From an uncultured Ruminiclostridium sp. (lineage in GTDB: Bacteria; Bacillota; Clostridia; Oscillospirales; Ruminococcaceae): a stretch of DNA of 64,000 bases. The stretch lies in NCBI GenBank assembly GCA_949878745.1, contig CATLBH010000002.1, positions 62,001-126,000 of the forward strand. The letters run 5' to 3'. The notes under the pieces are model-generated. The model worked only from the letters and a program-made list of their open reading frames with translations, made no database searches and was not told the origin of the DNA. Below, piece by piece: positions 1-64,000 of the stretch. Within the stretch, counting starts at the first letter, position 1, and every line of letters begins with the position of its first letter. Position numbers and translations under genes: made by a program.

Positions 1-526
1 ATAATTGAGCGCGTATTCCGGAGTGGCTCCTTTTCCGCTTGCGTAAACGGTTTTTCCCTTTAAATCGGAGATTTGCTTTACGGTATCGCCGTTTTCGCAA
101 ATATAAATAACTCCCAGAGTGTTTATCGCCAATACCTGTACCTCTCCTTCGGTTTTATTGTACAATACCGAAGCGAGATTGGCGGGCACGCAAAAGATAT
201 CGGTGTTTCCCTTCACCACCAAAGGCGAAACCTCATCGACGGCGGATACTATATTAAACTCATATCCGTAGTTACCGCTTTCGCTGTCCGACATAAGCTT
301 TGTCATACCCATGGCGGTAGGTCCGCTTAAAGCGGTGATATTTACTTTTTCGCCGTCGGTGGTGTTTTCTTCCGGCTTTTCGGAAGAAATTGTTCCATCG
401 GAACTTTCCTTCGTCTGACCGTTTGCAGCGGCATCCGAAGCGTTATCGGAGCCACCGCAGCCTGACAAAATTCCGGCGCAAAAAATTACCGCCGCAAATG
501 TTTTTAATAAATTATTTATTTTCATT
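1..526 (-). CDS. ABC transporter substrate-binding lipoprotein, N-terminal part (runs off the window)
   Basis: The minus-strand frame begins at ATG 526 behind AGGAAAGGG and is still open at base 1, giving about 175 residues. It starts with a lipoprotein signal peptide: a short basic stretch, a hydrophobic core and the lipobox L-S-G-C with the cysteine near residue 23. A Ser/Asp/Glu-rich linker follows. The mature part reads ITALSGPTAMGMTKLM, later DIFCVPANLASVLYNKT and ISDLKGKTVYASGKGATPEY. This pattern of a ligand-loop start and a LKGKxV segment fits NitT/TauT-type (SsuA/NMT1-like) periplasmic binding proteins. The likely role is to capture a small solute outside the membrane for an ABC importer whose other genes would lie left of the window. 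The substrate cannot be told. It lies 50 bases downstream of the hemerythrin gene on the same strand. Confidence 0.8.
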
Positions 527-576
527 TGTTTCCCTTTCCTGTTCCGTTTATGTATTTGTTTGTTTTACCGAATTTA

Positions 577-1497
577 TTATGCCAATTTTGTCTTTTTTGT
601 CTTTACGCTGAACGCGATTCTGCCGTAAGGCGTATTCCACAACATGCTGATATCCGGATGACTTGTCTTGAAATCGGTCTCGTACCTGCTCCTGTCTACG
701 GCTCCGTCTCCTATAAGCTTGATATTTTCATGGGTGTATTCCTTTATAAAATTCTCCGTAAAGCTTTTCGTAAGCTCGCTCGTAACAGACATAGCGATTT
801 CGTCCAGTGTCCTAACCTCCTTGCCCATAAGCTTTCCGATAGTATGGCACAAAAGCTCTCGGTTTATGACCGTCGCGGTTCGGTGAACCTTGTTTCCCTC
901 TCCCTTAAATATAGTATAATAATAAAATGATTTTCCTATATCGTAGCCGTCATAGTTCAGATTTTCGGCTTCTATTTCCATTTGGAAAATACTGTTCATA
1001 AACTCTTCCGCTTTGGTTTTCAGCAGAGATATGGCGTCGGTATCCAAAGCGGCCCCCCACTGGCTTTTAACCTTTCCCACCATAGCTTGATCCTCAAGCA
1101 TTACGTGCGCCGTAAGCCAGCCCGCGCAGGCGCCGGCAAAATGCTCTACCGATTCCTCCGAAAAATCCGATTCTTCCATTTGTTTTTCCAGGGAGGGAAT
1201 GGTGATCTCTCTCATATTGTCGTGAATTCGCTTATGGTTGGAATATCCACCGTAACCGATCTTAATCTGAAAAGCCTCTTCCCTCGCAAAATGCTCAACG
1301 GTATACTGTTTCAGATACTTTACCACCTCTATGCAGGTTCTCCTATTCTTTTCATAATCGTGCAACAAAAGATTTTTCAGAAGTCTGCGCACAATGGTAA
1401 ATAAACGAATGTGGTCGGAATCGATCTCCTCCACGCCGACACAGTATTGATCCTTCCAGGCAAAAATCTCGTCGACATTTTCAATTTTACTTTTCAT
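577..1497 (-). CDS. Bacteriohemerythrin fused to a CheX-like domain
   Basis: A 306-residue protein read from ATG 1497, which has AGGGG at a good distance; the frame is open further upstream but without a ribosome site. Residues 1-140 match bacteriohemerythrin: W and VGVEEID near the start, an H of the D-x-x-H type near 29, HFAREE near 68-73, HKRIH near 87-91 and a final H...D pair in LTAHVMLEDQ. These are the expected ligands of a non-haem di-iron centre that binds O2. The C-terminal 150 residues contain GKLMGKEVRTLDEIAMSVTS, which resembles CheX/CheC-type phosphatase domains (long helix with E and N/S positions). I infer an oxygen- or iron-linked signalling protein, perhaps tied to chemotaxis. 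The hemerythrin part is firm, the CheX part tentative. No chemotaxis genes are nearby. Confidence 0.82.
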   Translation of the reverse strand: MKSKIENVDEIFAWKDQYCVGVEEIDSDHIRLFTIVRRLLKNLLLHDYEKNRRTCIEVVKYLKQYTVEHFAREEAFQIKIGYGGYSNHKRIHDNMREITIPSLEKQMEESDFSEESVEHFAGACAGWLTAHVMLEDQAMVGKVKSQWGAALDTDAISLLKTKAEEFMNSIFQMEIEAENLNYDGYDIGKSFYYYTIFKGEGNKVHRTATVINRELLCHTIGKLMGKEVRTLDEIAMSVTSELTKSFTENFIKEYTHENIKLIGDGAVDRSRYETDFKTSHPDISMLWNTPYGRIAFSVKTKKTKLA

Positions 1498-1600
1498 ACA
1501 CGTTACCCCTTGTATTTTATTTTTTAGACAAAACAGTACATTGTTGTCCCAATAATTATAGCACATTTTTCCAAAATAGTCAAACCTTATTAAAATATTA

Positions 1601-1656
1601 TTGCTCCCTCAATTAACGCCTCAATTAAATTTTGAAGATTTAATTGAGGAAGCAAT
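1601..1656. repeat. Inverted repeat with two competing left arms
   Basis: CTCAATTAA occurs at 1608-1616 and again, as CCTCAATTAAAT, at 1619-1630. The single partner ATTTAATTGAGG lies at 1638-1649. The outer pair also extends to TTGCT (1601-1605) and AGCAA (1650-1654). Two mutually exclusive hairpins are therefore possible. It lies between the hemerythrin start and the M23 terminator, so it could act in the hemerythrin leader or be an operator. No function is established. Confidence 0.55.
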
Positions 1657-1672
1657 ATAAAAAAGCAAAAAA

Positions 1673-1708
1673 TGCGGAAGGCAGCGCGTTAAGCCGCTGC
1701 CTTCCGCA
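1673..1708 (-). terminator. Rho-independent terminator of the M23 peptidase gene
   Basis: A perfect 14-bp stem pairs TGCGGAAGGCAGCG (1673-1686) with CGCTGCCTTCCGCA (1695-1708). On the minus strand it is followed by a T-rich tract (ATTTTTTGCTTTTTT). It stands ten bases beyond the stop codon of the M23 gene. Confidence 0.9.
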
Positions 1709-1717
1709 AATATCCGT

Positions 1718-3562
1718 TTAAACTAAAATTTCCGGAGTTCCGGGAGGAATGTCCAGATAATCCTTGGGGTTCACATATTTACCGTTCACTTGAATGGTAA
1801 AGTGAACGTGAGTACCCGAGGATTTTCCCGTAGAGCCCGCGCCCGCTATACATTCGCCTTGAGCCACCCTTTGACCTTCGGTAACGTATAAAACGGAATT
1901 GTGAGCGTATGTACTTGTAACGCCCAGCTCCTCGTGATAAATCTCGATGTAATAGCCCAATCCGCGCGAGTACCCCGCGAAGGTCACTACTCCCGCCGCG
2001 CCCACATAAACGGGCTGACCGTAATAAAGCCCGGCGATATCTATTCCGTTATGTCCGTCATATCCTCCGTCCCACTGAGACCATTGACTTATATGACCGC
2101 CGTCCACCGGCCACAAAAATTTTCCTATCGCCGCGGTTCCCGCCTTATAAGAGCCTTCGGGAGCCGGCTTTGAACCTATAGCTACAATCTCGGTAACGGG
2201 AGCCACAAGCTGATTTATATTGGTAATGGTTCTGTGCGTTTCGATCCCGTTCACATAAGAAATATCGGCGGTAACCTCATTGACGCCGTATTCGCCGTCC
2301 TGTATCCTTCTCGAAGAGCCCTCAAAAATATCGTTATCCTGATAGGTATCGGTCATATAGGGAACGTTATCCACCACATAAACCTCGGTTCTTGTGACGC
2401 TTACCGGCAAAAACGGTATTTCGTTTCCGATCTTTATTTGATCACCGCCGTGAAACTCTGATTCGCCGAAACCCGGATTCAAAAGCTCCAGCTGAGAAAG
2501 AGAAAGATTCACCTTGTCCGAAATAAGCGAAGAGCTATCGCCCTCCTCCGCCGTGTAATACGAAGGCTCCTTACGGATACTTGTTATCAGGTCGAGAAGC
2601 CAGTCTTCGTCTATGATACTGTCGGAAAGGTATAAGCCCGCCTCGTCATATCTTATATCGTCCACAAAGGCCACCAGATCCGTGGAATATTCTTTTTGGT
2701 AATCGGCAAGCAGCTTATCGAGAGTATTTTTCACATTTGAAAAATCCATTAAAGCGCCGTAAAATACGTCATTGATAAAAAAACCGTAGCCGTATTCAAG
2801 ACTTACTCCCGAATTTTGCAGCACCAGGTCGGCTATCTGATATTTTGTAAGAGTTTCCGTATAGCCTATCTGCTCCACGGAATAAGACGGAACGGCTTCG
2901 ATTTCAAGGTCGCTGCCCAGATAATTTACTCTGTCCTGAAGGACTTCTTTCGCGTCAAGAAAAACCTGTTCACTTTCTATATAACCCAAAAATTTTCCGT
3001 TAACATTCAACTTTACCGCATAATTCAGCGAATTGGCGTATGTTATAACGCTTAACAGGAAAAAAACGCTTAAAACAGGTATAGCGCAGTTAAAAAGCAT
3101 AACGGCCAGACCGCTTTTTCCGAATAAAAGCCTTCCGGTAAAAAAGACAGCCCCTTTTACGCCCAGTTTCCCGCCGTTTTTCTCCTTTTCTTTGCGCAAA
3201 GCTTTTTTATTTCCCTCATAATACCTTATAAACGTGTTTACCGGCCGTAGCAGGAACTGGACTGATTTTTTCAACGACAATATTATATAACGTCTGAACC
3301 TTCCCGTGTACCTCCAAAGAAATTTAGATATGTAAACGGCACCTTTTCCGACGTAAACAAAAAAGCCGCAAAAAACCTTGAATATAAACCAACCAAAAAA
3401 TGAGGTTTTTATGTAAACTTTGCCGAAAAGCCTCTTCATAATGTTATCTTCCGTTTTATTCTCCGTACGTTCATAATTGTTAAGATCCAAGTCCGTATTT
3501 GTCCGAGCCGACTCTTCTTTAATCAAGCCGTTCCCTTTCACTTCTTTTTTTGATTTTATCAT
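1718..3562 (-). CDS. Membrane-anchored M23 peptidase with LysM-like and G5 regions (copy 1)
   Basis: A 614-residue protein from ATG 3562 (AGGG ten bases upstream; 26 more codons are open upstream). A basic cytoplasmic N-terminus of roughly 150 residues is followed by one transmembrane segment (VMLFNCAIPVLSVFFLLSVI). Then come an extracellular region starting YAVKLNVNGKFLGYIES, a LysM-like stretch (EEGDSSSLISDKVNLSLSQL), a G5 region (VTRTEVYVVDNVPYMTDT onward) and a C-terminal M23 (LytM-type) domain. The M23 zinc and catalytic residues are visible: H-N-G-I-D, YAHNS and the H-x-H in THVHF. The family cleaves peptide cross-links in peptidoglycan, so this probably remodels the wall outside the membrane. 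A close paralogue is read in the opposite direction at 13348-15099. A strong terminator follows. Confidence 0.9.
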   Translation of the reverse strand: MIKSKKEVKGNGLIKEESARTNTDLDLNNYERTENKTEDNIMKRLFGKVYIKTSFFGWFIFKVFCGFFVYVGKGAVYISKFLWRYTGRFRRYIILSLKKSVQFLLRPVNTFIRYYEGNKKALRKEKEKNGGKLGVKGAVFFTGRLLFGKSGLAVMLFNCAIPVLSVFFLLSVITYANSLNYAVKLNVNGKFLGYIESEQVFLDAKEVLQDRVNYLGSDLEIEAVPSYSVEQIGYTETLTKYQIADLVLQNSGVSLEYGYGFFINDVFYGALMDFSNVKNTLDKLLADYQKEYSTDLVAFVDDIRYDEAGLYLSDSIIDEDWLLDLITSIRKEPSYYTAEEGDSSSLISDKVNLSLSQLELLNPGFGESEFHGGDQIKIGNEIPFLPVSVTRTEVYVVDNVPYMTDTYQDNDIFEGSSRRIQDGEYGVNEVTADISYVNGIETHRTITNINQLVAPVTEIVAIGSKPAPEGSYKAGTAAIGKFLWPVDGGHISQWSQWDGGYDGHNGIDIAGLYYGQPVYVGAAGVVTFAGYSRGLGYYIEIYHEELGVTSTYAHNSVLYVTEGQRVAQGECIAGAGSTGKSSGTHVHFTIQVNGKYVNPKDYLDIPPGTPEILV

Positions 3563-3678
3563 CGCTTTAAATCCCTGATAAATATTACAAATTGGTAACA
3601 AAACCATACATATATTAACATATTTCTCTTTTTTTTTCAAGTGTTTGGAAAAAATTAACGAAAAAAGTTTTAAAAACC

Positions 3679-3709
3679 AAAAAAGGACTGCCGCCCAACA
3701 ATCCTTTTT
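3679..3709 (-). terminator. Terminator of the ABC-F gene
   Basis: AAAAAAGGA (3679-3687) pairs with TCCTTTTT (3702-3709) around a GC-rich loop. On the minus strand the right arm runs into a T tract. It lies just past the ABC-F stop codon. Confidence 0.75.
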
Positions 3710-3717
3710 AAATATTA

Positions 3718-5331
3718 TTACAAAACTATTTTACCCAAATTATGCTCCTTGCGCCACTGAATAAACTCCTCATATGTTCCCATACGGTCATAGCATCCGC
3801 TGTCGGTAAGCTCTATTATCCTGTTGGCAACCGTCTGAACTATTTCATGGTCGTGAGAGCAAAAAAGAACGTTGCCCTTAAACTCCGACAGGCCGTTGTT
3901 TACGGCGGTAATGCTTTCCAGGTCAAGATGGTTGGTGGGCTGATCCAGCATAAGCACATTGGATTTAAAGAGCATCATACGGCTGAACATGCACCTGACC
4001 TTTTCACCGCCCGAAAGGACGTTTACGGGCTTGAACACATCGTCTCCGCTGAACAGCATTCTGCCCAGAAATCCTCGGAGATAGGTTTCGGTGGTGTCCT
4101 CGCTGTACTGTCTGATCCAATCCAGTATAGTAAGATCGCAGCCGTTGAAAAAGTGATCCGAATCCACGGGGAAATAGCTGAGCGAAGTGGTGCTTCCCCA
4201 TTTAAACGAGCCCTCGTCAGGCTCAAGCTCTCCCGCCAGTATTTTGAACAGCGCGGTAATCGCCATTTCGCTTTCCGCCAAAAAGGCGACCTTATCGGTT
4301 CGGCCCAACGTAAAGGAAACGTTGTTAAGTAGCTTGACGCCGTCGACGGTCTTTGAAAGTCCTTCCACCTGAAGCACGTCCTTGCCTACCTCCCTGTCGG
4401 GCTCAAAGCTTATAAAAGGGTACCGGCGGCTTGAAGCGGGCATTTCCTCGACGGTCAGCTTATCCAGCAGCTTTCTTCTCGAGGTGGCCTGTTTCGATTT
4501 TGACTTGTTGGCGGAAAAGCGCTGAATAAAGCTTTGAAGTTCCTTTATCTTTTCTTCCGTCTTCTTGTTCTGCTGCTTTATCATTCTTTGTATCAGCTGG
4601 CTTGATTCGTACCAGAATTCATAGTTACCCACATACATTTTTATTTTGTTATAGTCTATGTCCACAATATGAGTACATACGTTATTCAGGAAGTGACGGT
4701 CATGGGATACCACTATTACCGTACCGAAATATTCCGCGAGGAAATCCTCCAGCCACGCGATAGCGTCAATGTCCAGATGGTTGGTAGGCTCGTCCATAAG
4801 GATTATATCGGGGCTTCCGAAAAGGCACTGGGCCAAAAGCACCTTTACCTTGTCGTTTCCCGAAAGTCCGCTCATTTGTGAAAACATAATATCCTCTGAC
4901 AAGCCCAGACCCTGTATAAGCTTTGAAGCGTCGCTTTCCGCCTCCCAGCCGTTAAGCTCGGCAAATTCGCCTTCCAGAACGGAGGCTCTTTCGCCGTCCT
5001 CGTCGGAAAAGTTTTCCTTGGCGTAAAGCGCGTCCTTTTCCTTCATTATGTCATAAAGACGCTTATTGCCCATAATAACGGTATCTTGAACGGTATACTC
5101 GTCAAAGGCGAAATGATCCTGTCTTAATACGGACATACGGAGATTCTTGGGGATAGTCACCTCGCCGGAGGTGGGTTCAAGCTCTCCGTTGAGTATTTTT
5201 AAAAAAGTGGATTTGCCCGCTCCGTTGGCGCCTATTACTCCGTAGCAGTTACCCGCGGTAAAAAGCAGGTCGACATCCTTAAAAAGCGTGGCGCCGCCGA
5301 ATTGCAGACTTACGTTGGAAACGGTTATCAT
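3718..5331 (-). CDS. ABC-F family ATPase (YkpA/YbiT type) with degenerate second site
   Basis: A 537-residue soluble tandem ABC protein from ATG 5331, with no membrane segments. Domain 1 has Walker A GANGAGKST (about 34-42), signature LSGND instead of LSGGE, Walker B with DEPTNHLD and the switch histidine SHDRHF. A basic linker (KQQNKKTEEKIKELQ, SANKSKSKQATSRRK) is typical of ABC-F proteins that bind ribosomes at the E site. Domain 2 keeps LSGGEK and NHLD. Its P-loop, however, reads FLAESEMAITALFK with no glycine-rich loop or lysine, and its Walker B reads LDQPTN with Gln for the catalytic Glu. I expect only one composite site to hydrolyse ATP. Relatives act in translation regulation or antibiotic resistance; no resistance role can be claimed. 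It is monocistronic, with its own consensus promoter and terminator. Confidence 0.9.
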   Translation of the reverse strand: MITVSNVSLQFGGATLFKDVDLLFTAGNCYGVIGANGAGKSTFLKILNGELEPTSGEVTIPKNLRMSVLRQDHFAFDEYTVQDTVIMGNKRLYDIMKEKDALYAKENFSDEDGERASVLEGEFAELNGWEAESDASKLIQGLGLSEDIMFSQMSGLSGNDKVKVLLAQCLFGSPDIILMDEPTNHLDIDAIAWLEDFLAEYFGTVIVVSHDRHFLNNVCTHIVDIDYNKIKMYVGNYEFWYESSQLIQRMIKQQNKKTEEKIKELQSFIQRFSANKSKSKQATSRRKLLDKLTVEEMPASSRRYPFISFEPDREVGKDVLQVEGLSKTVDGVKLLNNVSFTLGRTDKVAFLAESEMAITALFKILAGELEPDEGSFKWGSTTSLSYFPVDSDHFFNGCDLTILDWIRQYSEDTTETYLRGFLGRMLFSGDDVFKPVNVLSGGEKVRCMFSRMMLFKSNVLMLDQPTNHLDLESITAVNNGLSEFKGNVLFCSHDHEIVQTVANRIIELTDSGCYDRMGTYEEFIQWRKEHNLGKIVL

Positions 5332-5424
5332 TATATGTCCTTTCTTTCGCTGTATCTTTGTTTTTATATTTATGATTTACGAATTTTAAAATACCATAAA
5401 AAGGCATAAATTCTCATAATAGCA

Positions 5425-5453
5425 ATTATACAATGTTGTTTTATAAATGTCAA
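5425..5453 (-). promoter_or_regulatory. Consensus sigma-A promoter of the ABC-F gene
   Basis: On the minus strand TTGACA (5448-5453) and TATAAT (5425-5430) are separated by 17 bases, a perfect match to the housekeeping consensus. It lies about 95 bases upstream of the ABC-F start. Confidence 0.9.
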
Positions 5454-5523
5454 CCTTTTTTATAATATTTTTTCTGTTTTACGCTTTTTATAAGCGCAAA
5501 AAAATATTTTTTTAAAAAAACCA

Positions 5524-5552
5524 TTGAAAAAATGTATAAAACGTGTTAAAAT
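5524..5552 (+). promoter_or_regulatory. Sigma-A promoter of the fusion-protein/permease operon
   Basis: TTGAAA (5524-5529), a 17-base spacer and TAAAAT (5547-5552), with TGT just before the -10 (extended -10). The start point would be near 5559, giving a leader of about 43 bases to ATG 5602. Confidence 0.8.
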
Positions 5553-5601
5553 TAAACTTGGAAACGTTTGCAAAAAAATATTATTGAGGATACATAAACA
5601 T

Positions 5602-6585
5602 ATGCAGAAAAAATTTATCAATTCAGCCGCCATCCTTGCTCTCACGGGAGCAATGGCCGTTTTTTCATCGGGCTGTTACTTCTTTCCCGATGAGGAGCCT
5701 TTGCTTGAGCCTCCTACCCTTGATGTTTCGGAAGTGGTTTACTATACTTATACCGTAGTGAGAAAGGATATTGTTAGCCAGACGATCCAGAGCGGATATC
5801 TGGTTTCCGGCGTTCAATCCGACTGCTTTTTTTCAAAATACACGGGACAGCTGAAAAACATTTACGTCAACCCGGGAGATTTTGTGGAGGAAGGGCAGCT
5901 TATAGCCGAAATGAACAACGGCGCAATTGAACATCTGCTTAAAATACAGCAGCTTAAAGTCGATCTGGCTCGGCTTAACTACAACAATTCCGGCTCCGCC
6001 GCAGACAGGCTTCAACTTGAAATAGAAGAAAGCACTCTTGATCAGTATAAGGACGAATACGAAGGCGGACGGGTGTACGCGCCTATGTCTGGACAGGTGT
6101 CCTATGTAAAGACCCTGAACCCCGGCGACAGTGTTGATCCTTACGATATTATCGTCTCCATAGTTGACCCCGAAAAGCTTTGCGTAAGAGCTACAGTTGA
6201 AAATTCAAGCAATTTTTCCGTGGACGATCGGGTAACCGTAGACGTAAACGGCGAGATATACGACGGAGTTGTTGTCCGCACGCCGAGAGAAGAGATAGAG
6301 GAGGGCGACACGGAAGGAGATAAGGTGTATGTGGAGTTTACGGAGGACAACCCCGGCTTCGGCTATTTAGGCTCCATTGCCAATATTACGAAAATAAAGG
6401 CGAAATCGGAAAACGCTCTGGTAATTCCCAAGCACGTTATAAAGACCGACGGGGACAGAACATATGTACAGCTTCTTCGCGGAGACGAAAAGGTGGAGGC
6501 CGACATCGAAACCGGTATAAGCAACGCCGTGGAAACCGAAGTTCTATCGGGGCTTTCCGAGGGAGAAGAGGTCATCGTAAAATAA
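5602..6585 (+). CDS. HlyD/MacA-type membrane fusion lipoprotein
   Basis: A 327-residue protein starting at ATG 5602 behind GAGGA; the frame is open to a TTG at 5524, but that TTG is the -35 element of the promoter. The signal peptide ends in the lipobox F-S-S-G-C, so the protein is predicted to be lipid-anchored outside the membrane. The two halves of a biotinyl-lipoyl-like domain are visible: TGQLKNIYVNPGDFVEEGQLIAEM before and RVYAPMSGQVSYVKTLNPGDS after a short coiled-coil hairpin (HLLKIQQLKVDLARL). A beta-barrel part and a C-terminal membrane-proximal domain follow (NALVIPKHVI). In Gram-positive bacteria such proteins pair with MacB/FtsX-type permeases. The next gene, 55 bases on, is such a permease. 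No ATPase accompanies them. Confidence 0.88.
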   Translation: MQKKFINSAAILALTGAMAVFSSGCYFFPDEEPLLEPPTLDVSEVVYYTYTVVRKDIVSQTIQSGYLVSGVQSDCFFSKYTGQLKNIYVNPGDFVEEGQLIAEMNNGAIEHLLKIQQLKVDLARLNYNNSGSAADRLQLEIEESTLDQYKDEYEGGRVYAPMSGQVSYVKTLNPGDSVDPYDIIVSIVDPEKLCVRATVENSSNFSVDDRVTVDVNGEIYDGVVVRTPREEIEEGDTEGDKVYVEFTEDNPGFGYLGSIANITKIKAKSENALVIPKHVIKTDGDRTYVQLLRGDEKVEADIETGISNAVETEVLSGLSEGEEVIVK

Positions 6586-6640
6586 AAACACGCTCTAAAG
6601 CTCTTTGTCGGCTAACGCTAATCAGGAAGGATTGAAAACC

Positions 6641-9445
6641 TTGTTTACTATTTTGCTCAGAAAAATGAGAAATACCAAATGGATGGTTCTGTGTCTGTTT
6701 TTGGGTTTCTTAATGGCGGCGGGAATGATGAGTACCGTGCCTATATATATGGACGCCTCTCTCCAGCGCGTTTTAATCAAAGAGTTGGAGGAATATCAGC
6801 TTGACAGCGGCAAATATCCGGGAATATACGCCGTATCCGCTTCCCTCCCCTACGGAGTTTCGGCGGAGGATCAGCTTAAGGTTCTTGAGGAAGCGCCCAG
6901 AATGGCTTCGGCCCGCGTCAATAAGGTGGGTATACCGGTTTTGAACCATAAAACCGTGGTATCGGACAACCTGCTGTATCTGAGCAAGGGGCAGAGCGCC
7001 TCCGGCTCCTCCGCCTCCCGCGTCAGAGTGGGAGCGATGAGCGGAATAGAGGAGCATATAACCATGCAAAGCGGCGAAATGTTCAGCGAAAGCGGAATAG
7101 CGGCCGACGGAAGCTACGAGGCGATCGTCACCGAAAACGCGGCGAGAAATCTGGGCATAGTATACGGGAACAAATACGAGATCCGTCCCATGAACGCAGG
7201 ACAGGAAAGCTTTTATATAACGATAACGGGTATATTTACCCAGTCGGATATGAACGACAGCTACTGGTCGGAGGATCTGATAGCATACGTGGGCAGCGTT
7301 TTTATTCCTTATTCTCTTTATGACAAGCTTATATCTTCAAGCAATCTGAATATAGTAAATTTAAACGTAAACTATAATCTTGACTATCATTCGGTGAATA
7401 TGAATTCCATTTCTTCCATTACCGAAGCTATAAACAGTGATTTTGAATATTTCGGGGAGATGGGATACGAATTCGAAATGGGCGCCAACAACATTCTTTC
7501 CGCTTATGTGGAGAAAGCCTCCACTCTTACGGCAATTCTCTGGGCGATTCAGATACCGACCATGGTTATGCTGGCGTTTTATTTGTTTATGGTGTCTCAG
7601 CTTAACGTGGAGCGGGAAAGAAACGAGATAGCGGTGCTGAAATCAAGAGGAGCAAGCCCGGGGCAGATATTCGGCCTGTATTCCATGGAAGCGGGAATAC
7701 TGGGTTTAATCACGTTTATCGTGTCGCCGCTTATAGGGCTTTTACTTTGCCGTTTTCTGGGGGTAAGCGACGGGTTTATGGAGTTTGTAAACCGCACGGG
7801 GATAGCGGCTAAGCTTTCCTTTACCGCCTTTGTTTACGCTTTTATCGCAGTGGCCGTATTCTTTGTAACCACAATGCTCCCCATCATTCCCGCTTCAAAG
7901 CTTACAATAGTACAATATAAGCAAAGCAAGACCAAGGTAACAAAGAACGCTCTTTGGGAGCTGATAGGCGCCGATTTTATTCTTATAGCCGTTTCCGTCA
8001 TCTTTTATTTCGTTTATACCAATATAAACAACGAAGCGATAAACAACGGCACCTTTATTGCCACCGGACAGATCGACCCGCTTGTATTTGTTTTTTCAAC
8101 CTGTCTTATTTTAGGTCTGGGGCTCTTGTTTGTAAGGTTTTATCCCTACCTTCTAAAGCTGGTTTCACTTTTGGGAAGACCTTTTTGGAGCCCGTCCCAG
8201 TATATGGCTCTTTCCACCGTATCCTGCGCCGGAGGAAGCAAGGAGCGCTTTTTAATGCTGTTCCTTATTTTAACCTTCGCCTGCGGTTTATTTTCGGCCA
8301 ATACGGCGAGAGCTATCAATAACAATAAAGAGGACATGATTTTTTATAAAAACGGCGCCGACATTACTCTTATGGAATATTGGATGGAGCAAAGCTACAC
8401 CTCCGGCGAGAATATAAGAACCGTCTATATCGAGCGGGATTTTTCAAGATACGAACAGTTGGCGGGAGTGGAATCGGCCGCCAAGGTACTTGTAAACGAT
8501 AACGCCAAGGCGCGTACCGACAAAGGAAGCGATATTTCAAAGCTGACCGTTATGGCCACCGAGCCGGACAAATTCGCCAAAACCGCATGGTTTCGCGACG
8601 ATCTTCTGCCCGTTCAATGGTACAATTACTGCAACGCACTGACAAATTACAACTCGGGAGTATTGATTTCCCGCTCAATGGCGAATAAATACGACATCGG
8701 GTTCGGCGACGAAATATCCGTCACATGGAGCGGAAACGATCCGTTAAACGCCACGGTTTTGGCGATAATCGACTACTGGCCCGGAATAAATCCCAACGAG
8801 ACGACCACAAACGGCTCCAAGAAGGATTTTTGCGTGCTCAATTATAACTACGTATACAACAACACGGAGACAGAACCCTATGAGGTATGGCTTAAGCTTA
8901 AGAGCGACGCCACCTCCGAACAGCTCTACAACGATATAAGCGAAAAAAAGATCCCGGTGGAATGGCTTATAGACAGTTCCCAGCTTCTTATCGAGGAAAA
9001 AAACAGTCCGACTCTTCAGGGCATGAACGGCGGTCTTACGCTGGGATTCATAATAACCATGATAATGGCGGTAATAGGCTTCCTTATTTACTGGATACTG
9101 TCCATAAAAGGCAGAACGCTGCAGTTCGGTATCCTCAGAGCCATGGGCATGACCATACGGGAAATAATAGGCATGTTGGGATATGAGCAGATATTGGTGT
9201 CACTTGTATCCATAGCCATGGCGTTTATCATTGGCGGAGTAACCAGCGATATTTTCGTACCGCTGTTTCAGAATATGTACAGCGTTTCCAATCAGATACC
9301 TCCCTTTATCATTTCCGCGGCTTCAAGCGACTACATAAAAATATATGTTTTAATCGTAATAATGCTCGGCGGGGGCTTTGGAATACTGGGCGGAATTATC
9401 AGGAAGATAAATATCAATAAAGCGCTTAAGCTGGGCGAGGATTAA
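6641..9445 (+). CDS. FtsX-type ABC permease, large (MacB/LolC-like)
   Basis: About 934 residues if read from TTG 6641, which lies ten bases after AGGAAGG; a TTG at 6605 is also in frame but has no site. The order is: an N-terminal membrane helix (WMVLCLFLGFLMAAGMM), a large extracellular domain, three helices around 300-440 (TILWAIQIPTMVMLAFYLFM; GLITFIVSPLIGLLL; AFVYAFIAVAVFFVTTMLPI), a second block with helices near 450-570, a second extracellular domain, and three C-terminal helices (GFIITMIMAVIGFLIYWIL onward). The FtsX signature region ERNEIAVLKSRGAS and the C-terminal RTLQFGILRAMGM, both contact sites for the ATPase, are kept. This implies a separate ATPase is used, but none is encoded next to it. 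The function is probably export or mechanotransmission; the substrate is unknown. Confidence 0.85.
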   Translation: MFTILLRKMRNTKWMVLCLFLGFLMAAGMMSTVPIYMDASLQRVLIKELEEYQLDSGKYPGIYAVSASLPYGVSAEDQLKVLEEAPRMASARVNKVGIPVLNHKTVVSDNLLYLSKGQSASGSSASRVRVGAMSGIEEHITMQSGEMFSESGIAADGSYEAIVTENAARNLGIVYGNKYEIRPMNAGQESFYITITGIFTQSDMNDSYWSEDLIAYVGSVFIPYSLYDKLISSSNLNIVNLNVNYNLDYHSVNMNSISSITEAINSDFEYFGEMGYEFEMGANNILSAYVEKASTLTAILWAIQIPTMVMLAFYLFMVSQLNVERERNEIAVLKSRGASPGQIFGLYSMEAGILGLITFIVSPLIGLLLCRFLGVSDGFMEFVNRTGIAAKLSFTAFVYAFIAVAVFFVTTMLPIIPASKLTIVQYKQSKTKVTKNALWELIGADFILIAVSVIFYFVYTNINNEAINNGTFIATGQIDPLVFVFSTCLILGLGLLFVRFYPYLLKLVSLLGRPFWSPSQYMALSTVSCAGGSKERFLMLFLILTFACGLFSANTARAINNNKEDMIFYKNGADITLMEYWMEQSYTSGENIRTVYIERDFSRYEQLAGVESAAKVLVNDNAKARTDKGSDISKLTVMATEPDKFAKTAWFRDDLLPVQWYNYCNALTNYNSGVLISRSMANKYDIGFGDEISVTWSGNDPLNATVLAIIDYWPGINPNETTTNGSKKDFCVLNYNYVYNNTETEPYEVWLKLKSDATSEQLYNDISEKKIPVEWLIDSSQLLIEEKNSPTLQGMNGGLTLGFIITMIMAVIGFLIYWILSIKGRTLQFGILRAMGMTIREIIGMLGYEQILVSLVSIAMAFIIGGVTSDIFVPLFQNMYSVSNQIPPFIISAASSDYIKIYVLIVIMLGGGFGILGGIIRKININKALKLGED

Positions 9446-9491
9446 ATTGTTTATGTAACAGGCGCAAACAATATATCAAGGAACATGTAAA

Positions 9492-10253
9492 ATGCAAAAA
9501 ATATTAGGCAGTATAAGAAAAGCTGTTCAGACCTATAATCTTATTGAAAACGGTGACCATATAGCCGTGGCGGTTTCCGGCGGAAAAGACAGTCTCGTAT
9601 TGCTTCAGGGGCTTAAAGAATTCCAACGCTTTGCGGGTATAGATTATCGACTTACCGCGCTGACCATTGACCCATTCTTTAATGGGGAGCCGGGGGATTA
9701 TTCGGCGGTTAAACGCCTTTGCGAAAAAATGGACATACCTTATGTGATCGAAAAAACCGATATTGCCGCCATAGTTTTTGATATACGAAAGGAAAAAAAT
9801 CCCTGTTCCCTGTGCGCAAAAATGAGAAGAGGGGCGCTTCACGAAAAAGCCAAGGAATTGGGCTGCAACAAGCTGGCTTTGGGACACAACAATGACGACG
9901 CGGTGGAAACCTTTATAATGAATCTTTTCAGAGTCGGCCAAATCGATTGTTTCGCGCCGAAAAGCTATCTCACAAGGCGGGATCTTACCGTAATACGCCC
10001 TCTGTGTCTTGCCCCCGAAGCACAGGTAAGAATGGCGGCAAAGCACGCGGGGCTCGAAATCGTAAAGTCAAAATGCCCCGCCGACACCCACACCAAAAGA
10101 GAGGAAACCAAGGAATGGCTCCGTTCCATGGAAAAAAACGACAAAGGCTTTACGATACGTCTCTTCGGAGCCATGCACCGCGCCGACATTAACGGCTGGG
10201 GCTTCCCCGAGGATAAAGAGATCAACAAAGAAAAAAGGGAGGAAACGCCTTGA
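9492..10253 (+). CDS. TtcA-like tRNA sulfurtransferase (PP-loop ATPase)
   Basis: A 253-residue cytoplasmic protein. The PP-loop SGGKDS is at 29-34. The pair C105-S-L-C108 and a third cysteine in KCPAD (C195) match the three ligands of the 4Fe-4S cluster in the TtcA/TtuA group. GHNNDDAVET (131-140) is the conserved second ATP-binding motif. The family activates a tRNA base with ATP and replaces an oxygen by sulfur; TtcA itself makes 2-thiocytidine. The exact base modified here cannot be read from sequence. The gene overlaps the next one (stop TGA 10251-10253 within the TTG start), so the two are translationally coupled, which supports a tRNA role for both. Confidence 0.85.
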   Translation: MQKILGSIRKAVQTYNLIENGDHIAVAVSGGKDSLVLLQGLKEFQRFAGIDYRLTALTIDPFFNGEPGDYSAVKRLCEKMDIPYVIEKTDIAAIVFDIRKEKNPCSLCAKMRRGALHEKAKELGCNKLALGHNNDDAVETFIMNLFRVGQIDCFAPKSYLTRRDLTVIRPLCLAPEAQVRMAAKHAGLEIVKSKCPADTHTKREETKEWLRSMEKNDKGFTIRLFGAMHRADINGWGFPEDKEINKEKREETP

Positions 10254-11449
10254 CGGATATTCTAAATCTCAATAAAATAGAAATGCCGCATCACGTTGTA
10301 AGCGTAATGTACCTGATAACCGAAAGAGACTATCAGTGCTTTATGGTGGGAGATACCGTAAGAAAGCTGCTTTTAGGCGAACCTATGGGAGATATAGACG
10401 TTATAACCAATGCGGAAGTGGAAAGGATTGAATATATACTTGACAATTACCGTGTTATCGATATAAACCCGACACAAGGCGAAATTATGGTTATGGCCGG
10501 CGGAATACCTGTAATGATAAGAAGTTACCGCCGAGGAAAAAACGAAGACGGAACTCCGGTTTTCGGCGGTACGCTTATTGACGAATTAAAACAGCGCGAT
10601 TTCACCATAAACACTATCTGCGCGGATTTATACGGAAATATCGTTGATCCTTTCGACGGGGTAGGATGTATCATAAGCGAACCTTTTCTGCTTAAAGCGG
10701 TAGGAGAAAACGAGCCGCCCACAACCGACGAGAACGGTGAACAGCATTACGCGCCCCTTTCGGTGGAAAAAGACCCGCTGTTTATGTTAAAAGCGCTTGA
10801 GCTTATGGGAAGCGGCGATTACGCAATTTCGGAAAAAACCTCCAACGTTATTATGGACTGCTCCGAAAAAGTAAAGGAGCTGAAGCCTGAGGTTCTTAGA
10901 GGCGCATTTGAGAAAATCCTTTCGGCAAAAAGAGTAAGCGATGTTTTTTTGGAATATATATCGATTGTGACAAGCATTTTTCCCGAACTTATACCTACTT
11001 TGGATTTTGACCAAAAAAGTATTTTTCAAAGCTATACACTATATGAACATCTTTGCAAAAGCGTGGGTTTTTCCTTCCCTGACATACCGCTTAGGTACGC
11101 TCTTTTGTTTCACGGAGCGGGAAAGCCCGACTGTCAGGCACTGACCGCCAAAGATTCCGCCACCTATTACGGACACGGTGAACGCTCCATGCTGATTGCG
11201 CGCCGCGCTCTGGAACGGCTGGAGGTTCCAAAGGATGTTATAGAGGATGTCTGTTTTATGATTATTCATCACGACATGGGCGAAATTCTGGACGAACACG
11301 AGGTAACTTCGCTCCTTGAAAAATACAGTAAAGTCGACCTGCGCAAGCTTTTGCTTATGGCAAGCGCCAATCTCAGAGCCAAATCCACGGAAAACGACCA
11401 GAAGGCGAATAATCTGAAAAAACTTTCCGAAAACCTTTCCAAACAATAA
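10250..11449 (+). CDS. tRNA nucleotidyltransferase-like protein with HD domain
   Basis: A 399-residue class II nucleotidyltransferase-like protein from TTG 10250, with GGGAGGA eight bases upstream; ATG in EMPHHV is an alternative. The metal-binding D-x-D is present as GDIDVIT (D48, D50), as is the QRDFTINTI motif near 115-125 used by CCA-adding enzymes. A C-terminal HD region shows YGHGERSMLIA and IIHHDMGE. The helix-N-cap GG motif, normally VGGxVRD, reads VGDTVRK. This is an unusual change at a position that shapes the active site, so true CCA addition is uncertain; poly(A)-like or another nucleotidyl transfer is possible. It is coupled to the TtcA-like gene. Confidence 0.78.
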   Translation: MTDILNLNKIEMPHHVVSVMYLITERDYQCFMVGDTVRKLLLGEPMGDIDVITNAEVERIEYILDNYRVIDINPTQGEIMVMAGGIPVMIRSYRRGKNEDGTPVFGGTLIDELKQRDFTINTICADLYGNIVDPFDGVGCIISEPFLLKAVGENEPPTTDENGEQHYAPLSVEKDPLFMLKALELMGSGDYAISEKTSNVIMDCSEKVKELKPEVLRGAFEKILSAKRVSDVFLEYISIVTSIFPELIPTLDFDQKSIFQSYTLYEHLCKSVGFSFPDIPLRYALLFHGAGKPDCQALTAKDSATYYGHGERSMLIARRALERLEVPKDVIEDVCFMIIHHDMGEILDEHEVTSLLEKYSKVDLRKLLLMASANLRAKSTENDQKANNLKKLSENLSKQ

Positions 11450-11513
11450 AGGATGTATCCGGCATACAAAAAATACTTATATATTGAATTATTGGACAAA
11501 TTAAAAAAATATA

Positions 11514-11542
11514 TTGAAAAAAAACGTGAAATATGTTAAAAT
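11514..11542 (+). promoter_or_regulatory. Sigma-A promoter with extended -10
   Basis: TTGAAA (11514-11519), 17 bases, TAAAAT (11537-11542), preceded by TGT. It is the same layout as the promoter at 5524 and stands about 40 bases before the start of the Ser/Phe-rich protein gene. Confidence 0.8.
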
Positions 11543-11584
11543 AAGGTTATGGGTAAAACATAGAAAGAAGGGGCGGTGGACTCG

Positions 11585-12397
11585 TTGTATTGTCTTTGGT
11601 TCGGCAAACAAAAAATATACAACCTGGATCAGTTAAGAAAAAATTTTGACTTTGACACCGCAGAAATATACTATTTAGGTGGAGGGCTTCCCCGCTGGCT
11701 CAGACAATGCGGCGAAAACGAAATCGCCGCAAATGTTGAAAAAATGGATCCTTTGGGGGACATATCGAAACAGTTATCGGAAATTTTTTCAGTTGATCTT
11801 CCAAAAGGCAGAAGTAACGTACCCTCTAAAGCTTTGCCGAAAGAAAACAGAGCTAATGGGTTTGAAAACAATACGAAATCATTTGCTTATTACGCAAATG
11901 ATTCCTTTAAATCGAAAAACGCTGGATTAAATTATTTCAATACCAAAATCAGCTCCTTTAAACTTTTCTCCGACTCCTTTAACGTCGAAACAGGCTCTTT
12001 CTCGTCGAATAACGTATCGTTCGAATTAAGCTCGTTTTACGCTTTCCTTTCTTCATTTTTCATCGGTTCGTTTGAAACGGCAGCGTTTCAAAATCTTTCC
12101 GGGCTCGGTTCGTTCGGTTTATTAAGCGGTTTTTTTACTTCCGGCAGCTATAATTTACACGAATACGAATTTGAATACGGCACTTCGTTTAAAACCACAA
12201 GCTTTAACTTGAACGAATTTAATTCTGGAAGCTTTTCAAACGCCATTGAAACCACAAAAGACAGCGGATTTGTATCCGAAAACGAAAAGTGCGCTTACCG
12301 ACCCAATTTAATTCAGCTCTCCCCGGAAGAAAAAATAAAGCTGAATATTATGTTCTGTCCTTTAAATCGCTTCGGATACGGTATTGATCTTATTTAA
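11585..12397 (+). CDS. Ser/Phe-rich repeat protein with a conserved N-terminal recognition-like motif
   Basis: I read 270 residues from TTG 11585 (AAGGGG 11 bases upstream); GTG 11576 is in frame but only two bases from that site. The first 65 residues, with FGKQKIYNLDQLRKNF, LGGGLPRWLRQCGENE and a DISKQLSEIF end, look like a short module seen at the front of many bacterial proteins (a K/N-L-x-x-L-x-x-N-F then G-x-L-x-x-W-L pattern). The rest has no recognised domain. Residues about 115-235 are a run of short units centred on SF, at near-regular spacing (ISSFKLFSDSF, TGSFSSNNVSF, FIGSFETAAF, GTSFKTTSF, NSGSF). There is no signal peptide and no clear membrane helix. A repeat-built beta structure or binding scaffold is possible. 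Function unknown. Confidence 0.7.
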   Translation: MYCLWFGKQKIYNLDQLRKNFDFDTAEIYYLGGGLPRWLRQCGENEIAANVEKMDPLGDISKQLSEIFSVDLPKGRSNVPSKALPKENRANGFENNTKSFAYYANDSFKSKNAGLNYFNTKISSFKLFSDSFNVETGSFSSNNVSFELSSFYAFLSSFFIGSFETAAFQNLSGLGSFGLLSGFFTSGSYNLHEYEFEYGTSFKTTSFNLNEFNSGSFSNAIETTKDSGFVSENEKCAYRPNLIQLSPEEKIKLNIMFCPLNRFGYGIDLI

Positions 12398-12404
12398 CAA
12401 AGTT

Positions 12405-12435
12405 TCGCCCGATATTGAATCGGCTTTTCGGGCGA
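12405..12435 (+). other. Hairpin between the Ser/Phe-rich gene and the glycosyltransferase-like gene
   Basis: TCGCCCGA (12405-12412) pairs with TCGGGCGA (12428-12435). No T tract follows, so it is a weak terminator at most. It may limit read-through or stabilise the upstream message. Confidence 0.5.
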
Positions 12436-12455
12436 TCATCTAAGAAAGGAATTGT

Positions 12456-13295
12456 ATGAAAGGAATTCATATTATTTCTACTGCGCCGTTCTATGCAAAA
12501 AATCCGAACGGCGCTTATTTTATGAATAAATTTGAATTGTATACTCTCGTTCTTTCCGCATTAAGCTGGAAAAAACTCGGAAATGAAATTTTTCTCGCGG
12601 CGGATAAAAAAGGCGTGAATTATGTAGAAGGTTTAGGGTTAATCGATATATGGGACGGCATAGAAAATGTAATACCCGATGATCTTGAAGGAATAAACCC
12701 CAAAATGTTCTGGGCAGCGGGAAAATTGTTTGCCCTTCGTGAAATTTCCGCGCCGTTGGCGATGATAGATTTGGATTTTATTCTATGGAAAATGCCGAAG
12801 CTGCCGCCTGACAGGATTGTTGCGGCTCATAGGGAAAGCATTACTCCGTCGGTTTATCCAGAAATAAACTCTTTTAAATTCAAGCGGCCTTTCAGTACGG
12901 AAAATATGAACGAAAAAGTGCTACCAATGAATACCGCGTTTCTTTATCTTCCTGACGAAAGCTTTAAGCAGTATTACGTTAACCGCTCCATAGCCTTTAT
13001 GAAATCTGCGGCGGACTGCGACGATTATCTTTGCTATATGGTTTTTGCCGAACAAAGACTGCTTTCAATATGCGCCGAGGAAAAGAAAATAGGCTCACAG
13101 GTGCTGATGGATAAAGACGAGCTATTCTTTCCCCGCGACGATTATACCCACATATGGGGGGCAAAGCAGGTTTTAAGGGATAATACACAGAGCTTACACG
13201 ATTTTTGCTCCAGAGCAAGGGAAAGAATCAAAAAAGACTATTCCGATTACGAATATGTTATAGGGAAAATCGAAGGAGCCTTTTCTCCCTTTTGA
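12456..13295 (+). CDS. DUF6734-like, glycosyltransferase-A-like protein
   Basis: A 279-residue soluble protein from ATG 12456, behind AGAAAGGA. Features in order: a beta-strand opening (GIHIISTAPF), W-K-K-L-G-N-E-I-F-L-A-A-D with a helix before it, KMFWAAGKLFALRE, and then AMIDLDFILWK. The last has the D-x-D on a strand end that is typical of GT-A sugar-nucleotide-binding folds. LPMNTAFLYLP and a late EQRLLSICAE follow. The pattern of an aged W-A-x-G-K-L helix followed by P-x-x-M-I-D-x-D fits proteins annotated DUF6734. I infer a glycosyltransferase-like role but cannot name donor or acceptor. It follows the Ser/Phe-rich protein and precedes the M23 gene by 52 bases, so all three may be co-transcribed. 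Confidence 0.65.
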   Translation: MKGIHIISTAPFYAKNPNGAYFMNKFELYTLVLSALSWKKLGNEIFLAADKKGVNYVEGLGLIDIWDGIENVIPDDLEGINPKMFWAAGKLFALREISAPLAMIDLDFILWKMPKLPPDRIVAAHRESITPSVYPEINSFKFKRPFSTENMNEKVLPMNTAFLYLPDESFKQYYVNRSIAFMKSAADCDDYLCYMVFAEQRLLSICAEEKKIGSQVLMDKDELFFPRDDYTHIWGAKQVLRDNTQSLHDFCSRARERIKKDYSDYEYVIGKIEGAFSPF

Positions 13296-13347
13296 TAAGC
13301 ACCAGTAAATTTTAAACACATCAGTAACAAAACAGGAATACAGCAAA

Positions 13348-15099
13348 ATGAATAAAAAAAACAAAGAAAAAAATTTAAACGGTTTTAAAAACGGCATATA
13401 CACGGGAATCGCCGTATTTGGCGGATATATCGCCGATACCCTTTTAACCGCCGCGAAATACACGACCCAAGGCGTAAAGTTTGCTTCCAAAGCGCTGTGG
13501 CAGGCAACAAGTGGCATAAGAAGCACCGTAGCGGCGTTTTTAAAAAAAGTCGGAGTTTTTCTGCTGCGTCCGATGAAATCGTTTTTTAAATATTCCGACG
13601 GAAACGCGAAAGCCCTTGAAAAAATAAAGGAAAAAAACGGCGGAAAAGTCGGGATAACAGGGGCTATTGCCTTTACAGGAAGACTTCTGTTCGGAAAAAA
13701 AGGTATCGCGGTAATACTCTTTAATTTCGCGGTGCCGATTATCAGCGTGTTTTTCCTGTTCAGCGTCATAACATACGCCAATTCCATAAATTACGCGGTA
13801 AAGCTTAATGTTAACGGAAAATTTCTGGGATATATAGAAAGCGAACAAGTGTTTCTTGACGCTAAAGAAGTTCTGCGGGAAAGGGTAAACTATCTGGGAC
13901 ATGATATGGATATTGAGGTGCTTCCCTCGTATTCAATAGAACAGATAGGAAATAACGAAACTCTTACCAAATACCAGATTGCCGATCTTATGCTGAAAAA
14001 TTCGGGAATAAGTCTGGACTACGGTTACGGTTTTTTTATAAATGACGTATTTTACGGAGCACTTACCGACTTTACAAAGGTCAAGGAATGTCTCGACAAG
14101 ATGCTTGATAAGTATAAAACGGACAACAACACCGAGGTAATAAACTTCGTCGACGAAATAAGGTATAACGAGGCGGGGCTCTATCTTTCCGACAGCATGA
14201 TGGACGAAGACTGGCTTATCGGTCTTCTTTCAGGCAATAAGGAAGAAGCGTCCTTTTATACGGTGGAGGACGGAGACAGTCATTCTCTTATAGCGGATAA
14301 GGTAAATCTTACCTCCGAACGCCTTGAAGCGCTGAATCCTGGATTTGAGGCATGGGAGCTTCACGGCGGGGATATAATCAAGATAAAAAACGAAGTGCCG
14401 TTTCTGTCTGTCAGCATTACCAGAACGGAAGTATACAAAGTTGATACTATTCCCTTCTCCACCGAAACATATCAAGACGACAGCGTATACGAGGGCTCGT
14501 CAAGAGTAACTCAAGAAGGCCGATACGGCGAAAACGAAGTTACCGCCGACGTTACATATATTAACGGAGTTGAAGCCAAGAGAAATATAACCAATGTAAA
14601 ACAGCTTCTCGCCCCCGTTTCCGAAATCATAGCCATAGGCACGAAGCCCACGCCCGCCGGAACTTTCAAAGAAGGCTCGGCTGCCTACGGAAAATTCCTT
14701 TGGCCCGTTGAGGGTGGTTACATAAGTCAGTGGGCGCATTGGGACGGAGGATACGACGGTCACAAGGGGATAGATATTGCCGGAGTAGCCTACGGACAAA
14801 CCGTATACGCGGGTGCCGGAGGCGTGGTTACATTTGCGGGCTGGGACGGAGGTCTCGGAAACTGTGTTAAAATATATCACGAGGATCTGGGAGTAACCAG
14901 CGTATACGCTCATAACAGCATACTTTTTGTTTCAACGGGTCAGCGCGTGGCACAGGGCGAAGCCATAGCTGGGGCGGGACAAACAGGAATCGCTCAAGGT
15001 ATTCACGTACACTTCGGAATACAAATTAACGGCGTTGCCGTTAATCCGAGAGCATATCTCGATATTACCGATGAAACGCCGATAAAAATATACGGATAA
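13348..15099 (+). CDS. Membrane-anchored M23 peptidase with LysM-like and G5 regions (copy 2)
   Basis: A 583-residue paralogue of the product of 1718-3562, with the same order: a basic cytoplasmic N-terminus of about 125 residues, one transmembrane segment (VILFNFAVPIISVFFLFSVI), the GKFLGYIESEQVFLDAKEVL region identical in both copies, a LysM-like stretch, a G5 region (VSITRTEVYKVDTIPFSTET) and a C-terminal M23 domain. Metal and catalytic residues are present: HKGID, YAHNS, and H-x-H in IHVHF. The N-terminal 100 residues differ more between copies than the outer domains do, which suggests the difference lies in anchoring or cytoplasmic partners. It probably cleaves peptidoglycan peptides. 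The stop codon abuts that of the convergent GH25 gene with no base between. Confidence 0.9.
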   Translation: MNKKNKEKNLNGFKNGIYTGIAVFGGYIADTLLTAAKYTTQGVKFASKALWQATSGIRSTVAAFLKKVGVFLLRPMKSFFKYSDGNAKALEKIKEKNGGKVGITGAIAFTGRLLFGKKGIAVILFNFAVPIISVFFLFSVITYANSINYAVKLNVNGKFLGYIESEQVFLDAKEVLRERVNYLGHDMDIEVLPSYSIEQIGNNETLTKYQIADLMLKNSGISLDYGYGFFINDVFYGALTDFTKVKECLDKMLDKYKTDNNTEVINFVDEIRYNEAGLYLSDSMMDEDWLIGLLSGNKEEASFYTVEDGDSHSLIADKVNLTSERLEALNPGFEAWELHGGDIIKIKNEVPFLSVSITRTEVYKVDTIPFSTETYQDDSVYEGSSRVTQEGRYGENEVTADVTYINGVEAKRNITNVKQLLAPVSEIIAIGTKPTPAGTFKEGSAAYGKFLWPVEGGYISQWAHWDGGYDGHKGIDIAGVAYGQTVYAGAGGVVTFAGWDGGLGNCVKIYHEDLGVTSVYAHNSILFVSTGQRVAQGEAIAGAGQTGIAQGIHVHFGIQINGVAVNPRAYLDITDETPIKIYG

Positions 15100-16494
15100 T
15101 TAATCGTCTGTCAATTTATTAAGGCCATAATCCCTTAATATATCGGGAAAATCCCTGTATGCCACATTATAGTCAACATTTCCCTCGATGCCGTTTACCT
15201 TTCCTTCATGGGAATACTGCCATATATAATATCCGTAATCGGTATCGGGCTGCGGGTCGTCCAGCTTCGCCACCCAAATCGCGTATCTGTCCTTAAGCGC
15301 GCTGCTGAAATGATTGTCAAGACGCGCCTGATAGGAATAAAGCATAGGAAAATACCCGCCCCCCGCCACAGTCTCAAGAAAGGCCTCGGCGATACCCGTC
15401 ATATCCGTTCTTCTTCCGTCTTCTTCCATATCCACAACAACAGGAAACGTTATTTCGTACCCTTCAAGAAGGTTCAAAAAGAAATACGCTTCCTGTTCGG
15501 CTTCTTCAACGGTTTCGGCGTAGCTGTAAAAATACACGCCCACGTCTAAACCGAATTGCAGAGCGCCCTCTATGTTCTGTCTGAAATGAGTGTCCTCTTT
15601 GGGGCCGCTTTCGTCAATGTCACCTCTTCCCGCGCGAATTACGGCAAAATCTATTCCCGATTTTGATACGGCTTCCCAATCTATGTCGCCTTGTACCCAG
15701 GAAACGTCTATTCCTCTTAATATCACCTCGTCCTCGTTTTTTAAAATGTCAGTGGAGAAAATAGAAAGGTCGGTGTGGGCTGCGTAATCCACAATTACGC
15801 CGGAGGCGGCGCTTATTATTTTTCCATATTCGGTGACGGTGCTGCCTTCCCTCATATTCATATCTCCGAAAACAAAAATATTTCCTTTTCGCTCCACCGT
15901 TATATGTCCTGAACTTTCGAGAAGACCTTCTTCTATCGTTATATTTCCGTTGTTAATAACCTGACCGCCGTTTTCTATGTAAATGTCTCCCATACTCGTC
16001 AGCGCCGAACCGCCAGTGAGCTGTAAATTACCCGCCACGGTGACCAATCCCCCCAGATCCAACACCGCCGATGTTTTATTTTCCAAGGCGCCTTCGGGTC
16101 TGATATTCAATGCCCCAGAAACCAGAAGAGAAGAATTCTCTTCGGCGTAAGCGCTGCCGTAAACGGAAAGGGTACCCGTCGGCGTAACTCTTACGTTGCC
16201 GGAGGAAAAAAGATTGCTGCGCTGTCTTAAGTTGACGCCGCCATTTATAACCAACGACTTACCCTCGGGTATCACAAGCTCCGCGACCTCCTTCAGGGTC
16301 AGGGTTGTTTCCGACGGAACCGAAAGGTCGTTTTCCAATACGACTCTGCGGCTCAAAACATATGAGCGGTTATTGCGCAGCTCCGATATACCGTCCCATT
16401 CGCCTTCGGGAACCGCGGATACCGCCGAAAAACCGAAGCAACCCATAACGCTGATAACGGCGATTAGTGTAAGTATGCGTTCAGTAAGCTTCAT
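15100..16494 (-). CDS. Secreted GH25 lysozyme with N-terminal beta-repeat region
   Basis: A 464-residue protein from ATG 16494 with GGAGG eight bases upstream. A signal peptide (LTLIAVISVMGCFGFSAVSA) leads into about 220 residues of repeating short strands such as GALNIRPEGALEN, GNLQLTGGSALTSMG, IYIENGGQVINNGNITIEEG. This resembles a right-handed beta-helix or autotransporter-like stalk. The C-terminal 200 residues are glycoside hydrolase family 25: GIDVSWVQGDIDW with the first Asp, VYFYSYAET, and VVDMEEDG with the catalytic D-x-E. GH25 enzymes cleave MurNAc-GlcNAc bonds in peptidoglycan. The secreted location matches the neighbouring M23 peptidase, so a wall-remodelling pair is likely. Confidence 0.9.
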   Translation of the reverse strand: MKLTERILTLIAVISVMGCFGFSAVSAVPEGEWDGISELRNNRSYVLSRRVVLENDLSVPSETTLTLKEVAELVIPEGKSLVINGGVNLRQRSNLFSSGNVRVTPTGTLSVYGSAYAEENSSLLVSGALNIRPEGALENKTSAVLDLGGLVTVAGNLQLTGGSALTSMGDIYIENGGQVINNGNITIEEGLLESSGHITVERKGNIFVFGDMNMREGSTVTEYGKIISAASGVIVDYAAHTDLSIFSTDILKNEDEVILRGIDVSWVQGDIDWEAVSKSGIDFAVIRAGRGDIDESGPKEDTHFRQNIEGALQFGLDVGVYFYSYAETVEEAEQEAYFFLNLLEGYEITFPVVVDMEEDGRRTDMTGIAEAFLETVAGGGYFPMLYSYQARLDNHFSSALKDRYAIWVAKLDDPQPDTDYGYYIWQYSHEGKVNGIEGNVDYNVAYRDFPDILRDYGLNKLTDD

Positions 16495-16560
16495 TTCAGT
16501 TACCTCCACGAACTGTTTTGGTTAACGTTCCTTAAAAAACCCACATAATTTACAAAAATA

Positions 16561-17037
16561 TTAAACCGGCTTTTCCATAACATAGTCCACATTAACATAT
16601 CCACCCTTCTGCGGTATCTCGTCGGTCTTTATCACCGTGAAGCCGTTTCTCTTATAGGCGGCGACGGCTCTTTCATTTCCTTGATTTACGTTTAATCTTA
16701 TAGGCAGATTAAAGCTATTTATAAGATGTTGGAAAACACTTTTTGAAATATGCCTGCCTCTTTGCTCCACAATCAAATAAAGCTTATCCAAATAAACGTA
16801 TTCGGACAAGAGACTGTAGGCGATAAAACCCGCCCTTTCTCCATCACAAAAAATATATTCGTAAACCATACCTTTCGATTTGAACTTTAAAATATTTTCA
16901 TATTCAAAATACTTTTCTATAAGTATTTCTATATGCTCCAGCTCCACAATTCCGTCGTAGCATTCCAACCATATGGGAGCTGCAAATTCCTTTAAGCCTT
17001 TCAAATCGACGTCGTTCATTTTAATAAACTCAACCAC
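16561..17037 (-). CDS. GNAT family N-acetyltransferase
   Basis: A 158-residue protein from GTG 17037, nine bases after GAGG; the ATG just upstream is out of frame. The GNAT fold is recognisable by EYIFCDGERAGFIAYSLL (strands 2-4) and the acetyl-CoA-binding RGRHISKSVFQHL loop and helix, followed by NVNQGNERAVAAYKRNGF. The family moves an acetyl group from acetyl-CoA to an amine; the substrate is not evident. It has its own promoter and no clear operon partner. Confidence 0.85.
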   Translation of the reverse strand: MVEFIKMNDVDLKGLKEFAAPIWLECYDGIVELEHIEILIEKYFEYENILKFKSKGMVYEYIFCDGERAGFIAYSLLSEYVYLDKLYLIVEQRGRHISKSVFQHLINSFNLPIRLNVNQGNERAVAAYKRNGFTVIKTDEIPQKGGYVNVDYVMEKPV

Positions 17038-17068
17038 AGCATTTTACCTCGTTTCATATTATGCTTTT

Positions 17069-17097
17069 ATTCTATCACAAATCGCGAAATATTGCAA
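17069..17097 (-). promoter_or_regulatory. Promoter of the GNAT gene
   Basis: On the minus strand TTGCAA (17092-17097), 17 bases, TAGAAT (17069-17074), about 32 bases before GTG 17037. An inverted repeat ACGTAAA/TTTACGT at 17102-17125 lies just upstream and could be an operator. Confidence 0.7.
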
Positions 17098-17183
17098 TAC
17101 CCGACGTAAAACTGCGATAATTTACGTTAACTGACATTTCTTGCCCTAAAAATATGTAAAAGAAATACGTACGGACAAGTATA

Positions 17184-17204
17184 TAATACTAATCCCTTTT
17201 AAAA
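17184..17204. repeat. 21-bp dispersed repeat, copy A
   Basis: The 21 bases starting TAATACTAATCCC and ending TTTTAAAA recur exactly in inverted orientation at 51082-51102. Both copies are intergenic. The next bases (TTG here, CTG there) also nearly agree. Confidence 0.75.
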
Positions 17205-17220
17205 TTGGTATAAAATAACG

Positions 17221-17257
17221 CCCCCGTTTTAAATGTGAGATCACATTAAAACGAGGG
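17221..17257 (-). terminator. Terminator of the DUF2589 genes
   Basis: CCCCCGTTTTAAATGTGA pairs with TCACATTAAAACGAGGG (arms within 17221-17238 and 17241-17257). On the minus strand it is followed by a T-rich stretch. It lies 35 bases past the stop of the DUF2589 protein. Confidence 0.75.
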
Positions 17258-17291
17258 ATTATTTGAACTTTAATATATTTATCGGATAAGA

Positions 17292-17906
17292 TTATTTATC
17301 TCCGCTTCCGCCTCCCGTTTTTTCTTCTATCAAAGGCTTGTCGTTTTTCGGCTGATTGGAGGTGGGATTGGCTACGGTGTTTGTAATGGCGTCTATTATT
17401 CTTGAAAACGCTTCGGGGGTTCCCTGCTTGCGGGCGGAAATATTGAAGGAATATTTTGCTCTTGTGTCGGTGCTTCTTGTCTGCTCCCCGCTGTGAGTAA
17501 CATTGCCCGTAAATTTCGCGGTAACGGGACTCCACCAGGATTTATACTCTGTAGTTACATTGGCGTCCTCCTGATTTTTGTTTTTTTCCTCCTCCGCGGT
17601 GGTGACCTCCAGATCAAATGATATATCGGCGCTTTCCACCGCCAAATTCGGCAAGCCTGTCATAGCGAGAAACGGAGCCTGAATGTAACGCGTCTGACCC
17701 GATGCCGAAGGATCGGAGGAGGTTTCCTCGTACTTCAGCGTAACCATACGCATATTTCCGTCCTTGTCAATACCCACGTCCTGAATAAAGTGAGCAAGTG
17801 ACAGGCTCATTTCGCTTTGTGCCTTGACAGCCGCAACCAACGGCGCGGCAACCATCTTTTCGATGGGCAAAGAGTTTACAATTCCGCTTACGATTTCATG
17901 ATTCAT
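17292..17906 (-). CDS. DUF2589 domain protein
   Basis: A 204-residue soluble protein with the DUF2589 pattern: SLPIEKMVAAPLVAAVKAQS at the N-terminus, VGIDKDGNMRMVTLKYEE, then APFLAMTGLPNLAVESADIS and a long beta-rich middle (ISFDLEVTTAEEEKN). The end has TPEAFSRIIDAITN and a Gly/Ser-rich tail. There is no signal peptide or membrane helix. The function of the family is not known to me. It follows the gene at 17948-18451 by 41 bases, and the two share the C-terminal P-E-A-x-S-R-x-I-D motif, so they are probably paralogues that work together. Confidence 0.82.
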   Translation of the reverse strand: MNHEIVSGIVNSLPIEKMVAAPLVAAVKAQSEMSLSLAHFIQDVGIDKDGNMRMVTLKYEETSSDPSASGQTRYIQAPFLAMTGLPNLAVESADISFDLEVTTAEEEKNKNQEDANVTTEYKSWWSPVTAKFTGNVTHSGEQTRSTDTRAKYSFNISARKQGTPEAFSRIIDAITNTVANPTSNQPKNDKPLIEEKTGGGSGDK

Positions 17907-17947
17907 AGATTGGTTCCTTTCCTAAAGAGGCACTGCGCAGTGCCGCT

Positions 17948-18451
17948 TTAATTCTCGTTTTCTTTGATTTTAATCATATTATTGATATAATCAATAACCC
18001 TTGAAAGCGCCTCGGGAGGATCGTTCCTTTTAAAAACCATTTCGATTTCCGCCAGCGACGCTTCGTTGTTATCCTTATGTACGCCGCCAAGCGAAACCGA
18101 AAACGATCCCCGCGTAAATTCACTCTGCTCCTCCGTAGCGGACATAAGCTCGTTTTCAACCGCTTTTTCACGAATATTGTCTATGCTCATTTTCGTTTTT
18201 ATCCGCATTTCCTCAAAATCCAGACTTCCGTGATTGCTCAGGCAGATTAGAGGAACTTCTATCTGTGAATTTTCGTTGATATTTATAGTTTTTGTAACGG
18301 GCGTTCCGTCGTTGTAAAAGAACTTTTCCATGGTCCTGATATAATGCTGTTCGGCTATTTCAACGCTGGAATTTACACAGTATTGTATACCCCTTATAAT
18401 ATCCGAAAGAGTAAATTCGCTTTCTCTTTTGTTGTCATTGTTTCTTCTCAT
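17948..18451 (-). CDS. DUF2589-like partner protein
   Basis: A 167-residue soluble protein from ATG 18451, behind AAGAAAGGAAG. Visible parts: FTLSDIIRGIQYCVNSSVEI (helix), a strand-rich middle including IEVPLICLSNHGSLDFEEM, an acidic stretch, FTRGSFSVSLGGVHKDNNEA, and a final PPEALSRVIDYINNMIKI. The last motif matches PEAFSRIIDAITN of the next gene, and the middle has the same strand pattern. I take it as a diverged DUF2589-type subunit. It is divergent from the ADP-ribosyltransferase gene, with 164 bases between the starts. Confidence 0.7.
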   Translation of the reverse strand: MRRNNDNKRESEFTLSDIIRGIQYCVNSSVEIAEQHYIRTMEKFFYNDGTPVTKTININENSQIEVPLICLSNHGSLDFEEMRIKTKMSIDNIREKAVENELMSATEEQSEFTRGSFSVSLGGVHKDNNEASLAEIEMVFKRNDPPEALSRVIDYINNMIKIKENEN

Positions 18452-18615
18452 TTTAAAACTTCCTTTCTTTTTAACGGCTTTGTGATGATTGTCCGTTATT
18501 CTTTGCTAATATATATGTGGGACACCTTCGGCATATTACAAAAAATTATATCATATGCTTTAACAGAAAAATCCGCAAAGAACAAGAAATGTTAAAAACG
18601 AAAGGAGCCCTTACA

Positions 18616-19167
18616 ATGCCACGTCCAAACTACGGTATAAAGGTATACAAAAACGGTGATTATAAAGCCGTAAACCAATATCTCAGAAAAATAAGAGGAG
18701 TAAAACCCACACATCTTCCTGTCGGTATGAATCTTTCACATATCGAAACAGAAAAACTTGAGAGAATTATAAGAGATATTGACAGTAGAATGGAGCCTAA
18801 TGTATTGAGCCAATTCTCGATTCTTTACCGAGGAACAGGTCCTGATGAATTCGGCAAAAAAAACACCGACCAACTAATGTCCCTTTTAGACGGAAAAACA
18901 AGGAAATGGAAAGCATATACATCAACTTCAGATATAAAGAGATGTGCGGAAAATTACGCCTCGGGCGGGAAAAAAGGTATCCTTTTGGAAATTACTCCAT
19001 CTCCAAACGTTTCGTTTATTGACCTTAGAGGATATACGGAACTTAAGCACACCAAAACCGAACCGGAAATTCTTTTGGCACGTGATACTTCGTACAGAAT
19101 TACCGGAATCACAACCGTAGATGAACCGGGAAAACACTATGTACGTTTATCGGTCATCCTTATATAA
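18616..19167 (+). CDS. ADP-ribosyltransferase, R-S-E class (toxin-type fold)
   Basis: A 183-residue protein from ATG 18616, with AAAGGAG nine bases upstream. It carries the three motifs of the ADP-ribosyltransferase exoenzyme family in order: the NAD-binding arginine in LYRGTG (R72), S-T-S in YTSTS (103-105), and E-x-E in TEPEILLARD (E149-P-E151). The first glutamate of the E-x-E suggests an arginine-modifying enzyme. It lacks a signal peptide and any fused translocation domain, so it would act in the cell that makes it or be delivered by another system. No recognisable immunity gene adjoins it, but the divergent DUF2589 pair is in position to play that part. This pairing is inference. Confidence 0.8.
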   Translation: MPRPNYGIKVYKNGDYKAVNQYLRKIRGVKPTHLPVGMNLSHIETEKLERIIRDIDSRMEPNVLSQFSILYRGTGPDEFGKKNTDQLMSLLDGKTRKWKAYTSTSDIKRCAENYASGGKKGILLEITPSPNVSFIDLRGYTELKHTKTEPEILLARDTSYRITGITTVDEPGKHYVRLSVILI

Positions 19168-19225
19168 CAATTCCGTTCTTTTCCGTTCTTTACAAAAATT
19201 TCATAAAACTGTAACCTTTTTGTAA

Positions 19226-19254
19226 TTGACATTATATAAAATAAAGAGTATACT
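19226..19254 (+). promoter_or_regulatory. Sigma-A promoter for the tautomerase-nrdG-binding protein genes
   Basis: TTGACA (19226-19231), 17 bases, TATACT (19249-19254), with the ATG at 19283 about 28 bases further. Matches the consensus closely. Confidence 0.85.
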
Positions 19255-19282
19255 GTATGAAGAAAAAAATAGGAGGAACAAA

Positions 19283-19486
19283 ATGCCATACATATCTGTT
19301 GAGAGCGGAACGCTGACGGACAGGCAAAAAGAACTGCTTATTCAAAAGCTTACAGAAGTATCGTCCGAAATAATGAACATACCACAGGAATTTTTCTCCG
19401 TCACTATAAAAGAATTGCCCGATAAATGCTTTGGAATAGGCGGAAAAACAATTGATAAAATTAAATCGGAGTACAACGAAAAGTAA
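19283..19486 (+). CDS. 4-oxalocrotonate tautomerase-like protein
   Basis: A 67-residue protein from ATG 19283, with AGGAGG upstream. The N-terminal Met is followed by Pro (MPYISVESG), so that the mature protein exposes the catalytic Pro-1 of the tautomerase superfamily. LTDRQKELLIQKLTEVSSEI (helix) and SVTIKELPDKCFGIGGKTID complete the beta-alpha-beta unit of the 4-OT fold. Homologues catalyse keto-enol tautomerism of small acids, usually as a hexamer. No degradation pathway is near, so the physiological substrate is unknown. It is 28 bases before nrdG. Confidence 0.88.
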   Translation: MPYISVESGTLTDRQKELLIQKLTEVSSEIMNIPQEFFSVTIKELPDKCFGIGGKTIDKIKSEYNEK

Positions 19487-19514
19487 TTTGCGCAAAAGGA
19501 AGGAAAAAACTTTA

Positions 19515-20018
19515 ATGAAAATCAAACTCGCGGGTCTGGTGTCCGATTCGATAGTCGACGGACCGGGTTTTCGCTTCACGATATTCACACAGGGCTGTCC
19601 CCATCACTGCGAAGGCTGTCAAAATCCCCAGACCCATGATTTCAACGGCGGAAGATACGCGGATTGTGATAAAATAATAGAGAAGATACAAAAAAACAAG
19701 CTGATCTCGGGAGTTACTTTTTCGGGGGGAGAACCTTTTTGTCAGCCTGAAGCCTGTGCCTATACCGCAAAAAAGCTTAAAGAGCTTAACTATAATCTTA
19801 TGGCATTTACCGGTTATGAGTTTGAACAACTTATTGAAATGACGGAAAAAGACAAATTTGTAAAGGAGTTTTTAAGCTGTCTCGACATAGTTATTGACGG
19901 AAAATTCGATCTCAGCCGCCGCAGCCTCGAGCTTAAATATAAGGGAAGTTCAAACCAGCGCACTATAGATGTAAAGGAAAGTCTTAAGCAAGGGAGAGCC
20001 GTGGAAATTGAAATTTAA
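19515..20018 (+). CDS. nrdG: Anaerobic ribonucleotide reductase activating protein
   Basis: A 168-aa radical SAM protein (start ATG 19515, GGAAGG upstream). It has the C-x3-C-x2-C cluster motif as CPHHCEGC, then QNPQTHDF, and TFSGGEPFCQPEAC in the SAM-binding region. NrdG makes the glycyl radical on the class III reductase NrdD, which turns ribonucleotides into deoxyribonucleotides without oxygen. No nrdD is encoded beside it, and the remaining neighbours are unrelated. It overlaps the start of the following gene by 11 bases. Confidence 0.9.
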   Translation: MKIKLAGLVSDSIVDGPGFRFTIFTQGCPHHCEGCQNPQTHDFNGGRYADCDKIIEKIQKNKLISGVTFSGGEPFCQPEACAYTAKKLKELNYNLMAFTGYEFEQLIEMTEKDKFVKEFLSCLDIVIDGKFDLSRRSLELKYKGSSNQRTIDVKESLKQGRAVEIEI

Positions 20019-21636
20019 AAAAAACATCAAAAACGCCGTCCTTTTTATTCTGATAGGAGCGCTTCCTTTGATTTCCTCCTGTAACAAAAACGACGGCAGC
20101 GGATATATCTTTAAATACGACATTGCCGCCAATCCCGTTACACTGGATCCTCAAACCGCCACGGACAGCGCCTCGTACGAAATAATAGCCAATATGTTTG
20201 AGGGTCTTTTAAGAGTGGACAACGACGGAAATCTGCAAAGCGCCGCCGCAGAAAGCTACGCTATCAGCGAAGACGGCTTAATATACACCTTTGATCTGCG
20301 GGAAAATATATATTGGTACGACGGAGACAAATTTGAAGCTCCCTGCACCGCCGACGATTTTGTCTTTGCTTTCCAGAGACTTTTCCGACCCTCCACCAAA
20401 TCGAAAAGCGCCAGCGGCTTCTTTTGCATAAAAAATTCGGAAAAAATCAATAAGGGAGTCATTGAGGATATATCCGAATTGGGAGTAAAAGCGCTCGACG
20501 AAAAAACTTTGGAAATAACCCTGGATTCTCCCAATCCGTCTTTTCCCGTAATGCTGACCACAGTGCCAGCCATGCCCTGTAACCGTGAGTTTTATGAAAG
20601 CTCTAACGGAAAATACGGCTTATACGGAGGCAGCGTGGCGTCAAACGGCGCTTTTTACCTGTACCGCTGGAGCTATGACCGATGGAGCAGCGACAATAAC
20701 AATATTATAATGAGAGCCAATATAAAAAATAACAGCAATAATTCCATATCCCCCCGAGGACTTAACTTTTTTATAGAAGAAGAGGACAGCTATCAGAATT
20801 TTCTGAATGAACAAAGCCACGTGTATATCACATCTGGAGCGGAAGCCATACGGCTTTTGGACTTAGGCTTTGAAAACACGGAAAGCGAAACAAAAATATT
20901 GGGTGTGCTTTTTAATACAAGAACCGGCTCTTTTGCCAACGAAAGTCTCAGACAAGCTCTCGCTTACTGCATTCAAAGAGAAGCAACGGCAATAAACGCT
21001 GTCGGCTATCGAAAGGCTAAGGGAATCATACCCAACTCGATAAATATAGGCGAAGAATACTACCGAAAGCTTGCGGATAAGGACTGTTTCCTTCCCTATG
21101 ACAATTTATCCGCAAAAAACGCTTTGGAAAAGGCTTTGGAAAGCGTAAACAAAAATTCCTGGTCGGGGCTTACCCTATATGTTCCCGATGATGACGTGAT
21201 CTACGAATACATTTCCGATATTTCACAAATGTGGCAATCGGAACTGAATTTTTACTGTAACATAAAGCGCTTGTCGGACACGGATCATGATCGTGTGCTT
21301 CAAAACGGTGATTTTGACTTTATAGTCACTGATATATCCGGCAACTTCAACAGCCCTTATTCGTATTTATCCTCGTTCTCCTCCTCGGGCGGAGGAAATT
21401 ACAGCGGATTCAGCGATCCGAGTTTTAACGAATTGCTATCAAAGGCCGAAAACTCGGCTTCGGAAAAGGAAAGCGCGGAGCTTTATTATTTGGCGGAACG
21501 GAAAATAATCGATTCGGCTGTATTTATTCCGCTGTTGAATCAAAGCGAATATGCCTTTTTCGCCGAGGACTGTAAAGGAATAGTTTACAATCCTTTTACA
21601 AAAACGGTGGTATTCAAAGAAGCCAAAAAGCTTTAA
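20008..21636 (+). CDS. Peptide/nickel-type ABC substrate-binding lipoprotein (SBP_bac_5)
   Basis: A 542-residue lipoprotein from TTG 20008, inside the end of nrdG, with AGGGAG at a fitting distance. The signal peptide ends in the lipobox L-I-S-S-C. The mature part matches family 5 binding proteins: NPVTLDPQTATDSASYEI, NMFEGLL, DGLIYTFDLRENIYWYDG, TADDFVFAFQRLF, and later ALAYCIQREA. Such proteins collect oligopeptides or related ligands outside the membrane. No permease or ATPase genes follow, so it is an orphan component. Translational coupling to nrdG is likely from the overlap, but the link between the two functions is not obvious. Confidence 0.88.
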   Translation: MKFKKNIKNAVLFILIGALPLISSCNKNDGSGYIFKYDIAANPVTLDPQTATDSASYEIIANMFEGLLRVDNDGNLQSAAAESYAISEDGLIYTFDLRENIYWYDGDKFEAPCTADDFVFAFQRLFRPSTKSKSASGFFCIKNSEKINKGVIEDISELGVKALDEKTLEITLDSPNPSFPVMLTTVPAMPCNREFYESSNGKYGLYGGSVASNGAFYLYRWSYDRWSSDNNNIIMRANIKNNSNNSISPRGLNFFIEEEDSYQNFLNEQSHVYITSGAEAIRLLDLGFENTESETKILGVLFNTRTGSFANESLRQALAYCIQREATAINAVGYRKAKGIIPNSINIGEEYYRKLADKDCFLPYDNLSAKNALEKALESVNKNSWSGLTLYVPDDDVIYEYISDISQMWQSELNFYCNIKRLSDTDHDRVLQNGDFDFIVTDISGNFNSPYSYLSSFSSSGGGNYSGFSDPSFNELLSKAENSASEKESAELYYLAERKIIDSAVFIPLLNQSEYAFFAEDCKGIVYNPFTKTVVFKEAKKL

Positions 21637-21640
21637 TAAT

Positions 21641-21681
21641 AAACGGGACATAAAAGGCGATTGTCTTTTACGGTCCCGTTT
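21641..21681. terminator. Bidirectional terminator between the binding protein and DUF3021 genes
   Basis: AAACGGGAC (21641-21649) pairs with GTCCCGTTT (21673-21681); an inner AAAAG/CTTTT adds to the stem. Convergent genes end on each side. Confidence 0.85.
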
Positions 21682-21698
21682 GTTGCATTTACAAAAAA

Positions 21699-22169
21699 TT
21701 ATTCCTTATCCGCGCGTTTTATATTATGTAAGCCTTCGTTTAACTTTTTTACATTGTGCTTTCCCGCAAAAAACTGAAAAATCCATATTCCGGCGAAAAT
21801 CAACGCAAAGATTCCGAAGTAGCTTAAAAATCCCTTTACGCTGTGCTCCATCCAAAAAGTAAAATATGCCACGGGAAGCATTACGGCGGAGATTATCAGA
21901 AAATATATACCCGTTTGCTTTACAAGGCTCCAGTTCTCAAGCTCCCAGATCACGGAGCTTCCGCCGAATCCCGCCCCAAGTAATCCGGAAAGTAAAGCCT
22001 GCAGCATTACCGCGTTGATTTCATTTCCCACTGTTTCCTCGAGTTCGGGTACACAAGGAGCATAGTACCCCTCCGACCATATAAGCGATCCAACTATCGT
22101 TATAATATAGCATATGGCCAGACCTATCGGAAAACCCATAAGCGAACGCATAAAAACTTGCTTTTTCAT
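21699..22169 (-). CDS. DUF3021 membrane protein
   Basis: A 156-residue protein with four predicted transmembrane segments: about 12-32 (GFPIGLAICYIITIVGSLIW), 56-75 (ALLSGLLGAGFGGSSVIW), 86-104 (TGIYFLIISAVMLPVAYFTF) and 113-131 (LSYFGIFALIFAGIWIFQFF). It is the usual partner of a LytTR regulator, encoded here 21 bases upstream. In Firmicutes such pairs often act like a membrane sensor with its DNA-binding output. The signal is unknown. Confidence 0.85.
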   Translation of the reverse strand: MKKQVFMRSLMGFPIGLAICYIITIVGSLIWSEGYYAPCVPELEETVGNEINAVMLQALLSGLLGAGFGGSSVIWELENWSLVKQTGIYFLIISAVMLPVAYFTFWMEHSVKGFLSYFGIFALIFAGIWIFQFFAGKHNVKKLNEGLHNIKRADKE

Positions 22170-22190
22170 ATTATTTTATTCCTTTCCCAA

Positions 22191-22631
22191 TTAGAAACCC
22201 AAGATTTTTTTGATTTTCGGTACGTACCTTCTTGACACATACACGGATTCGCCGTTGGAAAGCTTTACGCAGATGGTTCCGGTAAAGCTCATATCGAAAT
22301 TATCAACCTTTTTAAGATTGATAATCTCCGAATTGGATATACGAACAAAGGAATCGCCATAAAGCAGCTCTTCGAGTTCGTAAAGCCTATGTTTGATAAC
22401 ATATATGCCCTTATCTGTAACGGCCGCCGTTTTACCTGTATCCGCGTATATCCTTATTATATCCGCTTTCTCCAATATCTCCGCTTTATCCTCCCTTATT
22501 CCGGTAATCAGCCTCGGAATATTCTCGGAAAAGATTTTAATAATATTGTTCACTCTTTCCGTCACCGAAGCCGTCATAATAATAATTTTGGGTTCAATAA
22601 ATGAAGAGTCGATTTTTATTTCAATGTTCAT
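22191..22631 (-). CDS. LytTR DNA-binding regulator (no receiver domain)
   Basis: A 146-residue protein from ATG 22631 with a perfect AAGGAGGTGA. The C-terminal 95 residues form the LytTR domain: DIIRIYADTGKTAAVTDKGI, HRLYELEELLYGDSFVRISN, the IINLKKVD strand, and VYVSRRYVPKIKKILGF at the end. There is no response-regulator domain; the N-terminal 45 residues are short and alpha/beta. Followed by the DUF3021 gene, it most likely is held in check by or reads out that membrane protein. The target genes cannot be predicted. Confidence 0.88.
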   Translation of the reverse strand: MNIEIKIDSSFIEPKIIIMTASVTERVNNIIKIFSENIPRLITGIREDKAEILEKADIIRIYADTGKTAAVTDKGIYVIKHRLYELEELLYGDSFVRISNSEIINLKKVDNFDMSFTGTICVKLSNGESVYVSRRYVPKIKKILGF

Positions 22632-22663
22632 CGTCTTTCACCTCCTTCCTCTTCAATAAGAAT

Positions 22664-22692
22664 ATTATAAAATAAATTAACCGTTAAATCAA
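22664..22692 (-). promoter_or_regulatory. Promoter of the LytTR-DUF3021 pair
   Basis: On the minus strand TTGATT (22687-22692), 17 bases, TATAAT (22664-22669), 32 bases before the LytTR start. Confidence 0.8.
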
Positions 22693-22744
22693 CAGATTCG
22701 CATTTATCGGTACAATTCGGCATATAAACGGCATAAAACGGGCA

Positions 22745-22830
22745 ATAAAAAAATCGCCGCTTAAGGTGTGAAAACCATTTTTGGGTTTTCCGCTCCGTAA
22801 GCGGCGGTTTGGCCGATTTTTTTATTTTAC
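22745..22830. terminator. Strong terminator of the arginine operon
   Basis: A long hairpin pairs CCGCTTA (22757-22763) with TAAGCGG (22798-22804) and GAAAACC (22770-22776) with GGTTTTC (22784-22790). A and T tracts lie outside on each side, so it should work in both directions. It ends the 11-kb arg operon and insulates the LytTR promoter. Confidence 0.85.
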
Positions 22831-22900
22831 TACAAGAGGTTAAAAAAATTACTCCCATAGCACCAACAGTAAGATTTAAAAAATAATATTAAACGGTTTC

Positions 22901-23803
22901 TCAGCCCATCAGCTTAACCATAACAGCCTTCTGAGCGTGGAGCCTGTTTTCCGCCTCGTCAAAAATCTCATTGGCGTGCTCCTCAAACACCTTCGCGGTG
23001 ATCTCTTCTTCGCGGTGGGCAGGAAGGCAGTGCAATACCATGGCGTCCCCGTGAGCAGAAGACATAATTCCGTCATTTATCTGATAGCCCTTAAAGGCAA
23101 TCCTTCTCTTTTCCGCCTCGCTCTCCTGACCCATTGAAGCCCATACGTCTGTAAACAGTACGTCGGCGCCCTCTGCCGCTTTCTTAGGATCGTTTGTGAG
23201 AGTGAAGTTGCTATAATCCTTTGTGAAATCCAGAACGGTTTTGTCGGGGTGATATCCGTCGGGACAAGCAACGGACACATTCATACCCACCTTAAGGCAG
23301 CCCACTATAAGCGAATTGGCCATATTGTTTCCGTCGCCGATATAGCACATATTTAGGCCGTCAAGCTTATTCTTGTATTCTCTTACGGTAAGAAGATCGG
23401 CAAGCACCTGACAGGGGTGGCAGTAATCGGTAAGGCCGTTGATAATGGGAATATTGCCGTATTCCGCAAGCTTTTCCACCTCTTCCTGTTTGAACGTCCT
23501 TATCATAATACCGTCAAGATATCTGGAAAGTACCCTTGCGGTGTCCTCCACCGGTTCTCCCCTTCCTATCTGCATTTCGTTCGAGGATAAAAAGAGCGGA
23601 TATCCGCCCAGCTGATACATACCAGTTTCAAAACTTACCCTTGTTCTTGTGGACGCTTTTTCAAATATCATACCCAGCGTCTTGCCTTTAAGGTGGTTGT
23701 GGGGTATACCGTGCTTCTGCTCATATTTAAGCTGGTCGGCGAGATTAAGTATCTCGATTATTTCCTCGGAGGACAAGTCCATCATTTTCAATAGGTGTTT
23801 CAT
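22901..23803 (-). CDS. argF: Ornithine carbamoyltransferase
   Basis: A 300-residue enzyme that joins carbamoyl phosphate and ornithine to citrulline, the sixth step of arginine synthesis. The carbamoyl-phosphate site STRTR is at 51-55. The loop HPCQVLAD, the ornithine-side D-V-W-A-S-M-G and the HCLPAHR motif with the reactive cysteine near 268 are all present. Length is normal. It is the last gene of the arg operon, 22 bases after a GNAT gene. Because the ORF sits in a biosynthetic operon it is anabolic argF rather than catabolic arcB. Confidence 0.95.
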   Translation of the reverse strand: MKHLLKMMDLSSEEIIEILNLADQLKYEQKHGIPHNHLKGKTLGMIFEKASTRTRVSFETGMYQLGGYPLFLSSNEMQIGRGEPVEDTARVLSRYLDGIMIRTFKQEEVEKLAEYGNIPIINGLTDYCHPCQVLADLLTVREYKNKLDGLNMCYIGDGNNMANSLIVGCLKVGMNVSVACPDGYHPDKTVLDFTKDYSNFTLTNDPKKAAEGADVLFTDVWASMGQESEAEKRRIAFKGYQINDGIMSSAHGDAMVLHCLPAHREEEITAKVFEEHANEIFDEAENRLHAQKAVMVKLMG

Positions 23804-23825
23804 AAAATTACTTTCCTTTCACAAA

Positions 23826-24335
23826 TCATATTTTTAAGCTGTATTTTAAATAGTTGTAGCTGTGACCGTCCCGTTCGTCGGTCATTATTTCTGAACCCAC
23901 TTGCTCAAATCCAAATGCTTCAGCTAATTTTACGGAGGAAATATTTTCCTCCCGGGTCTGATAAATAAATTCTTTAGCGCCGTATTTTTCCTTGCAGTAG
24001 TCGATAAGCGCGCTTAAAATCTGTCTTCCGTACCCCTTTCGGGTAAATTTCGAACCCAGGCATATTCCCGTTTCACCGCAAACGTCCGATTCCAGTTTCT
24101 CTACGCCGGCAAAGCCTATCGGCTCACCGCTTTCTTTTTCGTAAACGATATAAGTATCGTGCTCTTTTTGCCAGTCGATGGTTTTCCGAATCCGAACCTG
24201 TGCTTTTTCCTCACTGTCGGAAACATTCCACATCATATATTTGGCGCTTTCGGGCTGAGACCATACGTTACGGTACATTCCCTCCCAGTCCGAAGGTTTG
24301 GCTTTATCTATAATCAGATCCTTTGTTTCAAGCAT
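23826..24335 (-). CDS. GNAT acetyltransferase (RimJ/RimL type) in the arg operon
   Basis: A 169-residue protein. It opens with a RimJ-like start (MLETKDLIIDKAKPSDWEGM), and has the acetyl-CoA loop RKGYGRQILSALIDY with the R-x-x-G-x-G/A pattern, then the EENISSVKLAEAFGFEQVG end. The family acetylates amines on peptides, proteins or small molecules. It is within the arg operon between argD and argF, so it could use an arginine-pathway metabolite, but an unrelated passenger is equally possible. Confidence 0.85.
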   Translation of the reverse strand: MLETKDLIIDKAKPSDWEGMYRNVWSQPESAKYMMWNVSDSEEKAQVRIRKTIDWQKEHDTYIVYEKESGEPIGFAGVEKLESDVCGETGICLGSKFTRKGYGRQILSALIDYCKEKYGAKEFIYQTREENISSVKLAEAFGFEQVGSEIMTDERDGHSYNYLKYSLKI

Positions 24336-24352
24336 TTAAGCCTCTTTTCCGT

Positions 24353-25516
24353 TCACAATAATATCTTTTTCAATATTTCAACGCCTCTGTCAATTTCCTC
24401 ATACGAAATCGTGAGAGGGGGGAGAAAACGCAGTCTTTCCTTGGCCGTAAGCACCAGAAGCCCGTTGTCAAGAGCCGCCTTTGCCGTTTCCGCCGCGTTT
24501 TTTGCTTTAAGCTCCGCTCCCAGCATAAGCCCGATACCGTCAACCTTGACAATTTCGGGAATTTGCATAAGGCTGTTTCTCAAATATTCTCCCTTTTCCC
24601 TTACCTGCTTCAAACAATCGGTATTTTCTATATGGTCAAGCACGGCTTTTCCTCCCGCGCAGGCTATGGGATTTCCACCGAAGGTGGAACCGTGGGTTCC
24701 CTTTCCCAGAACGTCCTTACACTTTTCGTCGGCAAGACACACCCCCATGGGAAGTCCTCCGGCGATTCCCTTGGCAAGGGTAGTCACATTGGCTTTTTGA
24801 CCGTATCCTTGCCCCGCCAAATAAGACCCGGTTCTGCCCACACCCGTCTGTACCTCGTCGGCAACGGTCAGTATGTCCTTTTTTCCGCAAAGCTCGAATA
24901 CAGAATCAACGAAATCACGATTTAACGGCACAACTCCGCCTTCCCCCTGAATATACTCGAACATTACGGCGCACACCGTTTCGTCAAGATTCGCTTTCAG
25001 GTCGTCAATGTTGTTGGCTTCAACATACCTGAATCCTTCCACAAAGGGGAAGAAATAATTGTGAAAAACGTCCTGTCCGGTTGCGGAAAGAGTGCAGAGG
25101 GTTCTTCCGTGGAAGCTGTTTTTTAAGGTAATTATATTGTGCCTTCCCTTGCCGTACTTGTCAAAGCTGTATTTTCGCACAAGCTTAATGGCACATTCAT
25201 TGGCTTCCGCGCCGCTGTTGCCAAAAAATGCCGCAGAATAACCGGTGATCCTGTTGAGCCGCTCCGCGAAATCCGCCTGAATCTTGGTGTAATAATAGTT
25301 GGATGTGTGCTGAATCGTTCTGACCTGATCGCATACCGCTTTAACCCAGCTGTCGTTGCAGTAGCCCAGGGAATTTGTGCCTATACCGCTCCCGAAATCA
25401 ATATAAGTCTTTCCGTTCTCGTCGGTGGCGGTTTCTTTCTCTCCTTTTTCCATCACAACGGGATATCTGCCGTAGGTGTGCATTATATTGCCGTCAAATT
25501 TTTCTATTGTGTCCAT
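24353..25516 (-). CDS. argD: Acetylornithine aminotransferase
   Basis: A 387-residue class III PLP aminotransferase. It has GAEANECAIKLVRKY (PLP phosphate contacts), the SFHGRTLCTLSATGQ motif, VADEVQTGVGRTG with the pyridine-ring Asp, and the TTLAKGIAGGLPMG motif carrying the Schiff-base lysine. It transfers the amino group of glutamate to N-acetylglutamate semialdehyde. It stands 32 bases after argB in the operon. Confidence 0.95.
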   Translation of the reverse strand: MDTIEKFDGNIMHTYGRYPVVMEKGEKETATDENGKTYIDFGSGIGTNSLGYCNDSWVKAVCDQVRTIQHTSNYYYTKIQADFAERLNRITGYSAAFFGNSGAEANECAIKLVRKYSFDKYGKGRHNIITLKNSFHGRTLCTLSATGQDVFHNYFFPFVEGFRYVEANNIDDLKANLDETVCAVMFEYIQGEGGVVPLNRDFVDSVFELCGKKDILTVADEVQTGVGRTGSYLAGQGYGQKANVTTLAKGIAGGLPMGVCLADEKCKDVLGKGTHGSTFGGNPIACAGGKAVLDHIENTDCLKQVREKGEYLRNSLMQIPEIVKVDGIGLMLGAELKAKNAAETAKAALDNGLLVLTAKERLRFLPPLTISYEEIDRGVEILKKILL

Positions 25517-25548
25517 TTTGTCTCCCTTTTATTTTTCAAAACTTGTTC

Positions 25549-26394
25549 TCAGTTTACTATCATTGTTCCCGCACCCTCGTTGGTAAGCAGCTCTATCAGG
25601 ATAGAATGAGGTATGCGCCCGTCTATTATGTTTGCCTTAGGTACGCCGCGGCGTACCGCTTCCACACAGCAGTCTATTTTTGGAATCATTCCGCCCCTTA
25701 CTATTCCCTGCTTCTTAAGATACGGCACCTCGCTCACTCCAACTGAATAGATAAGCGTGTTTTCGTCGTCCTTATCCTCAAGAAGCCCCACTATATCGGT
25801 CATAAGAATAAGATTGGCCGCCTTTACCTCTGCGGCTATACGGGCAGCCGCAGTATCGGCGTTAATATTGTACACCTCTCCGTTTGCTCCCGAAGCAACG
25901 GTTGAAATAACGGGAATATAGCCTTTATCGAGAACGTCATGTATAATTTGCGGATTCACGGCGGTTATCTCGCCCACAAGGCCAAGACTATCGTCCTTCT
26001 GCTCCGCTTCGATAAGATGACCGTCAAGTCCGCAAAGACCCACGGCCTTACCCTTATGAAGATGAAGGAGGTCCACAAGATCTTTGTTAACCTTTCCGCA
26101 AAGCACCATCTGTACTATATCCATCGTTTCCTTATCGGTATAGCGAAGCCCATTAACAAATCTACTCTCCTTGCCCACTTTTCCGAGCATGGCGTTTATT
26201 TCGGGGCCTCCACCGTGTACCAAAACAATACGTATTCCCACCAATGACAGCAGCACTATATCCGACATTACCGCCTGTTTTAAGGAAGCATTTGTCATAG
26301 CGTTGCCGCCGTATTTTACCACTACGGTTTTCCCTGCGTACTGCTGTATATAAGGTAAAGCGTCGCTTAATATTTCCGCTCTGTCTTTTTTCAT
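25549..26394 (-). CDS. argB: Acetylglutamate kinase
   Basis: A 281-residue amino acid kinase. VVKYGGNAM near 25 is the lysine/glycine-rich phosphate loop; VHGGGPEINAML the second; GLCGLDG and later NINADTAA with the substrate-side Asp, GGMIPKIDC near the C-terminus. It phosphorylates N-acetylglutamate. An arginine-inhibition N-terminal helix is present only in shortened form, so arginine feedback is possible but unproven. It sits between argJ and argD in the operon. Confidence 0.95.
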   Translation of the reverse strand: MKKDRAEILSDALPYIQQYAGKTVVVKYGGNAMTNASLKQAVMSDIVLLSLVGIRIVLVHGGGPEINAMLGKVGKESRFVNGLRYTDKETMDIVQMVLCGKVNKDLVDLLHLHKGKAVGLCGLDGHLIEAEQKDDSLGLVGEITAVNPQIIHDVLDKGYIPVISTVASGANGEVYNINADTAAARIAAEVKAANLILMTDIVGLLEDKDDENTLIYSVGVSEVPYLKKQGIVRGGMIPKIDCCVEAVRRGVPKANIIDGRIPHSILIELLTNEGAGTMIVN

Positions 26395-26447
26395 TACTGT
26401 GCTCCTTTCGGATCTTTAGTTATTTTTTCGGGAGCAATTTTCGCCGA

Positions 26448-27716
26448 TCAGCTTCTGTACTCCGCGTTTATCTTAACATAATCGTAGGTAAGGTCACAGC
26501 CCCACGCGACGGCGGGATTGTCCCCCGAATGTAAGTCGATTATTATGATGATTTCGTCCTCTGAAAGTATTTTATAGGCCTCGTTCTCGGAAAAATCAAC
26601 ACCCACGCCGTTTTCGCAAACCCGCACCTCGCCCGCGCTTGAAGCGAAGTCGACGGAAACCTTTGATACGTCAAAATCCGCCTCCGCGTACCCAATGGCG
26701 CACATAACGCGGCCCCAGTTGGCGTCGGCCGCCGAAACCGCCGTTTTTAAAAGAGGACTGTTGACTACCGAAAGAGCCGTCGCCTTTGCGGTTTCTTCGG
26801 TATCGGCGTTTTTGACAACGCAGGTTATAAGCTTTGAAGCGCCCTCCCCGTCACGGGCGGTCTCCCTCGCCAGATTCATCATCACCGCGTGCAAAGCGTA
26901 AATAAACAGGTTATAATCTTCGTTAAATTCTGTTATTTCGTCATTTTCGGCATACCCCGACGACAGAAGAGTTACCATATCGTTAGTCGACGTGTCCCCG
27001 TCAACACTCACCATATTGTAGGTTATGGCGTTTATCTGCTTTAACGCGCTGTAAAGCATTTGGGAAGATATTTTAACATCCGTGGTAATAAAAGCGAGCA
27101 TAGTGGCCATATTCGGATTTATCATACCGCTGCCCTTGCTCATTCCGCCCAGACGGCAGGTCTTGCCCCCAAGCTTAAACTCGACGGCAAACTGCTTTTG
27201 TCGTGTATCGGTGGTCATAATGGCGGCGCAGGCGTCGTTATACCCCTCCTCCGAAAGCTTTTCCTTTAGTATTGGTATATTTTTTTCAAATGGCTCTAAG
27301 GACATTTTCTGTCCTATAACCCCCGTTGAAGCCACAATAACGTCCTCCGCCGAAATTCCCAACGCCTGGGCGGCAAGCTCGCAGGCTCCCTCTGCGATCT
27401 CAATTCCGTTTGAGTTGCAGGTGTTGGCGTTTCCCGAATTAACGATCACCGCCTGTGCCTTTCCGTTAGCCAAATGGCGCTTTGTAACGGTAATGGGAGC
27501 GCCCTTAACCTTATTTTGAGTATACAAGGCGGCGACATTGCACATTTTATCGCAATATATAAGCGCCATATCGTTTTTCTGAGAATTTGCCTTAATATGA
27601 GCGTTTACTCCCGAGGCTTTAAATCCCTTGGCAGCGCAGACTCCACCTTCTATAAAGGTGTATCCCTCAAAACCGCCGTCATCTATAAACCGCTTCGTCA
27701 TTTTTTTATTTTCCAT
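26448..27716 (-). CDS. argJ: Bifunctional glutamate/ornithine N-acetyltransferase
   Basis: A 422-residue ArgJ. The self-cleavage site is visible in NPNMATMLAFITTDVKI, where the Thr after Ala-Thr becomes the new N-terminus of the beta chain, together with the oxyanion pair in VIVASTGVIGQKM. The enzyme recycles the acetyl group from acetylornithine to glutamate. Whether it also uses acetyl-CoA cannot be told, but no argA is in the window, so a bifunctional form is probable. It follows the unknown gene by 29 bases. Confidence 0.95.
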   Translation of the reverse strand: MENKKMTKRFIDDGGFEGYTFIEGGVCAAKGFKASGVNAHIKANSQKNDMALIYCDKMCNVAALYTQNKVKGAPITVTKRHLANGKAQAVIVNSGNANTCNSNGIEIAEGACELAAQALGISAEDVIVASTGVIGQKMSLEPFEKNIPILKEKLSEEGYNDACAAIMTTDTRQKQFAVEFKLGGKTCRLGGMSKGSGMINPNMATMLAFITTDVKISSQMLYSALKQINAITYNMVSVDGDTSTNDMVTLLSSGYAENDEITEFNEDYNLFIYALHAVMMNLARETARDGEGASKLITCVVKNADTEETAKATALSVVNSPLLKTAVSAADANWGRVMCAIGYAEADFDVSKVSVDFASSAGEVRVCENGVGVDFSENEAYKILSEDEIIIIIDLHSGDNPAVAWGCDLTYDYVKINAEYRS

Positions 27717-27745
27717 TTTTCGGTTGTTCCTTTCACGCTTGGTTT

Positions 27746-28420
27746 TTATTTAAATAAGCTTTCCAGATATTCAAAAGTAAAATCGCTCATTCTTCTGACA
27801 TAGCCCCTGAATGAACAGGGATCCGGCGCGCCGTTTCTCAAGGCAACCGCTCTTTGCTTCCTCTTTGGCCAGCCGAATTTAAGCAAGGGCAGATCCTCCT
27901 CGGAAACCTCGCGGGGATAAATCTCCGAACCGTTTTCTCCGCTGAACGCCGTCTCAGCACCGCGGGTTATCGGCTCCTGATGAAAAAGATGAGGAACCTC
28001 GGATAACGTGTCCTTGTCAATAATTCTGGTAACCGTTCTCGGTATTGCCGCAATACAAGAGATGTGCGCTCCATTGGAAGAAAGATAGCCCATACCTTCG
28101 TTGAAAATCGCAAACTTTCCCAGTTTCTCCCTAGACACTATCGCCGTTCCTTCGGGAATGTGAGTGTTGTCCACGCTGTTAAACTCACGATACATATATT
28201 CGAAAGCATTTTCAATCTTTTCCACCTGAAGTCTCGCCATTACACAAAGCTTTTTTTCCAAAACGGATACCACATAAATGATATCTCCGATATTTACCAT
28301 TGAAAGATCGGGCATTACCACGTATTTGCTTCCGTAAATTACCTTTAAAGGCCCTTTGTCGTTGTACTCCTCAAGCTTTTTTACATATTCGCTTTCCCAA
28401 AATATAACATAAGACGTCAC
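27746..28420 (-). CDS. Unknown protein embedded in the arg operon
   Basis: A 224-residue soluble protein. I prefer GTG 28420, eight bases after AGG; the upstream GTG 28429 overlaps that site. I do not recognise the family. Visible: an N-terminal half rich in strands (SYVIFWESEYVKKLEE, GSKYVVMPDLSMVNIGDIIYV, VSVLEKKLCVMARLQVEKIE), which has the look of a PUA/EVE-like or SPFH-like barrel, and a C-terminal half with HLFHQEPITRGAETAFSGEN and GWPKRKQRAVALRNGAPDPCSF. There is no signal peptide. It lies between argC and argJ on the same transcript, so it may relate to arginine metabolism or be a passenger. Confidence 0.75.
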   Translation of the reverse strand: MTSYVIFWESEYVKKLEEYNDKGPLKVIYGSKYVVMPDLSMVNIGDIIYVVSVLEKKLCVMARLQVEKIENAFEYMYREFNSVDNTHIPEGTAIVSREKLGKFAIFNEGMGYLSSNGAHISCIAAIPRTVTRIIDKDTLSEVPHLFHQEPITRGAETAFSGENGSEIYPREVSEEDLPLLKFGWPKRKQRAVALRNGAPDPCSFRGYVRRMSDFTFEYLESLFK

Positions 28421-28493
28421 ATTTATCACCTGTCCATACTAAAAAGTCGAGACATTTTTTCAAAACCGCATATGATTAAAGATCGGTATAGAA

Positions 28494-29438
28494 CTATAAA
28501 AGTCCCGTTGTTTCATCTATACCCATCATTATATTGAGACACTGTACGGCGGCTCCGCTGGCGCCTTTGCCCAGATTGTCAAGCCTTGAGGCAAGCACGA
28601 TTCTGTCCTCGCTTCCGTAAACAAATATCTCCATATAATTTTTTCCGCTTAAAGTGTTGGCCGGCAAAAAACCGTCGGCCAATTCCTCCCCGCCCATAAA
28701 ATCACAGACCTTTATCATAGGCTGATATCTGTAATGATTTTTAAGCATTGTAACTATTTCCTCGGGAGCGTACCGCTTTTTCATCAGCTTGGGGAACAAA
28801 GGCACCGTTACCGTCATACCGCTGTAATAATCGCAGACCATGGGCATAAAAATCGGTTTTTCCGCCAGACCGCATATCTGCTGCATTTCGGGAAGGTGCT
28901 TATGCTGCTGGGTAAGGGCATATTGACGTGGGCTGTTGAATTCATAGGGCTTATTGTCGCTTTCATATACCGAAATGGCCTTTTTTCCCGCCCCGCTGTA
29001 CCCCGAAACCGCATGACAGGTTATGGGATAGTCGGGAGCTATAAAACCGTTGTACACCAAAGGATATACCAACGATATGAACCCTCCAGCGTAGCATCCG
29101 GGAACCGCCACACGCTTTGATTTTTTTATTTTCTCCCGATGAGACAAAGACAGTTCGGGAAAACCATATGCCCAATCGGGATTTGTGCGGTGAGCGGTGG
29201 ACGCGTCTATGATTCTTACGTCGGGATTTTCGGCCAGGGATACCGCTTCTACCGCCGCCGCGTCCGGAAGACACAAAAAGGTGAAATCCGAAGAGTTTAT
29301 CAGCTTTTTTCTTTCCGCAGGGTCTTTTCTCTTGTCCTCGTCGATTTGAATCAATTCGATATCGGAACGGTCGGCAAATCTCTCGAATATTTTAAGCCCC
29401 GTAGTTCCTTCCTGACCGTCAATAAATACTTTTACCAA
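28494..29438 (-). CDS. argC: N-acetyl-gamma-glutamyl-phosphate reductase (short type)
   Basis: A 314-residue enzyme of the shorter ArgC type. VFIDGQEGTTGLKI is the NADP-binding loop, AVPGCYAGGF has the catalytic cysteine, and HLPEMQQI the histidine region. It reduces acetylglutamyl phosphate to the semialdehyde. It is two bases after the PfkB kinase gene, so the two are translationally close. Confidence 0.93.
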   Translation of the reverse strand: MVKVFIDGQEGTTGLKIFERFADRSDIELIQIDEDKRKDPAERKKLINSSDFTFLCLPDAAAVEAVSLAENPDVRIIDASTAHRTNPDWAYGFPELSLSHREKIKKSKRVAVPGCYAGGFISLVYPLVYNGFIAPDYPITCHAVSGYSGAGKKAISVYESDNKPYEFNSPRQYALTQQHKHLPEMQQICGLAEKPIFMPMVCDYYSGMTVTVPLFPKLMKKRYAPEEIVTMLKNHYRYQPMIKVCDFMGGEELADGFLPANTLSGKNYMEIFVYGSEDRIVLASRLDNLGKGASGAAVQCLNIMMGIDETTGLL

Positions 29439-29440
29439 TT

Positions 29441-30331
29441 TTATACTCCTTTAATCAGTTTATCAATCTCCGTCAAAGTGGGAGGATTTTTCGCAATGGG
29501 AAATTTTGTACAGGCGATTCCCGCCGCCGCGCTGGCGAATTTCACCGTATCTTCATCGTCCATATTTTTGTATAAGGCGTATATTACTCCCGCCTTAAAG
29601 CTGTCTCCCGCACCCAAGGTGGATACTATATCCAGTGAATAGGGCTTGAAATACTTAGGCGGCCGTCCTTTTCGCCCGTAAACAAGTTCTTTTTCTCCTC
29701 TCGTAAAAATCACAAGCCCATCGGTGTGATCGGTATAAAGCTTTAACAGCGTTTCCAAATCCGCGTCGGGGTAGGTTTGTTTCAGATACTGATGCGATAC
29801 CGCGTTTACGGCGCAGTATCTGTTTATTTGGCTGTCGTAGGGACAGTCTATTGTAACATACGGCTTTTTCCACTTAAGGCAAAGCTCCGAGGAAAGGTCG
29901 GGATAAAAATACGGATCAATCCCGCAGCACGCGGAATTTTTTATCGAATCCTCCGAGGGCTTTTCATAAAAAGGCTCTTTCCCTCCATAGTGCTTTTGCC
30001 ATTCCCCGAAGGCTGTTCTTGTTTTTCCGTCTATTATGACCCAGTCGGTTATTCCGTCGAAGTCCTTGTCTTTAAGCTCGCTGAGATCGACGTTTTTATC
30101 GGAAAAGTAATTTCTTATAATGCTCCTGTTGCCGTTTCCCACATAAGTGCCCCCAAGCCTAAGAGGGCAGCCCAAAGAAGCGAGGACGGCGGAGGCGGTA
30201 CCCGTTTCGCCGCCTATCAAGTGATATTTTTCCTTTATTTCCCCGTAGCCGTCAGCCGAAGGGAAATCGCCCTTTAGCAAAAAAGCCTCGGTGGATATAA
30301 TCATTCCGTACATATAAATGAAATCGGTCAA
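29441..30331 (-). CDS. PfkB-family sugar/nucleoside kinase
   Basis: A 296-residue ribokinase-like protein. The N-terminal GG pair is in HLIGGETGTASAVLASLG, VGNGNRSIIRNYF is the substrate-side region, and the ATP-site signature STLGAGDSFKAG carries the anion hole and catalytic Asp. VTIDCPYDS is the usual strand before the ATP site. Substrate unknown. The gene overlaps the nucleotidyltransferase upstream by four bases (ATGA) and ends two bases before argC. A link with arginine synthesis is not known to me. Confidence 0.85.
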   Translation of the reverse strand: MTDFIYMYGMIISTEAFLLKGDFPSADGYGEIKEKYHLIGGETGTASAVLASLGCPLRLGGTYVGNGNRSIIRNYFSDKNVDLSELKDKDFDGITDWVIIDGKTRTAFGEWQKHYGGKEPFYEKPSEDSIKNSACCGIDPYFYPDLSSELCLKWKKPYVTIDCPYDSQINRYCAVNAVSHQYLKQTYPDADLETLLKLYTDHTDGLVIFTRGEKELVYGRKGRPPKYFKPYSLDIVSTLGAGDSFKAGVIYALYKNMDDEDTVKFASAAAGIACTKFPIAKNPPTLTEIDKLIKGV

Positions 30332-31101
30332 GAAAATCTCTCCTCCCTGTCAAAAATCGTTTTCATCATTCGTTCCGCGAATTCCACGGCCGTTTTCTCG
30401 TTTAAGGTCATAATTTTGTCCGAGGAATAACATTCAAGCGCTTTATCGATAATTTCTCTGTCCGAGGGGAGATTCGCATTTTCCGAAGCGTAACGTCCGC
30501 CCTCGGCCTTTGAACAGCATTTGTTTTCCTTGACGTACGCTAAAGTACGGCATAAATTAAGAATTACGTAAACCGGATCGGTCAGAATATCCGAAGGGGC
30601 GTTTTTTAAGTCGTAATAAACGCTGTCAATATAGAATTCCTCCGGGACTTTCCCGAAAACATTTCTTATTTCCTCGCCGCATATAGCCTTTCCGTAATTG
30701 TTGATTACGGTAAAATGCGCCGCCAAATCTTTGTCGGTTCCATTCATATTCCTTACGTAATCGTCGGGCGATCTCCTGTACCGTTCCAGATGAACGGGGG
30801 AAAAATGGAGCTCGAAGGGGGTGGGATAGACAAATGGGTTACAGTATTCGCGTTTTACTACACTTATTTCGATTCCCTTCGGCGGCGCGTGTTCATTCGC
30901 GGCCGTTATTTCGTTCATAAGCAAAAGCTTTTGAGAAAAGGAAATATCCTTTTCGATGACCGCTATAAGATCGATATCGCTTTTATCGGAGTTAAAACAG
31001 CCCATAGCCATTGAACCGTGCAGATATATTCCCGTAAGCTTATTGTCAAGAATCGTCCGCACCTTTTCCGCAAATCCGTAAATAAGATTCTTATAAAGCA
31101 T
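30328..31101 (-). CDS. Aminoglycoside-adenylyltransferase-like protein (AadA/DUF4111 type)
   Basis: A 257-residue nucleotidyltransferase-fold protein. It begins LYKNLIYGFAEKVRTIL, then the motif HGSMAMGCFNSDKSDIDLIAVI, with G-S and the D-x-D pair that binds Mg-ATP. A helical C-terminal half resembles the AadA/ANT(9) family (LCRTLAYVKENKCCSKAEGG). Homologues transfer AMP to aminoglycosides, but many related housekeeping proteins do not confer resistance. It sits seven bases after argH and overlaps the PfkB kinase, so a role in a small-molecule modification coupled to that kinase is as likely as resistance. Confidence 0.8.
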   Translation of the reverse strand: MLYKNLIYGFAEKVRTILDNKLTGIYLHGSMAMGCFNSDKSDIDLIAVIEKDISFSQKLLLMNEITAANEHAPPKGIEISVVKREYCNPFVYPTPFELHFSPVHLERYRRSPDDYVRNMNGTDKDLAAHFTVINNYGKAICGEEIRNVFGKVPEEFYIDSVYYDLKNAPSDILTDPVYVILNLCRTLAYVKENKCCSKAEGGRYASENANLPSDREIIDKALECYSSDKIMTLNEKTAVEFAERMMKTIFDREERFS

Positions 31102-31108
31102 ACTTTAA

Positions 31109-32530
31109 TTATTTATTGCAATCGTGTACCGTAACCGTATTGGCGGAATACAGCAAGTCGGTAAGAGTCTTTTTGGTGCACTTTATCTGTTCTCTGACGC
31201 TTTCGGGAGAAGGCCCGCCCTTGGAGCTTCTCATATTCACACAAGTATCAAGGCTTATCGCCTCGTATACATCATCGTCAAACAACTCGCTCCTGCTTTT
31301 ATAATCCTCCATGGGCAGATGTTCAAGATCGGTCTTTTTCTCTATGCAAATGGCAACCAGACCGCCGGTTATCTTGTAGGCATCCCTGAAAGCCATTCCC
31401 TTTTTCACAAGATAGTCTGCGCAGTCGGTGGCGTTTATGAAGCCTTTTGCCGCAGCGTTTCTCATATTTTCCTTATAAACCGACATTGTTTCGAGCATGG
31501 GTATAAAAGTGGAAAGACAAAGCTTTACGTTGTCAACGGCGTCAAAAATAGCCTCCTTGTCCTCCTGCATATCCTTATTGTACGCCAAAGGAAGCCCCTT
31601 CATCATGGTGAGCAGGTTCATATTGTCCCCGATAACACGGGCACACTTCCCTCTTATCAGCTCCGTAACGTCGGGGTTTTTCTTTTGGGGCATTATGCTG
31701 GAGCCTGTGGCGTAGGCGTCGTCAAGCTCTATGAATTTGAATTCCCAGCTGCACCACAAAATTATTTCCTCGGAAAACCTTGAAAGATGAGTCATAATAA
31801 GCGATATGGCGCTTGCCAGCTCTATGCAGAAGTCCCTGTCGGAAACGCCGTCAAGAGAATTTACCGTGGCTCCGCCGAACCTCAGAAACTCGGCGGTAAA
31901 GTCTCTGTCAATGGGATAGGTGGTACCCGCCAAAGCGCCGCTTCCCAAGGGGCACAGATTCATTCGCTTCTCCGCATCATTCAGTCTGTCTATATCCCTT
32001 AAAAACATCTGCGCGTACGCCATAAGATGGTGGGCGAAGGTTATGGGCTGAGCCCGCTGCAAATGGGTATATCCGGGCATTACCGTTTCCGTATGCTTTT
32101 CGGCGATTTCGCACAGGACGACGATCAGATTTTTCAGAAGTTTTTTTATTTCCTCCGTCTCGTCGCGAAGATAAAGGCGGATATCCAAAGCCACCTGATC
32201 GTTGCGGGAACGGGCGGTATGGAGCCTTTTGCCCGTCTCTCCCAGTCTTTCCGTCAGGACGCTTTCTATGAACATGTGAATATCCTCCGCGTTCATATCA
32301 AGCTGTAATTTCCCCTCGTCAATTTCCTTGAGTACGTTTTTCAGTTCCTTAACCAGCGCTTCGCTGTCCTCGGGAGAAATAATGCCGCATTTGCCCAGCA
32401 TTGTGGCGTGAGCGATACTGCCGATTATATCATGTCCGTACATTCTGCCGTCAAAGGAGATGGAGGAGTTGAAAGCGTTCACCTTGCTGTCTACCTCTTT
32501 TGAAAATCTCCCTGCCCACATCATTGCCAT
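31109..32530 (-). CDS. argH: Argininosuccinate lyase
   Basis: A 473-residue fumarase/aspartase-superfamily enzyme. It has the early SRNDQVALD region, TAGSSIMPQKKNPD-type signature as GSSIMPQKKNPD, and HLQRAQPITF with the catalytic histidine. It splits argininosuccinate into arginine and fumarate. It starts after a 111-base gap from argG containing a hairpin. Confidence 0.95.
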   Translation of the reverse strand: MAMMWAGRFSKEVDSKVNAFNSSISFDGRMYGHDIIGSIAHATMLGKCGIISPEDSEALVKELKNVLKEIDEGKLQLDMNAEDIHMFIESVLTERLGETGKRLHTARSRNDQVALDIRLYLRDETEEIKKLLKNLIVVLCEIAEKHTETVMPGYTHLQRAQPITFAHHLMAYAQMFLRDIDRLNDAEKRMNLCPLGSGALAGTTYPIDRDFTAEFLRFGGATVNSLDGVSDRDFCIELASAISLIMTHLSRFSEEIILWCSWEFKFIELDDAYATGSSIMPQKKNPDVTELIRGKCARVIGDNMNLLTMMKGLPLAYNKDMQEDKEAIFDAVDNVKLCLSTFIPMLETMSVYKENMRNAAAKGFINATDCADYLVKKGMAFRDAYKITGGLVAICIEKKTDLEHLPMEDYKSRSELFDDDVYEAISLDTCVNMRSSKGGPSPESVREQIKCTKKTLTDLLYSANTVTVHDCNK

Positions 32531-32573
32531 AAGCTTAACCTCTGATATTTTTTATTATTTTCATTTTTTCGAT

Positions 32574-32607
32574 CCCCTAAAAGCTTTTGGAGCAAAGCTC
32601 TTAGGGG
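32574..32607 (-). other. Hairpin between argG and argH
   Basis: CCCCTAA (32574-32580) pairs with TTAGGGG (32601-32607), and AGCTTT (32582-32587) with AAAGCT (32594-32599). Neither strand has a T tract directly after it. It may be an RNA-processing or stability element that separates argG from argH expression. Confidence 0.6.
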
Positions 32608-32641
32608 ACCGGCGCCTTTTGGCGACAGTCCGATTATATTA

Positions 32642-33865
32642 TTACTTGTTTCTTTCCGCGTCCAGCAGCGCCTTTACCTTAATGGGCAAGCCGAACAGGT
32701 TTATAAAGCCCGCGCTGTCCTTCTGGTCGTAAACGTCGTCTTCGCCGAAGGAAGCGAAGTCCTCACTGTAAAGAGTATAGGGGGAAGTAACACCGGCGTT
32801 TATAATATTTCCCTTGTAAAGCTTCAGCTTAACCTCTCCGGTGCAGGTTTCCTGAGTCTTGTCCACAAAAGCATCCATAGCTTCTCTTAAAGGAGTATAC
32901 CACTGTCCGTTGTAAACCAGATCGGCATATTTCAGAGCCAATCCGGCCTTATAATGCTGAGTTTCTTTATCAAGACAGATGGTTTCCAACACTTCGTGAG
33001 CATGATAAAGGATAGTGCCGCCGGGGGTTTCGTAAACGCCTCTCGATTTCATACCCACAAGGCGGTTCTCCACTACGTCAAACAAGCCTATACCGTTCTC
33101 GCCGCCTACCTTGTTCAGCTTCTTTATAAGCGCAACGCCGTCCATTTTCTCGCCGTCAAGAGCAACGGGAACTCCCTTTTCAAAGCTGATTGTAATGTAG
33201 GTGGGCTTATCGGGAGCTGTTTCGGGAGAAACTCCCAGCTCAAGGAAACCAGGCTTATTATACTTCGGCTCGTTAGCGGGATCCTCAAGGTCAAGTCCCT
33301 CGTGTGAAAGGTGCCAAAGGTTCATATCCTTTGAGTAGTTGGTCTCCCTGGTAATTTTAATGGGAACATTGTGAGCTTCCGCGTACTCGATTTCCTGATC
33401 TCTGGACTTGATGTCCCATATCCTCCAAGGCGCTATTATCTGAATGTCGGGAGCTAAAGCTTTTATTGTAAGCTCAAAGCGCACCTGATCATTGCCCTTG
33501 CCCGTACAGCCATGGCATATGGCATCGGCGTTTTCCTTTCTCGCGATCTCAACAAGTCTTTTCGCTATTGGAGGCCTTGCGAAGGAGGTGCCGAGAAGAT
33601 AACCTTCGTATTTTGCCCCCGCCTTTAATGTGGGGAAAATAAAATCGTTTACGAATTCCTCCTGAATATCCTCTATATAAAGCTTTGAGGCACCGGTTTT
33701 CTTGGCTCTTTCCTCAAGGCCCACAATTTCCGAATCCTGACCCACATTACCGGCCACGCAGATAACCTCGCAGTCGGGATAGTTTTCGTGCAGCCAAGGG
33801 ATAATAATTGATGTGTCCAGTCCGCCCGAATATGCCAATATGATTTTTTTGATTTTTTTTGCCAT
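32642..33865 (-). CDS. argG: Argininosuccinate synthase
   Basis: A 407-residue ATP-dependent ligase of citrulline and aspartate. The ATP PP-loop AYSGGLDTS is at 10-18; [13 protein letters not shown] and TYIT-x-x-F-E-K-G-V-P segments follow. It is the first gene of the arg operon and lies behind a consensus promoter and ARG-box-like sites. Confidence 0.95.
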
Positions 33866-33904
33866 AATAACAGCTCCTTTTTTACGTTTTTTTCCTTTTC
33901 TTCA

Positions 33905-33932
33905 ATTATACCGCTTTTTTTCATAATGTCAA
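33905..33932 (-). promoter_or_regulatory. Promoter of the arg operon
   Basis: On the minus strand TTGACA (33927-33932), 16 bases, TATAAT (33905-33910), about 40 bases before argG. Confidence 0.85.
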
Positions 33933-33933
33933 G

Positions 33934-34000
33934 TATTTTTATTCACCGCATTGAATAATATTCATTAAATTATGAATATTATATGAATATTTTTGAATTT
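33934..34000 (-). promoter_or_regulatory. Array of ARG-box-like sites upstream of argG
   Basis: On the minus strand GGTGAATAAAAATACT (33932-33947) resembles the ArgR/AhrC box (TGAAT-WWWW-ATTCA core). TTGAATAATATTCATTAA (33951-33968) and TTATGAATATTATATGAA (from 33970) add further TGAAT/ATTCA half-sites. They cover and extend upstream of the -35 element, as expected for arginine-dependent repression. No argR gene is in the window. Confidence 0.65.
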
Positions 34001-34022
34001 TACGGATTTTTTTTAAAATGTG

Positions 34023-34051
34023 TTGACTGTTCACCCGTTCACCATTATAAT
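34023..34051 (+). promoter_or_regulatory. Promoter of the XRE regulator gene
   Basis: TTGACT (34023-34028), 17 bases, TATAAT (34046-34051). The start point near 34058 leaves a leader of about 38 bases. Confidence 0.85.
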
Positions 34052-34063
34052 ATTAAGTGAACG
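34029..34063 (+). promoter_or_regulatory. Inverted operator around the XRE gene -10 element
   Basis: GTTCAC occurs at 34029-34034 and 34037-34042, and the inverse GTGAAC at 34057-34062. CGTTCAC/GTGAACG form 7-bp arms 14 bases apart, flanking TATAAT. This is the layout of an autorepression site for the adjacent HTH protein. Confidence 0.65.
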
Positions 34064-34095
34064 ACATTTTTTACAATAGGAAGGGGCCGGTAATA

Positions 34096-34500
34096 TTGAC
34101 CTTCAGCGATAAAGTCGAAATACTTTTAAGAAGAAAAAACTGGAAAAAAACCGAGTTTGCAGACAAATTGGGGATCACCTACCGCGCTCTCGCCAACTAT
34201 CTTTCAGGGGCAAGAAATCCTCGCGACATAATAATGAAAAAAATTTGCGATGAACTTGAGGTCAGCAGAGATTTTCTTCTGGACGAAAAACAAAGCCTAA
34301 TTTTAGACAGCGAGGAAAGATTCTTACATAACGCTTCCGAGGAAAGCGAAGACACCGACAGGGCAATGGATCTTCTGAAGGACGCAAGAAGGATTTTTCA
34401 CGGAAAAGGATTGGTTGCCAGAGATAAGCAGTCGCTTTTTAATTGCCTTACCGAAATTTATTTTGACGCGATAACCAAAGAGAAAGAGAGAGAACGCTGA
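34096..34500 (+). CDS. XRE-family helix-turn-helix regulator
   Basis: A 134-residue protein read from TTG 34096, with AGGAAGGGG eight to nine bases upstream; a GTG at 34057 is in frame but lies at the predicted transcription start. The Cro/C1-type HTH is TEFADKLGITYRALANYLSG (about 20-40), followed by a dimerising C-terminal part rich in charged helices. It probably represses its own promoter through the GTTCAC/GTGAAC operator. It may also act on the divergent arg promoter 160 bases away, but there is no site match there. Confidence 0.85.
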   Translation: MTFSDKVEILLRRKNWKKTEFADKLGITYRALANYLSGARNPRDIIMKKICDELEVSRDFLLDEKQSLILDSEERFLHNASEESEDTDRAMDLLKDARRIFHGKGLVARDKQSLFNCLTEIYFDAITKEKERER

Positions 34501-34540
34501 CATTTTAAAATGTGTTAAAAATCTTCAAAACCGTTATAGA

Positions 34541-34590
34541 AAAAACAAGGCAGCCTGCTCTTAAAAAAGAGTAAAGTGCCTTGTTTTTTA
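34541..34590. terminator. Bidirectional terminator between the XRE and GNAT genes
   Basis: AAAAACAAGGCA (34541-34552) pairs with TGCCTTGTTTTT (34577-34588), with an inner CTCTT/AGAG. T tracts follow on both strands. It ends the XRE gene and the long operon that enters from the right. Confidence 0.9.
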
Positions 34591-34639
34591 TTTTATAATA
34601 ATCTGATATATTTTCCGGCCGTGTATTTCATTTATCATT

Positions 34640-35026
34640 TTATTTATACCCGCATTTTTCATAAAACCCGGTGGCATTTTCGTCCGATCCGAGAGTTATA
34701 TATTTGAATCCCATATTTTTGGCGTTTATGTAAAATTCAGACATAAGCCTTTTTGTTATTCCCATGTTACGATATCTTTCATCACAAGCAACAAAGCCTG
34801 CAATAAGGCTATCTCTGCTTTCTTTTCGTCCGAGAACAGCGGAAATGACATTGTTATTTTTATAGGCAAACAGTAAAAGTTCTCTTTCGTTTTTAAGGCG
34901 TTCTCTCCAGTCTTCATATCTGTAATTCTCAACATTTTTCAAGTGGCTTCCGAGTAAGGAATAGCAAAACTCCAGAACGGTATTTAACTGTTCTTCATTT
35001 TCAACACGGAAAATATCATAAGTCAT
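34640..35026 (-). CDS. GNAT family N-acetyltransferase (short)
   Basis: A 128-residue single-domain acetyltransferase. GFVACDERYRNMGITKRLMSEFYINA contains the acetyl-CoA R-x-x-G-x-G loop, and ITLGSDENATGFYEKCGYK the last strand and helix. It is shorter than usual at the C-terminus, ending right after YEKCGYK. It is the last gene of the long operon, one base after the preceding gene. The substrate is unknown. Confidence 0.82.
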   Translation of the reverse strand: MTYDIFRVENEEQLNTVLEFCYSLLGSHLKNVENYRYEDWRERLKNERELLLFAYKNNNVISAVLGRKESRDSLIAGFVACDERYRNMGITKRLMSEFYINAKNMGFKYITLGSDENATGFYEKCGYK

Positions 35027-35027
35027 C

Positions 35028-35870
35028 TTATCCCCCTATCCTTTTGTTTATGTAAGCATTTTCCGGCAAACCAAAGTTTTTTGCTTCGGTATAGAGCCTT
35101 TTTGCCCTGTCGTTCTCCCCGATGTCAATCAACGCGTTGACCGCCGCCGTTATACCGACACACGCCATATTTCTTTCGCCTCTTGGGCTGTTGAAATTCC
35201 CCCATTCTCCCAAAAGAAACGGGCGCGGTATTTCCTCTTTGTTAAGCCAAGGGTAAAAATCCGAGCAAAGAGTTTCAATCCCAAGCTTATTATTTCCAAA
35301 GGCCTTCATTGCGGCGGAAAAATAAATCAGCCTGAAAAAATCGTACTCCCGTCGGTTTTTGTTATTTTCAAGGAATAACGAGAATTTTTCGTCCGTGTAA
35401 CGCAAAAAGTTTTTTGAAATATTCAAAGCGGGATGAACCGACATTGCCGCTCTGTGCGCCTCGTACGCGATACGGTAATTTTCATCGGTCACGGCGGAAT
35501 TTTCGGCGGCGTCCTTGTAAAGCTCCTCCCAGAATTCGCCCTTTCCACCCAAAACCAGCGTGAAACGCTGAGTGGCGTCGCATACCGTCCAGAACCTGTA
35601 TTTATTTTCACCGCACGAAAGGATATCCGCAAACTTAACATGATTAAAATACTCGTTTTCGCTGTCTCTAAGCATAGCATAGCTGTCCGAAATGTTCCAC
35701 AGGCAAAAGCATATGTCTTCAAAATCCTTCACTTCTCCGCTGTCAATCAAATACCGCATATATTCCAAAAGCTTAAGATCACGGGAACGCTTCTCTTCCG
35801 CACTTTTTATGTTGCGTTCCCCCGCGCATTTCAACTCGGAGTATTTTTTCCGTATATCTTCGTTAATCAT
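35028..35870 (-). CDS. Unknown helical protein
   Basis: A 280-residue soluble protein, almost all helix, with no recognised domain. There is a charged N-terminal coiled-coil-like stretch (RKKYSELKCAGERNIKSAEEK), aromatic-rich helices (EYFNHVKFADI, YRFWTVCDATQRFTLVLGG) and an end that looks like a TPR-type pair (AVNALIDIGENDRAKRLYTEAKNFG). It has no signal peptide. It is tightly packed between an SDR and a GNAT gene (two bases and one base), so the three are surely co-transcribed and possibly co-functional. Confidence 0.72.
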   Translation of the reverse strand: MINEDIRKKYSELKCAGERNIKSAEEKRSRDLKLLEYMRYLIDSGEVKDFEDICFCLWNISDSYAMLRDSENEYFNHVKFADILSCGENKYRFWTVCDATQRFTLVLGGKGEFWEELYKDAAENSAVTDENYRIAYEAHRAAMSVHPALNISKNFLRYTDEKFSLFLENNKNRREYDFFRLIYFSAAMKAFGNNKLGIETLCSDFYPWLNKEEIPRPFLLGEWGNFNSPRGERNMACVGITAAVNALIDIGENDRAKRLYTEAKNFGLPENAYINKRIGG

Positions 35871-35872
35871 TG

Positions 35873-36568
35873 CTATCCCCAGAATCCTCCGTCGACTCCC
35901 AAAATCTGTCCCGTTACAAAATCCGCTTCAGCAAGATATCTCGCCGCCTTTGCAACATCTGCGGGACTTCCTATACGTCCGAGAGAGGTTCCCTCGATAA
36001 ATTCCGATTTTTCCGATTCGGTCAACCGGGAATTCATTTCGCTTTCAATAAGCCCCGGCGAAATACAGTTAACTCTCACGCCCGAAAAGCCGATTTCCTT
36101 GGACAAAGCCTTGGTGAAGCCGATTATCCCCGCCTTTGCCGCCGAATAAGATACCTCGCAGGAGCCGCCGTATACGCCCCAGATTGAGGATATATTTATG
36201 ATACATCCGCTTTTTTTTCTTATCATAAGCGGTAAAATCGATTTCGTAACCAACATTGCCCCCAAAAGATCGGTATTTATAACGTTGTACATTTCAAAAT
36301 ATGAAATATCGGTAAATAAACCGACGCTTCCTATACCGGCGTTGTTTATCAGCAGATCGCAGGAGCCGGAAATCTCCGTCAGCTTTTTTATATCGATATC
36401 GTTGGTCTGGTCGCACTTTACGGCTTCGGCACCGCAGCTTTCGGCTATCTTCTCCGCCTTTTCCCTATGATTAAGATAGGTAAAAACCACGCGGTAATCT
36501 TTCGAAAACTCCGATACCAAAGAGCTGCCAATGGCTCCGCTTCCGCCCGTTATAACCGCGGTTTTCAT
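35873..36568 (-). CDS. Short-chain dehydrogenase/reductase (FabG-like)
   Basis: A 231-residue SDR. The cofactor motif TGGSGAIG (8-15), NNAG (about 74-77), the catalytic Ser in ISSIWG, and YSAAKAG with the Y-x-x-x-K pair are all present, and PGLIESEMNSRL follows as in the family. It reduces or oxidises a carbonyl with NAD(P)H. A fatty-acid 3-oxoacyl role is possible but the context (clpE, an unknown, GNAT) gives no support, so the substrate is left open. It overlaps clpE by one base. Confidence 0.88.
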   Translation of the reverse strand: MKTAVITGGSGAIGSSLVSEFSKDYRVVFTYLNHREKAEKIAESCGAEAVKCDQTNDIDIKKLTEISGSCDLLINNAGIGSVGLFTDISYFEMYNVINTDLLGAMLVTKSILPLMIRKKSGCIINISSIWGVYGGSCEVSYSAAKAGIIGFTKALSKEIGFSGVRVNCISPGLIESEMNSRLTESEKSEFIEGTSLGRIGSPADVAKAARYLAEADFVTGQILGVDGGFWG

Positions 36569-38898
36569 CAGGATACCACCAGCTCGCCCGCTTTCGAGGA
36601 AACACTTACCTCGCCGATTCCCGCCGCGCCCTTGGCGACTACGATTTCGGCAACCTTATCCTCAAGCTCTCTTCTTATAATCCGCCTTATATCCCGTCCG
36701 CCGTACTTTCCGCCATAGGACTTGGCGGCAATGGTTTTATAGGCGGCGTCGGTTATCTTAAGCTCTATGTTCTTTTCGGCAAGAGCTTTTTTCATTTCCT
36801 CCAACATAAGCTTGGCTATTTTCGCGTAATTTTCCTCGGTAAGAGGATTGAATACCACTATTTCGTCTATTCTGCCCAAAAATTCGGGGCGCAAAAATTC
36901 TTTCAGAGCGTTCATGGCGCGCTCCTTTGAGATATCACCCTCGGATTTGCCGAAGCCCATTCCTCCGCCGGAGGTATTTGAGGAACCCGCATTGGAGGTC
37001 ATGGCTATAACGGTGTTCTCGAAGCTTACGGTTCTTCCGTGAGAATCGGTGACTTTTCCCTCGTCCAAAATTTGCAGCAAAATATTCATGACGTCGGGGT
37101 GAGCCTTTTCGATCTCGTCAAAAAGTATCACCGAGTAAGGCTTTCTGCGAACCTTTTCCGTAAGCTGTCCCGCCTCGTCGTATCCTATATATCCGGGAGG
37201 GGAGCCGATGATCTTGCTTACGCTGTATTTTTCCATATATTCGCTCATATCAAGCCTTATAAGCGGATCAACGGTATCGAACATCTCTTCCGCGAGAACT
37301 CTCACAAGCTCGGTCTTGCCTACGCCGGTGGGTCCCACAAAAATAAAGGAAGCGGGGCGGCGCTTTGTGGAAAGCTGAACCCTTGTGCGCTTTATGGCGG
37401 CGGCAACAAGCTCGCAGGCGTTGTCCTGGCCTATTACCCTGCTCTTTAAAACGTCCTCCAGCCTTATTATCTTTTTAAACTCATTTTCCATTATCTTGCT
37501 GGCGGGAATGCCCGTCCACAGCTCAATCACCTTAGATACGTCCTCGTCCGTAACGTGTATTTGCGTCACAAGAGGTTCCAGCTTCTTTATAAGCAGTTCG
37601 TTTTTGGAAACATTGGTCTTTATTTCCGCTATACGTTCATAGTCTATATTTTCCGTCTCGGCGGAAAGATCGGTGAGTTCTCTTTCAAGCTCCTTGTTTT
37701 CAAGCTTCAAGCCCTCGTATTCGGCCAAATCCTTGCTTTTTATACTCGCACAGGCCGCCGCCTCGTCCAGCAGATCTATCGCCTTGTCGGGAAGATACCT
37801 GTCGGTTATATATCTTTCGGAAAGCACAACACAGGAACGCAGTATCTCATCGGATACGTGTATCGCGTGGTGCTCCTCATAATATTTTTTGATCCCCTTC
37901 AGCAGCTCCACCGTGTCCTCTATGCTCGGCTCGTTTATCGTAACCGGCTGAAAACGGCGTTCGAGAGCGCTGTCCTTTTCGATGTACTTTCTGTACTCAT
38001 CAAAGGTGGTGGCGCCGATGACCTGAAGCTCACCCCTGGACAAAGCGGGCTTGAACATATTCGCGGCGTTCATGGTACCCTCACTGTCGCCGGTTCCCAC
38101 AAGATTGTGCACTTCATCAATAAACAAAAGCACGTTTCCCGCGTTCTTCACCTCGTCGATAAGAGACTTCACCCTGCTTTCAAACTGCCCTCTGAACTGT
38201 GTTCCCGCAACAAGAGCCGTAAGATCGAGAAGATAAATTTCTTTTCCCCGAAGCCTGAAGGGCACGTCATTATCGGCAAGCTTCTGGGCAATTCCCTCGG
38301 CAATCGCGGTTTTTCCCACGCCCGGCTCGCCGATGAGGCAAGGATTGTTTTTAGTGCGGCGGGAAAGAATTTGAGTCACTCTGTAAATTTCCTTTTCCCT
38401 TCCAATAATACGGTCAAGCTCTCCCCGTTTCGCTTTTGCGGTAAGATTTGTGCAGAAGGTATCCAAAAATTTACGCTTTTTATTTGCCTTTTTTTCTTTC
38501 TCTTTCTTTTCCTTGTTATCCTTTTCCGCCGGGCTCTCCTTTACGTTTTCCTTTCCGTCGCTTTTGGGAGCGGGGGCACTGCTGAACAAGCTTTTCATAA
38601 ACGGGGGCATTATACCCGCTCCGCCCGATTTAAAGCCGTCCACTTCCTCGCCCTCGTCGTCGTTTTCGTCGGAGCCGTCAAACAGAGACTGAAATTCTTC
38701 GCTTCCAAAAAGCATATCCATCTCGTTTTCAAAATCCTCTTCGTTAATACCGAGCTGCTTGATATATTCGCTTACCTGAGGAATATTTATTTCCTTGGCG
38801 CATTTCAGGCATAATCCCTCGTTGTGCTTCTGTTCCCCCTGAACGGAGGTTATAAATACCACCGCCGGGCGTTTCTTGCACCTTTCACACATCATCAT
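36568..38898 (-). CDS. clpE: ClpE-type AAA+ unfoldase with N-terminal zinc finger
   Basis: A 776-residue Clp ATPase from ATG 38898 (AGGAGG 11 bases upstream; the next two codons are also ATG). In place of the usual Clp N domain it has a small zinc finger, C4-x-x-C7 and C30-x-x-C33, as in ClpE, then an acidic and lysine-rich linker (residues 74-143). AAA1 has GEPGVGKT at 190-197 and [11 protein letters not shown]2 has [21 protein letters not shown] and the sensor regions. The MGF in [10 protein letters not shown] is in the place of the ClpP-binding loop. It should unfold proteins for ClpP. It is embedded in the long operon after the CvpA-like gene. Confidence 0.9.
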
Positions 38899-38933
38899 AA
38901 CCGAGTAGTCCTCCTTTTTCTTCTGTTCCGTTT

Positions 38934-39974
38934 TTATTTGTTAAAATCAAGAAAATCAAAGTAATATATATGCTTAAAAAGATGAGTTTCATCTATCGTC
39001 ATCGTATTAAGAAAAATTATTTCGTTTTCGGTGAGGGACACAATGAACTGAACGAAAATACACACCAAAAAAATGACAATCGCGCCCTGTACAAAGCCCG
39101 CCGCCGCTCCGAAGAGCTTGTTTATCCCGCCTATAACGGGTATATGGTTTATAGTGCGGAAAAGCCTGGCAATAAGATTCACTATAACCAATATTATAAC
39201 AAATATTATCACAAAAATCAACGTCCTCATGGGTACCAAAAGCACCGGTCTTATAATATCGTCGGTTATTCGATGAGCGAGATTGTCAGTCTGCGTCGTG
39301 CTCAGCATTGAAGCGGTGATTTTTTCGATTACAGAGCCTGTTTCCGTATCCGACTGCAAAGCCGAATCCGACGCGAAAAATGGCAGCGAATCTGCAACGG
39401 TGTCGATTATATCTGTAACGGTACCAAGCGCGGTGCCGTTTTTTATCTCCTCGGCCAGAACGGAGCTTAAAATCAGCGTGTTTATGCCGTACTTCTCCGC
39501 CTCCGTCGTTGAATACTCCACCATACCTAAGTTTACCGAGGAAAAATCCTCATCCTCGGATACTCCCAACGAAGAAAGATCCACATCGCCTATGCCTGTT
39601 TCGCTCATATCAAGCCTTGACAAATCTATGCTTATTTTACCGATACCTCTTTGTTCGTTTATTACATCCGACAAAAGTCTTCCGTTAACCTTCGCCTTTC
39701 CTATATCAACGCTTTTAAGTTCACCCAGAAGGCCGCCGCCCACAAGCTCGTCAATCTTTCCGCTGATCTCTTCGGTTATGGCGTCGGATATAATATTGTC
39801 ATAAACAGCCTCGGCAATACCGCCGCTGGTAAAAAGCGCCGTACAAAAAGCAAGCACAAGAGCTAAAAGGTTTAGCAAAACGGAAATAAATCCCTTTCTT
39901 ATTCCCATAAATATATAGCCCAAGAATATAGCCGCAACCGCAACGTCAAAAATCCAAAAAAACTGTGTTCCCAT
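38934..39974 (-). CDS. CvpA-family membrane protein
   Basis: A 346-residue protein. The N-terminal 40 residues (FWIFDVAVAAIFLGYIFMGIRKGFISVLLNLLALVLAFCTAL) match the start of the CvpA family, and the C-terminal part has two further helices (LIFVIIFVIILVIVNLIARL; GAAAGFVQGAIVIFLVCIF). A long extracellular insertion of about 200 residues separates them, making it larger than the typical 160-residue CvpA. Members are linked to biofilm, colicin V or membrane homeostasis, but the molecular function is not clear. It is 35 bases before clpE. Confidence 0.82.
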   Translation of the reverse strand: MGTQFFWIFDVAVAAIFLGYIFMGIRKGFISVLLNLLALVLAFCTALFTSGGIAEAVYDNIISDAITEEISGKIDELVGGGLLGELKSVDIGKAKVNGRLLSDVINEQRGIGKISIDLSRLDMSETGIGDVDLSSLGVSEDEDFSSVNLGMVEYSTTEAEKYGINTLILSSVLAEEIKNGTALGTVTDIIDTVADSLPFFASDSALQSDTETGSVIEKITASMLSTTQTDNLAHRITDDIIRPVLLVPMRTLIFVIIFVIILVIVNLIARLFRTINHIPVIGGINKLFGAAAGFVQGAIVIFLVCIFVQFIVSLTENEIIFLNTMTIDETHLFKHIYYFDFLDFNK

Positions 39975-40011
39975 TAAGTTTTCCCTTTCTTTTTAAGGCT
40001 TTTTTGTATCT

Positions 40012-41190
40012 CTAAAGTTCTTCTTTATCCACCGAATCGTAACCCAGAAGCAGAACAGAGCCGCCTATTTTTATAAATGATACGTAATCGTCTTTCAAAG
40101 CTTTTTCCGCAATTATCTCCGCCTGTGAATTAAAACCGTAAAGCTTACCGGATTCGACAATATACATATTATCCCCTTCCGCTATCACGCGGTTTATATT
40201 CGGGGAGACCGCTTTTGCGGATAATCCGTTCATATTATTATCCAGAATGGTGAGTACTTTTTTATTTGTGGCCGAATCGAGGCATATAACTCCCGTTCGC
40301 GACGAGGAAAAGCCGCAGCACATTACCGTTCCCTGAAATTCCTTTTCGCCCGCCGTTTCCCCGCTGTTTTCGTTCAGCGAAACCGCGAAATTGTCATATA
40401 TAACTCTTACCTTTCCGCCGCCGACGCTCATTTTAACGGGAAGCGAGGGGCGTGAAAGCTTATAGCTCCAAATCGCATCGTTTTCGTTCGTAATATCGTA
40501 TTTGTAGACCGCCGAGTATATATCCCCGTTTTCAACGCCGATAACGCTGACATAAATATACCTTTCGTCGCCTGAAAATTCAACGTTCATGACATTTTCG
40601 TCCAAAAACTTACGGGTATACTTCCACTCGCCGTTTCCGTCATAAATATATATTATATTCGAATATCTGTCCGAATTTGTGACTATGGCGGCTGTTTCGT
40701 TTGAGCTGAGGGAGGCAAACACTATCTTTTCCTCAACAACGGCGCTGTAAATAACGCTTGAACGGCTGTACAAGGAAAAATTACCGTAGTCCTTATCGTA
40801 CAAAAGAATACGCTTTGTGTTGGAACAGCGGTTGGGATTGGAATAGCCGTGTCTTAAGGCGTAATGCTGACCGCCGTTTATCCCGAAGGTGTACAGATAT
40901 GTATCCGTTAAAAGAAGAAAATTGTCCCCAAAGCTGTCAAAGGAGTAAGAAGCGCTCCCCGGAAGCTTTATGGGAAATCCCACGTCCTCGGACGTCTTTG
41001 TCTCTATTCGCGAGGCTATACCGCGCAATGGCTCGATTATCGAAGAAAAGTTGGCAGCAATGATCACGATGACAATAAGTACCGCCGACGCTACGGCCAG
41101 TTTTTTATAAAACTGCTTTTGCTTTCTTTTTTTTCGGTAAGCCGTCAAATCGGAGGTTTTCGCGCCGTTGCCTTTGTTTTCAGCCATCAT
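40012..41190 (-). CDS. DUF5711 family membrane-anchored beta-propeller-like protein
   Basis: A 392-residue protein with a lysine/arginine-rich cytoplasmic start (YRKKRKQKQFYKKL), one transmembrane segment (AVASAVLIVIVIIAANF) and a long extracellular part made of four-stranded blade-like units (DNFLLLTDTYLYTF, GNGEWKYTRKFLDENVMNVE, ICLDSATNKKVLTILDNNM). This matches DUF5711, commonly found next to CvpA-like and Clp genes in Clostridia. Function unknown, perhaps a cell-surface sensor or scaffold. Confidence 0.8.
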   Translation of the reverse strand: MMAENKGNGAKTSDLTAYRKKRKQKQFYKKLAVASAVLIVIVIIAANFSSIIEPLRGIASRIETKTSEDVGFPIKLPGSASYSFDSFGDNFLLLTDTYLYTFGINGGQHYALRHGYSNPNRCSNTKRILLYDKDYGNFSLYSRSSVIYSAVVEEKIVFASLSSNETAAIVTNSDRYSNIIYIYDGNGEWKYTRKFLDENVMNVEFSGDERYIYVSVIGVENGDIYSAVYKYDITNENDAIWSYKLSRPSLPVKMSVGGGKVRVIYDNFAVSLNENSGETAGEKEFQGTVMCCGFSSSRTGVICLDSATNKKVLTILDNNMNGLSAKAVSPNINRVIAEGDNMYIVESGKLYGFNSQAEIIAEKALKDDYVSFIKIGGSVLLLGYDSVDKEEL

Positions 41191-41209
41191 CTGCTCCTTT
41201 CCTTAATAA

Positions 41210-41959
41210 TCAGTAAAAAACCCTGTTCAGATACAGCCCATATGGCGGAAGCGTTTTTCCCGCCATTTTGCGATCCCCGCTTTTCAGTGCTTCCCTAATG
41301 TCTTCCGGGCTGCGTTTTCCCTCGCTTACATAAATAAGCGTTCCTACTATTATTCTCACCATATTGTGAAGAAATCCTTCTCCGCTGACATAAAATTCCA
41401 AAAGATTATTTTTTCTTATAATTTTTATTTCATTGACGGTTCTTACCGTTGTCTTAAGGTGCTCCTTTGCCTCCGCTTTGCAGAACGCGGCAAAATCGTG
41501 CGTACCTATAATCTCGGAGGCGGCCGAAAGCATTTTATCCGTATCCGCAAAATAGGGATAGTGCAGCGCGAAGCCCTCCGAAAAAACATTTCTGACAGAG
41601 GATGTGTCCAATAAGTAAAGGTATTCTTTTCCTTTTGCGTCAAATCTCGCGTGAAAGCTTTCGGAAACCTTTTCGCAGGCAAGCACCGATATATCTCTCG
41701 GAAGTCTCCCGTTCATAGCCGACATCAGCCCGTTTTCGTCTATACCGCTCTTTGTATCGTCATAAACCGTGTTAAAAACGAATTCGCGGGCGTGTACCCC
41801 GGCGTCGGTTCTTGAACACCCGTTTATTTTAACAGGTTGGTTCATAAGCTTTGAAAGAGCCGACTCTACCTTGTCCTGAACGGTATTTCCGCCGGGCTGA
41901 CTCTGATACCCGTTATACGCCAGACCGTTATAGGCTATCGTAAACTTCAGATTTTTCAT
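41210..41959 (-). CDS. truA: tRNA pseudouridine synthase A
   Basis: A 249-residue TruA. The catalytic Asp is in GCSRTDAGVHA near residue 52; the N-terminal YNGLAYNGYQSQPGGNTVQ and FLHNMVRIIVGTL near 190-205 are typical. It isomerises uridines 38-40 in the anticodon arm of tRNA. Its start overlaps the ecfT stop by one base, the classic ecf-truA arrangement of Firmicutes. Confidence 0.95.
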   Translation of the reverse strand: MKNLKFTIAYNGLAYNGYQSQPGGNTVQDKVESALSKLMNQPVKINGCSRTDAGVHAREFVFNTVYDDTKSGIDENGLMSAMNGRLPRDISVLACEKVSESFHARFDAKGKEYLYLLDTSSVRNVFSEGFALHYPYFADTDKMLSAASEIIGTHDFAAFCKAEAKEHLKTTVRTVNEIKIIRKNNLLEFYVSGEGFLHNMVRIIVGTLIYVSEGKRSPEDIREALKSGDRKMAGKTLPPYGLYLNRVFY

Positions 41960-42765
41960 TAAAACACCATATTGTCTACTATGACAAATCCCAGAAGAGT
42001 AAGCATAAGAAGCGCAATCATAAAGTCCATAGGTCTCGCCTTAAGCTGTCTCAGCTTCGTTCTTCCCTCCCCCCCTCTGTAACAGCGACACTCCATAGCC
42101 ATCGCAAGCTCGTTGGCGCGCTTAAAGGCTGAAACAAAAAGAGGAATAAGTATCGGTACCAAAGCCTTGGCGCGCTTCATAAGCCCGCCCGTGTCAAGAT
42201 CGGCTCCCCTCGCCTTCTGAGCCGACATTATTTTATCGGTTTCTTCAATAAGCGTAGGTATGAACCTCAGCGCTATTGTCATCATCATCGCCAACTCGTG
42301 CACCGGAAGCTTTATTTTCTTAAGCGGAGATAAAAGCCGCTCTATCGCGTCAGTAAGCACAATGGGGGAGGTTGTGTAGGTCAAAAGAGACATACCTATT
42401 ATAAGGCACATAATACGTACTATCATAAATACAGCAGTGGTTATTCCCTCCGAATATATCGTGAAGATCCACCAGTTCACCAACGGCTCCCCCTCTCCGG
42501 TTACAAAAAACAGGTTAAGTATCGCGGTAAACAAAATAATTGGCAGCAGTGGCTTTAAACTTTTCAGCATCATTATTGGCTTTATCTCCGACACTCCGTA
42601 AGCCATCAGAATAAAAATCCCCGCCAGCGCAAGCGATATAAAATTGTCCGCAACAAACAGGATCACCACATAAAGAATATCAAGCACGATCTTGAATCGA
42701 CTATCCATACGGTGTATCACCGAATTGCCGGGAAAAAATTGTCCTATGGTTATATCCTTAAGCAT
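41959..42765 (-). CDS. ecfT: ECF transporter energy-coupling membrane protein
   Basis: A 268-residue integral membrane protein with five to six helices (for instance FKIVLDILYVVILFVADNFISLALAGIFILMA split over two). The two coupling-helix motifs that bind the ATPases are visible: MSAQKARGADL and AMAMECRCYRGG. Group II ECF modules serve several vitamin or metal S components. It is directly downstream of ecfA2 (18 bases). A possible S-component-like protein is encoded at 54680-55237. Confidence 0.92.
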   Translation of the reverse strand: MLKDITIGQFFPGNSVIHRMDSRFKIVLDILYVVILFVADNFISLALAGIFILMAYGVSEIKPIMMLKSLKPLLPIILFTAILNLFFVTGEGEPLVNWWIFTIYSEGITTAVFMIVRIMCLIIGMSLLTYTTSPIVLTDAIERLLSPLKKIKLPVHELAMMMTIALRFIPTLIEETDKIMSAQKARGADLDTGGLMKRAKALVPILIPLFVSAFKRANELAMAMECRCYRGGEGRTKLRQLKARPMDFMIALLMLTLLGFVIVDNMVF

Positions 42766-42783
42766 CTGTCTTTCCTTTTTATT

Positions 42784-43635
42784 TCATCGTTTTAATATCT
42801 TTAAAAGTCTTTCTTTGGCTCTTTCCACCGTATAGACGTCATTTCCTATATCTATGCCGTTTTCCCGAAGGAGGTGGGAAAGCTTGGTTATCTGAGGAAT
42901 ATCAAGCCCTATCATCTGAAGCTCCTTGGACATCGAGAAAACCTTGTCCGTTTCCTCGTAACAGAAAAGCTGTCCTCTGTTCATCACCAAAACCTTGTCC
43001 GCGTATTTTACTATATCCTCCATGGAATGAGATACCAGAAGAATGGTCGTACCTGAATTTCGGTGATAGCCGGCTATTTCCTCCAGCACTTTGTCCCTTC
43101 CCGCCGGATCAAGCCCCGCTGCGGGCTCGTCGAGTATCAATATCTTCGGCTGCATGGCGATAACGCCCGCCAAAGCTACCCGCCTTTTTTGCCCCCCCGA
43201 AAGATCAAAGGGGGAACGCTCCAGAAGCTCTTCCGAAAGTCCCATCTGACGGGCCGAATCCCTCACCCGCCTGTCCGTCTCGTCTTTATCCAGCCCCATA
43301 TTTTTGGGACCGAAGGCTATGTCCTTATAAACCGTTTCCTCAAAAAGCTGGTATTCGGAATATTGAAAAACAAGCCCCGATTCGAAACGTATATCCTTTA
43401 TATTAACGTCCTTGCTCCAGATATTTCTTCCGTTTATGAGAACCTCTCCCGATGTTTGTTTGAGAAGACCGTTAAGATGCTGTATGAGAGTGGATTTTCC
43501 GCTTCCCGTGTGGCCGATTACACCGACGAATTCCCCCTGTTCAACCATCAGATTTACGTTATCCACCGCTGTGGTTTCAAAGGGTGTACCCATACTGTAT
43601 TTATAAGTCAGATTTCTTGTTTCTACCGCATTCAT
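42784..43635 (-). CDS. ecfA2: ECF transporter ATPase A2
   Basis: A 283-residue ABC ATPase: Walker A GHTGSGKST, Q-loop FQYSEYQLFEETV, signature LSGGQKRR, Walker B ILILDEPAAGLDP, switch VSHSMED. The C-terminal extension (LQMIGLDIPQITKLSHLL) is typical for EcfA proteins. It forms a heterodimer with EcfA1 beneath EcfT to power vitamin uptake. Confidence 0.94.
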   Translation of the reverse strand: MNAVETRNLTYKYSMGTPFETTAVDNVNLMVEQGEFVGVIGHTGSGKSTLIQHLNGLLKQTSGEVLINGRNIWSKDVNIKDIRFESGLVFQYSEYQLFEETVYKDIAFGPKNMGLDKDETDRRVRDSARQMGLSEELLERSPFDLSGGQKRRVALAGVIAMQPKILILDEPAAGLDPAGRDKVLEEIAGYHRNSGTTILLVSHSMEDIVKYADKVLVMNRGQLFCYEETDKVFSMSKELQMIGLDIPQITKLSHLLRENGIDIGNDVYTVERAKERLLKILKR

Positions 43636-43653
43636 TTGTATTTCCCTTTTATA

Positions 43654-44529
43654 TTATATGTCGGTGTGCCAGCGCTTGGGGAGAAGCCTTTGTATCTCCT
43701 TGAGCATATCCTCCTCGGTAAGCACCTCAAGTGACATATCGATCCCCTCTTTTTTCAGCTCATAAGCCAGCTGTGTTACCTGCGGAACGTCAAGTCCCAC
43801 CTCGGTGAGTCTTTCAACCTGTGAAAAAATTTTTTTTGGAACATCGTCCATAATTATCCTGCCGCTGTCCATTACAATTACCCGCTCCGCCTGCGCCGCT
43901 TCGTCCATATAGTGGGTTATGAGCACGACGGTTATTCCGAAGTCGCTGTTAAGACGCTTTATCGTCTTCAAAACCGACTTTCTCCCTTTGGGATCAAGCA
44001 TAGCTGTAGGCTCGTCAAGCACTATACATTCGGGGCGCATTGCGATAACTCCCGCTATGGCGATACGCTGTTTCTGCCCTCCCGAAAGCTGATGCGCGGA
44101 ATGGAGCCGATACTTGTACATATCAACTGCGTTCAAGGCCTCGTCTACCCGTTCCCTTATCTGAGCGGGAGGAAGTCCGAGATTTTCGGGAGCGAAGGCA
44201 ACGTCCTCCTCCACTATTGTCGCCACCAACTGATTGTCGGGATTCTGGAATACCATTCCCACCGTTTGTCTTATATCGTATATTTTATCGTCGTCCGCCG
44301 TATCCGTGCCGTTGACGAAAACCTTTCCCGAATTGCCCAGCAGCATTCCGTTAAAGTGCTTTGCCAGCGTGGACTTTCCGCTTCCGTTATGACCGAGCAC
44401 CGCGACAAACTGACCCTTGGGAATATCGAGGGTAATGTTTTCAAGCACCTTGTTCCCTCCGATAACGTTCCCCTCGTCGTCCGTTATGGGGTACTCGAAG
44501 GACAGGTCTCTAACTTCGATTATATTCAT
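43654..44529 (-). CDS. ecfA1: ECF transporter ATPase A1
   Basis: A 291-residue ABC ATPase from ATG 44529, with GGAAGGG upstream; the frame is open 30 codons more but without a ribosome site. Walker [11 protein letters not shown]-loop [10 protein letters not shown], signature LSGGQKQR, Walker [13 protein letters not shown] and switch THYMDE are intact. The C-terminal [14 protein letters not shown] extension matches EcfA. Its partner genes follow directly. Confidence 0.94.
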
Positions 44530-44585
44530 TCCGGTTTTTTCCCTTCCGATTATGTTCGCGAAAAACAAAAACAAGCCGTCACTTT

Positions 44586-45452
44586 TCAGGGGAACCTGAC
44601 TATCGCCGTATTTCCGCAAGGTATGGCAAGTCCCGTGTTTTTTACTTCAAGTCCTATTTCCTCCGCAAAAACATCGATTTTTCTGTATCTCCCCACCGTC
44701 ATTTTCAGCAGATAGGCCATAACCGACGGAGAAAGACCGGTAGTATAGCTGTTCAGAATAATAAACAGCGGCGAATCGGACAATACTTCCGAGCACCTTA
44801 ACATAAGCTCGTGTATACAATCCTCCAATTTCCACATTTCACCGTTTGTTCCTCTCCCGTAGCTGGGAGGATCCAATATGATGCCGTCGTACCTATTACC
44901 GCGCTTTATCTCTCTGCCCAGAAACTTCATGGCGTCGTCGGTTATCCAACGAATGGGTTTATCCGAAAGACCGCTTAGGGCGGCGTTCTGTTTTCCCCAT
45001 TCCACCATTCCCTTTACCGCGTCAAGATGGCACACGCTTGCCCCCGCCGCCGCGCAGGCAAGTGTTGCCCCTCCCGTATAAGCGAACAAATTAAGCACCT
45101 TTACAGGCCTTTCCGCGTTTTTTATAAGCTCGGTACAGTAGTCCCAATTGACCGCCTGTTCGGGAAAAAGCCCCATATGCTTAAAACCCGTGGGCTTTAC
45201 CGTAAATAAAAGATTTTTATATTTTACGATCCAGCTTTCGGGCAGCTCTGCGGAATATTCCCAATGACCGCCGCCCGACGAGGAACGGATATATCTGGCA
45301 TCGGGATTATTCCACTCCCTCGCGGGCGCCGCGTTTTCCCATATTATCTGAGGATCGGGACGCACCAGCGTAACGTTGCCCCAGCGTTCGAGACGTTCGC
45401 CTTTGGAAGCGTCTATTAAACGGTATTCCTTCCAATCCTTTGCAATTCTCAT
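44586..45452 (-). CDS. Class I SAM-dependent RNA methyltransferase (RlmI/RlmK-like core)
   Basis: A 288-residue methyltransferase. The SAM loop is [19 protein letters not shown], the acidic strand end [12 protein letters not shown], and the catalytic region [11 protein letters not shown], the pattern of the PF10672-type rRNA methyltransferases. No PUA domain is present, so it is shorter than RlmI. It probably methylates 23S rRNA, but the base is not certain. It lies between glmM and ecfA1 with short gaps. Confidence 0.85.
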
Positions 45453-45476
45453 TTTTTGACCATTCCTTTTTCAGAA

Positions 45477-46847
45477 TCAGCTAACGCAAAGCTCCTCTTC
45501 TATAACCGAAGCTATTTTTTCTGACCAGAACTGTACCGATTCATAATTGGTACCTTCAACCATAACCCTTATCAGAGGCTCAGTGCCGCTTTCTCTTACA
45601 AGGATTCTTCCGTTTTTGCCCATTTGGGTTTTCGCGTCATCTATTACATCGGTAATCGCAGGGGTTTTATCCCATTTTCCTCTTTCGTTCTCGGTAATTA
45701 CCACGTTGACAAGCACCTGAGGGTAATCGGGTATTTCGCTTGTAAGCTGATTCAGCTTTCTGCCGCTTGCGGCAAGAAGGTTAAGAAGCTGCACCGCCGT
45801 AAGCTGTCCGTCTCCGGTAGTGGCGTAATCCAGAAAAATAATGTGTCCCGACTGTTCTCCGCCTATATTGTAACCGCTTTTTAGCATTTCCTCGAGGACA
45901 TATCGGTCTCCCACCGCCGTACAAACAGTGTTCATTCCGTTTTTATCCATATATGTCCTGAATCCCAGGTTGCTCATAACGGTAACCACGGCGGTGTCCT
46001 TTTTAAGCGTTCCCTTTTCCTTCATATAATCGGCTATTATCGCTATAAGCTTATCGCCGTCAACGATATTTCCGCCGTGATCCACCGCAAGACATCTGTC
46101 CGCGTCTCCGTCAAAGGCTATTCCCAAGTCGCAGTCGTTTTCCGTTACGAATCTCTGTAAATTGTCCATATGAGTGGAGCCGCAGTTATCGTTGATATTG
46201 CAGCCGTCGGGAGTATCACTGAGCATAAGGCATTTTGCGCCGATATCGGTAAACAGCTTTTCCGCCGTTACCGACGCACTTCCGTTGGCGCAGTCTACGG
46301 CGACCGTGAGCCAGTCGAAATCGTATTCGCTTGTTTCGGCCGTGCTTCTGAGATGCCCGATATATTCCTCCGCCGCGCCCGGCATTATGCTCACTCTTCC
46401 TATATCGCAGCCGTTTTTAAGCTGTATCTGTTCGGGCTTATCGAGAATAAGCTCTTCTATTTCCTCTTCAACACTGTCGGGAAGCTTGAAGCCGGTGCCT
46501 GAAAAAAGCTTTATCCCGTTATACTCCACGGAATTGTGAGAAGCGGAAATCATTACTCCCGCGTCCGCTTTATGGGCTGTGACAAGATACGCCACGGCGG
46601 GAGTGGGCACCACTCCCAAAAGCTGTACGTTCACCCCCACCGAGGTGATCCCCGCGACAAGAGCGGCCTCCAGTACGTCGGAGGAAATTCTCGTATCTTT
46701 TCCTATTATAATATTTGCTTTTTCGTTATCGGCCTTGTGCCTTGTAAGCACCGCCGCCGCCGCCCTTCCTATCCGCATGGCAAGCTCGCAGGTAAGCTCG
46801 GTTATCGCTACTCCTCTTGCGCCGTCCGTTCCGAATAATCTTCCCAT
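45477..46847 (-). CDS. glmM: Phosphoglucosamine mutase
   Basis: A 456-residue enzyme starting MGRLFGTDGARGVA. The phosphoserine loop is ISASHNSVEYNGIK near 100, the metal loop DGDADRC, the sugar-binding GGEQSGHI, and RESGTEPLIRVMVEG at the phosphate-binding end. It interconverts GlcN-6-P and GlcN-1-P for peptidoglycan precursors. Length is normal. Confidence 0.95.
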   Translation of the reverse strand: MGRLFGTDGARGVAITELTCELAMRIGRAAAAVLTRHKADNEKANIIIGKDTRISSDVLEAALVAGITSVGVNVQLLGVVPTPAVAYLVTAHKADAGVMISASHNSVEYNGIKLFSGTGFKLPDSVEEEIEELILDKPEQIQLKNGCDIGRVSIMPGAAEEYIGHLRSTAETSEYDFDWLTVAVDCANGSASVTAEKLFTDIGAKCLMLSDTPDGCNINDNCGSTHMDNLQRFVTENDCDLGIAFDGDADRCLAVDHGGNIVDGDKLIAIIADYMKEKGTLKKDTAVVTVMSNLGFRTYMDKNGMNTVCTAVGDRYVLEEMLKSGYNIGGEQSGHIIFLDYATTGDGQLTAVQLLNLLAASGRKLNQLTSEIPDYPQVLVNVVITENERGKWDKTPAITDVIDDAKTQMGKNGRILVRESGTEPLIRVMVEGTNYESVQFWSEKIASVIEEELCVS

Positions 46848-46878
46848 TATACTGTCTCCTGAATGAATTTATTAAATA

Positions 46879-47940
46879 TTACAGGAACATTTGCTGTCCC
46901 TCAAAATCAATGTTAAGATGCTTATACGCCAGAGGCGTCGCCGTTCTTCCCCGGGGGGTTCTGGCAACAAATCCGAGCTGCATAAGATACGGCTCGCACA
47001 CGTCCTCTAAGGTTACCGATTCCTCTCCCAAAGCGCTGGCCAGGGTTTCAAGCCCGACGGGGCCGCCGCTGTAACCCTTTATTATCATGGTCAGCATTCT
47101 TCTGTCCAAGCTGTCAAGTCCCAGCTCGTCTATTTCCAGACAGTTTAAAGCGTAATCCGCCAGCTCGCGGGTTATTTTGCCCTCGCCCTTTACCTCGGCG
47201 AAATCCCTCGCACGCTTTAAAAGCCTGTTGGCGATACGCGGCGTTCCTCTTGAACGTTTGGCAAGCTCCGCCGCGCCGTCCTTAAGAGTTGGAATACCCA
47301 GAATCACCGCCGAACGCATTATTATTTCGCTGAGCTGTTTATGATTGTACAGTTCAAGCCGTTCCACAACTCCGAAACGATCGCGAAGCGGCCCCGTAAG
47401 TTGTCCCGCACGGGTGGTAGCGCCTATAAGTGTGAATTTCGGGAGATCGATGCGTATCGACTGCGCGTCCGGGCCCTTTCCTATCATTATATCGAGAGCA
47501 AAATCCTCCATGGCGGGGTAAAGAACCTCCTCCACCTGTCTTGAAAGGCGGTGTATCTCGTCTATAAACAGTACGTCGCCGTCCTTTAAAGTGGAAAGGA
47601 TCGAAGCCAGGCTCCCGGGCTTTTCGATGGCGGGACCCGACGTAATCTTGATCTGTACTCCCAACTCGTTGGCAATTATACCCGCAAGGGTTGTTTTTCC
47701 GAGGCCAGGCGGACCGTAAAGCAAAACGTGATCCAAGGATTCGCCACGCTTTTTCGCCGCTTCTATATATATTTTCAAATTATCCTTTACTTTTTCCTGT
47801 CCGATATATTCGTTAAGACTCTTGGGTCTTAAGCTGAATTCAATATCAATATCCTCGGGGGTACAGCTTGTTTCGATCAACCGCCCGAACTGTACGTCCT
47901 CCTCGGCGGCGGCCTGAAACCCGCCCATCTCTATTGCCAT
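46879..47940 (-). CDS. ruvB: Holliday junction branch-migration ATPase RuvB
   Basis: A 353-residue AAA+ motor. Walker [10 protein letters not shown] near 75, Walker [10 protein letters not shown], the sensor GATTRAGQL and a winged-helix end ([16 protein letters not shown]) are all in place. With RuvA it moves Holliday junctions for RuvC. It is 58 bases after ruvA. Confidence 0.96.
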
Positions 47941-47998
47941 CTGACCGCTCCCTTCAAACTATTCCTTTAAATGTAACTTTATTCGTCGTTTTATGAAA

Positions 47999-48598
47999 TT
48001 ATTTTCCCGAAAGTCTTTTCAAGCCCTCTTTTACAAGCGCCTGAACCGTCATTTCGGCGCTCAACCCTTCCAAAGCCTTCTGAGCCTGAGTGTTTGAAAA
48101 TCCGAGAACCATAAGCGCGGTAAGCGCTTCGGAAAACGCGTTTCCCGCGACGGCTCCCAGATCGATTTTGGGTATGGCCGACGTTTCAAAGGAACCGCTC
48201 TTCTTAAGCTTGTCCTTAAGCTCCAGTATTATCCTTTGAGCCATTTTGTTGCCTATGCCCTTGACGCGGGTAATGGTCTTGGCGTCCTCGTTGACAACCG
48301 CCAAAGCAAAGTCCTGGGGAGATATGCAGGAAAGTATGTCCACGGCAACCTTACAGCCTACGCCAGAAACGGCGATAAGCATTTTAAAACAGTTTAGCTC
48401 GCTTTCATCCGAGAAGCCGTACAGCTCCATGGCATCTTCTCTTACATTCATATATGTATAAAGCTTCAGCTTTTCGCCAATAACGGCTCTCGAAACTGCC
48501 GCCGCGGTTGAGCGGCATTCAAAGCCCACGCCGCCGCATTCCACAACGATAACATTCTGTTCAAGATGCGTTACCTCACCGTTAATACTGTAAATCAT
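47999..48598 (-). CDS. ruvA: Holliday junction DNA helicase subunit RuvA
   Basis: A 199-residue protein: OB-fold N-terminus (MIYSINGEVTHLEQNVIVVE), two helix-hairpin-helix motifs (LIAVSGVGCKVAVDIL and ITRVKGIGNKMAQRIILEL), and a C-terminal domain III (AFSEALTALMVLGFSNTQAQKAL). It binds the four-way junction and loads RuvB. Confidence 0.96.
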   Translation of the reverse strand: MIYSINGEVTHLEQNVIVVECGGVGFECRSTAAAVSRAVIGEKLKLYTYMNVREDAMELYGFSDESELNCFKMLIAVSGVGCKVAVDILSCISPQDFALAVVNEDAKTITRVKGIGNKMAQRIILELKDKLKKSGSFETSAIPKIDLGAVAGNAFSEALTALMVLGFSNTQAQKALEGLSAEMTVQALVKEGLKRLSGK

Positions 48599-48615
48599 TT
48601 TATCTTTCCTTTGCG

Positions 48616-49119
48616 TTATATAATTTTTTTACCGAATCCCGCCAAGAGCGAATTATCGGTATGAGCGTGACAAACGGCTATCGCAAGAGCATCCGCCGTG
48701 TCGTCGGGCTTGGGTATTTCCGAAAGATGCAGGATTCTCTTAGTCATCTCCTGAACCTGTTTTTTGACTGCCTTTCCGTAACCCGTAACCGATTTTTTTA
48801 CCTCCAATGGGGTGTATTCTCTTATAAGAAGCCGCCTTTTTATTGCCGACAAAAGAATGACCCCTCTCGCCTCCGCCACGTCGATGGCCGTTTTCTGATT
48901 ATTTTGAAAATACAGCTTTTCAATGGCCAAGCTTTCGGGCTTATATATATCCAAAATACGGCTCACATCGTCGTATATTATCTCAAGCCTTCGGTTGAAA
49001 TCAACATCGGCGGGGGTAGTTACGGCTCCGTAATCGATCACTCTGAAACGGCTGTTTTCATATTCGATTATTCCGAAGCCCACAATCGCGTAGCCCGGAT
49101 CGATACCTATTATCCTCAT
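48616..49119 (-). CDS. ruvC: Crossover junction endodeoxyribonuclease RuvC
   Basis: A 167-residue nuclease from ATG 49119, with AAGG ten bases upstream; a few more codons are open upstream. Catalytic Asp 7 in IGIDPGYAIVGFG, Glu in AIEKLYFQNNQKTA near 67, and the Asp pair in KPDDTADALAIA near 140 make up the active site. It resolves Holliday junctions. First gene of the long operon. Confidence 0.95.
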   Translation of the reverse strand: MRIIGIDPGYAIVGFGIIEYENSRFRVIDYGAVTTPADVDFNRRLEIIYDDVSRILDIYKPESLAIEKLYFQNNQKTAIDVAEARGVILLSAIKRRLLIREYTPLEVKKSVTGYGKAVKKQVQEMTKRILHLSEIPKPDDTADALAIAVCHAHTDNSLLAGFGKKII

Positions 49120-49172
49120 TGGGCGATTACCTTGCATACGTTTATTGTATGTCTTTCCTATTTTAACAATTT

Positions 49173-49201
49173 ATTATATCACAGGAAAAAAAATTTTGCA
49201 A
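49173..49201 (-). promoter_or_regulatory. Promoter of the ruvCAB-ecf-clpE operon
   Basis: On the minus strand TTGCAA (49196-49201), 17 bases, TATAAT (49173-49178), 54 bases before ruvC. Confidence 0.82.
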
Positions 49202-49242
49202 GGATATTTTGTTAAAACCCAAGCTTGTTCACCTTATTTTCA

Positions 49243-49281
49243 CAAAAAACGGCGCAAAGCCAAAAAACAGCTTTACGCCCG
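49243..49281 (-). terminator. Terminator of the SpoVB-like flippase gene
   Basis: GGCGCAAAGCC pairs with GCTTTACGCC over an A-rich loop. On the minus strand the right arm is followed by GTTTTTTG. It lies about 45 bases past the flippase stop. Confidence 0.75.
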
Positions 49282-49325
49282 CTAAAAAATATACAATTTT
49301 TATTTCCGATTTTCAATAAATTTGT

Positions 49326-50987
49326 CTATATTTGCGACTTTGCTTTCTTAAAGCGAAAAACGGCATATACGATTCTTCTGTCCAAAAGCAAAAGCAGCAT
49401 AATATAAACAAATCCTCCGGTACAAACGGTAAAGGCCATTCTTAAAAGCTCCGTAAAATTGTCATATAACAAATAATATGACAGCAAAGCCGAAAGAGCG
49501 CAGGCAAACGCCGCCGCAAAAGGCTTGACGAACAGCGGGAATATTTTCACGGAAACGCCCGCCGCCTTTTTAAGGCAAATTATACCGAGACTCATAACGA
49601 TAATATGCGCAATCACCGTCGACAAAGCCGCTCCGAATACGGAAATATAAGGCACGCGCAAAAAAAGCAGGTTAAGTATAAGCTTCACCGCCGATCCTGT
49701 CATCATCAGCTTTATGGGAAGGTCAAACCGTCCTACCGCCTGAAATACGGAAAACAGCCCCCCGCAAAGGGCTATCGGAATCCCCCCCGCGCACAGAACG
49801 GTCATAGGCATAACGCTTACGCTTACCTCCGCCGCCCTTACGGGATAAAGAAGCGACAAAACCGGCTCGGCAAGAACTCCCAAGGATAAACAAAGCGGCA
49901 AGCCTATAACAAATATCCCGCTCAGTAGAATGCTGATATTTCTTTTAACGTCTTCCTTATTTACACGCTCGAAAGCGGCGGTTATTCGGGGCAAAGCGCT
50001 TTTGCCCATAAGCGCCGTAAGAGAAGTGATTATCATAAACATTGAAAGCACTATGCCGGTATAGCTTCCGTAAACAAAGTTCCCGAACGCTTCTATTCCG
50101 CTCGCTTCGAGAGCGAGAGAATAGTTAAAGAAAAAATAGCTCTGATTTTTCACCAGACATTCTTGAATACCGCCGGAAATTGTAAGAAGATCGATAAAGG
50201 AGCCTAAATTTATTATTACCGCCCCCAAAGATATGGGCAAAGAATCCGTTATTATTCTTTTGACAAGCTTAAGCTTGGGCGGCGGTTCGGGACTTGCCTC
50301 AAGATCGGCGGCGGTTATGCCGTCCGTCCTCGCCCTGCTCCTTATAATAAGAGAAAGAGTGCCGCAAAGCTCTCCGATAGTGGTGCCCAGAACTGCCGCG
50401 GCGGCGGCGAGGGGGAGAACGTTCTCCATCGGGACGGTTCCCTCCCGTCCCAAATAAAGAACCGCGCCGGACAGTCCCAAGCCCAATATTGCCTTAATCA
50501 CCGACTCCGTAACCTGTGAAACGGCGGTGGGAAGCATATTGTAAAGTCCCTCAAAATAACCTCTGTAAGCCGAGGCAAGACAGCAGAACAAAACCGAAGG
50601 GGCAACAGCCATAACCGCCCAAAGGCTTTCCGGAGAACCCGCCGCGTATTTCACAAAGATCGGAGCGAACAGGAACATAAAAACGGTGCCGACAATCCCT
50701 GCAATAACGGCTATCGTAAGAGACGCCGACTTTACGCGCCTCGCCTCCGCGTATCTTCCCCCCGCTATACTTTGAGCCGTAAGTCGGGTCACTATAACGG
50801 GCAGGCCAGCGGCGAGAACCGTGTAAACGGGATTGAAAAAGCTGAAGGCGGTAGAAAAGTATCCCATTCCGACTCCGCCCATCATATTGGTCAAAGGAAT
50901 TTTCAAAACGGCCCCGATGATCTTTGTTATGAACATCGCCGCAAAGAGTATAACGGTGTTTTTAAAAAAACCGCCGCTTTTTTTCAT
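49326..50987 (-). CDS. SpoVB/MurJ-type polysaccharide or lipid II flippase
   Basis: A 553-residue membrane protein with about 14 helices and the MOP-superfamily pattern. The start is NTVILFAAMFITKIIGAVLKIPLTNMMGG, which has the conserved early K-I-x-G and L-x-N-x-x-G. AQSIAGGRYAEARRVK and later VNKEDVKRNISILLSGIF are family features. Homologues move undecaprenyl-linked wall precursors across the membrane; the SpoVB type is required for spore cortex. Location beside spoIIGA-sigE supports a sporulation role, but MurJ-like function is equally possible. It is divergent from spoIIGA. Confidence 0.88.
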   Translation of the reverse strand: MKKSGGFFKNTVILFAAMFITKIIGAVLKIPLTNMMGGVGMGYFSTAFSFFNPVYTVLAAGLPVIVTRLTAQSIAGGRYAEARRVKSASLTIAVIAGIVGTVFMFLFAPIFVKYAAGSPESLWAVMAVAPSVLFCCLASAYRGYFEGLYNMLPTAVSQVTESVIKAILGLGLSGAVLYLGREGTVPMENVLPLAAAAAVLGTTIGELCGTLSLIIRSRARTDGITAADLEASPEPPPKLKLVKRIITDSLPISLGAVIINLGSFIDLLTISGGIQECLVKNQSYFFFNYSLALEASGIEAFGNFVYGSYTGIVLSMFMIITSLTALMGKSALPRITAAFERVNKEDVKRNISILLSGIFVIGLPLCLSLGVLAEPVLSLLYPVRAAEVSVSVMPMTVLCAGGIPIALCGGLFSVFQAVGRFDLPIKLMMTGSAVKLILNLLFLRVPYISVFGAALSTVIAHIIVMSLGIICLKKAAGVSVKIFPLFVKPFAAAFACALSALLSYYLLYDNFTELLRMAFTVCTGGFVYIMLLLLLDRRIVYAVFRFKKAKSQI

Positions 50988-51081
50988 TATATTTAACCCT
51001 CCTTAGAATCCGTTTTCCCTCCGCGCACAAACGTACAGGTCATTATACCGATTCCTTTTTAAGCTGACGTAATATCCACAG

Positions 51082-51102
51082 TTTTAAAAGGGATTAGTAT
51101 TA
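51082..51102. repeat. 21-bp dispersed repeat, copy B
   Basis: The exact reverse complement of 17184-17204. It lies in the 233-base region between the flippase and spoIIGA, about 70 bases upstream of the Spo0A-type promoter. Confidence 0.75.
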
Positions 51103-51170
51103 CATTTTATTCCGTCGGCGGACTAATAGAACAAGCTTTACCCAAAAAAGAATTTTTTTAGAGGAACAGC

Positions 51171-51204
51171 TTCGACACGTTTTTTATTCGAAATAGGCTA
51201 TAAT
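51171..51204 (+). promoter_or_regulatory. Spo0A-type promoter of spoIIGA-sigE
   Basis: TTCGACA (51171-51177) is the complement of the 0A box TGTCGAA. It overlaps a TCGACA -35-like hexamer. TATAAT (51199-51204) follows after 21 bases rather than 17. A Spo0A box over the -35 with a lengthened spacer is the known layout of the Bacillus spoIIG promoter. Confidence 0.75.
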
Positions 51205-51220
51205 CATATACGGTGATTAA

Positions 51221-52069
51221 ATGAGAATTGTTTACATCGATATTTTACTTTTTCTGAATCTTTACGTTACATATTTTCTTATAGCGGGCACCTGCTGCTT
51301 CACCCACAGACACGCGGGAGTTTTAAGGCGCTTAACGGGTAGCTTGGCGGGCGCTTTATCCTCGCTTGTTATATTGCTCCCTCCCCTTCCAGTTATTGTT
51401 AACCTGTTAATAAAGCTTGCGATATCCTCCCTTATCGTGCTTTTATCTATGGGATACGGGGGAATAAAAGCGTTTGTGAAAAATTCCGCCGCTTTTTTTG
51501 TTATAAACTGCGTATACGCGGGAATAATGCTTGCCCTCTGGCTTTTTTTCGCTCCCACGGGTATGATATATAACAACGGAATAAGCTATTTTGAGCTTCC
51601 GATTATAGTCATTATCTTAGCCACCGTCGGAGCTTATATTATTTTAAGGGCAATAAGACGTGTTTTGGACGCAAAAACATTGCTTGATAAAAAATATATT
51701 ATTGAAATCACCACCGAAAAAGGGACGGCGGAGCTTAAGGGGATCCCCGACAGCGGAAACAAGCTTACCGACTTTTTTTCAGGTCTTCCGATAATTTTTT
51801 GCGGCGCGGAAAAATGCCTGAAAATATGCCCAGATTCCATAATAAACATTTTATCGGGAAACAATCCCGCAAGCGTTGATATGAAGGGGATCAGAATAGT
51901 CCCCTGTCACACCGTATCCGGAGACGGGATCGTTCTTTGCTTCAAACCCCAAAAGCTTGTCATAAAATCCGACGATGGGGAAAAGGAAACGAACGCGCTG
52001 ATAGGCTTTACAAAAAACGGGTTGAACGGCGGCGAATTTGACGCCGTTTTTAATCCGAATATTCTATAA
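51221..52069 (+). CDS. spoIIGA: Sporulation sigma-E processing peptidase
   Basis: A 282-residue membrane aspartic protease. Five hydrophobic segments fill the N-terminal 150 residues ([59 protein letters not shown], and [18 protein letters not shown]). The soluble C-terminal half has the catalytic [11 protein letters not shown] (D-S-G) near 180. It cleaves the pro-sequence of sigma-E at the septum once engulfment begins. It precedes sigE directly. Confidence 0.93.
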
Positions 52070-52088
52070 AAGAAAGGAAAGGCAAGCA

Positions 52089-52796
52089 ATGAAGGCGGCA
52101 GAAATACTTAAAAAAATCATTATTAAAATTAAATTTAAAACCGGAAACGTTTTCTATATAAACGGCTCCGACACACTCCCGCCCCCGCTCACGAAGGAAG
52201 AGGAGCAGGAGGTGTTCGATATGATGGACACGGACTTTGAAAAGGCGAGGGAGTCTCTTATAGTACACAACCTGCGGCTGGTGGTATACATAGCGAAAAA
52301 ATTCGAGGGCACGGGCGTGGGGCTTGAAGACCTGATATCCATAGGGACGATAGGGCTTATAAAGGCGGTAAATACCTTCAGCAAGGAAAAAAACATCAAG
52401 CTCGCCACCTACGCCAGCAGGTGCATTGAAAACGAAATTCTTATGTTTTTGCGAAAATCCAGTCAATATAAGCATGAAATATCAATTGACGAGCCGTTGA
52501 ATGTGGACTGGGACGGAAACGAGCTGCTGCTGTCCGACGTTTTGGGCACCGAAAACGACGTTGTGAATGTAAATATAGAAAACGAGGTGGAACACCGGCT
52601 TTTAAGGGATCTGGTAAACGCGCTGCCCGAAAGGGAAAGAACTATTATGGAAATGCGCTTCGGGCTGAAAAACGGAGTTGAAATGACGCAAAAGGACGTA
52701 GCCGACGAAATAGGCATTTCGCAAAGCTACATTTCAAGACTTGAAAAGAAAATCATAAAAAGGCTGAAAAAAGATCTTGAAAGACTGTGCAATTAA
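52089..52796 (+). CDS. sigE: Sporulation sigma factor sigma-E (pro-protein)
   Basis: A 235-residue mother-cell sigma factor from ATG 52089, with AAAGGAAAGG upstream. The N-terminal pro-region ([19 protein letters not shown]) is amphipathic and basic, and the region around [18 protein letters not shown] matches the pro-sigma-E cleavage area. Region 2 ([39 protein letters not shown]) and region 4 HTH ([21 protein letters not shown]) are complete. Cleavage by SpoIIGA activates it. 19 bases separate the two genes. Confidence 0.95.
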
Positions 52797-52866
52797 GAAT
52801 CTGCATAGCAATCGTCCCATATTCACATAACTTTCACTTCAAAATCCGCTTTTGAAAAAAATACCA

Positions 52867-52897
52867 AGAATAAAGAAAAACCTTCCTGTCCATACTT
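52867..52897 (+). promoter_or_regulatory. Sigma-G/F-type promoter of sigG
   Basis: AGAATA (52867-52872), 18 bases, CATACTT (52891-52897). This fits the sigma-G consensus (TGHATA with CATACTA) and would let sigma-G amplify its own gene in the forespore. Confidence 0.65.
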
Positions 52898-52933
52898 TTT
52901 ATGTAAAGAAAATTAAAGGCAGGAAGTGATCCA

Positions 52934-53704
52934 ATGTATTATAATAAAGTAGAAATAAGCGGAGTAAACACAGCAAAGCTTAAGGTACTTAAGGAAAGCG
53001 AAAAGATCGAGCTGCTTAAAAAAATAAAGGACGGGGATATGAAAGCCAGAGAGGAGCTTATCAACGGCAATCTTCGCCTTGTGCTGAGCGTTATACAGCG
53101 CTTTACTGGAAGGGGTGAAAATCCCGATGATCTGTTTCAGGTGGGGGTAATCGGCCTGATAAAAGCGATAGATAATTTTGATCTTTCCCTTAACGTAAGA
53201 TTCAGCACCTACGCGGTGCCTATGATAATAGGCGAGATACGTAGATTTCTACGCGATAACAGCTCCATCAGAATCTCCCGCTCGATGCGCGACCTTGCCT
53301 ATAAGGCTATGCAGGCAAAGGAAAAGCTCACCAACGAGGGCTCGGCCGAACCAACGATCGAGGAAATCGCCAACGAAATAAACGCCAAGCGCCAGGACGT
53401 GGTTATTGCCCTCGAAGCCATAAGCGATCCCGTATCTCTTTACGATCCCGTATTTTCCGAATCCGGAGATACGGTATATGTTATGGATCAGGTGGGCGAC
53501 AAAAACAACGATATAAACTGGCTTAACGAAATCGCTCTCAAAGACGCCATTGTTAACTTAGGACAGCGGGAAAAGAAAATACTTAACCTGAGATTTTTTC
53601 AGGGTAAAACCCAGGTTGAGGTGGCGAATGAGATAGGCATAAGTCAGGCGCAGGTTTCAAGGCTCGAAAAGGGTGCGCTTAACAAAATAAAAGGGCAAAT
53701 ATAG
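52934..53704 (+). CDS. sigG: Sporulation sigma factor sigma-G
   Basis: A 256-residue forespore sigma factor. N-terminal MYYNKVEISGVNTAKLKVL is a typical sigma-G start with no pro-sequence. Regions 2 (REELINGNLRLVLSVIQRF, DDLFQVGVIGLIKAIDNFD, FSTYAVPMIIGEIRRFLRD), 3 (EPTIEEIANEINAKRQDVV) and 4 (TQVEVANEIGISQAQVSRLE) are intact. It follows sigE by 137 bases with its own promoter, the usual order spoIIGA-sigE-sigG. It directs late forespore genes. Confidence 0.95.
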   Translation: MYYNKVEISGVNTAKLKVLKESEKIELLKKIKDGDMKAREELINGNLRLVLSVIQRFTGRGENPDDLFQVGVIGLIKAIDNFDLSLNVRFSTYAVPMIIGEIRRFLRDNSSIRISRSMRDLAYKAMQAKEKLTNEGSAEPTIEEIANEINAKRQDVVIALEAISDPVSLYDPVFSESGDTVYVMDQVGDKNNDINWLNEIALKDAIVNLGQREKKILNLRFFQGKTQVEVANEIGISQAQVSRLEKGALNKIKGQI

Positions 53705-53712
53705 GTTGCCTA

Positions 53713-53741
53713 TAGACATTTAATGAAAAATGTGTTAAAAT
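53713..53741 (+). promoter_or_regulatory. Promoter of tyrA
   Basis: TAGACA (53713-53718), 17 bases, TAAAAT (53736-53741) with an extended TGT. The start point would fall inside the left arm of the sigG terminator. Confidence 0.72.
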
Positions 53742-53772
53742 AACAGAAGTGATTGTACTTCTGTTATTTTTT
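53742..53772 (+). terminator. Terminator of sigG
   Basis: AACAGAAGT (53742-53750) pairs perfectly with ACTTCTGTT (53757-53765) and is followed by ATTTTTTT. It directly abuts the tyrA -10 element. Confidence 0.9.
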
Positions 53773-53795
53773 TACAAAAGGAAGGGATAGCATAA

Positions 53796-54647
53796 ATGAA
53801 TATTGCTGTAATCGGCTTGGGTCTTATAGGCGGAAGCCTTTGCAAAAGTCTTAAAAAGCACACTTTTCATCACATAATGGGCATAGACCGCGATAAGGAG
53901 ACTATAAAAAAAGCCTTGGAGCAGAACGCCATAGACGAGGAAATTACGGCCGATAAGCTTAAAGAAGCGAACCTCAGCATTATCTGTCTGTATCCTGAAA
54001 CCATATGCGAATTCGTACGGGAAAACGCCGACAATTTCAAAAAAGGGAGCATTGTAACGGATACCTGCGGAGTCAAAAAGGCGATCGTGGACGCATGTAC
54101 GCCTGTTCTTGAGGAAAAAGGCGTAATGTTTGTGGGAACCCACCCCATGGCGGGCAGAGAGTTCAGCGGCTATGACTATTCCACCGACAGTCTTTTTGAC
54201 AACGCAAGCTTTATCATCACCCCCGGCGATAGTACTCCCCAGATCGCCGTAGACCTGCTTTCCACTTTAGCGGGCAGCATAGGCTTCAGCAAGGCCGTGA
54301 TAGCCTCTCCCGAAAGGCATGATCAAATAATAGCCTACACCTCCCAGCTCGCCCACGTGGTTTCCAACGCCTATGTGAAAAGCCCCTCGGTCAATGATTT
54401 CAACGGGTTTTCTGCGGGAAGCTTTATGGATCTTACAAGAGTGGCCAAACTTAACGAGGATATGTGGACAAGCCTGTTTATGTGCAACAAGGAATTTCTT
54501 CTGAACGAGCTGAATCAGATAATAAGAAGCATTACCGAATACCGCGACGCTATCGCCGGCGACAACCGCGAGCTTCTGCGAAGTCTTCTCCGCGACGGAA
54601 GGATACTTAAAGAAAATTGCACCGAAAAATACTCAAAAAATTTATAA
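53796..54647 (+). CDS. tyrA: Prephenate dehydrogenase
   Basis: A 283-residue NAD-dependent enzyme converting prephenate to 4-hydroxyphenylpyruvate in tyrosine synthesis. The Rossmann GLGLIGGSL (7-15) with Asp after strand 2 (MGIDRDKE), the THPMAGRE motif with the catalytic histidine near 119 and the YTSQLAHVVSNAY helix are present. No ACT domain is attached, so tyrosine feedback through an ACT domain is absent. It is followed by an S-component-like membrane gene, not by other aromatic genes. Confidence 0.93.
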   Translation: MNIAVIGLGLIGGSLCKSLKKHTFHHIMGIDRDKETIKKALEQNAIDEEITADKLKEANLSIICLYPETICEFVRENADNFKKGSIVTDTCGVKKAIVDACTPVLEEKGVMFVGTHPMAGREFSGYDYSTDSLFDNASFIITPGDSTPQIAVDLLSTLAGSIGFSKAVIASPERHDQIIAYTSQLAHVVSNAYVKSPSVNDFNGFSAGSFMDLTRVAKLNEDMWTSLFMCNKEFLLNELNQIIRSITEYRDAIAGDNRELLRSLLRDGRILKENCTEKYSKNL

Positions 54648-54679
54648 GCCACCGTCGAAGAAAGGAACGCTGAAAAAAT

Positions 54680-55237
54680 ATGTCTGTACGAAGCGGAAAA
54701 AGCTTTAAAATTGCCTATTGCGGAATTATGACCGCTTTAAGCACTGTAACAATGCTGCTGGCTCTCATTCCGTCAATGACCTACGTCCTGCCTGCTTTTT
54801 CGGGAATATGCATTTGGACCGTATCGGATCAGATAAGCAGAAAATGGGGGCTGCTCTCCTATGCCGCGTCGGCGCTTTTGTGCTTTATGATAGTGCCCGA
54901 AATCGAAGCGGATCTTTACTACATTTTTTTCTTCGGATATTACCCTCTGATAAAGGAGCCGACGGAAAAAATAAAGCCCAAGCTTCTTTCCTATGCGATA
55001 AAATTTCTTATCTTCAACGCCGCCGTAGTAACGGCTTTCAAGATTGTTTCCCATATACTGAATCTTGAGCAGATACTGGAAGGTCTTGAAATGTTCGGGG
55101 AAATGGCTGTTTATGTGCTTTGGGGCGCGGCGAACATTGCTTTTTTGCTTTACGATCTCTGCCTTAATTATCTTTTTTACGGATTCAGAAAATGGATAAA
55201 GCCGAAAATCAATAAAAAGATCGGCGGGAAAGTCTGA
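54680..55237 (+). CDS. Small membrane protein, possibly an ECF S component
   Basis: A 185-residue protein with five predicted helices. The first (KIAYCGIMTALSTVTMLLAL) begins with A-x-x-G-x-M-x-A-L as in ECF substrate-binding (S) components, followed by IPSMTYVLPAFSGICIW. The last helices are short and the tail is basic. If it is an S component, it would draw on the EcfA1A2T module at 41959-44529. The S-component call is inference; no ligand motif is visible and no riboswitch lies upstream. It starts 32 bases after tyrA. Confidence 0.6.
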   Translation: MSVRSGKSFKIAYCGIMTALSTVTMLLALIPSMTYVLPAFSGICIWTVSDQISRKWGLLSYAASALLCFMIVPEIEADLYYIFFFGYYPLIKEPTEKIKPKLLSYAIKFLIFNAAVVTAFKIVSHILNLEQILEGLEMFGEMAVYVLWGAANIAFLLYDLCLNYLFYGFRKWIKPKINKKIGGKV

Positions 55238-55275
55238 ATTATCCGATAATGATACATAAAAATTTATACCGGCTC

Positions 55276-55304
55276 TTGCAAATTTTTTATATGTATGGTA
55301 TAAT
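55276..55304 (+). promoter_or_regulatory. Promoter of the ligase-like/argS operon
   Basis: TTGCAA (55276-55281), 17 bases, TATAAT (55299-55304), 46 bases before ATG 55350. Confidence 0.82.
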
Positions 55305-55349
55305 TTCCTAATAGTATGATGAAATAAATAAAGGTTAGGTAGCGAGCAA

Positions 55350-56420
55350 ATGGCAAAAACTAAAGTGGCTGTACTGTTCGGAGGACAGTCAAAGGATTAT
55401 TCGGTTTCTTTAAGATCGGCATATTCGGTGATAACGACATTATCCGGTGAAAATTACGACGTTATTCCCATTGGTATCACAAGAGTGGGACGATGGCTTT
55501 ATTATCCCGGAAATTACGAAGCAATAGCCGACGGGAGTTGGGAAAACGATTCGGACTGCTGCCCTGCCGTTATAAGTCCCGACGCGGTACACCACGGCAT
55601 AATAAAGCTTATTGACAGCTCCGTGATGGCGGTTCAGCGTGTGGACGTCATTTTTTCGGTAATTTACGGTAAATTCGGCGAATGCGGCCGAATACAGGGC
55701 TTGTGCAAATTAGCGGGTATCCCATTTCTGGGGAGCAACCCCGAAGCCTCGGCCTCCGCGGTGGATAAATCCATGACTCACCTACTGCTTGACGAAGCGG
55801 GAATAGAGACGGTAAAATATTTTTGCATGGAACGCAGCGATATGCCTTATATCGACGAAATAATAAATAAGCGCGAAAAAAAACTAAGCTATCCTTTAAG
55901 GGTAAAGGCTTCGAGCTGCAGCTCCTCTATCGGCTCAAACATAGCCTTCGACAAAAACGAGCTTAAATCCGCATTAAAAATCGCCTTCTCCCATCACCAT
56001 AAAGCGGTGGTGGAAAGCTTTATAACGGGAAGGAATCTTTGCTGCTGCGTATACGAAAAAGAGGGACTTATAACCGTTTCCGATATAGGCGAAACGGTTC
56101 CAGTGGAAAGTACCATCGACCGTCTTAACAATTATATCAGCAAAACTTCAAGATTTAAGGTACCGGCGGATATACCAGAAGAGATGACAGAAAAAATAAA
56201 AACCGCCGCTAAACGGGCTTTTAGGGTAATAGACTGTCAAGGCTTCGCGCTGATCGACTTTTTGCTTTCCACAGACAATAAGCTGTATGGAACAAAAGTG
56301 TCAACAGTACCCGGTTTTAACAGAGAAAGCGCTCTCACGTCGCTTTTATCGGCCGGAGGGCTTACTTACTCGGAAATACTCGAAATAATGTTAAATAACG
56401 CATTAGAGTCAAAAGCATAA
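55350..56420 (+). CDS. D-alanine--D-alanine ligase homologue, probable pseudoenzyme
   Basis: A 356-residue ATP-grasp protein alignable along its length to Ddl: KVAVLFGGQS at the start, GKFGE-x-G-x-IQG, GIPFLGSN, DKSMTHLLLDEAGI and a final STVPGF with the right spacing. Key catalytic positions are changed: the N-terminal E-H pair reads D16-Y17, the K-P-x-x-x-G-S-S loop reads K-A-S-S-C-S-S-S, the ID that should follow Arg follows L301 (A-L-I-D), and the N-E-V-N metal site reads T315-K316-V-S318. The frame is intact, so it is conserved but unlikely to make D-Ala-D-Ala. It may bind nucleotide or peptide in a regulatory role. First in an operon with DUF1934 and argS. Confidence 0.82.
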   Translation: MAKTKVAVLFGGQSKDYSVSLRSAYSVITTLSGENYDVIPIGITRVGRWLYYPGNYEAIADGSWENDSDCCPAVISPDAVHHGIIKLIDSSVMAVQRVDVIFSVIYGKFGECGRIQGLCKLAGIPFLGSNPEASASAVDKSMTHLLLDEAGIETVKYFCMERSDMPYIDEIINKREKKLSYPLRVKASSCSSSIGSNIAFDKNELKSALKIAFSHHHKAVVESFITGRNLCCCVYEKEGLITVSDIGETVPVESTIDRLNNYISKTSRFKVPADIPEEMTEKIKTAAKRAFRVIDCQGFALIDFLLSTDNKLYGTKVSTVPGFNRESALTSLLSAGGLTYSEILEIMLNNALESKA

Positions 56421-56446
56421 AAATATTAAACAGAATGGAGCGGGAA

Positions 56447-56887
56447 ATGAATAAAGATGTCCGTATAAAAATAAAGACGATACAGTCCGCCGACGAGGAC
56501 GACGGAGAAGTAACCGAACTTTTCACCTTCGGAAAACTCTCAAGGCTAAAGGACGCCGACGGATACAGAATAATTTATGACGAAACCGAGGTAATGGGAT
56601 TTGAAGGCTGCCGAGTCGCTTTGGACGTCACCGACAGCTTTGTGAAAATGTCAAGAACGGGAAAGGCCAATTCCACGTTGTTTATAGAAAAGGGAAAAAA
56701 ACACCACGGCCATTACGGAACCCCCTTCGGGGATTTTATGATAGGCATAAACACAGACGAGCTGAAAAACGAAATCGGAGACGCCGGCGGCGATTTGTAC
56801 ATGAAATATACAATAGACGTAAATTCGGACTTTTTGTCGGAAAACGAAATATTTGTAAATGTCGAGGAATGTAACGACAAAGCATAA
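56447..56887 (+). CDS. DUF1934 (YwiB-like) protein
   Basis: A 146-residue protein from ATG 56447, behind GGAG at six bases; ATG 56435 is in frame but has no site. It forms a calycin-like barrel: VRIKIKTIQSADEDDGE, FEGCRVALDVTDSFVKMSRTG, KHHGHYGTPFGDFMIGINTD with the family's H-Y-x-T-P-x-G pattern, and a last strand FLSENEIFVNVEE. YwiB family proteins often sit directly before argS in Firmicutes, as here (30 bases). Function unknown. Confidence 0.85.
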   Translation: MNKDVRIKIKTIQSADEDDGEVTELFTFGKLSRLKDADGYRIIYDETEVMGFEGCRVALDVTDSFVKMSRTGKANSTLFIEKGKKHHGHYGTPFGDFMIGINTDELKNEIGDAGGDLYMKYTIDVNSDFLSENEIFVNVEECNDKA

Positions 56888-56917
56888 AATATAAATTATA
56901 AGGAGACAGCCAAAACA

Positions 56918-58603
56918 ATGATAAACACCGTAGCCAACGCAAAAAACGACGTAAAAGAAATCGTGCTTAACGCATTGGGGCGGCTCGTGGCCGAAGGGAA
57001 GCTGCCGGCCGAGCCTTTGCCCGCCTTCGCGGTGGAAATTCCCAACGATAAGAGCCACGGGGACTTTTCCTGCAACGCCGCTCTGGTTTCCGCCAAGACG
57101 CTTAAGCAAAATCCCCGCAGTATCGCTTCAATGATAGTGGATAACGCGGTGCTTGAGGGCACCGTTTTTGAAAAAATCGAATTAGCGGACCCCGGCTTTC
57201 TGAATTTTTTTGTGAGCAGTGACTGGTTTTCCGGCACGGTAAACGCAGTGCTCAAAGAAAAAGAAAATTACGGAAAGACCGACGACGGAAAAGGAAAAAG
57301 AGTGCTTGTGGAATTCGTTTCCGCCAACCCCACCGGTCCCATGCACATCGGCAACGCGAGAGGCGGAGCCTTGGGGGACTGCCTCGCTTCCCTGCTCCAA
57401 TACGCGGGATACTATGTGGAGCGGGAATTTTATATAAACGACGCGGGAAATCAGATAAACAAATTCGCTTTAAGCCTTGACATACGCTATCGTCAGCATT
57501 TCGGAGACCCCGTGGAAATGCCGGAGGATTCCTACCACGGTCAGGATATTATCGACCACGCGGAAAATTTCGCAAAGGAATACGGCGACAAATACTTAAA
57601 GGCAAGCGAGGAAGAGCGCAGACAGGCGCTTGTGAACTACGCCCTCCCCATAAACATAAAGGGGCTGGAAGAGGATTTGTTAAAGTACAGGATAAAATAC
57701 GATACCTGGTTTAAGGAGAGCACTCTTCACAACGACGGCTCGGTGGCGGAGGTGATCGAGCTGCTTAAAGAAAAGGGCTACACATACGAACAGGACGGTG
57801 CGCTGTGGTTCAGATCTTCCGAGCTTGGGGACGACAAGGACAGAGTGCTTATAAGGGCAAACGGAGTTCCCACCTATTCGGTTCCCGATATAGCGTATCA
57901 TTACAACAAGCTTGTCAAAAGAGGCTTTGACACGGCCATTGACGTTCTGGGCGCGGATCATCACGGCTATGTTCCGAGAATGAGGGCGGCGCTTACCGCG
58001 CTGGGCGTGGATTCGGCGCGGCTTGACGTTGTGATTATGCAGATGGTGCGGCTTGTGAGAAACGGCGAAACGGTAAAGCTTTCAAAAAGATCCGGAAAGG
58101 CCATTACCCTTTCGACGCTGCTCGACGAAATACCCATGGACGCGGCAAGATTCTTCTTTAACCTTCGCGATCCCAACACTCATTTCGAGTTCGACCTTGA
58201 CCTTGCCATAGAGGAAAGCTCCAACAATCCCGTTTACTATGTCCAGTACGCTCACGCCAGAATATGCCGAATACTGGAAAAGCAGAGGGAGGAAGGAAAC
58301 GAGTGTAAATTTATTTCCGAAACAGAGCTGGTTTACTCCGAAAAAGCCGAAATAGAGCTTATAAGGCACTTAGCCGCTCTTCCCGATATTGTAAGCGAAG
58401 GCGCCAAGACATACAATCCATCGGTCATCACAAGATATTTGGTGGAGCTTGCGCAGCATTTCCATAAATTTTATGACGCATGTCCCATAAAAGGCGAGGA
58501 AGAGAGGGTGCTTCAGTCAAGACTTTCTCTTTGTTCCGCCGCGAAGATCGTGATAAAAAATTTGCTTGACCTGCTTAAAGTTGACGCTCCCGAAAAAATG
58601 TAA
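56918..58603 (+). CDS. argS: Arginyl-tRNA synthetase
   Basis: A 561-residue class I synthetase. N-terminal additional domain (VKEIVLNALGRLVAEGKLP), HIGH motif as HIGNARGG near 141-148, the SVPDIAYHYNKLVKRG region, KMSK-like KLSKRSGKAITL, and a C-terminal helical DALR anticodon domain (VYYVQYAHARICRI onward). It charges tRNA-Arg. Not located in the arg operon. No T-box leader is seen upstream. Confidence 0.95.
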   Translation: MINTVANAKNDVKEIVLNALGRLVAEGKLPAEPLPAFAVEIPNDKSHGDFSCNAALVSAKTLKQNPRSIASMIVDNAVLEGTVFEKIELADPGFLNFFVSSDWFSGTVNAVLKEKENYGKTDDGKGKRVLVEFVSANPTGPMHIGNARGGALGDCLASLLQYAGYYVEREFYINDAGNQINKFALSLDIRYRQHFGDPVEMPEDSYHGQDIIDHAENFAKEYGDKYLKASEEERRQALVNYALPINIKGLEEDLLKYRIKYDTWFKESTLHNDGSVAEVIELLKEKGYTYEQDGALWFRSSELGDDKDRVLIRANGVPTYSVPDIAYHYNKLVKRGFDTAIDVLGADHHGYVPRMRAALTALGVDSARLDVVIMQMVRLVRNGETVKLSKRSGKAITLSTLLDEIPMDAARFFFNLRDPNTHFEFDLDLAIEESSNNPVYYVQYAHARICRILEKQREEGNECKFISETELVYSEKAEIELIRHLAALPDIVSEGAKTYNPSVITRYLVELAQHFHKFYDACPIKGEEERVLQSRLSLCSAAKIVIKNLLDLLKVDAPEKM

Positions 58604-58626
58604 AAGAGTATGAAAGGAATAATTAA

Positions 58627-59805
58627 ATGAATACGGACGACGGTCATAACCGATGTTACATTTTTACAGCCTCCGAAAACCTGTTTCCGGAGCTTTTCGA
58701 TAAATCCTCCAATAAAATATGCCCGGATATTCCGGAAAATAAGGTATATTTTGACATAAAAACGGGCAATATTGATTATGCGGATATCTTCGGACTTCCT
58801 ACCGAAAGGCTTAACGTTTTTATGCTTAAGGAATCAAAAACGGATACGGGAAATTTAAGCTGCGGTGAGATAAACAAAAAGATCGCCGAAGCCGTAAAAC
58901 ATTCCGAAGCGGCAAGCGGAAAAAAAATCGCTGGAGTAATAGGCGCCAGCGGTGTTTATATCGATCCGTTTTCCGAAATAAGCTTTACCGAGCTTATAAC
59001 CTCCTATGACGAACAGATTCACGCTTTGGAAAATTTTGTGGATTTGTATATCATAAAAGATATATACTCAATGTCGGATATGCGAGCCGCGCTGCTTTCC
59101 TGCAAAAAGACCGAAAAGTCGGTTTTCGTGACGATTGCCCCAAAGGAAGAGGATTCCGGCGAAACGGGGGGAATTTCCGCTCTGGGGGGACTGGTAACGG
59201 CTCAGGAAATGGGAGCGGACGCTTTCGGAATATACTTCCGCGAATCGAAAAAATATAATGAAGCGGCGAAGGAATTGATTCGCTACGCAAAAATACCGCT
59301 GATCGCGGATCTGAGATGTGAAAGCGATGAGATTCCCGTTTTTTCGGGGGCATATTACGCAGAATATTCCCTAACCGATGATATAAACATAAGGCTTCGG
59401 GAAAAAAGCGCCGACGGCTGGTCAGCTTCGGCTTCGGAGATAACGCGTAACGACGATTTCTTTGTTTTCGCCTATTACGCGGATACTTTTTTTCTCGAAG
59501 CCGACACGACCGAAATTTCGGAGCCCATACGGTGCCTTCCCGATATGGAAGAAATAATATCGGATATATGCAAAACCTCCTGTGACATACTTCGGGTTGA
59601 AATAAACACCAACGACGACGCTATAGACTTTGCGCGCAACGCCCATATGTCCTCTCTCCCCGTTATGTTTCTGTCAGAAGACCCTCTCGCGCTGAAAATG
59701 GCGCTTATGCTTTATCAGGGCATTGCCTTAATTGACAGTGACACACTGATTCCAAAGGAAGAGCTTGAGGAAATATGCGGAAAATACGGCGCCGTGGTTT
59801 ATTAG
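58627..59805 (+). CDS. Methionine-synthase-like protein lacking the zinc cysteines
   Basis: A 392-residue soluble protein. The first 250 residues recall the homocysteine methyltransferase barrel: KKIAGVIGASGVYIDPFSEI, SFTELITSYDEQIHALENFVD, a second-strand LYIIKDIYSMSDMRAALLS, SVFVTIAPKEEDSGETGGIS, and GLVTAQEMGADAFGIYF where the family has G-x-N-C. The rest resembles the pterin-domain end (VEINTNDDAIDFARN, ALKMALMLYQGIALIDSD, EEICGKYGAVVY). The GGCC and G-x-N-C cysteines needed for zinc and homocysteine activation are missing. It is probably not an active methyltransferase. It is 23 bases after argS. Confidence 0.55.
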   Translation: MNTDDGHNRCYIFTASENLFPELFDKSSNKICPDIPENKVYFDIKTGNIDYADIFGLPTERLNVFMLKESKTDTGNLSCGEINKKIAEAVKHSEAASGKKIAGVIGASGVYIDPFSEISFTELITSYDEQIHALENFVDLYIIKDIYSMSDMRAALLSCKKTEKSVFVTIAPKEEDSGETGGISALGGLVTAQEMGADAFGIYFRESKKYNEAAKELIRYAKIPLIADLRCESDEIPVFSGAYYAEYSLTDDINIRLREKSADGWSASASEITRNDDFFVFAYYADTFFLEADTTEISEPIRCLPDMEEIISDICKTSCDILRVEINTNDDAIDFARNAHMSSLPVMFLSEDPLALKMALMLYQGIALIDSDTLIPKEELEEICGKYGAVVY

Positions 59806-59831
59806 ATATGCAATGAAAGGACATACAACAA

Positions 59832-60383
59832 ATGCATCTTGAAGAAAAAACACTGGAAAGCTGTCTTGTATATGACGGAAAAATTGTAAAGCTTTACAGA
59901 GATAAAGCGCTTCTGGAAAATAACAGCGAAGTGATACGCGAGGTAATAAAACACCCTGGCGGAGTCTGCGTAGTTCCCCTCACCGACAAAAACGAGGTAA
60001 TAATGGTGACTCAGCTGAGATATCCTCATCATAAGGTTCTTACGGAAATCCCCGCGGGAAAGCTTGAATGGGGGGAGGATCATTTCGAGTGCGGAAAACG
60101 CGAGCTAAAGGAGGAGACGGGCTGTACCGCCGAAAAATACGACTATCTCGGCTGCCTCCTGCCTACCCCCGCTTACGACACGGAGGTCATTCATATGTAC
60201 CTTGCCCGGGAGCTTTCCCAGGCAGAGCAAAAGCTTGACGAGGACGAATTTCTTGATGTAAAGAAAATACCCTTTGAAAAGGCTGTGGAAATGGTAATGA
60301 ACGGCGAAATCACCGACGCCAAAACACAGCTCGCGCTTCTTAAAACTAAGCTCCTTCTTGAACGTGAGAACTTGACGAAATAA
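59832..60383 (+). CDS. NUDIX hydrolase, ADP-ribose pyrophosphatase type
   Basis: A 183-residue hydrolase. The NUDIX box is GKLEWGEDHFECGKRELKEE extended by TGC (G-x5-E-x7-REL-x-EE-x-G), preceded by VIMVTQLRYPHHKVLTEIPA, the pattern of ADP-ribose pyrophosphatases. It splits ADP-ribose to AMP and ribose 5-phosphate. Given that NUDIX enzymes of this class clear ADP-ribose, a link to the ADP-ribosyltransferase 40 kb away is conceivable but not supported by position. Its 3' end overlaps spoVG on the other strand by 38 bases. Confidence 0.9.
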   Translation: MHLEEKTLESCLVYDGKIVKLYRDKALLENNSEVIREVIKHPGGVCVVPLTDKNEVIMVTQLRYPHHKVLTEIPAGKLEWGEDHFECGKRELKEETGCTAEKYDYLGCLLPTPAYDTEVIHMYLARELSQAEQKLDEDEFLDVKKIPFEKAVEMVMNGEITDAKTQLALLKTKLLLERENLTK

Positions 60384-60630
60384 AGCTGTTGTATACCGAC
60401 AGTATCTCCTGTTCAAGCTCCTCGCGTGCCTCCGGACTTATGGGGTGAACTATATCCCTGAAATTTCCGGCATCGTCCCTTCTGCTGGGCATTGCCACAA
60501 ACAGCCGCTCGTCGCCCTGTATTATTTTGATATCGTGTATGGCAAGGGAGTTGTCCACCGTTAAGGAGACAACGGCACGAAGCCTTGCTTCATTCATGGT
60601 TTTCCTGATTCTGACATCGCTGATATTCAT
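60346..60630 (-). CDS. spoVG: Septation/sporulation regulator SpoVG
   Basis: A 94-residue protein with the SpoVG fold: MNISDVRIRKTMNEARLRAV, VSLTVDNSLAIHDIKIIQGD, LFVAMPSRRDDAGNFRDI-V-H-P-I-S. It binds nucleic acid and acts in septation, capsule and sporulation control. RBS AGGAAAGG. The C-terminus is longer than the Bacillus protein by a few residues. The stop lies inside the NUDIX gene on the opposite strand. Confidence 0.95.
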   Translation of the reverse strand: MNISDVRIRKTMNEARLRAVVSLTVDNSLAIHDIKIIQGDERLFVAMPSRRDDAGNFRDIVHPISPEAREELEQEILSVYNSFISSSSHVQEGA

Positions 60631-60752
60631 TTTTTTGCGTTCCTTTCCTAAATGTGAATGTAAGAATAGTTTTCGCGCGGCGGACGGAAATATTCATAAA
60701 ACAAATACGGCTTTGCTTCATAATCTATATTACCTTTTTGAAAGGAAAAGAT

Positions 60753-62138
60753 ATGGAAGATTTTCTTACCGGCAAAAAGCATATACATTTTATCGGAATA
60801 GGCGGCAGCGGTATGTACCCGCTGGCGCAGATACTTCATTCCAAAGGCTTTTACCTTACCGGCTCCGACAACAACGAGACGGAAACCCTTGACTTAGTGA
60901 GAAAAATGGGAATTCCCGTGTATTTAGGTCAAAAAGCCGAAAATATAAAAGGCGCCGATCTTATAGTTTACACCGCGGCCATTATGAGCGATAATCCAGA
61001 ACTTAGTGCGGCAAAAGAAAGTGGCGTTAAAACCGTTGAAAGAGCGGTGCTTCTGGGGCTGATCACCGAAGGCTTTCCAAACGCCGTATGCGTTTCGGGT
61101 ACACACGGAAAGACCACTACCACCTCGATGATTACCCAGATACTGCTCGCCGATAATATGGATATTTCCGCCGTTATAGGAGGAAAGCTGAAAGCCATAG
61201 GCGGCAGCGGTTTGGCGGGAAAAGGCGATACTCTCGTATGCGAGGCCTGTGAATTTCTCGATCATTTTCTCGGACTTTCCACGGATGTGGCGGTAGTGCT
61301 TAACATTGACGAGGATCATCTTGATTACTTTAAAAATCTTGACAATATAGTATCCTCATTCAATAAATTTTGTAAAAACGCTTCAAAAGCGGTTATAATC
61401 AACGGCGACGATCCCAATGCCGAAAAGGCGCTTGATGGGGTTACAAACAAAGATATAATAACCTTCGGAAGAGATGAAAAAAACGATTGGTATCCCGAAA
61501 ACATCCGAAACGAAGGGAACATTGAAACCTACTTCACCATTATGCACAGAAAAGCTCCTTTCTGTGAAGCGGTAATACACGTTCCGGGGGAACACAATAT
61601 CGTTAACGCACTTGCCGCCGCAGCCGCCGCTTATTATTCCGGAGCCGACGCGGAAGGTGTAAAAAAAGGTCTTGACGAGTTTAAAGGCGCGGGACGGCGC
61701 TTTGAAAAATACGGCGAATACGGTGGAATCACGGTAGTGGACGATTACGGGCACAATCCTACCGAAATTGCCGCGACACTGTCTACCGCCAAAAAGATGA
61801 ATTTCAAGAGGGTATGGGCGGTACATCAACCTTTTACCTACTCCAGAACCTATACTTTTCTGGATAAATTCGCTTCCGCTCTTTCCATAGCGGATAAAAC
61901 CGTGCTTACCGAAATTATGGGGAGCCGCGAAAAAAACACCTATAATATTTACGCAAAGGATTTGTGCGAAAAAATTAACGGCTGCGTATGGTTCCCCGAA
62001 TTCGAGCAGGTGGCTGATTACGTTTGTGAAAACGCGCGGGAAGGCGATCTGATTATCACCTTGGGCTGCGGCGATATTTACAAGGCCGCAAGAATAATCT
62101 GTGAAAAATTATGCAAAGAAAAGGATGTGCAAAAATGA
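60753..62138 (+). CDS. murC: UDP-N-acetylmuramate--L-alanine ligase
   Basis: A 461-residue Mur ligase from ATG 60753, with GAAAGGA upstream; the frame is open further upstream but without a site. HFIGIGGSGMYPLA (N-terminal UDP-binding), SGTHGKTTTTSMI (P-loop) near 108-116, the HNPTEI and DDYGHNP catalytic region and a C-terminal QPFTYSRT are in place. It adds L-Ala to UDP-MurNAc, the first peptide step of peptidoglycan. The stop overlaps the start of the next gene (ATGA). Confidence 0.95.
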   Translation: MEDFLTGKKHIHFIGIGGSGMYPLAQILHSKGFYLTGSDNNETETLDLVRKMGIPVYLGQKAENIKGADLIVYTAAIMSDNPELSAAKESGVKTVERAVLLGLITEGFPNAVCVSGTHGKTTTTSMITQILLADNMDISAVIGGKLKAIGGSGLAGKGDTLVCEACEFLDHFLGLSTDVAVVLNIDEDHLDYFKNLDNIVSSFNKFCKNASKAVIINGDDPNAEKALDGVTNKDIITFGRDEKNDWYPENIRNEGNIETYFTIMHRKAPFCEAVIHVPGEHNIVNALAAAAAAYYSGADAEGVKKGLDEFKGAGRRFEKYGEYGGITVVDDYGHNPTEIAATLSTAKKMNFKRVWAVHQPFTYSRTYTFLDKFASALSIADKTVLTEIMGSREKNTYNIYAKDLCEKINGCVWFPEFEQVADYVCENAREGDLIITLGCGDIYKAARIICEKLCKEKDVQK

Positions 62139-64000
62139 ATAACCACGATTACCTCAACACCTCCCTACCCCTGAAAAAAAGAATTAAATCCCTTATTTCA
62201 CTCCTTACCCTGGAAGAAAAAGCGGGATTTATCCCTACAAGTCAGAAAGCCGTGCCGAGACTCGGCATAAAAAAATACGGAGTGGGAACCGAGATTGCCA
62301 GAGGATATGTTTCTCATGAGGAGAACGAACCCGCAACGGTGTTCCCACAGCCGATAGGAATGGCTTCAATGTTCGACACCGAGCTTATGGAAAAAATAGG
62401 TAAGGTGGCGGGAACTGAGGTGCGCTATTACGAACACAATACCGACCGCGACCACCTTATTTTATTCGGTCCCACCGTCGACCTCGCCCGTAATCCCCTC
62501 TGGGGAAGAAACGAGGAATGCTACGGAGAAGATCCTTTGCTTGCGGGGGAAAGCGTAAAGGCCTATACAAAGGGCTTAGTGGGAAACAATCCGGATTATT
62601 ACCGCGTTTCCCCCTCCTTAAAGCATTTTTACGCCAACAACAACGAAAAGGACAGAGCCTCCTCCAGCTCGAATATAGAGCCGAGAACCAAACACGAATA
62701 TTACTACCGCGCCTTCCGTCCCGCCATAAAGGCCGGATACGCTCTGGGCGTTATGACCTCGTACAATGAGATAAACGGGCTCCCCGCCCTGATAAACCCC
62801 GATGTAAACGATATCTGTAAAAAACAGTGGGGTATGAAATATGCCGTTACCGACGGCGCGGACGTTTCGCAAACGGTAAATGAGCACAGATTTACCAAAA
62901 ATCACGCCGAAACCCTGGCTCTCGCCATAAAAAACGGTACCGATCTTATGTGCGAGGATCCGAATCTTGTGACCGAAGCAATAAAATGCGCAATAGACAG
63001 CGGGCTGCTTACCGAAAAGGAGCTTGACAAGGCTGTATACAACGCGCTTTACCCCCGATTCCTTTTGGGCGAATTCAACCCGCCGGAAAACAATCCTTAT
63101 TTACATATTCCGCAGAGCAGCGTAAACTGCTTCAAATCAAAGGTTCTTAATCTTCAGGCGGCAAGAGAAGCGGTAACACTTTTAAAAAACAGCGGACTGC
63201 TCCCTCTCAAAAAGGAAAACATCAAGAAGCTGGCCGTTCTGGGCGCTCACGGAAACGAAAGCTTCCGGGACTGGTACACTGGTACCAGCTCATATTACGT
63301 TACCATACTTGACGCGCTTAAGTTGCTGCTGCCCGAAACGGAGATAGTTTATAACGACTGCCGCGATATTATCGCAATAAAATCCTCGGCTACGGGAATG
63401 TATCTTAAAGTCAACGACGACGAAACAATAACCGCCGACGGAACGTCAGCCGATCAAAGCTGTCATTTCGTCAAAGAGGACTGGGGCGGAGAAATTGTTT
63501 TAAAATCGGTAAAGAACGGCAAATACGTGAATCTTGAGGGAACGTACAAGGCAAGCTGCACTTCCCTTTTCACCTGGTTCGTTATGCCCATACTCAAGCC
63601 GTATGTAACAAGCGGAGGAGTGGCTTATAAAAGCTGGAACAACAAATACGTGCATGTAAACGAGAACGGCTTCCTTGCCGCAAAAGAAGCGAGCAGAACC
63701 GAAAAGGATCAGCTTTTCACAGAAGAAATAATAAGCGACGGTATAATTACTGCTGCGGACGTTGCGGCAAGCTGCGATTACGTTATCGCGTGCGTCGGCA
63801 ATCACCCGCTTATAATAGCGAGAGAGGGCTACGACAGAGACAGCATAGAACTTCCTTATTTCCAGAGTGAAACGATAAAAAGCGCCGTTAAAGCCAATCC
63901 TAACACAATAATGTGTATAGTTTCAAGCTATCCCTACGCTATACCCGAATTGGACTGTATCGTACCTTCGATAATATACACGGCTCATGGCGGCGCGGAA
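62135..64000 (+). CDS. GH3 beta-glycosidase with an inserted beta-trefoil-like domain (runs off the window)
   Basis: At least 622 residues, still open at 64000. Starts at ATG 62135, overlapping the murC stop. The family 3 N-terminal barrel shows FGPTVDLARNPLWGRNEECYGEDP, SPSLKHFYANNNE and the nucleophile in VTDGADVS (D240); the second domain starts LQAAREAVTLLKN. Inside the second domain is an extra stretch with IKSSATGMYLKVNDDE, LKSVKNGKYVNLEG and YKSWNNKYVHVNENGF. These G-K/M-Y-x-x-V-repeats look like a fascin/beta-trefoil fold and may bind sugar. There is no signal peptide, so it is cytoplasmic. The substrate is likely a beta-glucoside or xyloside. Confidence 0.85.
   Translation, partial: MNNHDYLNTSLPLKKRIKSLISLLTLEEKAGFIPTSQKAVPRLGIKKYGVGTEIARGYVSHEENEPATVFPQPIGMASMFDTELMEKIGKVAGTEVRYYEHNTDRDHLILFGPTVDLARNPLWGRNEECYGEDPLLAGESVKAYTKGLVGNNPDYYRVSPSLKHFYANNNEKDRASSSSNIEPRTKHEYYYRAFRPAIKAGYALGVMTSYNEINGLPALINPDVNDICKKQWGMKYAVTDGADVSQTVNEHRFTKNHAETLALAIKNGTDLMCEDPNLVTEAIKCAIDSGLLTEKELDKAVYNALYPRFLLGEFNPPENNPYLHIPQSSVNCFKSKVLNLQAAREAVTLLKNSGLLPLKKENIKKLAVLGAHGNESFRDWYTGTSSYYVTILDALKLLLPETEIVYNDCRDIIAIKSSATGMYLKVNDDETITADGTSADQSCHFVKEDWGGEIVLKSVKNGKYVNLEGTYKASCTSLFTWFVMPILKPYVTSGGVAYKSWNNKYVHVNENGFLAAKEASRTEKDQLFTEEIISDGIITAADVAASCDYVIACVGNHPLIIAREGYDRDSIELPYFQSETIKSAVKANPNTIMCIVSSYPYAIPELDCIVPSIIYTAHGGAE

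Follow-up and report, generated by a model that had tools for sequence, protein, structure and literature searches.

The closest described relatives of the protein studied here are the VanG-type and DdlA-type D-Ala-D-Ala ligases (models NF000091 and NF002528; structure 4fu0), whose two-domain architecture it shares over its full length. It differs from them in that the catalytic acid, a metal ligand, the arginine and the glycine of the serine loop are all replaced. Within the same bacterial family the ddl-murI-DUF1934-argS locus carries an intact Ddl, and our gene lies at that same locus. The identity of our protein to 96 intact copies from the family ranges from 32% to 42%, with a median of 37%. 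The intact locus ligases have all 11 catalytic positions and murI adjoins most of them, whereas murI is absent from the locus described here. Among ATP-grasp-type proteins, TTLL12 is likewise a conserved protein of ligase fold without the expected activity, as described in an excerpt of PMC3520985. TTLL12 comes from eukaryotes and carries an additional, SET-like domain (PMC3520985, same excerpt), whereas our protein has no added domain and its inactivation is recurrent in several genera. Among the titles and opening lines of abstracts listed in searches of open-licence PMC papers, none describes such a family of Ddl pseudoenzymes.

A ligase homologue with a degenerate active site

The sequence analysed is a stretch of 64,000 nucleotides, referred to as the window. 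It contains an open reading frame of 356 amino acids with no internal stop, in which both Ddl Pfam domains score above cut-off (PF01820 at residues 5-129 and PF07478 at 146-348). The matches span nearly complete N- and C-terminal domains of Ddl. The best structure match in a phmmer search is 4fu0, aligned to residues 3-349 (E 8.6e-62). The full-length alignment to Ddl and the uninterrupted frame of the original prediction both therefore hold. With 270.8 bits it exceeds the 262-bit threshold of NF002528, 'D-alanine--D-alanine ligase', so that an annotation pipeline would give it this name; it falls short of the threshold of the VanG model NF000091 (291.4 against 495 bits). The features of the locus are as follows, all on the + strand.

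55276..55304, +, promoter-like site TTGCAA-17-TATAAT (scan of sequence)
55350..56420, +, pseudo-Ddl, a catalytically degenerate Ddl homologue of 356 aa (Pfam domains and residue alignment)
55395..55400, +, D16-Y17 in place of E15-H; D fixed in 37/37 copies of the genus
55455..55634, +, codons 36-95, conservation equal to or above that of intact Ddls at the same ArgS divergence (identity comparison)
55665..55667, +, Y106 in place of H63 (residue alignment)
55908..55922, +, ATP (serine) loop, with P replaced by A187 and G149 by S191; S191 fixed in 37/37 copies of the genus
56034..56036, +, N229 in place of E187 (residue alignment)
56130..56132, +, N261 in place of K215, omega loop (residue alignment)
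56250..56252, +, L301 in place of R255 (residue alignment)
56292..56303, +, metal/substrate motif N-E-V-N replaced by T315-K-V-S318 (residue alignment)
56435..56887, +, DUF1934 protein, the next gene (Pfam)
56918..58603, +, argS (arginyl-tRNA synthetase), as named in the original prediction; species-tree and clock control

The reference numbering (E15, H63, G149, R255 and so on) is that of E. coli DdlB. The equivalent residues, with their roles in binding ATP, metal and substrate, are named in an excerpt of PMC6899670. All the substitutions first reported are present (D16-Y17, A187, S191, L301 and T315-K-V-S318), and the damage is wider than was described, with H63, E187 and K215 replaced by Y106, N229 and N261. 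The set comprising the catalytic glutamate and arginine and the metal site (E15, R255, D257, E270 and N272) reads D, L, D, K, S, leaving D257 as its sole survivor. Within the ATP-loop set G149 has become S and E187 N, and K144 and S150 are retained. The residues retained in all are K97, K144, S150, E180, Y216 and D257. The catalytic motifs are not shifted, since the spacing from R255 to N272 equals that of the intact ligase of the same genome. An alignment shift or a sequencing error, the latter already judged unlikely in the original prediction, can be rejected because the motifs line up and identical losses recur in 37 copies. The protein is almost certainly not a working D-Ala-D-Ala ligase.

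Conservation of the inactive copy within the genus

The window comes from genome G000 (2.67 Mb in 108 contigs, 99% complete), of the genus that we denote g1. A copy at the corresponding locus was found in 32 of 35 genomes of this genus, and the three lacking it are 72-87% complete. The residue inspection covered neither G006, whose copy is in pieces, nor G025, whose copy is partial. Each of the 37 copies inspected has a different sequence, and in every one E15 (to D), G149 (to S) and E270 are lost (35/35 in a first set, to which two were added); N272 is lost in 36. The substitutions seen in the window thus recur in related genomes. Other positions are kept to various extents, with H63 retained in 29 of the 37, S281 in 31, K144 in 19, R255 in 17, E187 in nine and K215 in four. 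From the counts for K144 and E187 it is clear that the old nucleotide site varies within the genus.

The ratio dN/dS lies between 0.02 and 0.10 for the 14 of 16 g1 pairs with finite dS, close to the values for the neighbouring argS and DUF1934 genes; single values are rough because the other two pairs are saturated and several finite dS values exceed 1. Two pairs of inactive copies outside g1 gave 0.025 and 0.074, and three were saturated in dS. There is very little doubt that the protein, and not only the DNA, is under selection. Low dN/dS and full-length frames reject pseudogene decay in g1. A conserved pseudoenzyme is firmly established in this genus, and is likely in the other lineages with inactive copies. 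One record of this Clostridia genus (L038) is titled Bacteroides sp.; its title or bin is probably wrong.

The locus and its neighbours

The gene was originally described as heading an operon with a consensus promoter. The promoter-like site is present, and the motif ATG(G/A)TATAA does not vary among the ten upstream regions aligned, one from the window and nine from relatives. The match to TTGCAA-17-TATAAT is weak by itself, however, because the scan finds 10 such sites against 5.6 (sd 2.8) in shuffled sequences, and the term operon rests on adjacency and the promoter-like site. DUF1934 is the next gene in 32 of the 34 g1 loci besides the window, the other two sequences ending no more than 90 bases from the gene. 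A gap of 0.2-0.8 kb precedes it in L018, L021, L024 and L132. We considered DUF1934 as an obligate partner of the pseudoenzyme, and this is unsupported; DUF1934 is present in all eight genomes where no locus Ddl was found.

No Rfam match at the gathering threshold was obtained in positions 53600-60700 or in the whole window. Upstream of the gene, positions 54680-55237 encode a 185-aa protein that appears hydrophobic by eye and has no Pfam or NCBIfam match. A 392-aa protein is encoded between argS and a nudix-like gene (58627-59805); its residues 79-217 give a partial S-methyltransferase match (37 bits against a cut-off of 22), and it is seen in the eight loci of the genus with enough flank.

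Other ligases in the same genomes

Searching G000 with three Ddl-type queries revealed one other Ddl-type ligase, at G000:C42:3550-4590. It is VanG-like, intact at all 11 positions, and flanked by vanW-like and vanY-like genes, so this genome does carry a second Ddl-type gene with intact residues. In the stretch retrieved around it (L001, G000:C42) the vanW-like, VanG-like ligase and vanY-like genes are consecutive over 176-2833. The usual second ligase of the genus, which we call Ddl400, was not found in the G000 assembly, and there was no good match there to two neighbours of the G008 Ddl400 (one Mur-ligase-like, the other phosphoglycerate-mutase-like); an empty result of this kind, without a positive control, shows little. 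The absence of the Ddl400 block from G000 is likely to be an assembly gap.

Ddl400 is residue-intact in all 26 g1 genomes inspected (eight at first and 18 later). The first residue alignment had 13/13 VanG-like or order-level rows and 8/8 Ddl400 rows intact. G010 has no Ddl400-like match, and its sequence L130 encodes at 2247-4544 a 765-aa protein of two Ddl units in tandem, with E270 changed to D. Outside g1, another ligase is residue-intact in each of the 10 genomes inspected out of 13 with an inactive locus copy, and the remaining three (G441, G472 and G557) have Ddl400 matches. The kind of ligase presumed to be active varies. It is Ddl400, the tandem Ddl in G010, a VanG-like ligase in genus g262 (residues intact in both G511 and G583), or another Ddl in g250 (intact in 2/2). 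Ddl400 is scattered across 11 of 125 genera sampled. It often lies just after a Mur-ligase-like gene (L049 1243-4168 and other Ddl400 loci), which in L049, the one case checked with Pfam, encodes 571 aa with an apparently hydrophobic N-terminal part.

Probable repeated inactivation across the family

We classed a locus copy as dead if at least two of the 11 catalytic positions are changed, and judged membership of the locus from the neighbours in the fetched stretch. Outside g1 we inspected 121 genomes, a non-random set chosen by score or for a second ligase; they came mostly from the best listed matches, with a later batch partly chosen for carrying Ddl400. The locus copy is intact in 108 (96 of them from the window's family) and dead in 13, from eight genera: g30 (G232, G535), g192 (G541, G441), g216 (G465), g223 (G472, G557), g234 (G483), g237 (G486), g250 (G499, G577) and g262 (G511, G583). 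All 13 dead copies belong to the window's family and all have DUF1934 nearby. The stretch around the 108 intact copies contains murI in 96, DUF1934 in 98 and neither in four. Twelve loci from other families of the order all encode intact ligases, eight as ddl-murI-DUF1934, two as ddl-DUF1934 and two elsewhere. In one added batch of 126 rows, 113 had all 11 positions intact; the exceptions were three rows from g1, eight rows (seven genes) of dead copies elsewhere, L130, and L183, which is truncated. Applied to an order-wide sample, the dead-copy profile gives 494-580 bits in g1, with no score above 423 bits in other genera.

The substitutions vary by lineage. Of the 13 dead copies outside g1, nine keep E15, six G149, six E270, four R255, one K215 and none H63, and two have N at E15. 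Loss of activity is less sure in this group than in g1 because six keep E270, and less sure in G483, where exactly two positions (R255 and D257) are changed. The genus of G483, g234, contains both states: G483 has Ddl400 and the damaged copy, and G565 has an intact copy and no Ddl400. Several of the genera with dead copies are known from one or two genomes. The dead locus Ddl of G465 (L229) is 319 aa long, lacks the N-terminal start region and still lies beside murI; it is possibly decaying. Clean loss of ddl also appears possible, since G287, G450 and G302 have murI-DUF1934 with no ddl, and G502 has DUF1934 without either.

On an ArgS tree of 117 rows the dead label requires eight changes, a count that stayed the same when L153 and L159, which had absurd branches in the first tree, were dropped. 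A careful 47-row ArgS tree requires seven (bootstrap 7-8), four of them forced by supported branches, and a single origin was found in 0% of 200 bootstrap trees. Genera g250 and g216 are absent from the trees. Change counts alone cannot tell gain from loss, and we have taken the regaining of a full active site as unlikely. When the 18 of the 117 rows without Ddl400 status are left out, the remaining 99 comprise 70 intact without Ddl400, 26 dead with it, three dead without it (G010, G511 and G583) and none intact with it. Ddl400 is present in 16 of 197 genomes of the family, 11 with a dead locus copy, five with none found (one of these being 84% complete) and none with an intact copy. A tree-corrected test of dead copies against Ddl400 gave four supported pairs, of which three to four agree and none oppose, at p 0.125-0.25, too few for significance. 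Since in these rows 26 of 29 dead copies and no intact copy co-occur with Ddl400, and seven to eight changes are required, it appears that the old ligase was displaced, repeatedly inactivated and kept. The losses fixed in 37/37 copies, the low dN/dS, the repeated inactivation with retention and the second residue-intact ligase in the same genomes give good support to the original suggestion that a non-catalytic role is under selection.

Glutamate racemase

MurI was sought in all 13 genomes with dead copies outside g1 and in 13 of g1. No match above the family cut-off was found in 25 of the 26 (13/13 in g1 and 12/13 outside), although seven of the 12 negative genomes outside g1 have weak matches of 20-34 bits and the reach of the model is limited, as only 8/14 control genomes pass the cut-off. 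The same model finds MurI in G421, G519, G287, G450, G465, G509 and G434. Among genomes with an intact locus Ddl it finds none in G278, G565 and G501 and a weak match in G327, and it finds none in G502, which has no locus Ddl. G287 and G450 keep murI with ddl absent from the locus. Given these two genomes and the MurI-less genomes with an intact Ddl, loss of MurI seems to have preceded inactivation and to accompany retention of the dead copy. As an alternative source of D-Glu we looked for a class IV aminotransferase in G014 with a motif scan, and found no candidate in 800 kb, about 30% of the genome; there was one loose match, out of place, and the result is uninformative. An excerpt of PMC5885031 reports that in Chlamydia a DapF supplies D-Glu.

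Regional constraint

Pairwise identities were compared by region at equal divergence of ArgS; the pairs share ancestry and are not independent. For residues 36-95, pairs of dead g1 copies have identities of 0.59, 0.58 and 0.68 at ArgS identities of 0.5-0.6, 0.6-0.7 and 0.7-0.8, against 0.49, 0.53 and 0.69 for near intact copies and 0.40, 0.44 and 0.58 for all intact copies. The C-terminal residues 276-356 behave differently. Over the same bins dead g1 pairs have 0.35, 0.31 and 0.42 against 0.57, 0.57 and 0.69 for near intact copies, with 0.56 for all intact copies at ArgS identity 0.6-0.7. Residues 36-95 are thus as constrained as in the intact enzymes, and constraint on the C-terminal half is relaxed. 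For residues 1-35 of dead g1 copies, retention is no better than in near intact copies in the 0.6-0.7 bin (0.57 against 0.65), and residues 96-130 have 0.59 against 0.71 there. The other dead lineages have 0.47 and 0.53 for residues 36-95 but are relaxed in 1-35, with 0.42 and 0.43 (ArgS bins 0.5-0.6 and 0.6-0.7).

Calculated with whole-gene dS, dN/dS is higher in residues 236-356 than in 1-95 in eight of nine close g1 pairs. The same direction is seen, more mildly, in three of the four intact control pairs that were usable (ratio no greater than 1.8, against at least 2.4 in those g1 pairs). Local mutation rate or constraint on the mRNA may contribute to the low value in 1-95, because dS itself is lower there than in 236-356 in eight of the nine g1 pairs. 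Two intact L126 pairs with odd N-terminal dN, and one pair saturated in dS, were left out of the usable controls. L126 compared with L211 and L202, all intact Ddls, has dN of 0.47-0.54 in the first 95 residues at dS of about 0.6, and possibly has an exchanged N-domain.

Possible roles of the pseudoenzyme

We give about even weight to the proposal that this is the original housekeeping ddl of the lineage, which has stayed at the ancestral locus, become a conserved pseudoenzyme and been kept for a role based on the N-domain. The sequence of events would begin with loss of murI, followed by acquisition of Ddl400 as a second ligase, often beside a Mur-ligase-like gene. The old Ddl would then have lost its ATP and metal chemistry, and been kept for something that rests on the N-terminal domain, above all residues 36-95. 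Our opinion is equally divided on whether the function that was kept is older than the inactivation rather than newly arisen; the changes D16, S191 and H216 fixed in g1 are equally compatible with a new and a retained function. The likeliest role, though we put it below even odds, would be that of a non-catalytic adaptor or regulator in the supply of D-amino acids or cell-wall precursors, acting through contacts of its N-domain and not by pairing with one particular active ligase. A role in contacts or ligand binding by the N-domain is favored over a fixed mixed dimer because residues 36-95 are kept and the kind of active ligase changes. It is conceivable, though we would not give it even odds, that the housekeeping Ddl had a second, non-catalytic job in its N-domain, tied to life without glutamate racemase, which was kept alone after another ligase took over, independently in at least four and probably at least seven lineages.

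The original prediction had proposed a sensor of D-Ala or a peptidoglycan precursor. The pocket of the N-domain would then still bind D-Ala or a related precursor and report the level of cell-wall precursors. The acid at the position of E15 in all 37 g1 copies (always D) is consistent with this, as is the retention there of H63 and S281 in most. Yet retention of the D-Ala- and ATP-site residues is uneven. H63 is kept in none of the 13 other dead copies, including the two with N at E15, K215 survives in only 4/37 and 1/13 and R255 in 17/37 and 4/13 (g1 and other dead copies respectively), and the Pfam scan shows no output domain in the window protein. We consider a sensor unlikely.

It is rather improbable that the protein is a regulatory subunit that pairs with the active ligase in a mixed dimer and tunes its activity. 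Ddl structures share a dimer arrangement (an excerpt of PMC6899670), and in the genomes inspected dead copies co-occur with another ligase. That ligase differs in kind, however, between Ddl400, tandem Ddl, VanG-like and another Ddl. Four interface positions were mapped by hand. Copies in g1 retain G113 and D139 at 100% and 97%, but G117 and A135 at only 49% and 16%; the other dead lineages retain the latter two at 100% and 77%. A canonical mixed dimer is therefore weakened for g1, but not for the other dead lineages.

A new enzyme, or a new ligand, for which the fold has been reused with D16, S191 and H216 contributing to a new site, is improbable. These three residues depart from the intact consensus and are fixed in all 37 copies of g1, but they are shared by only one, two and none respectively of the 13 other dead copies, and the erosion within g1 of K144 (19/37) and E187 (9/37) does not favor such a site.

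A functionless, slowly decaying leftover, kept since its deletion would disturb transcription of DUF1934-argS, is most improbable. In its favor, the pseudo-Ddl comes directly behind the promoter-like site, its losses differ by lineage and L229 looks damaged. Against it stand the full-length frames and low dN/dS across g1 members with ArgS identity down to 50-60%, and the apparent possibility of clean loss, ddl being absent where murI-DUF1934 (G287, G450, G302) or DUF1934 (G502) is in place.

Implications

The pseudo-Ddl passes a curated model named D-alanine--D-alanine ligase, and this is a warning for annotation. Pseudoenzymes are well known, but the recurrent inactivation and preservation of a housekeeping peptidoglycan ligase in related genera constitutes a natural experiment. 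That an inactive Ddl is kept so recurrently suggests that Ddl can do something besides making D-Ala-D-Ala, and the congeners G483 and G565, together with the conserved segment of residues 36-95, make such a second job testable. If the N-domain does have a job of its own, these proteins would form a family of cell-wall pseudoenzymes that has arisen recurrently within one family of gut Clostridia.
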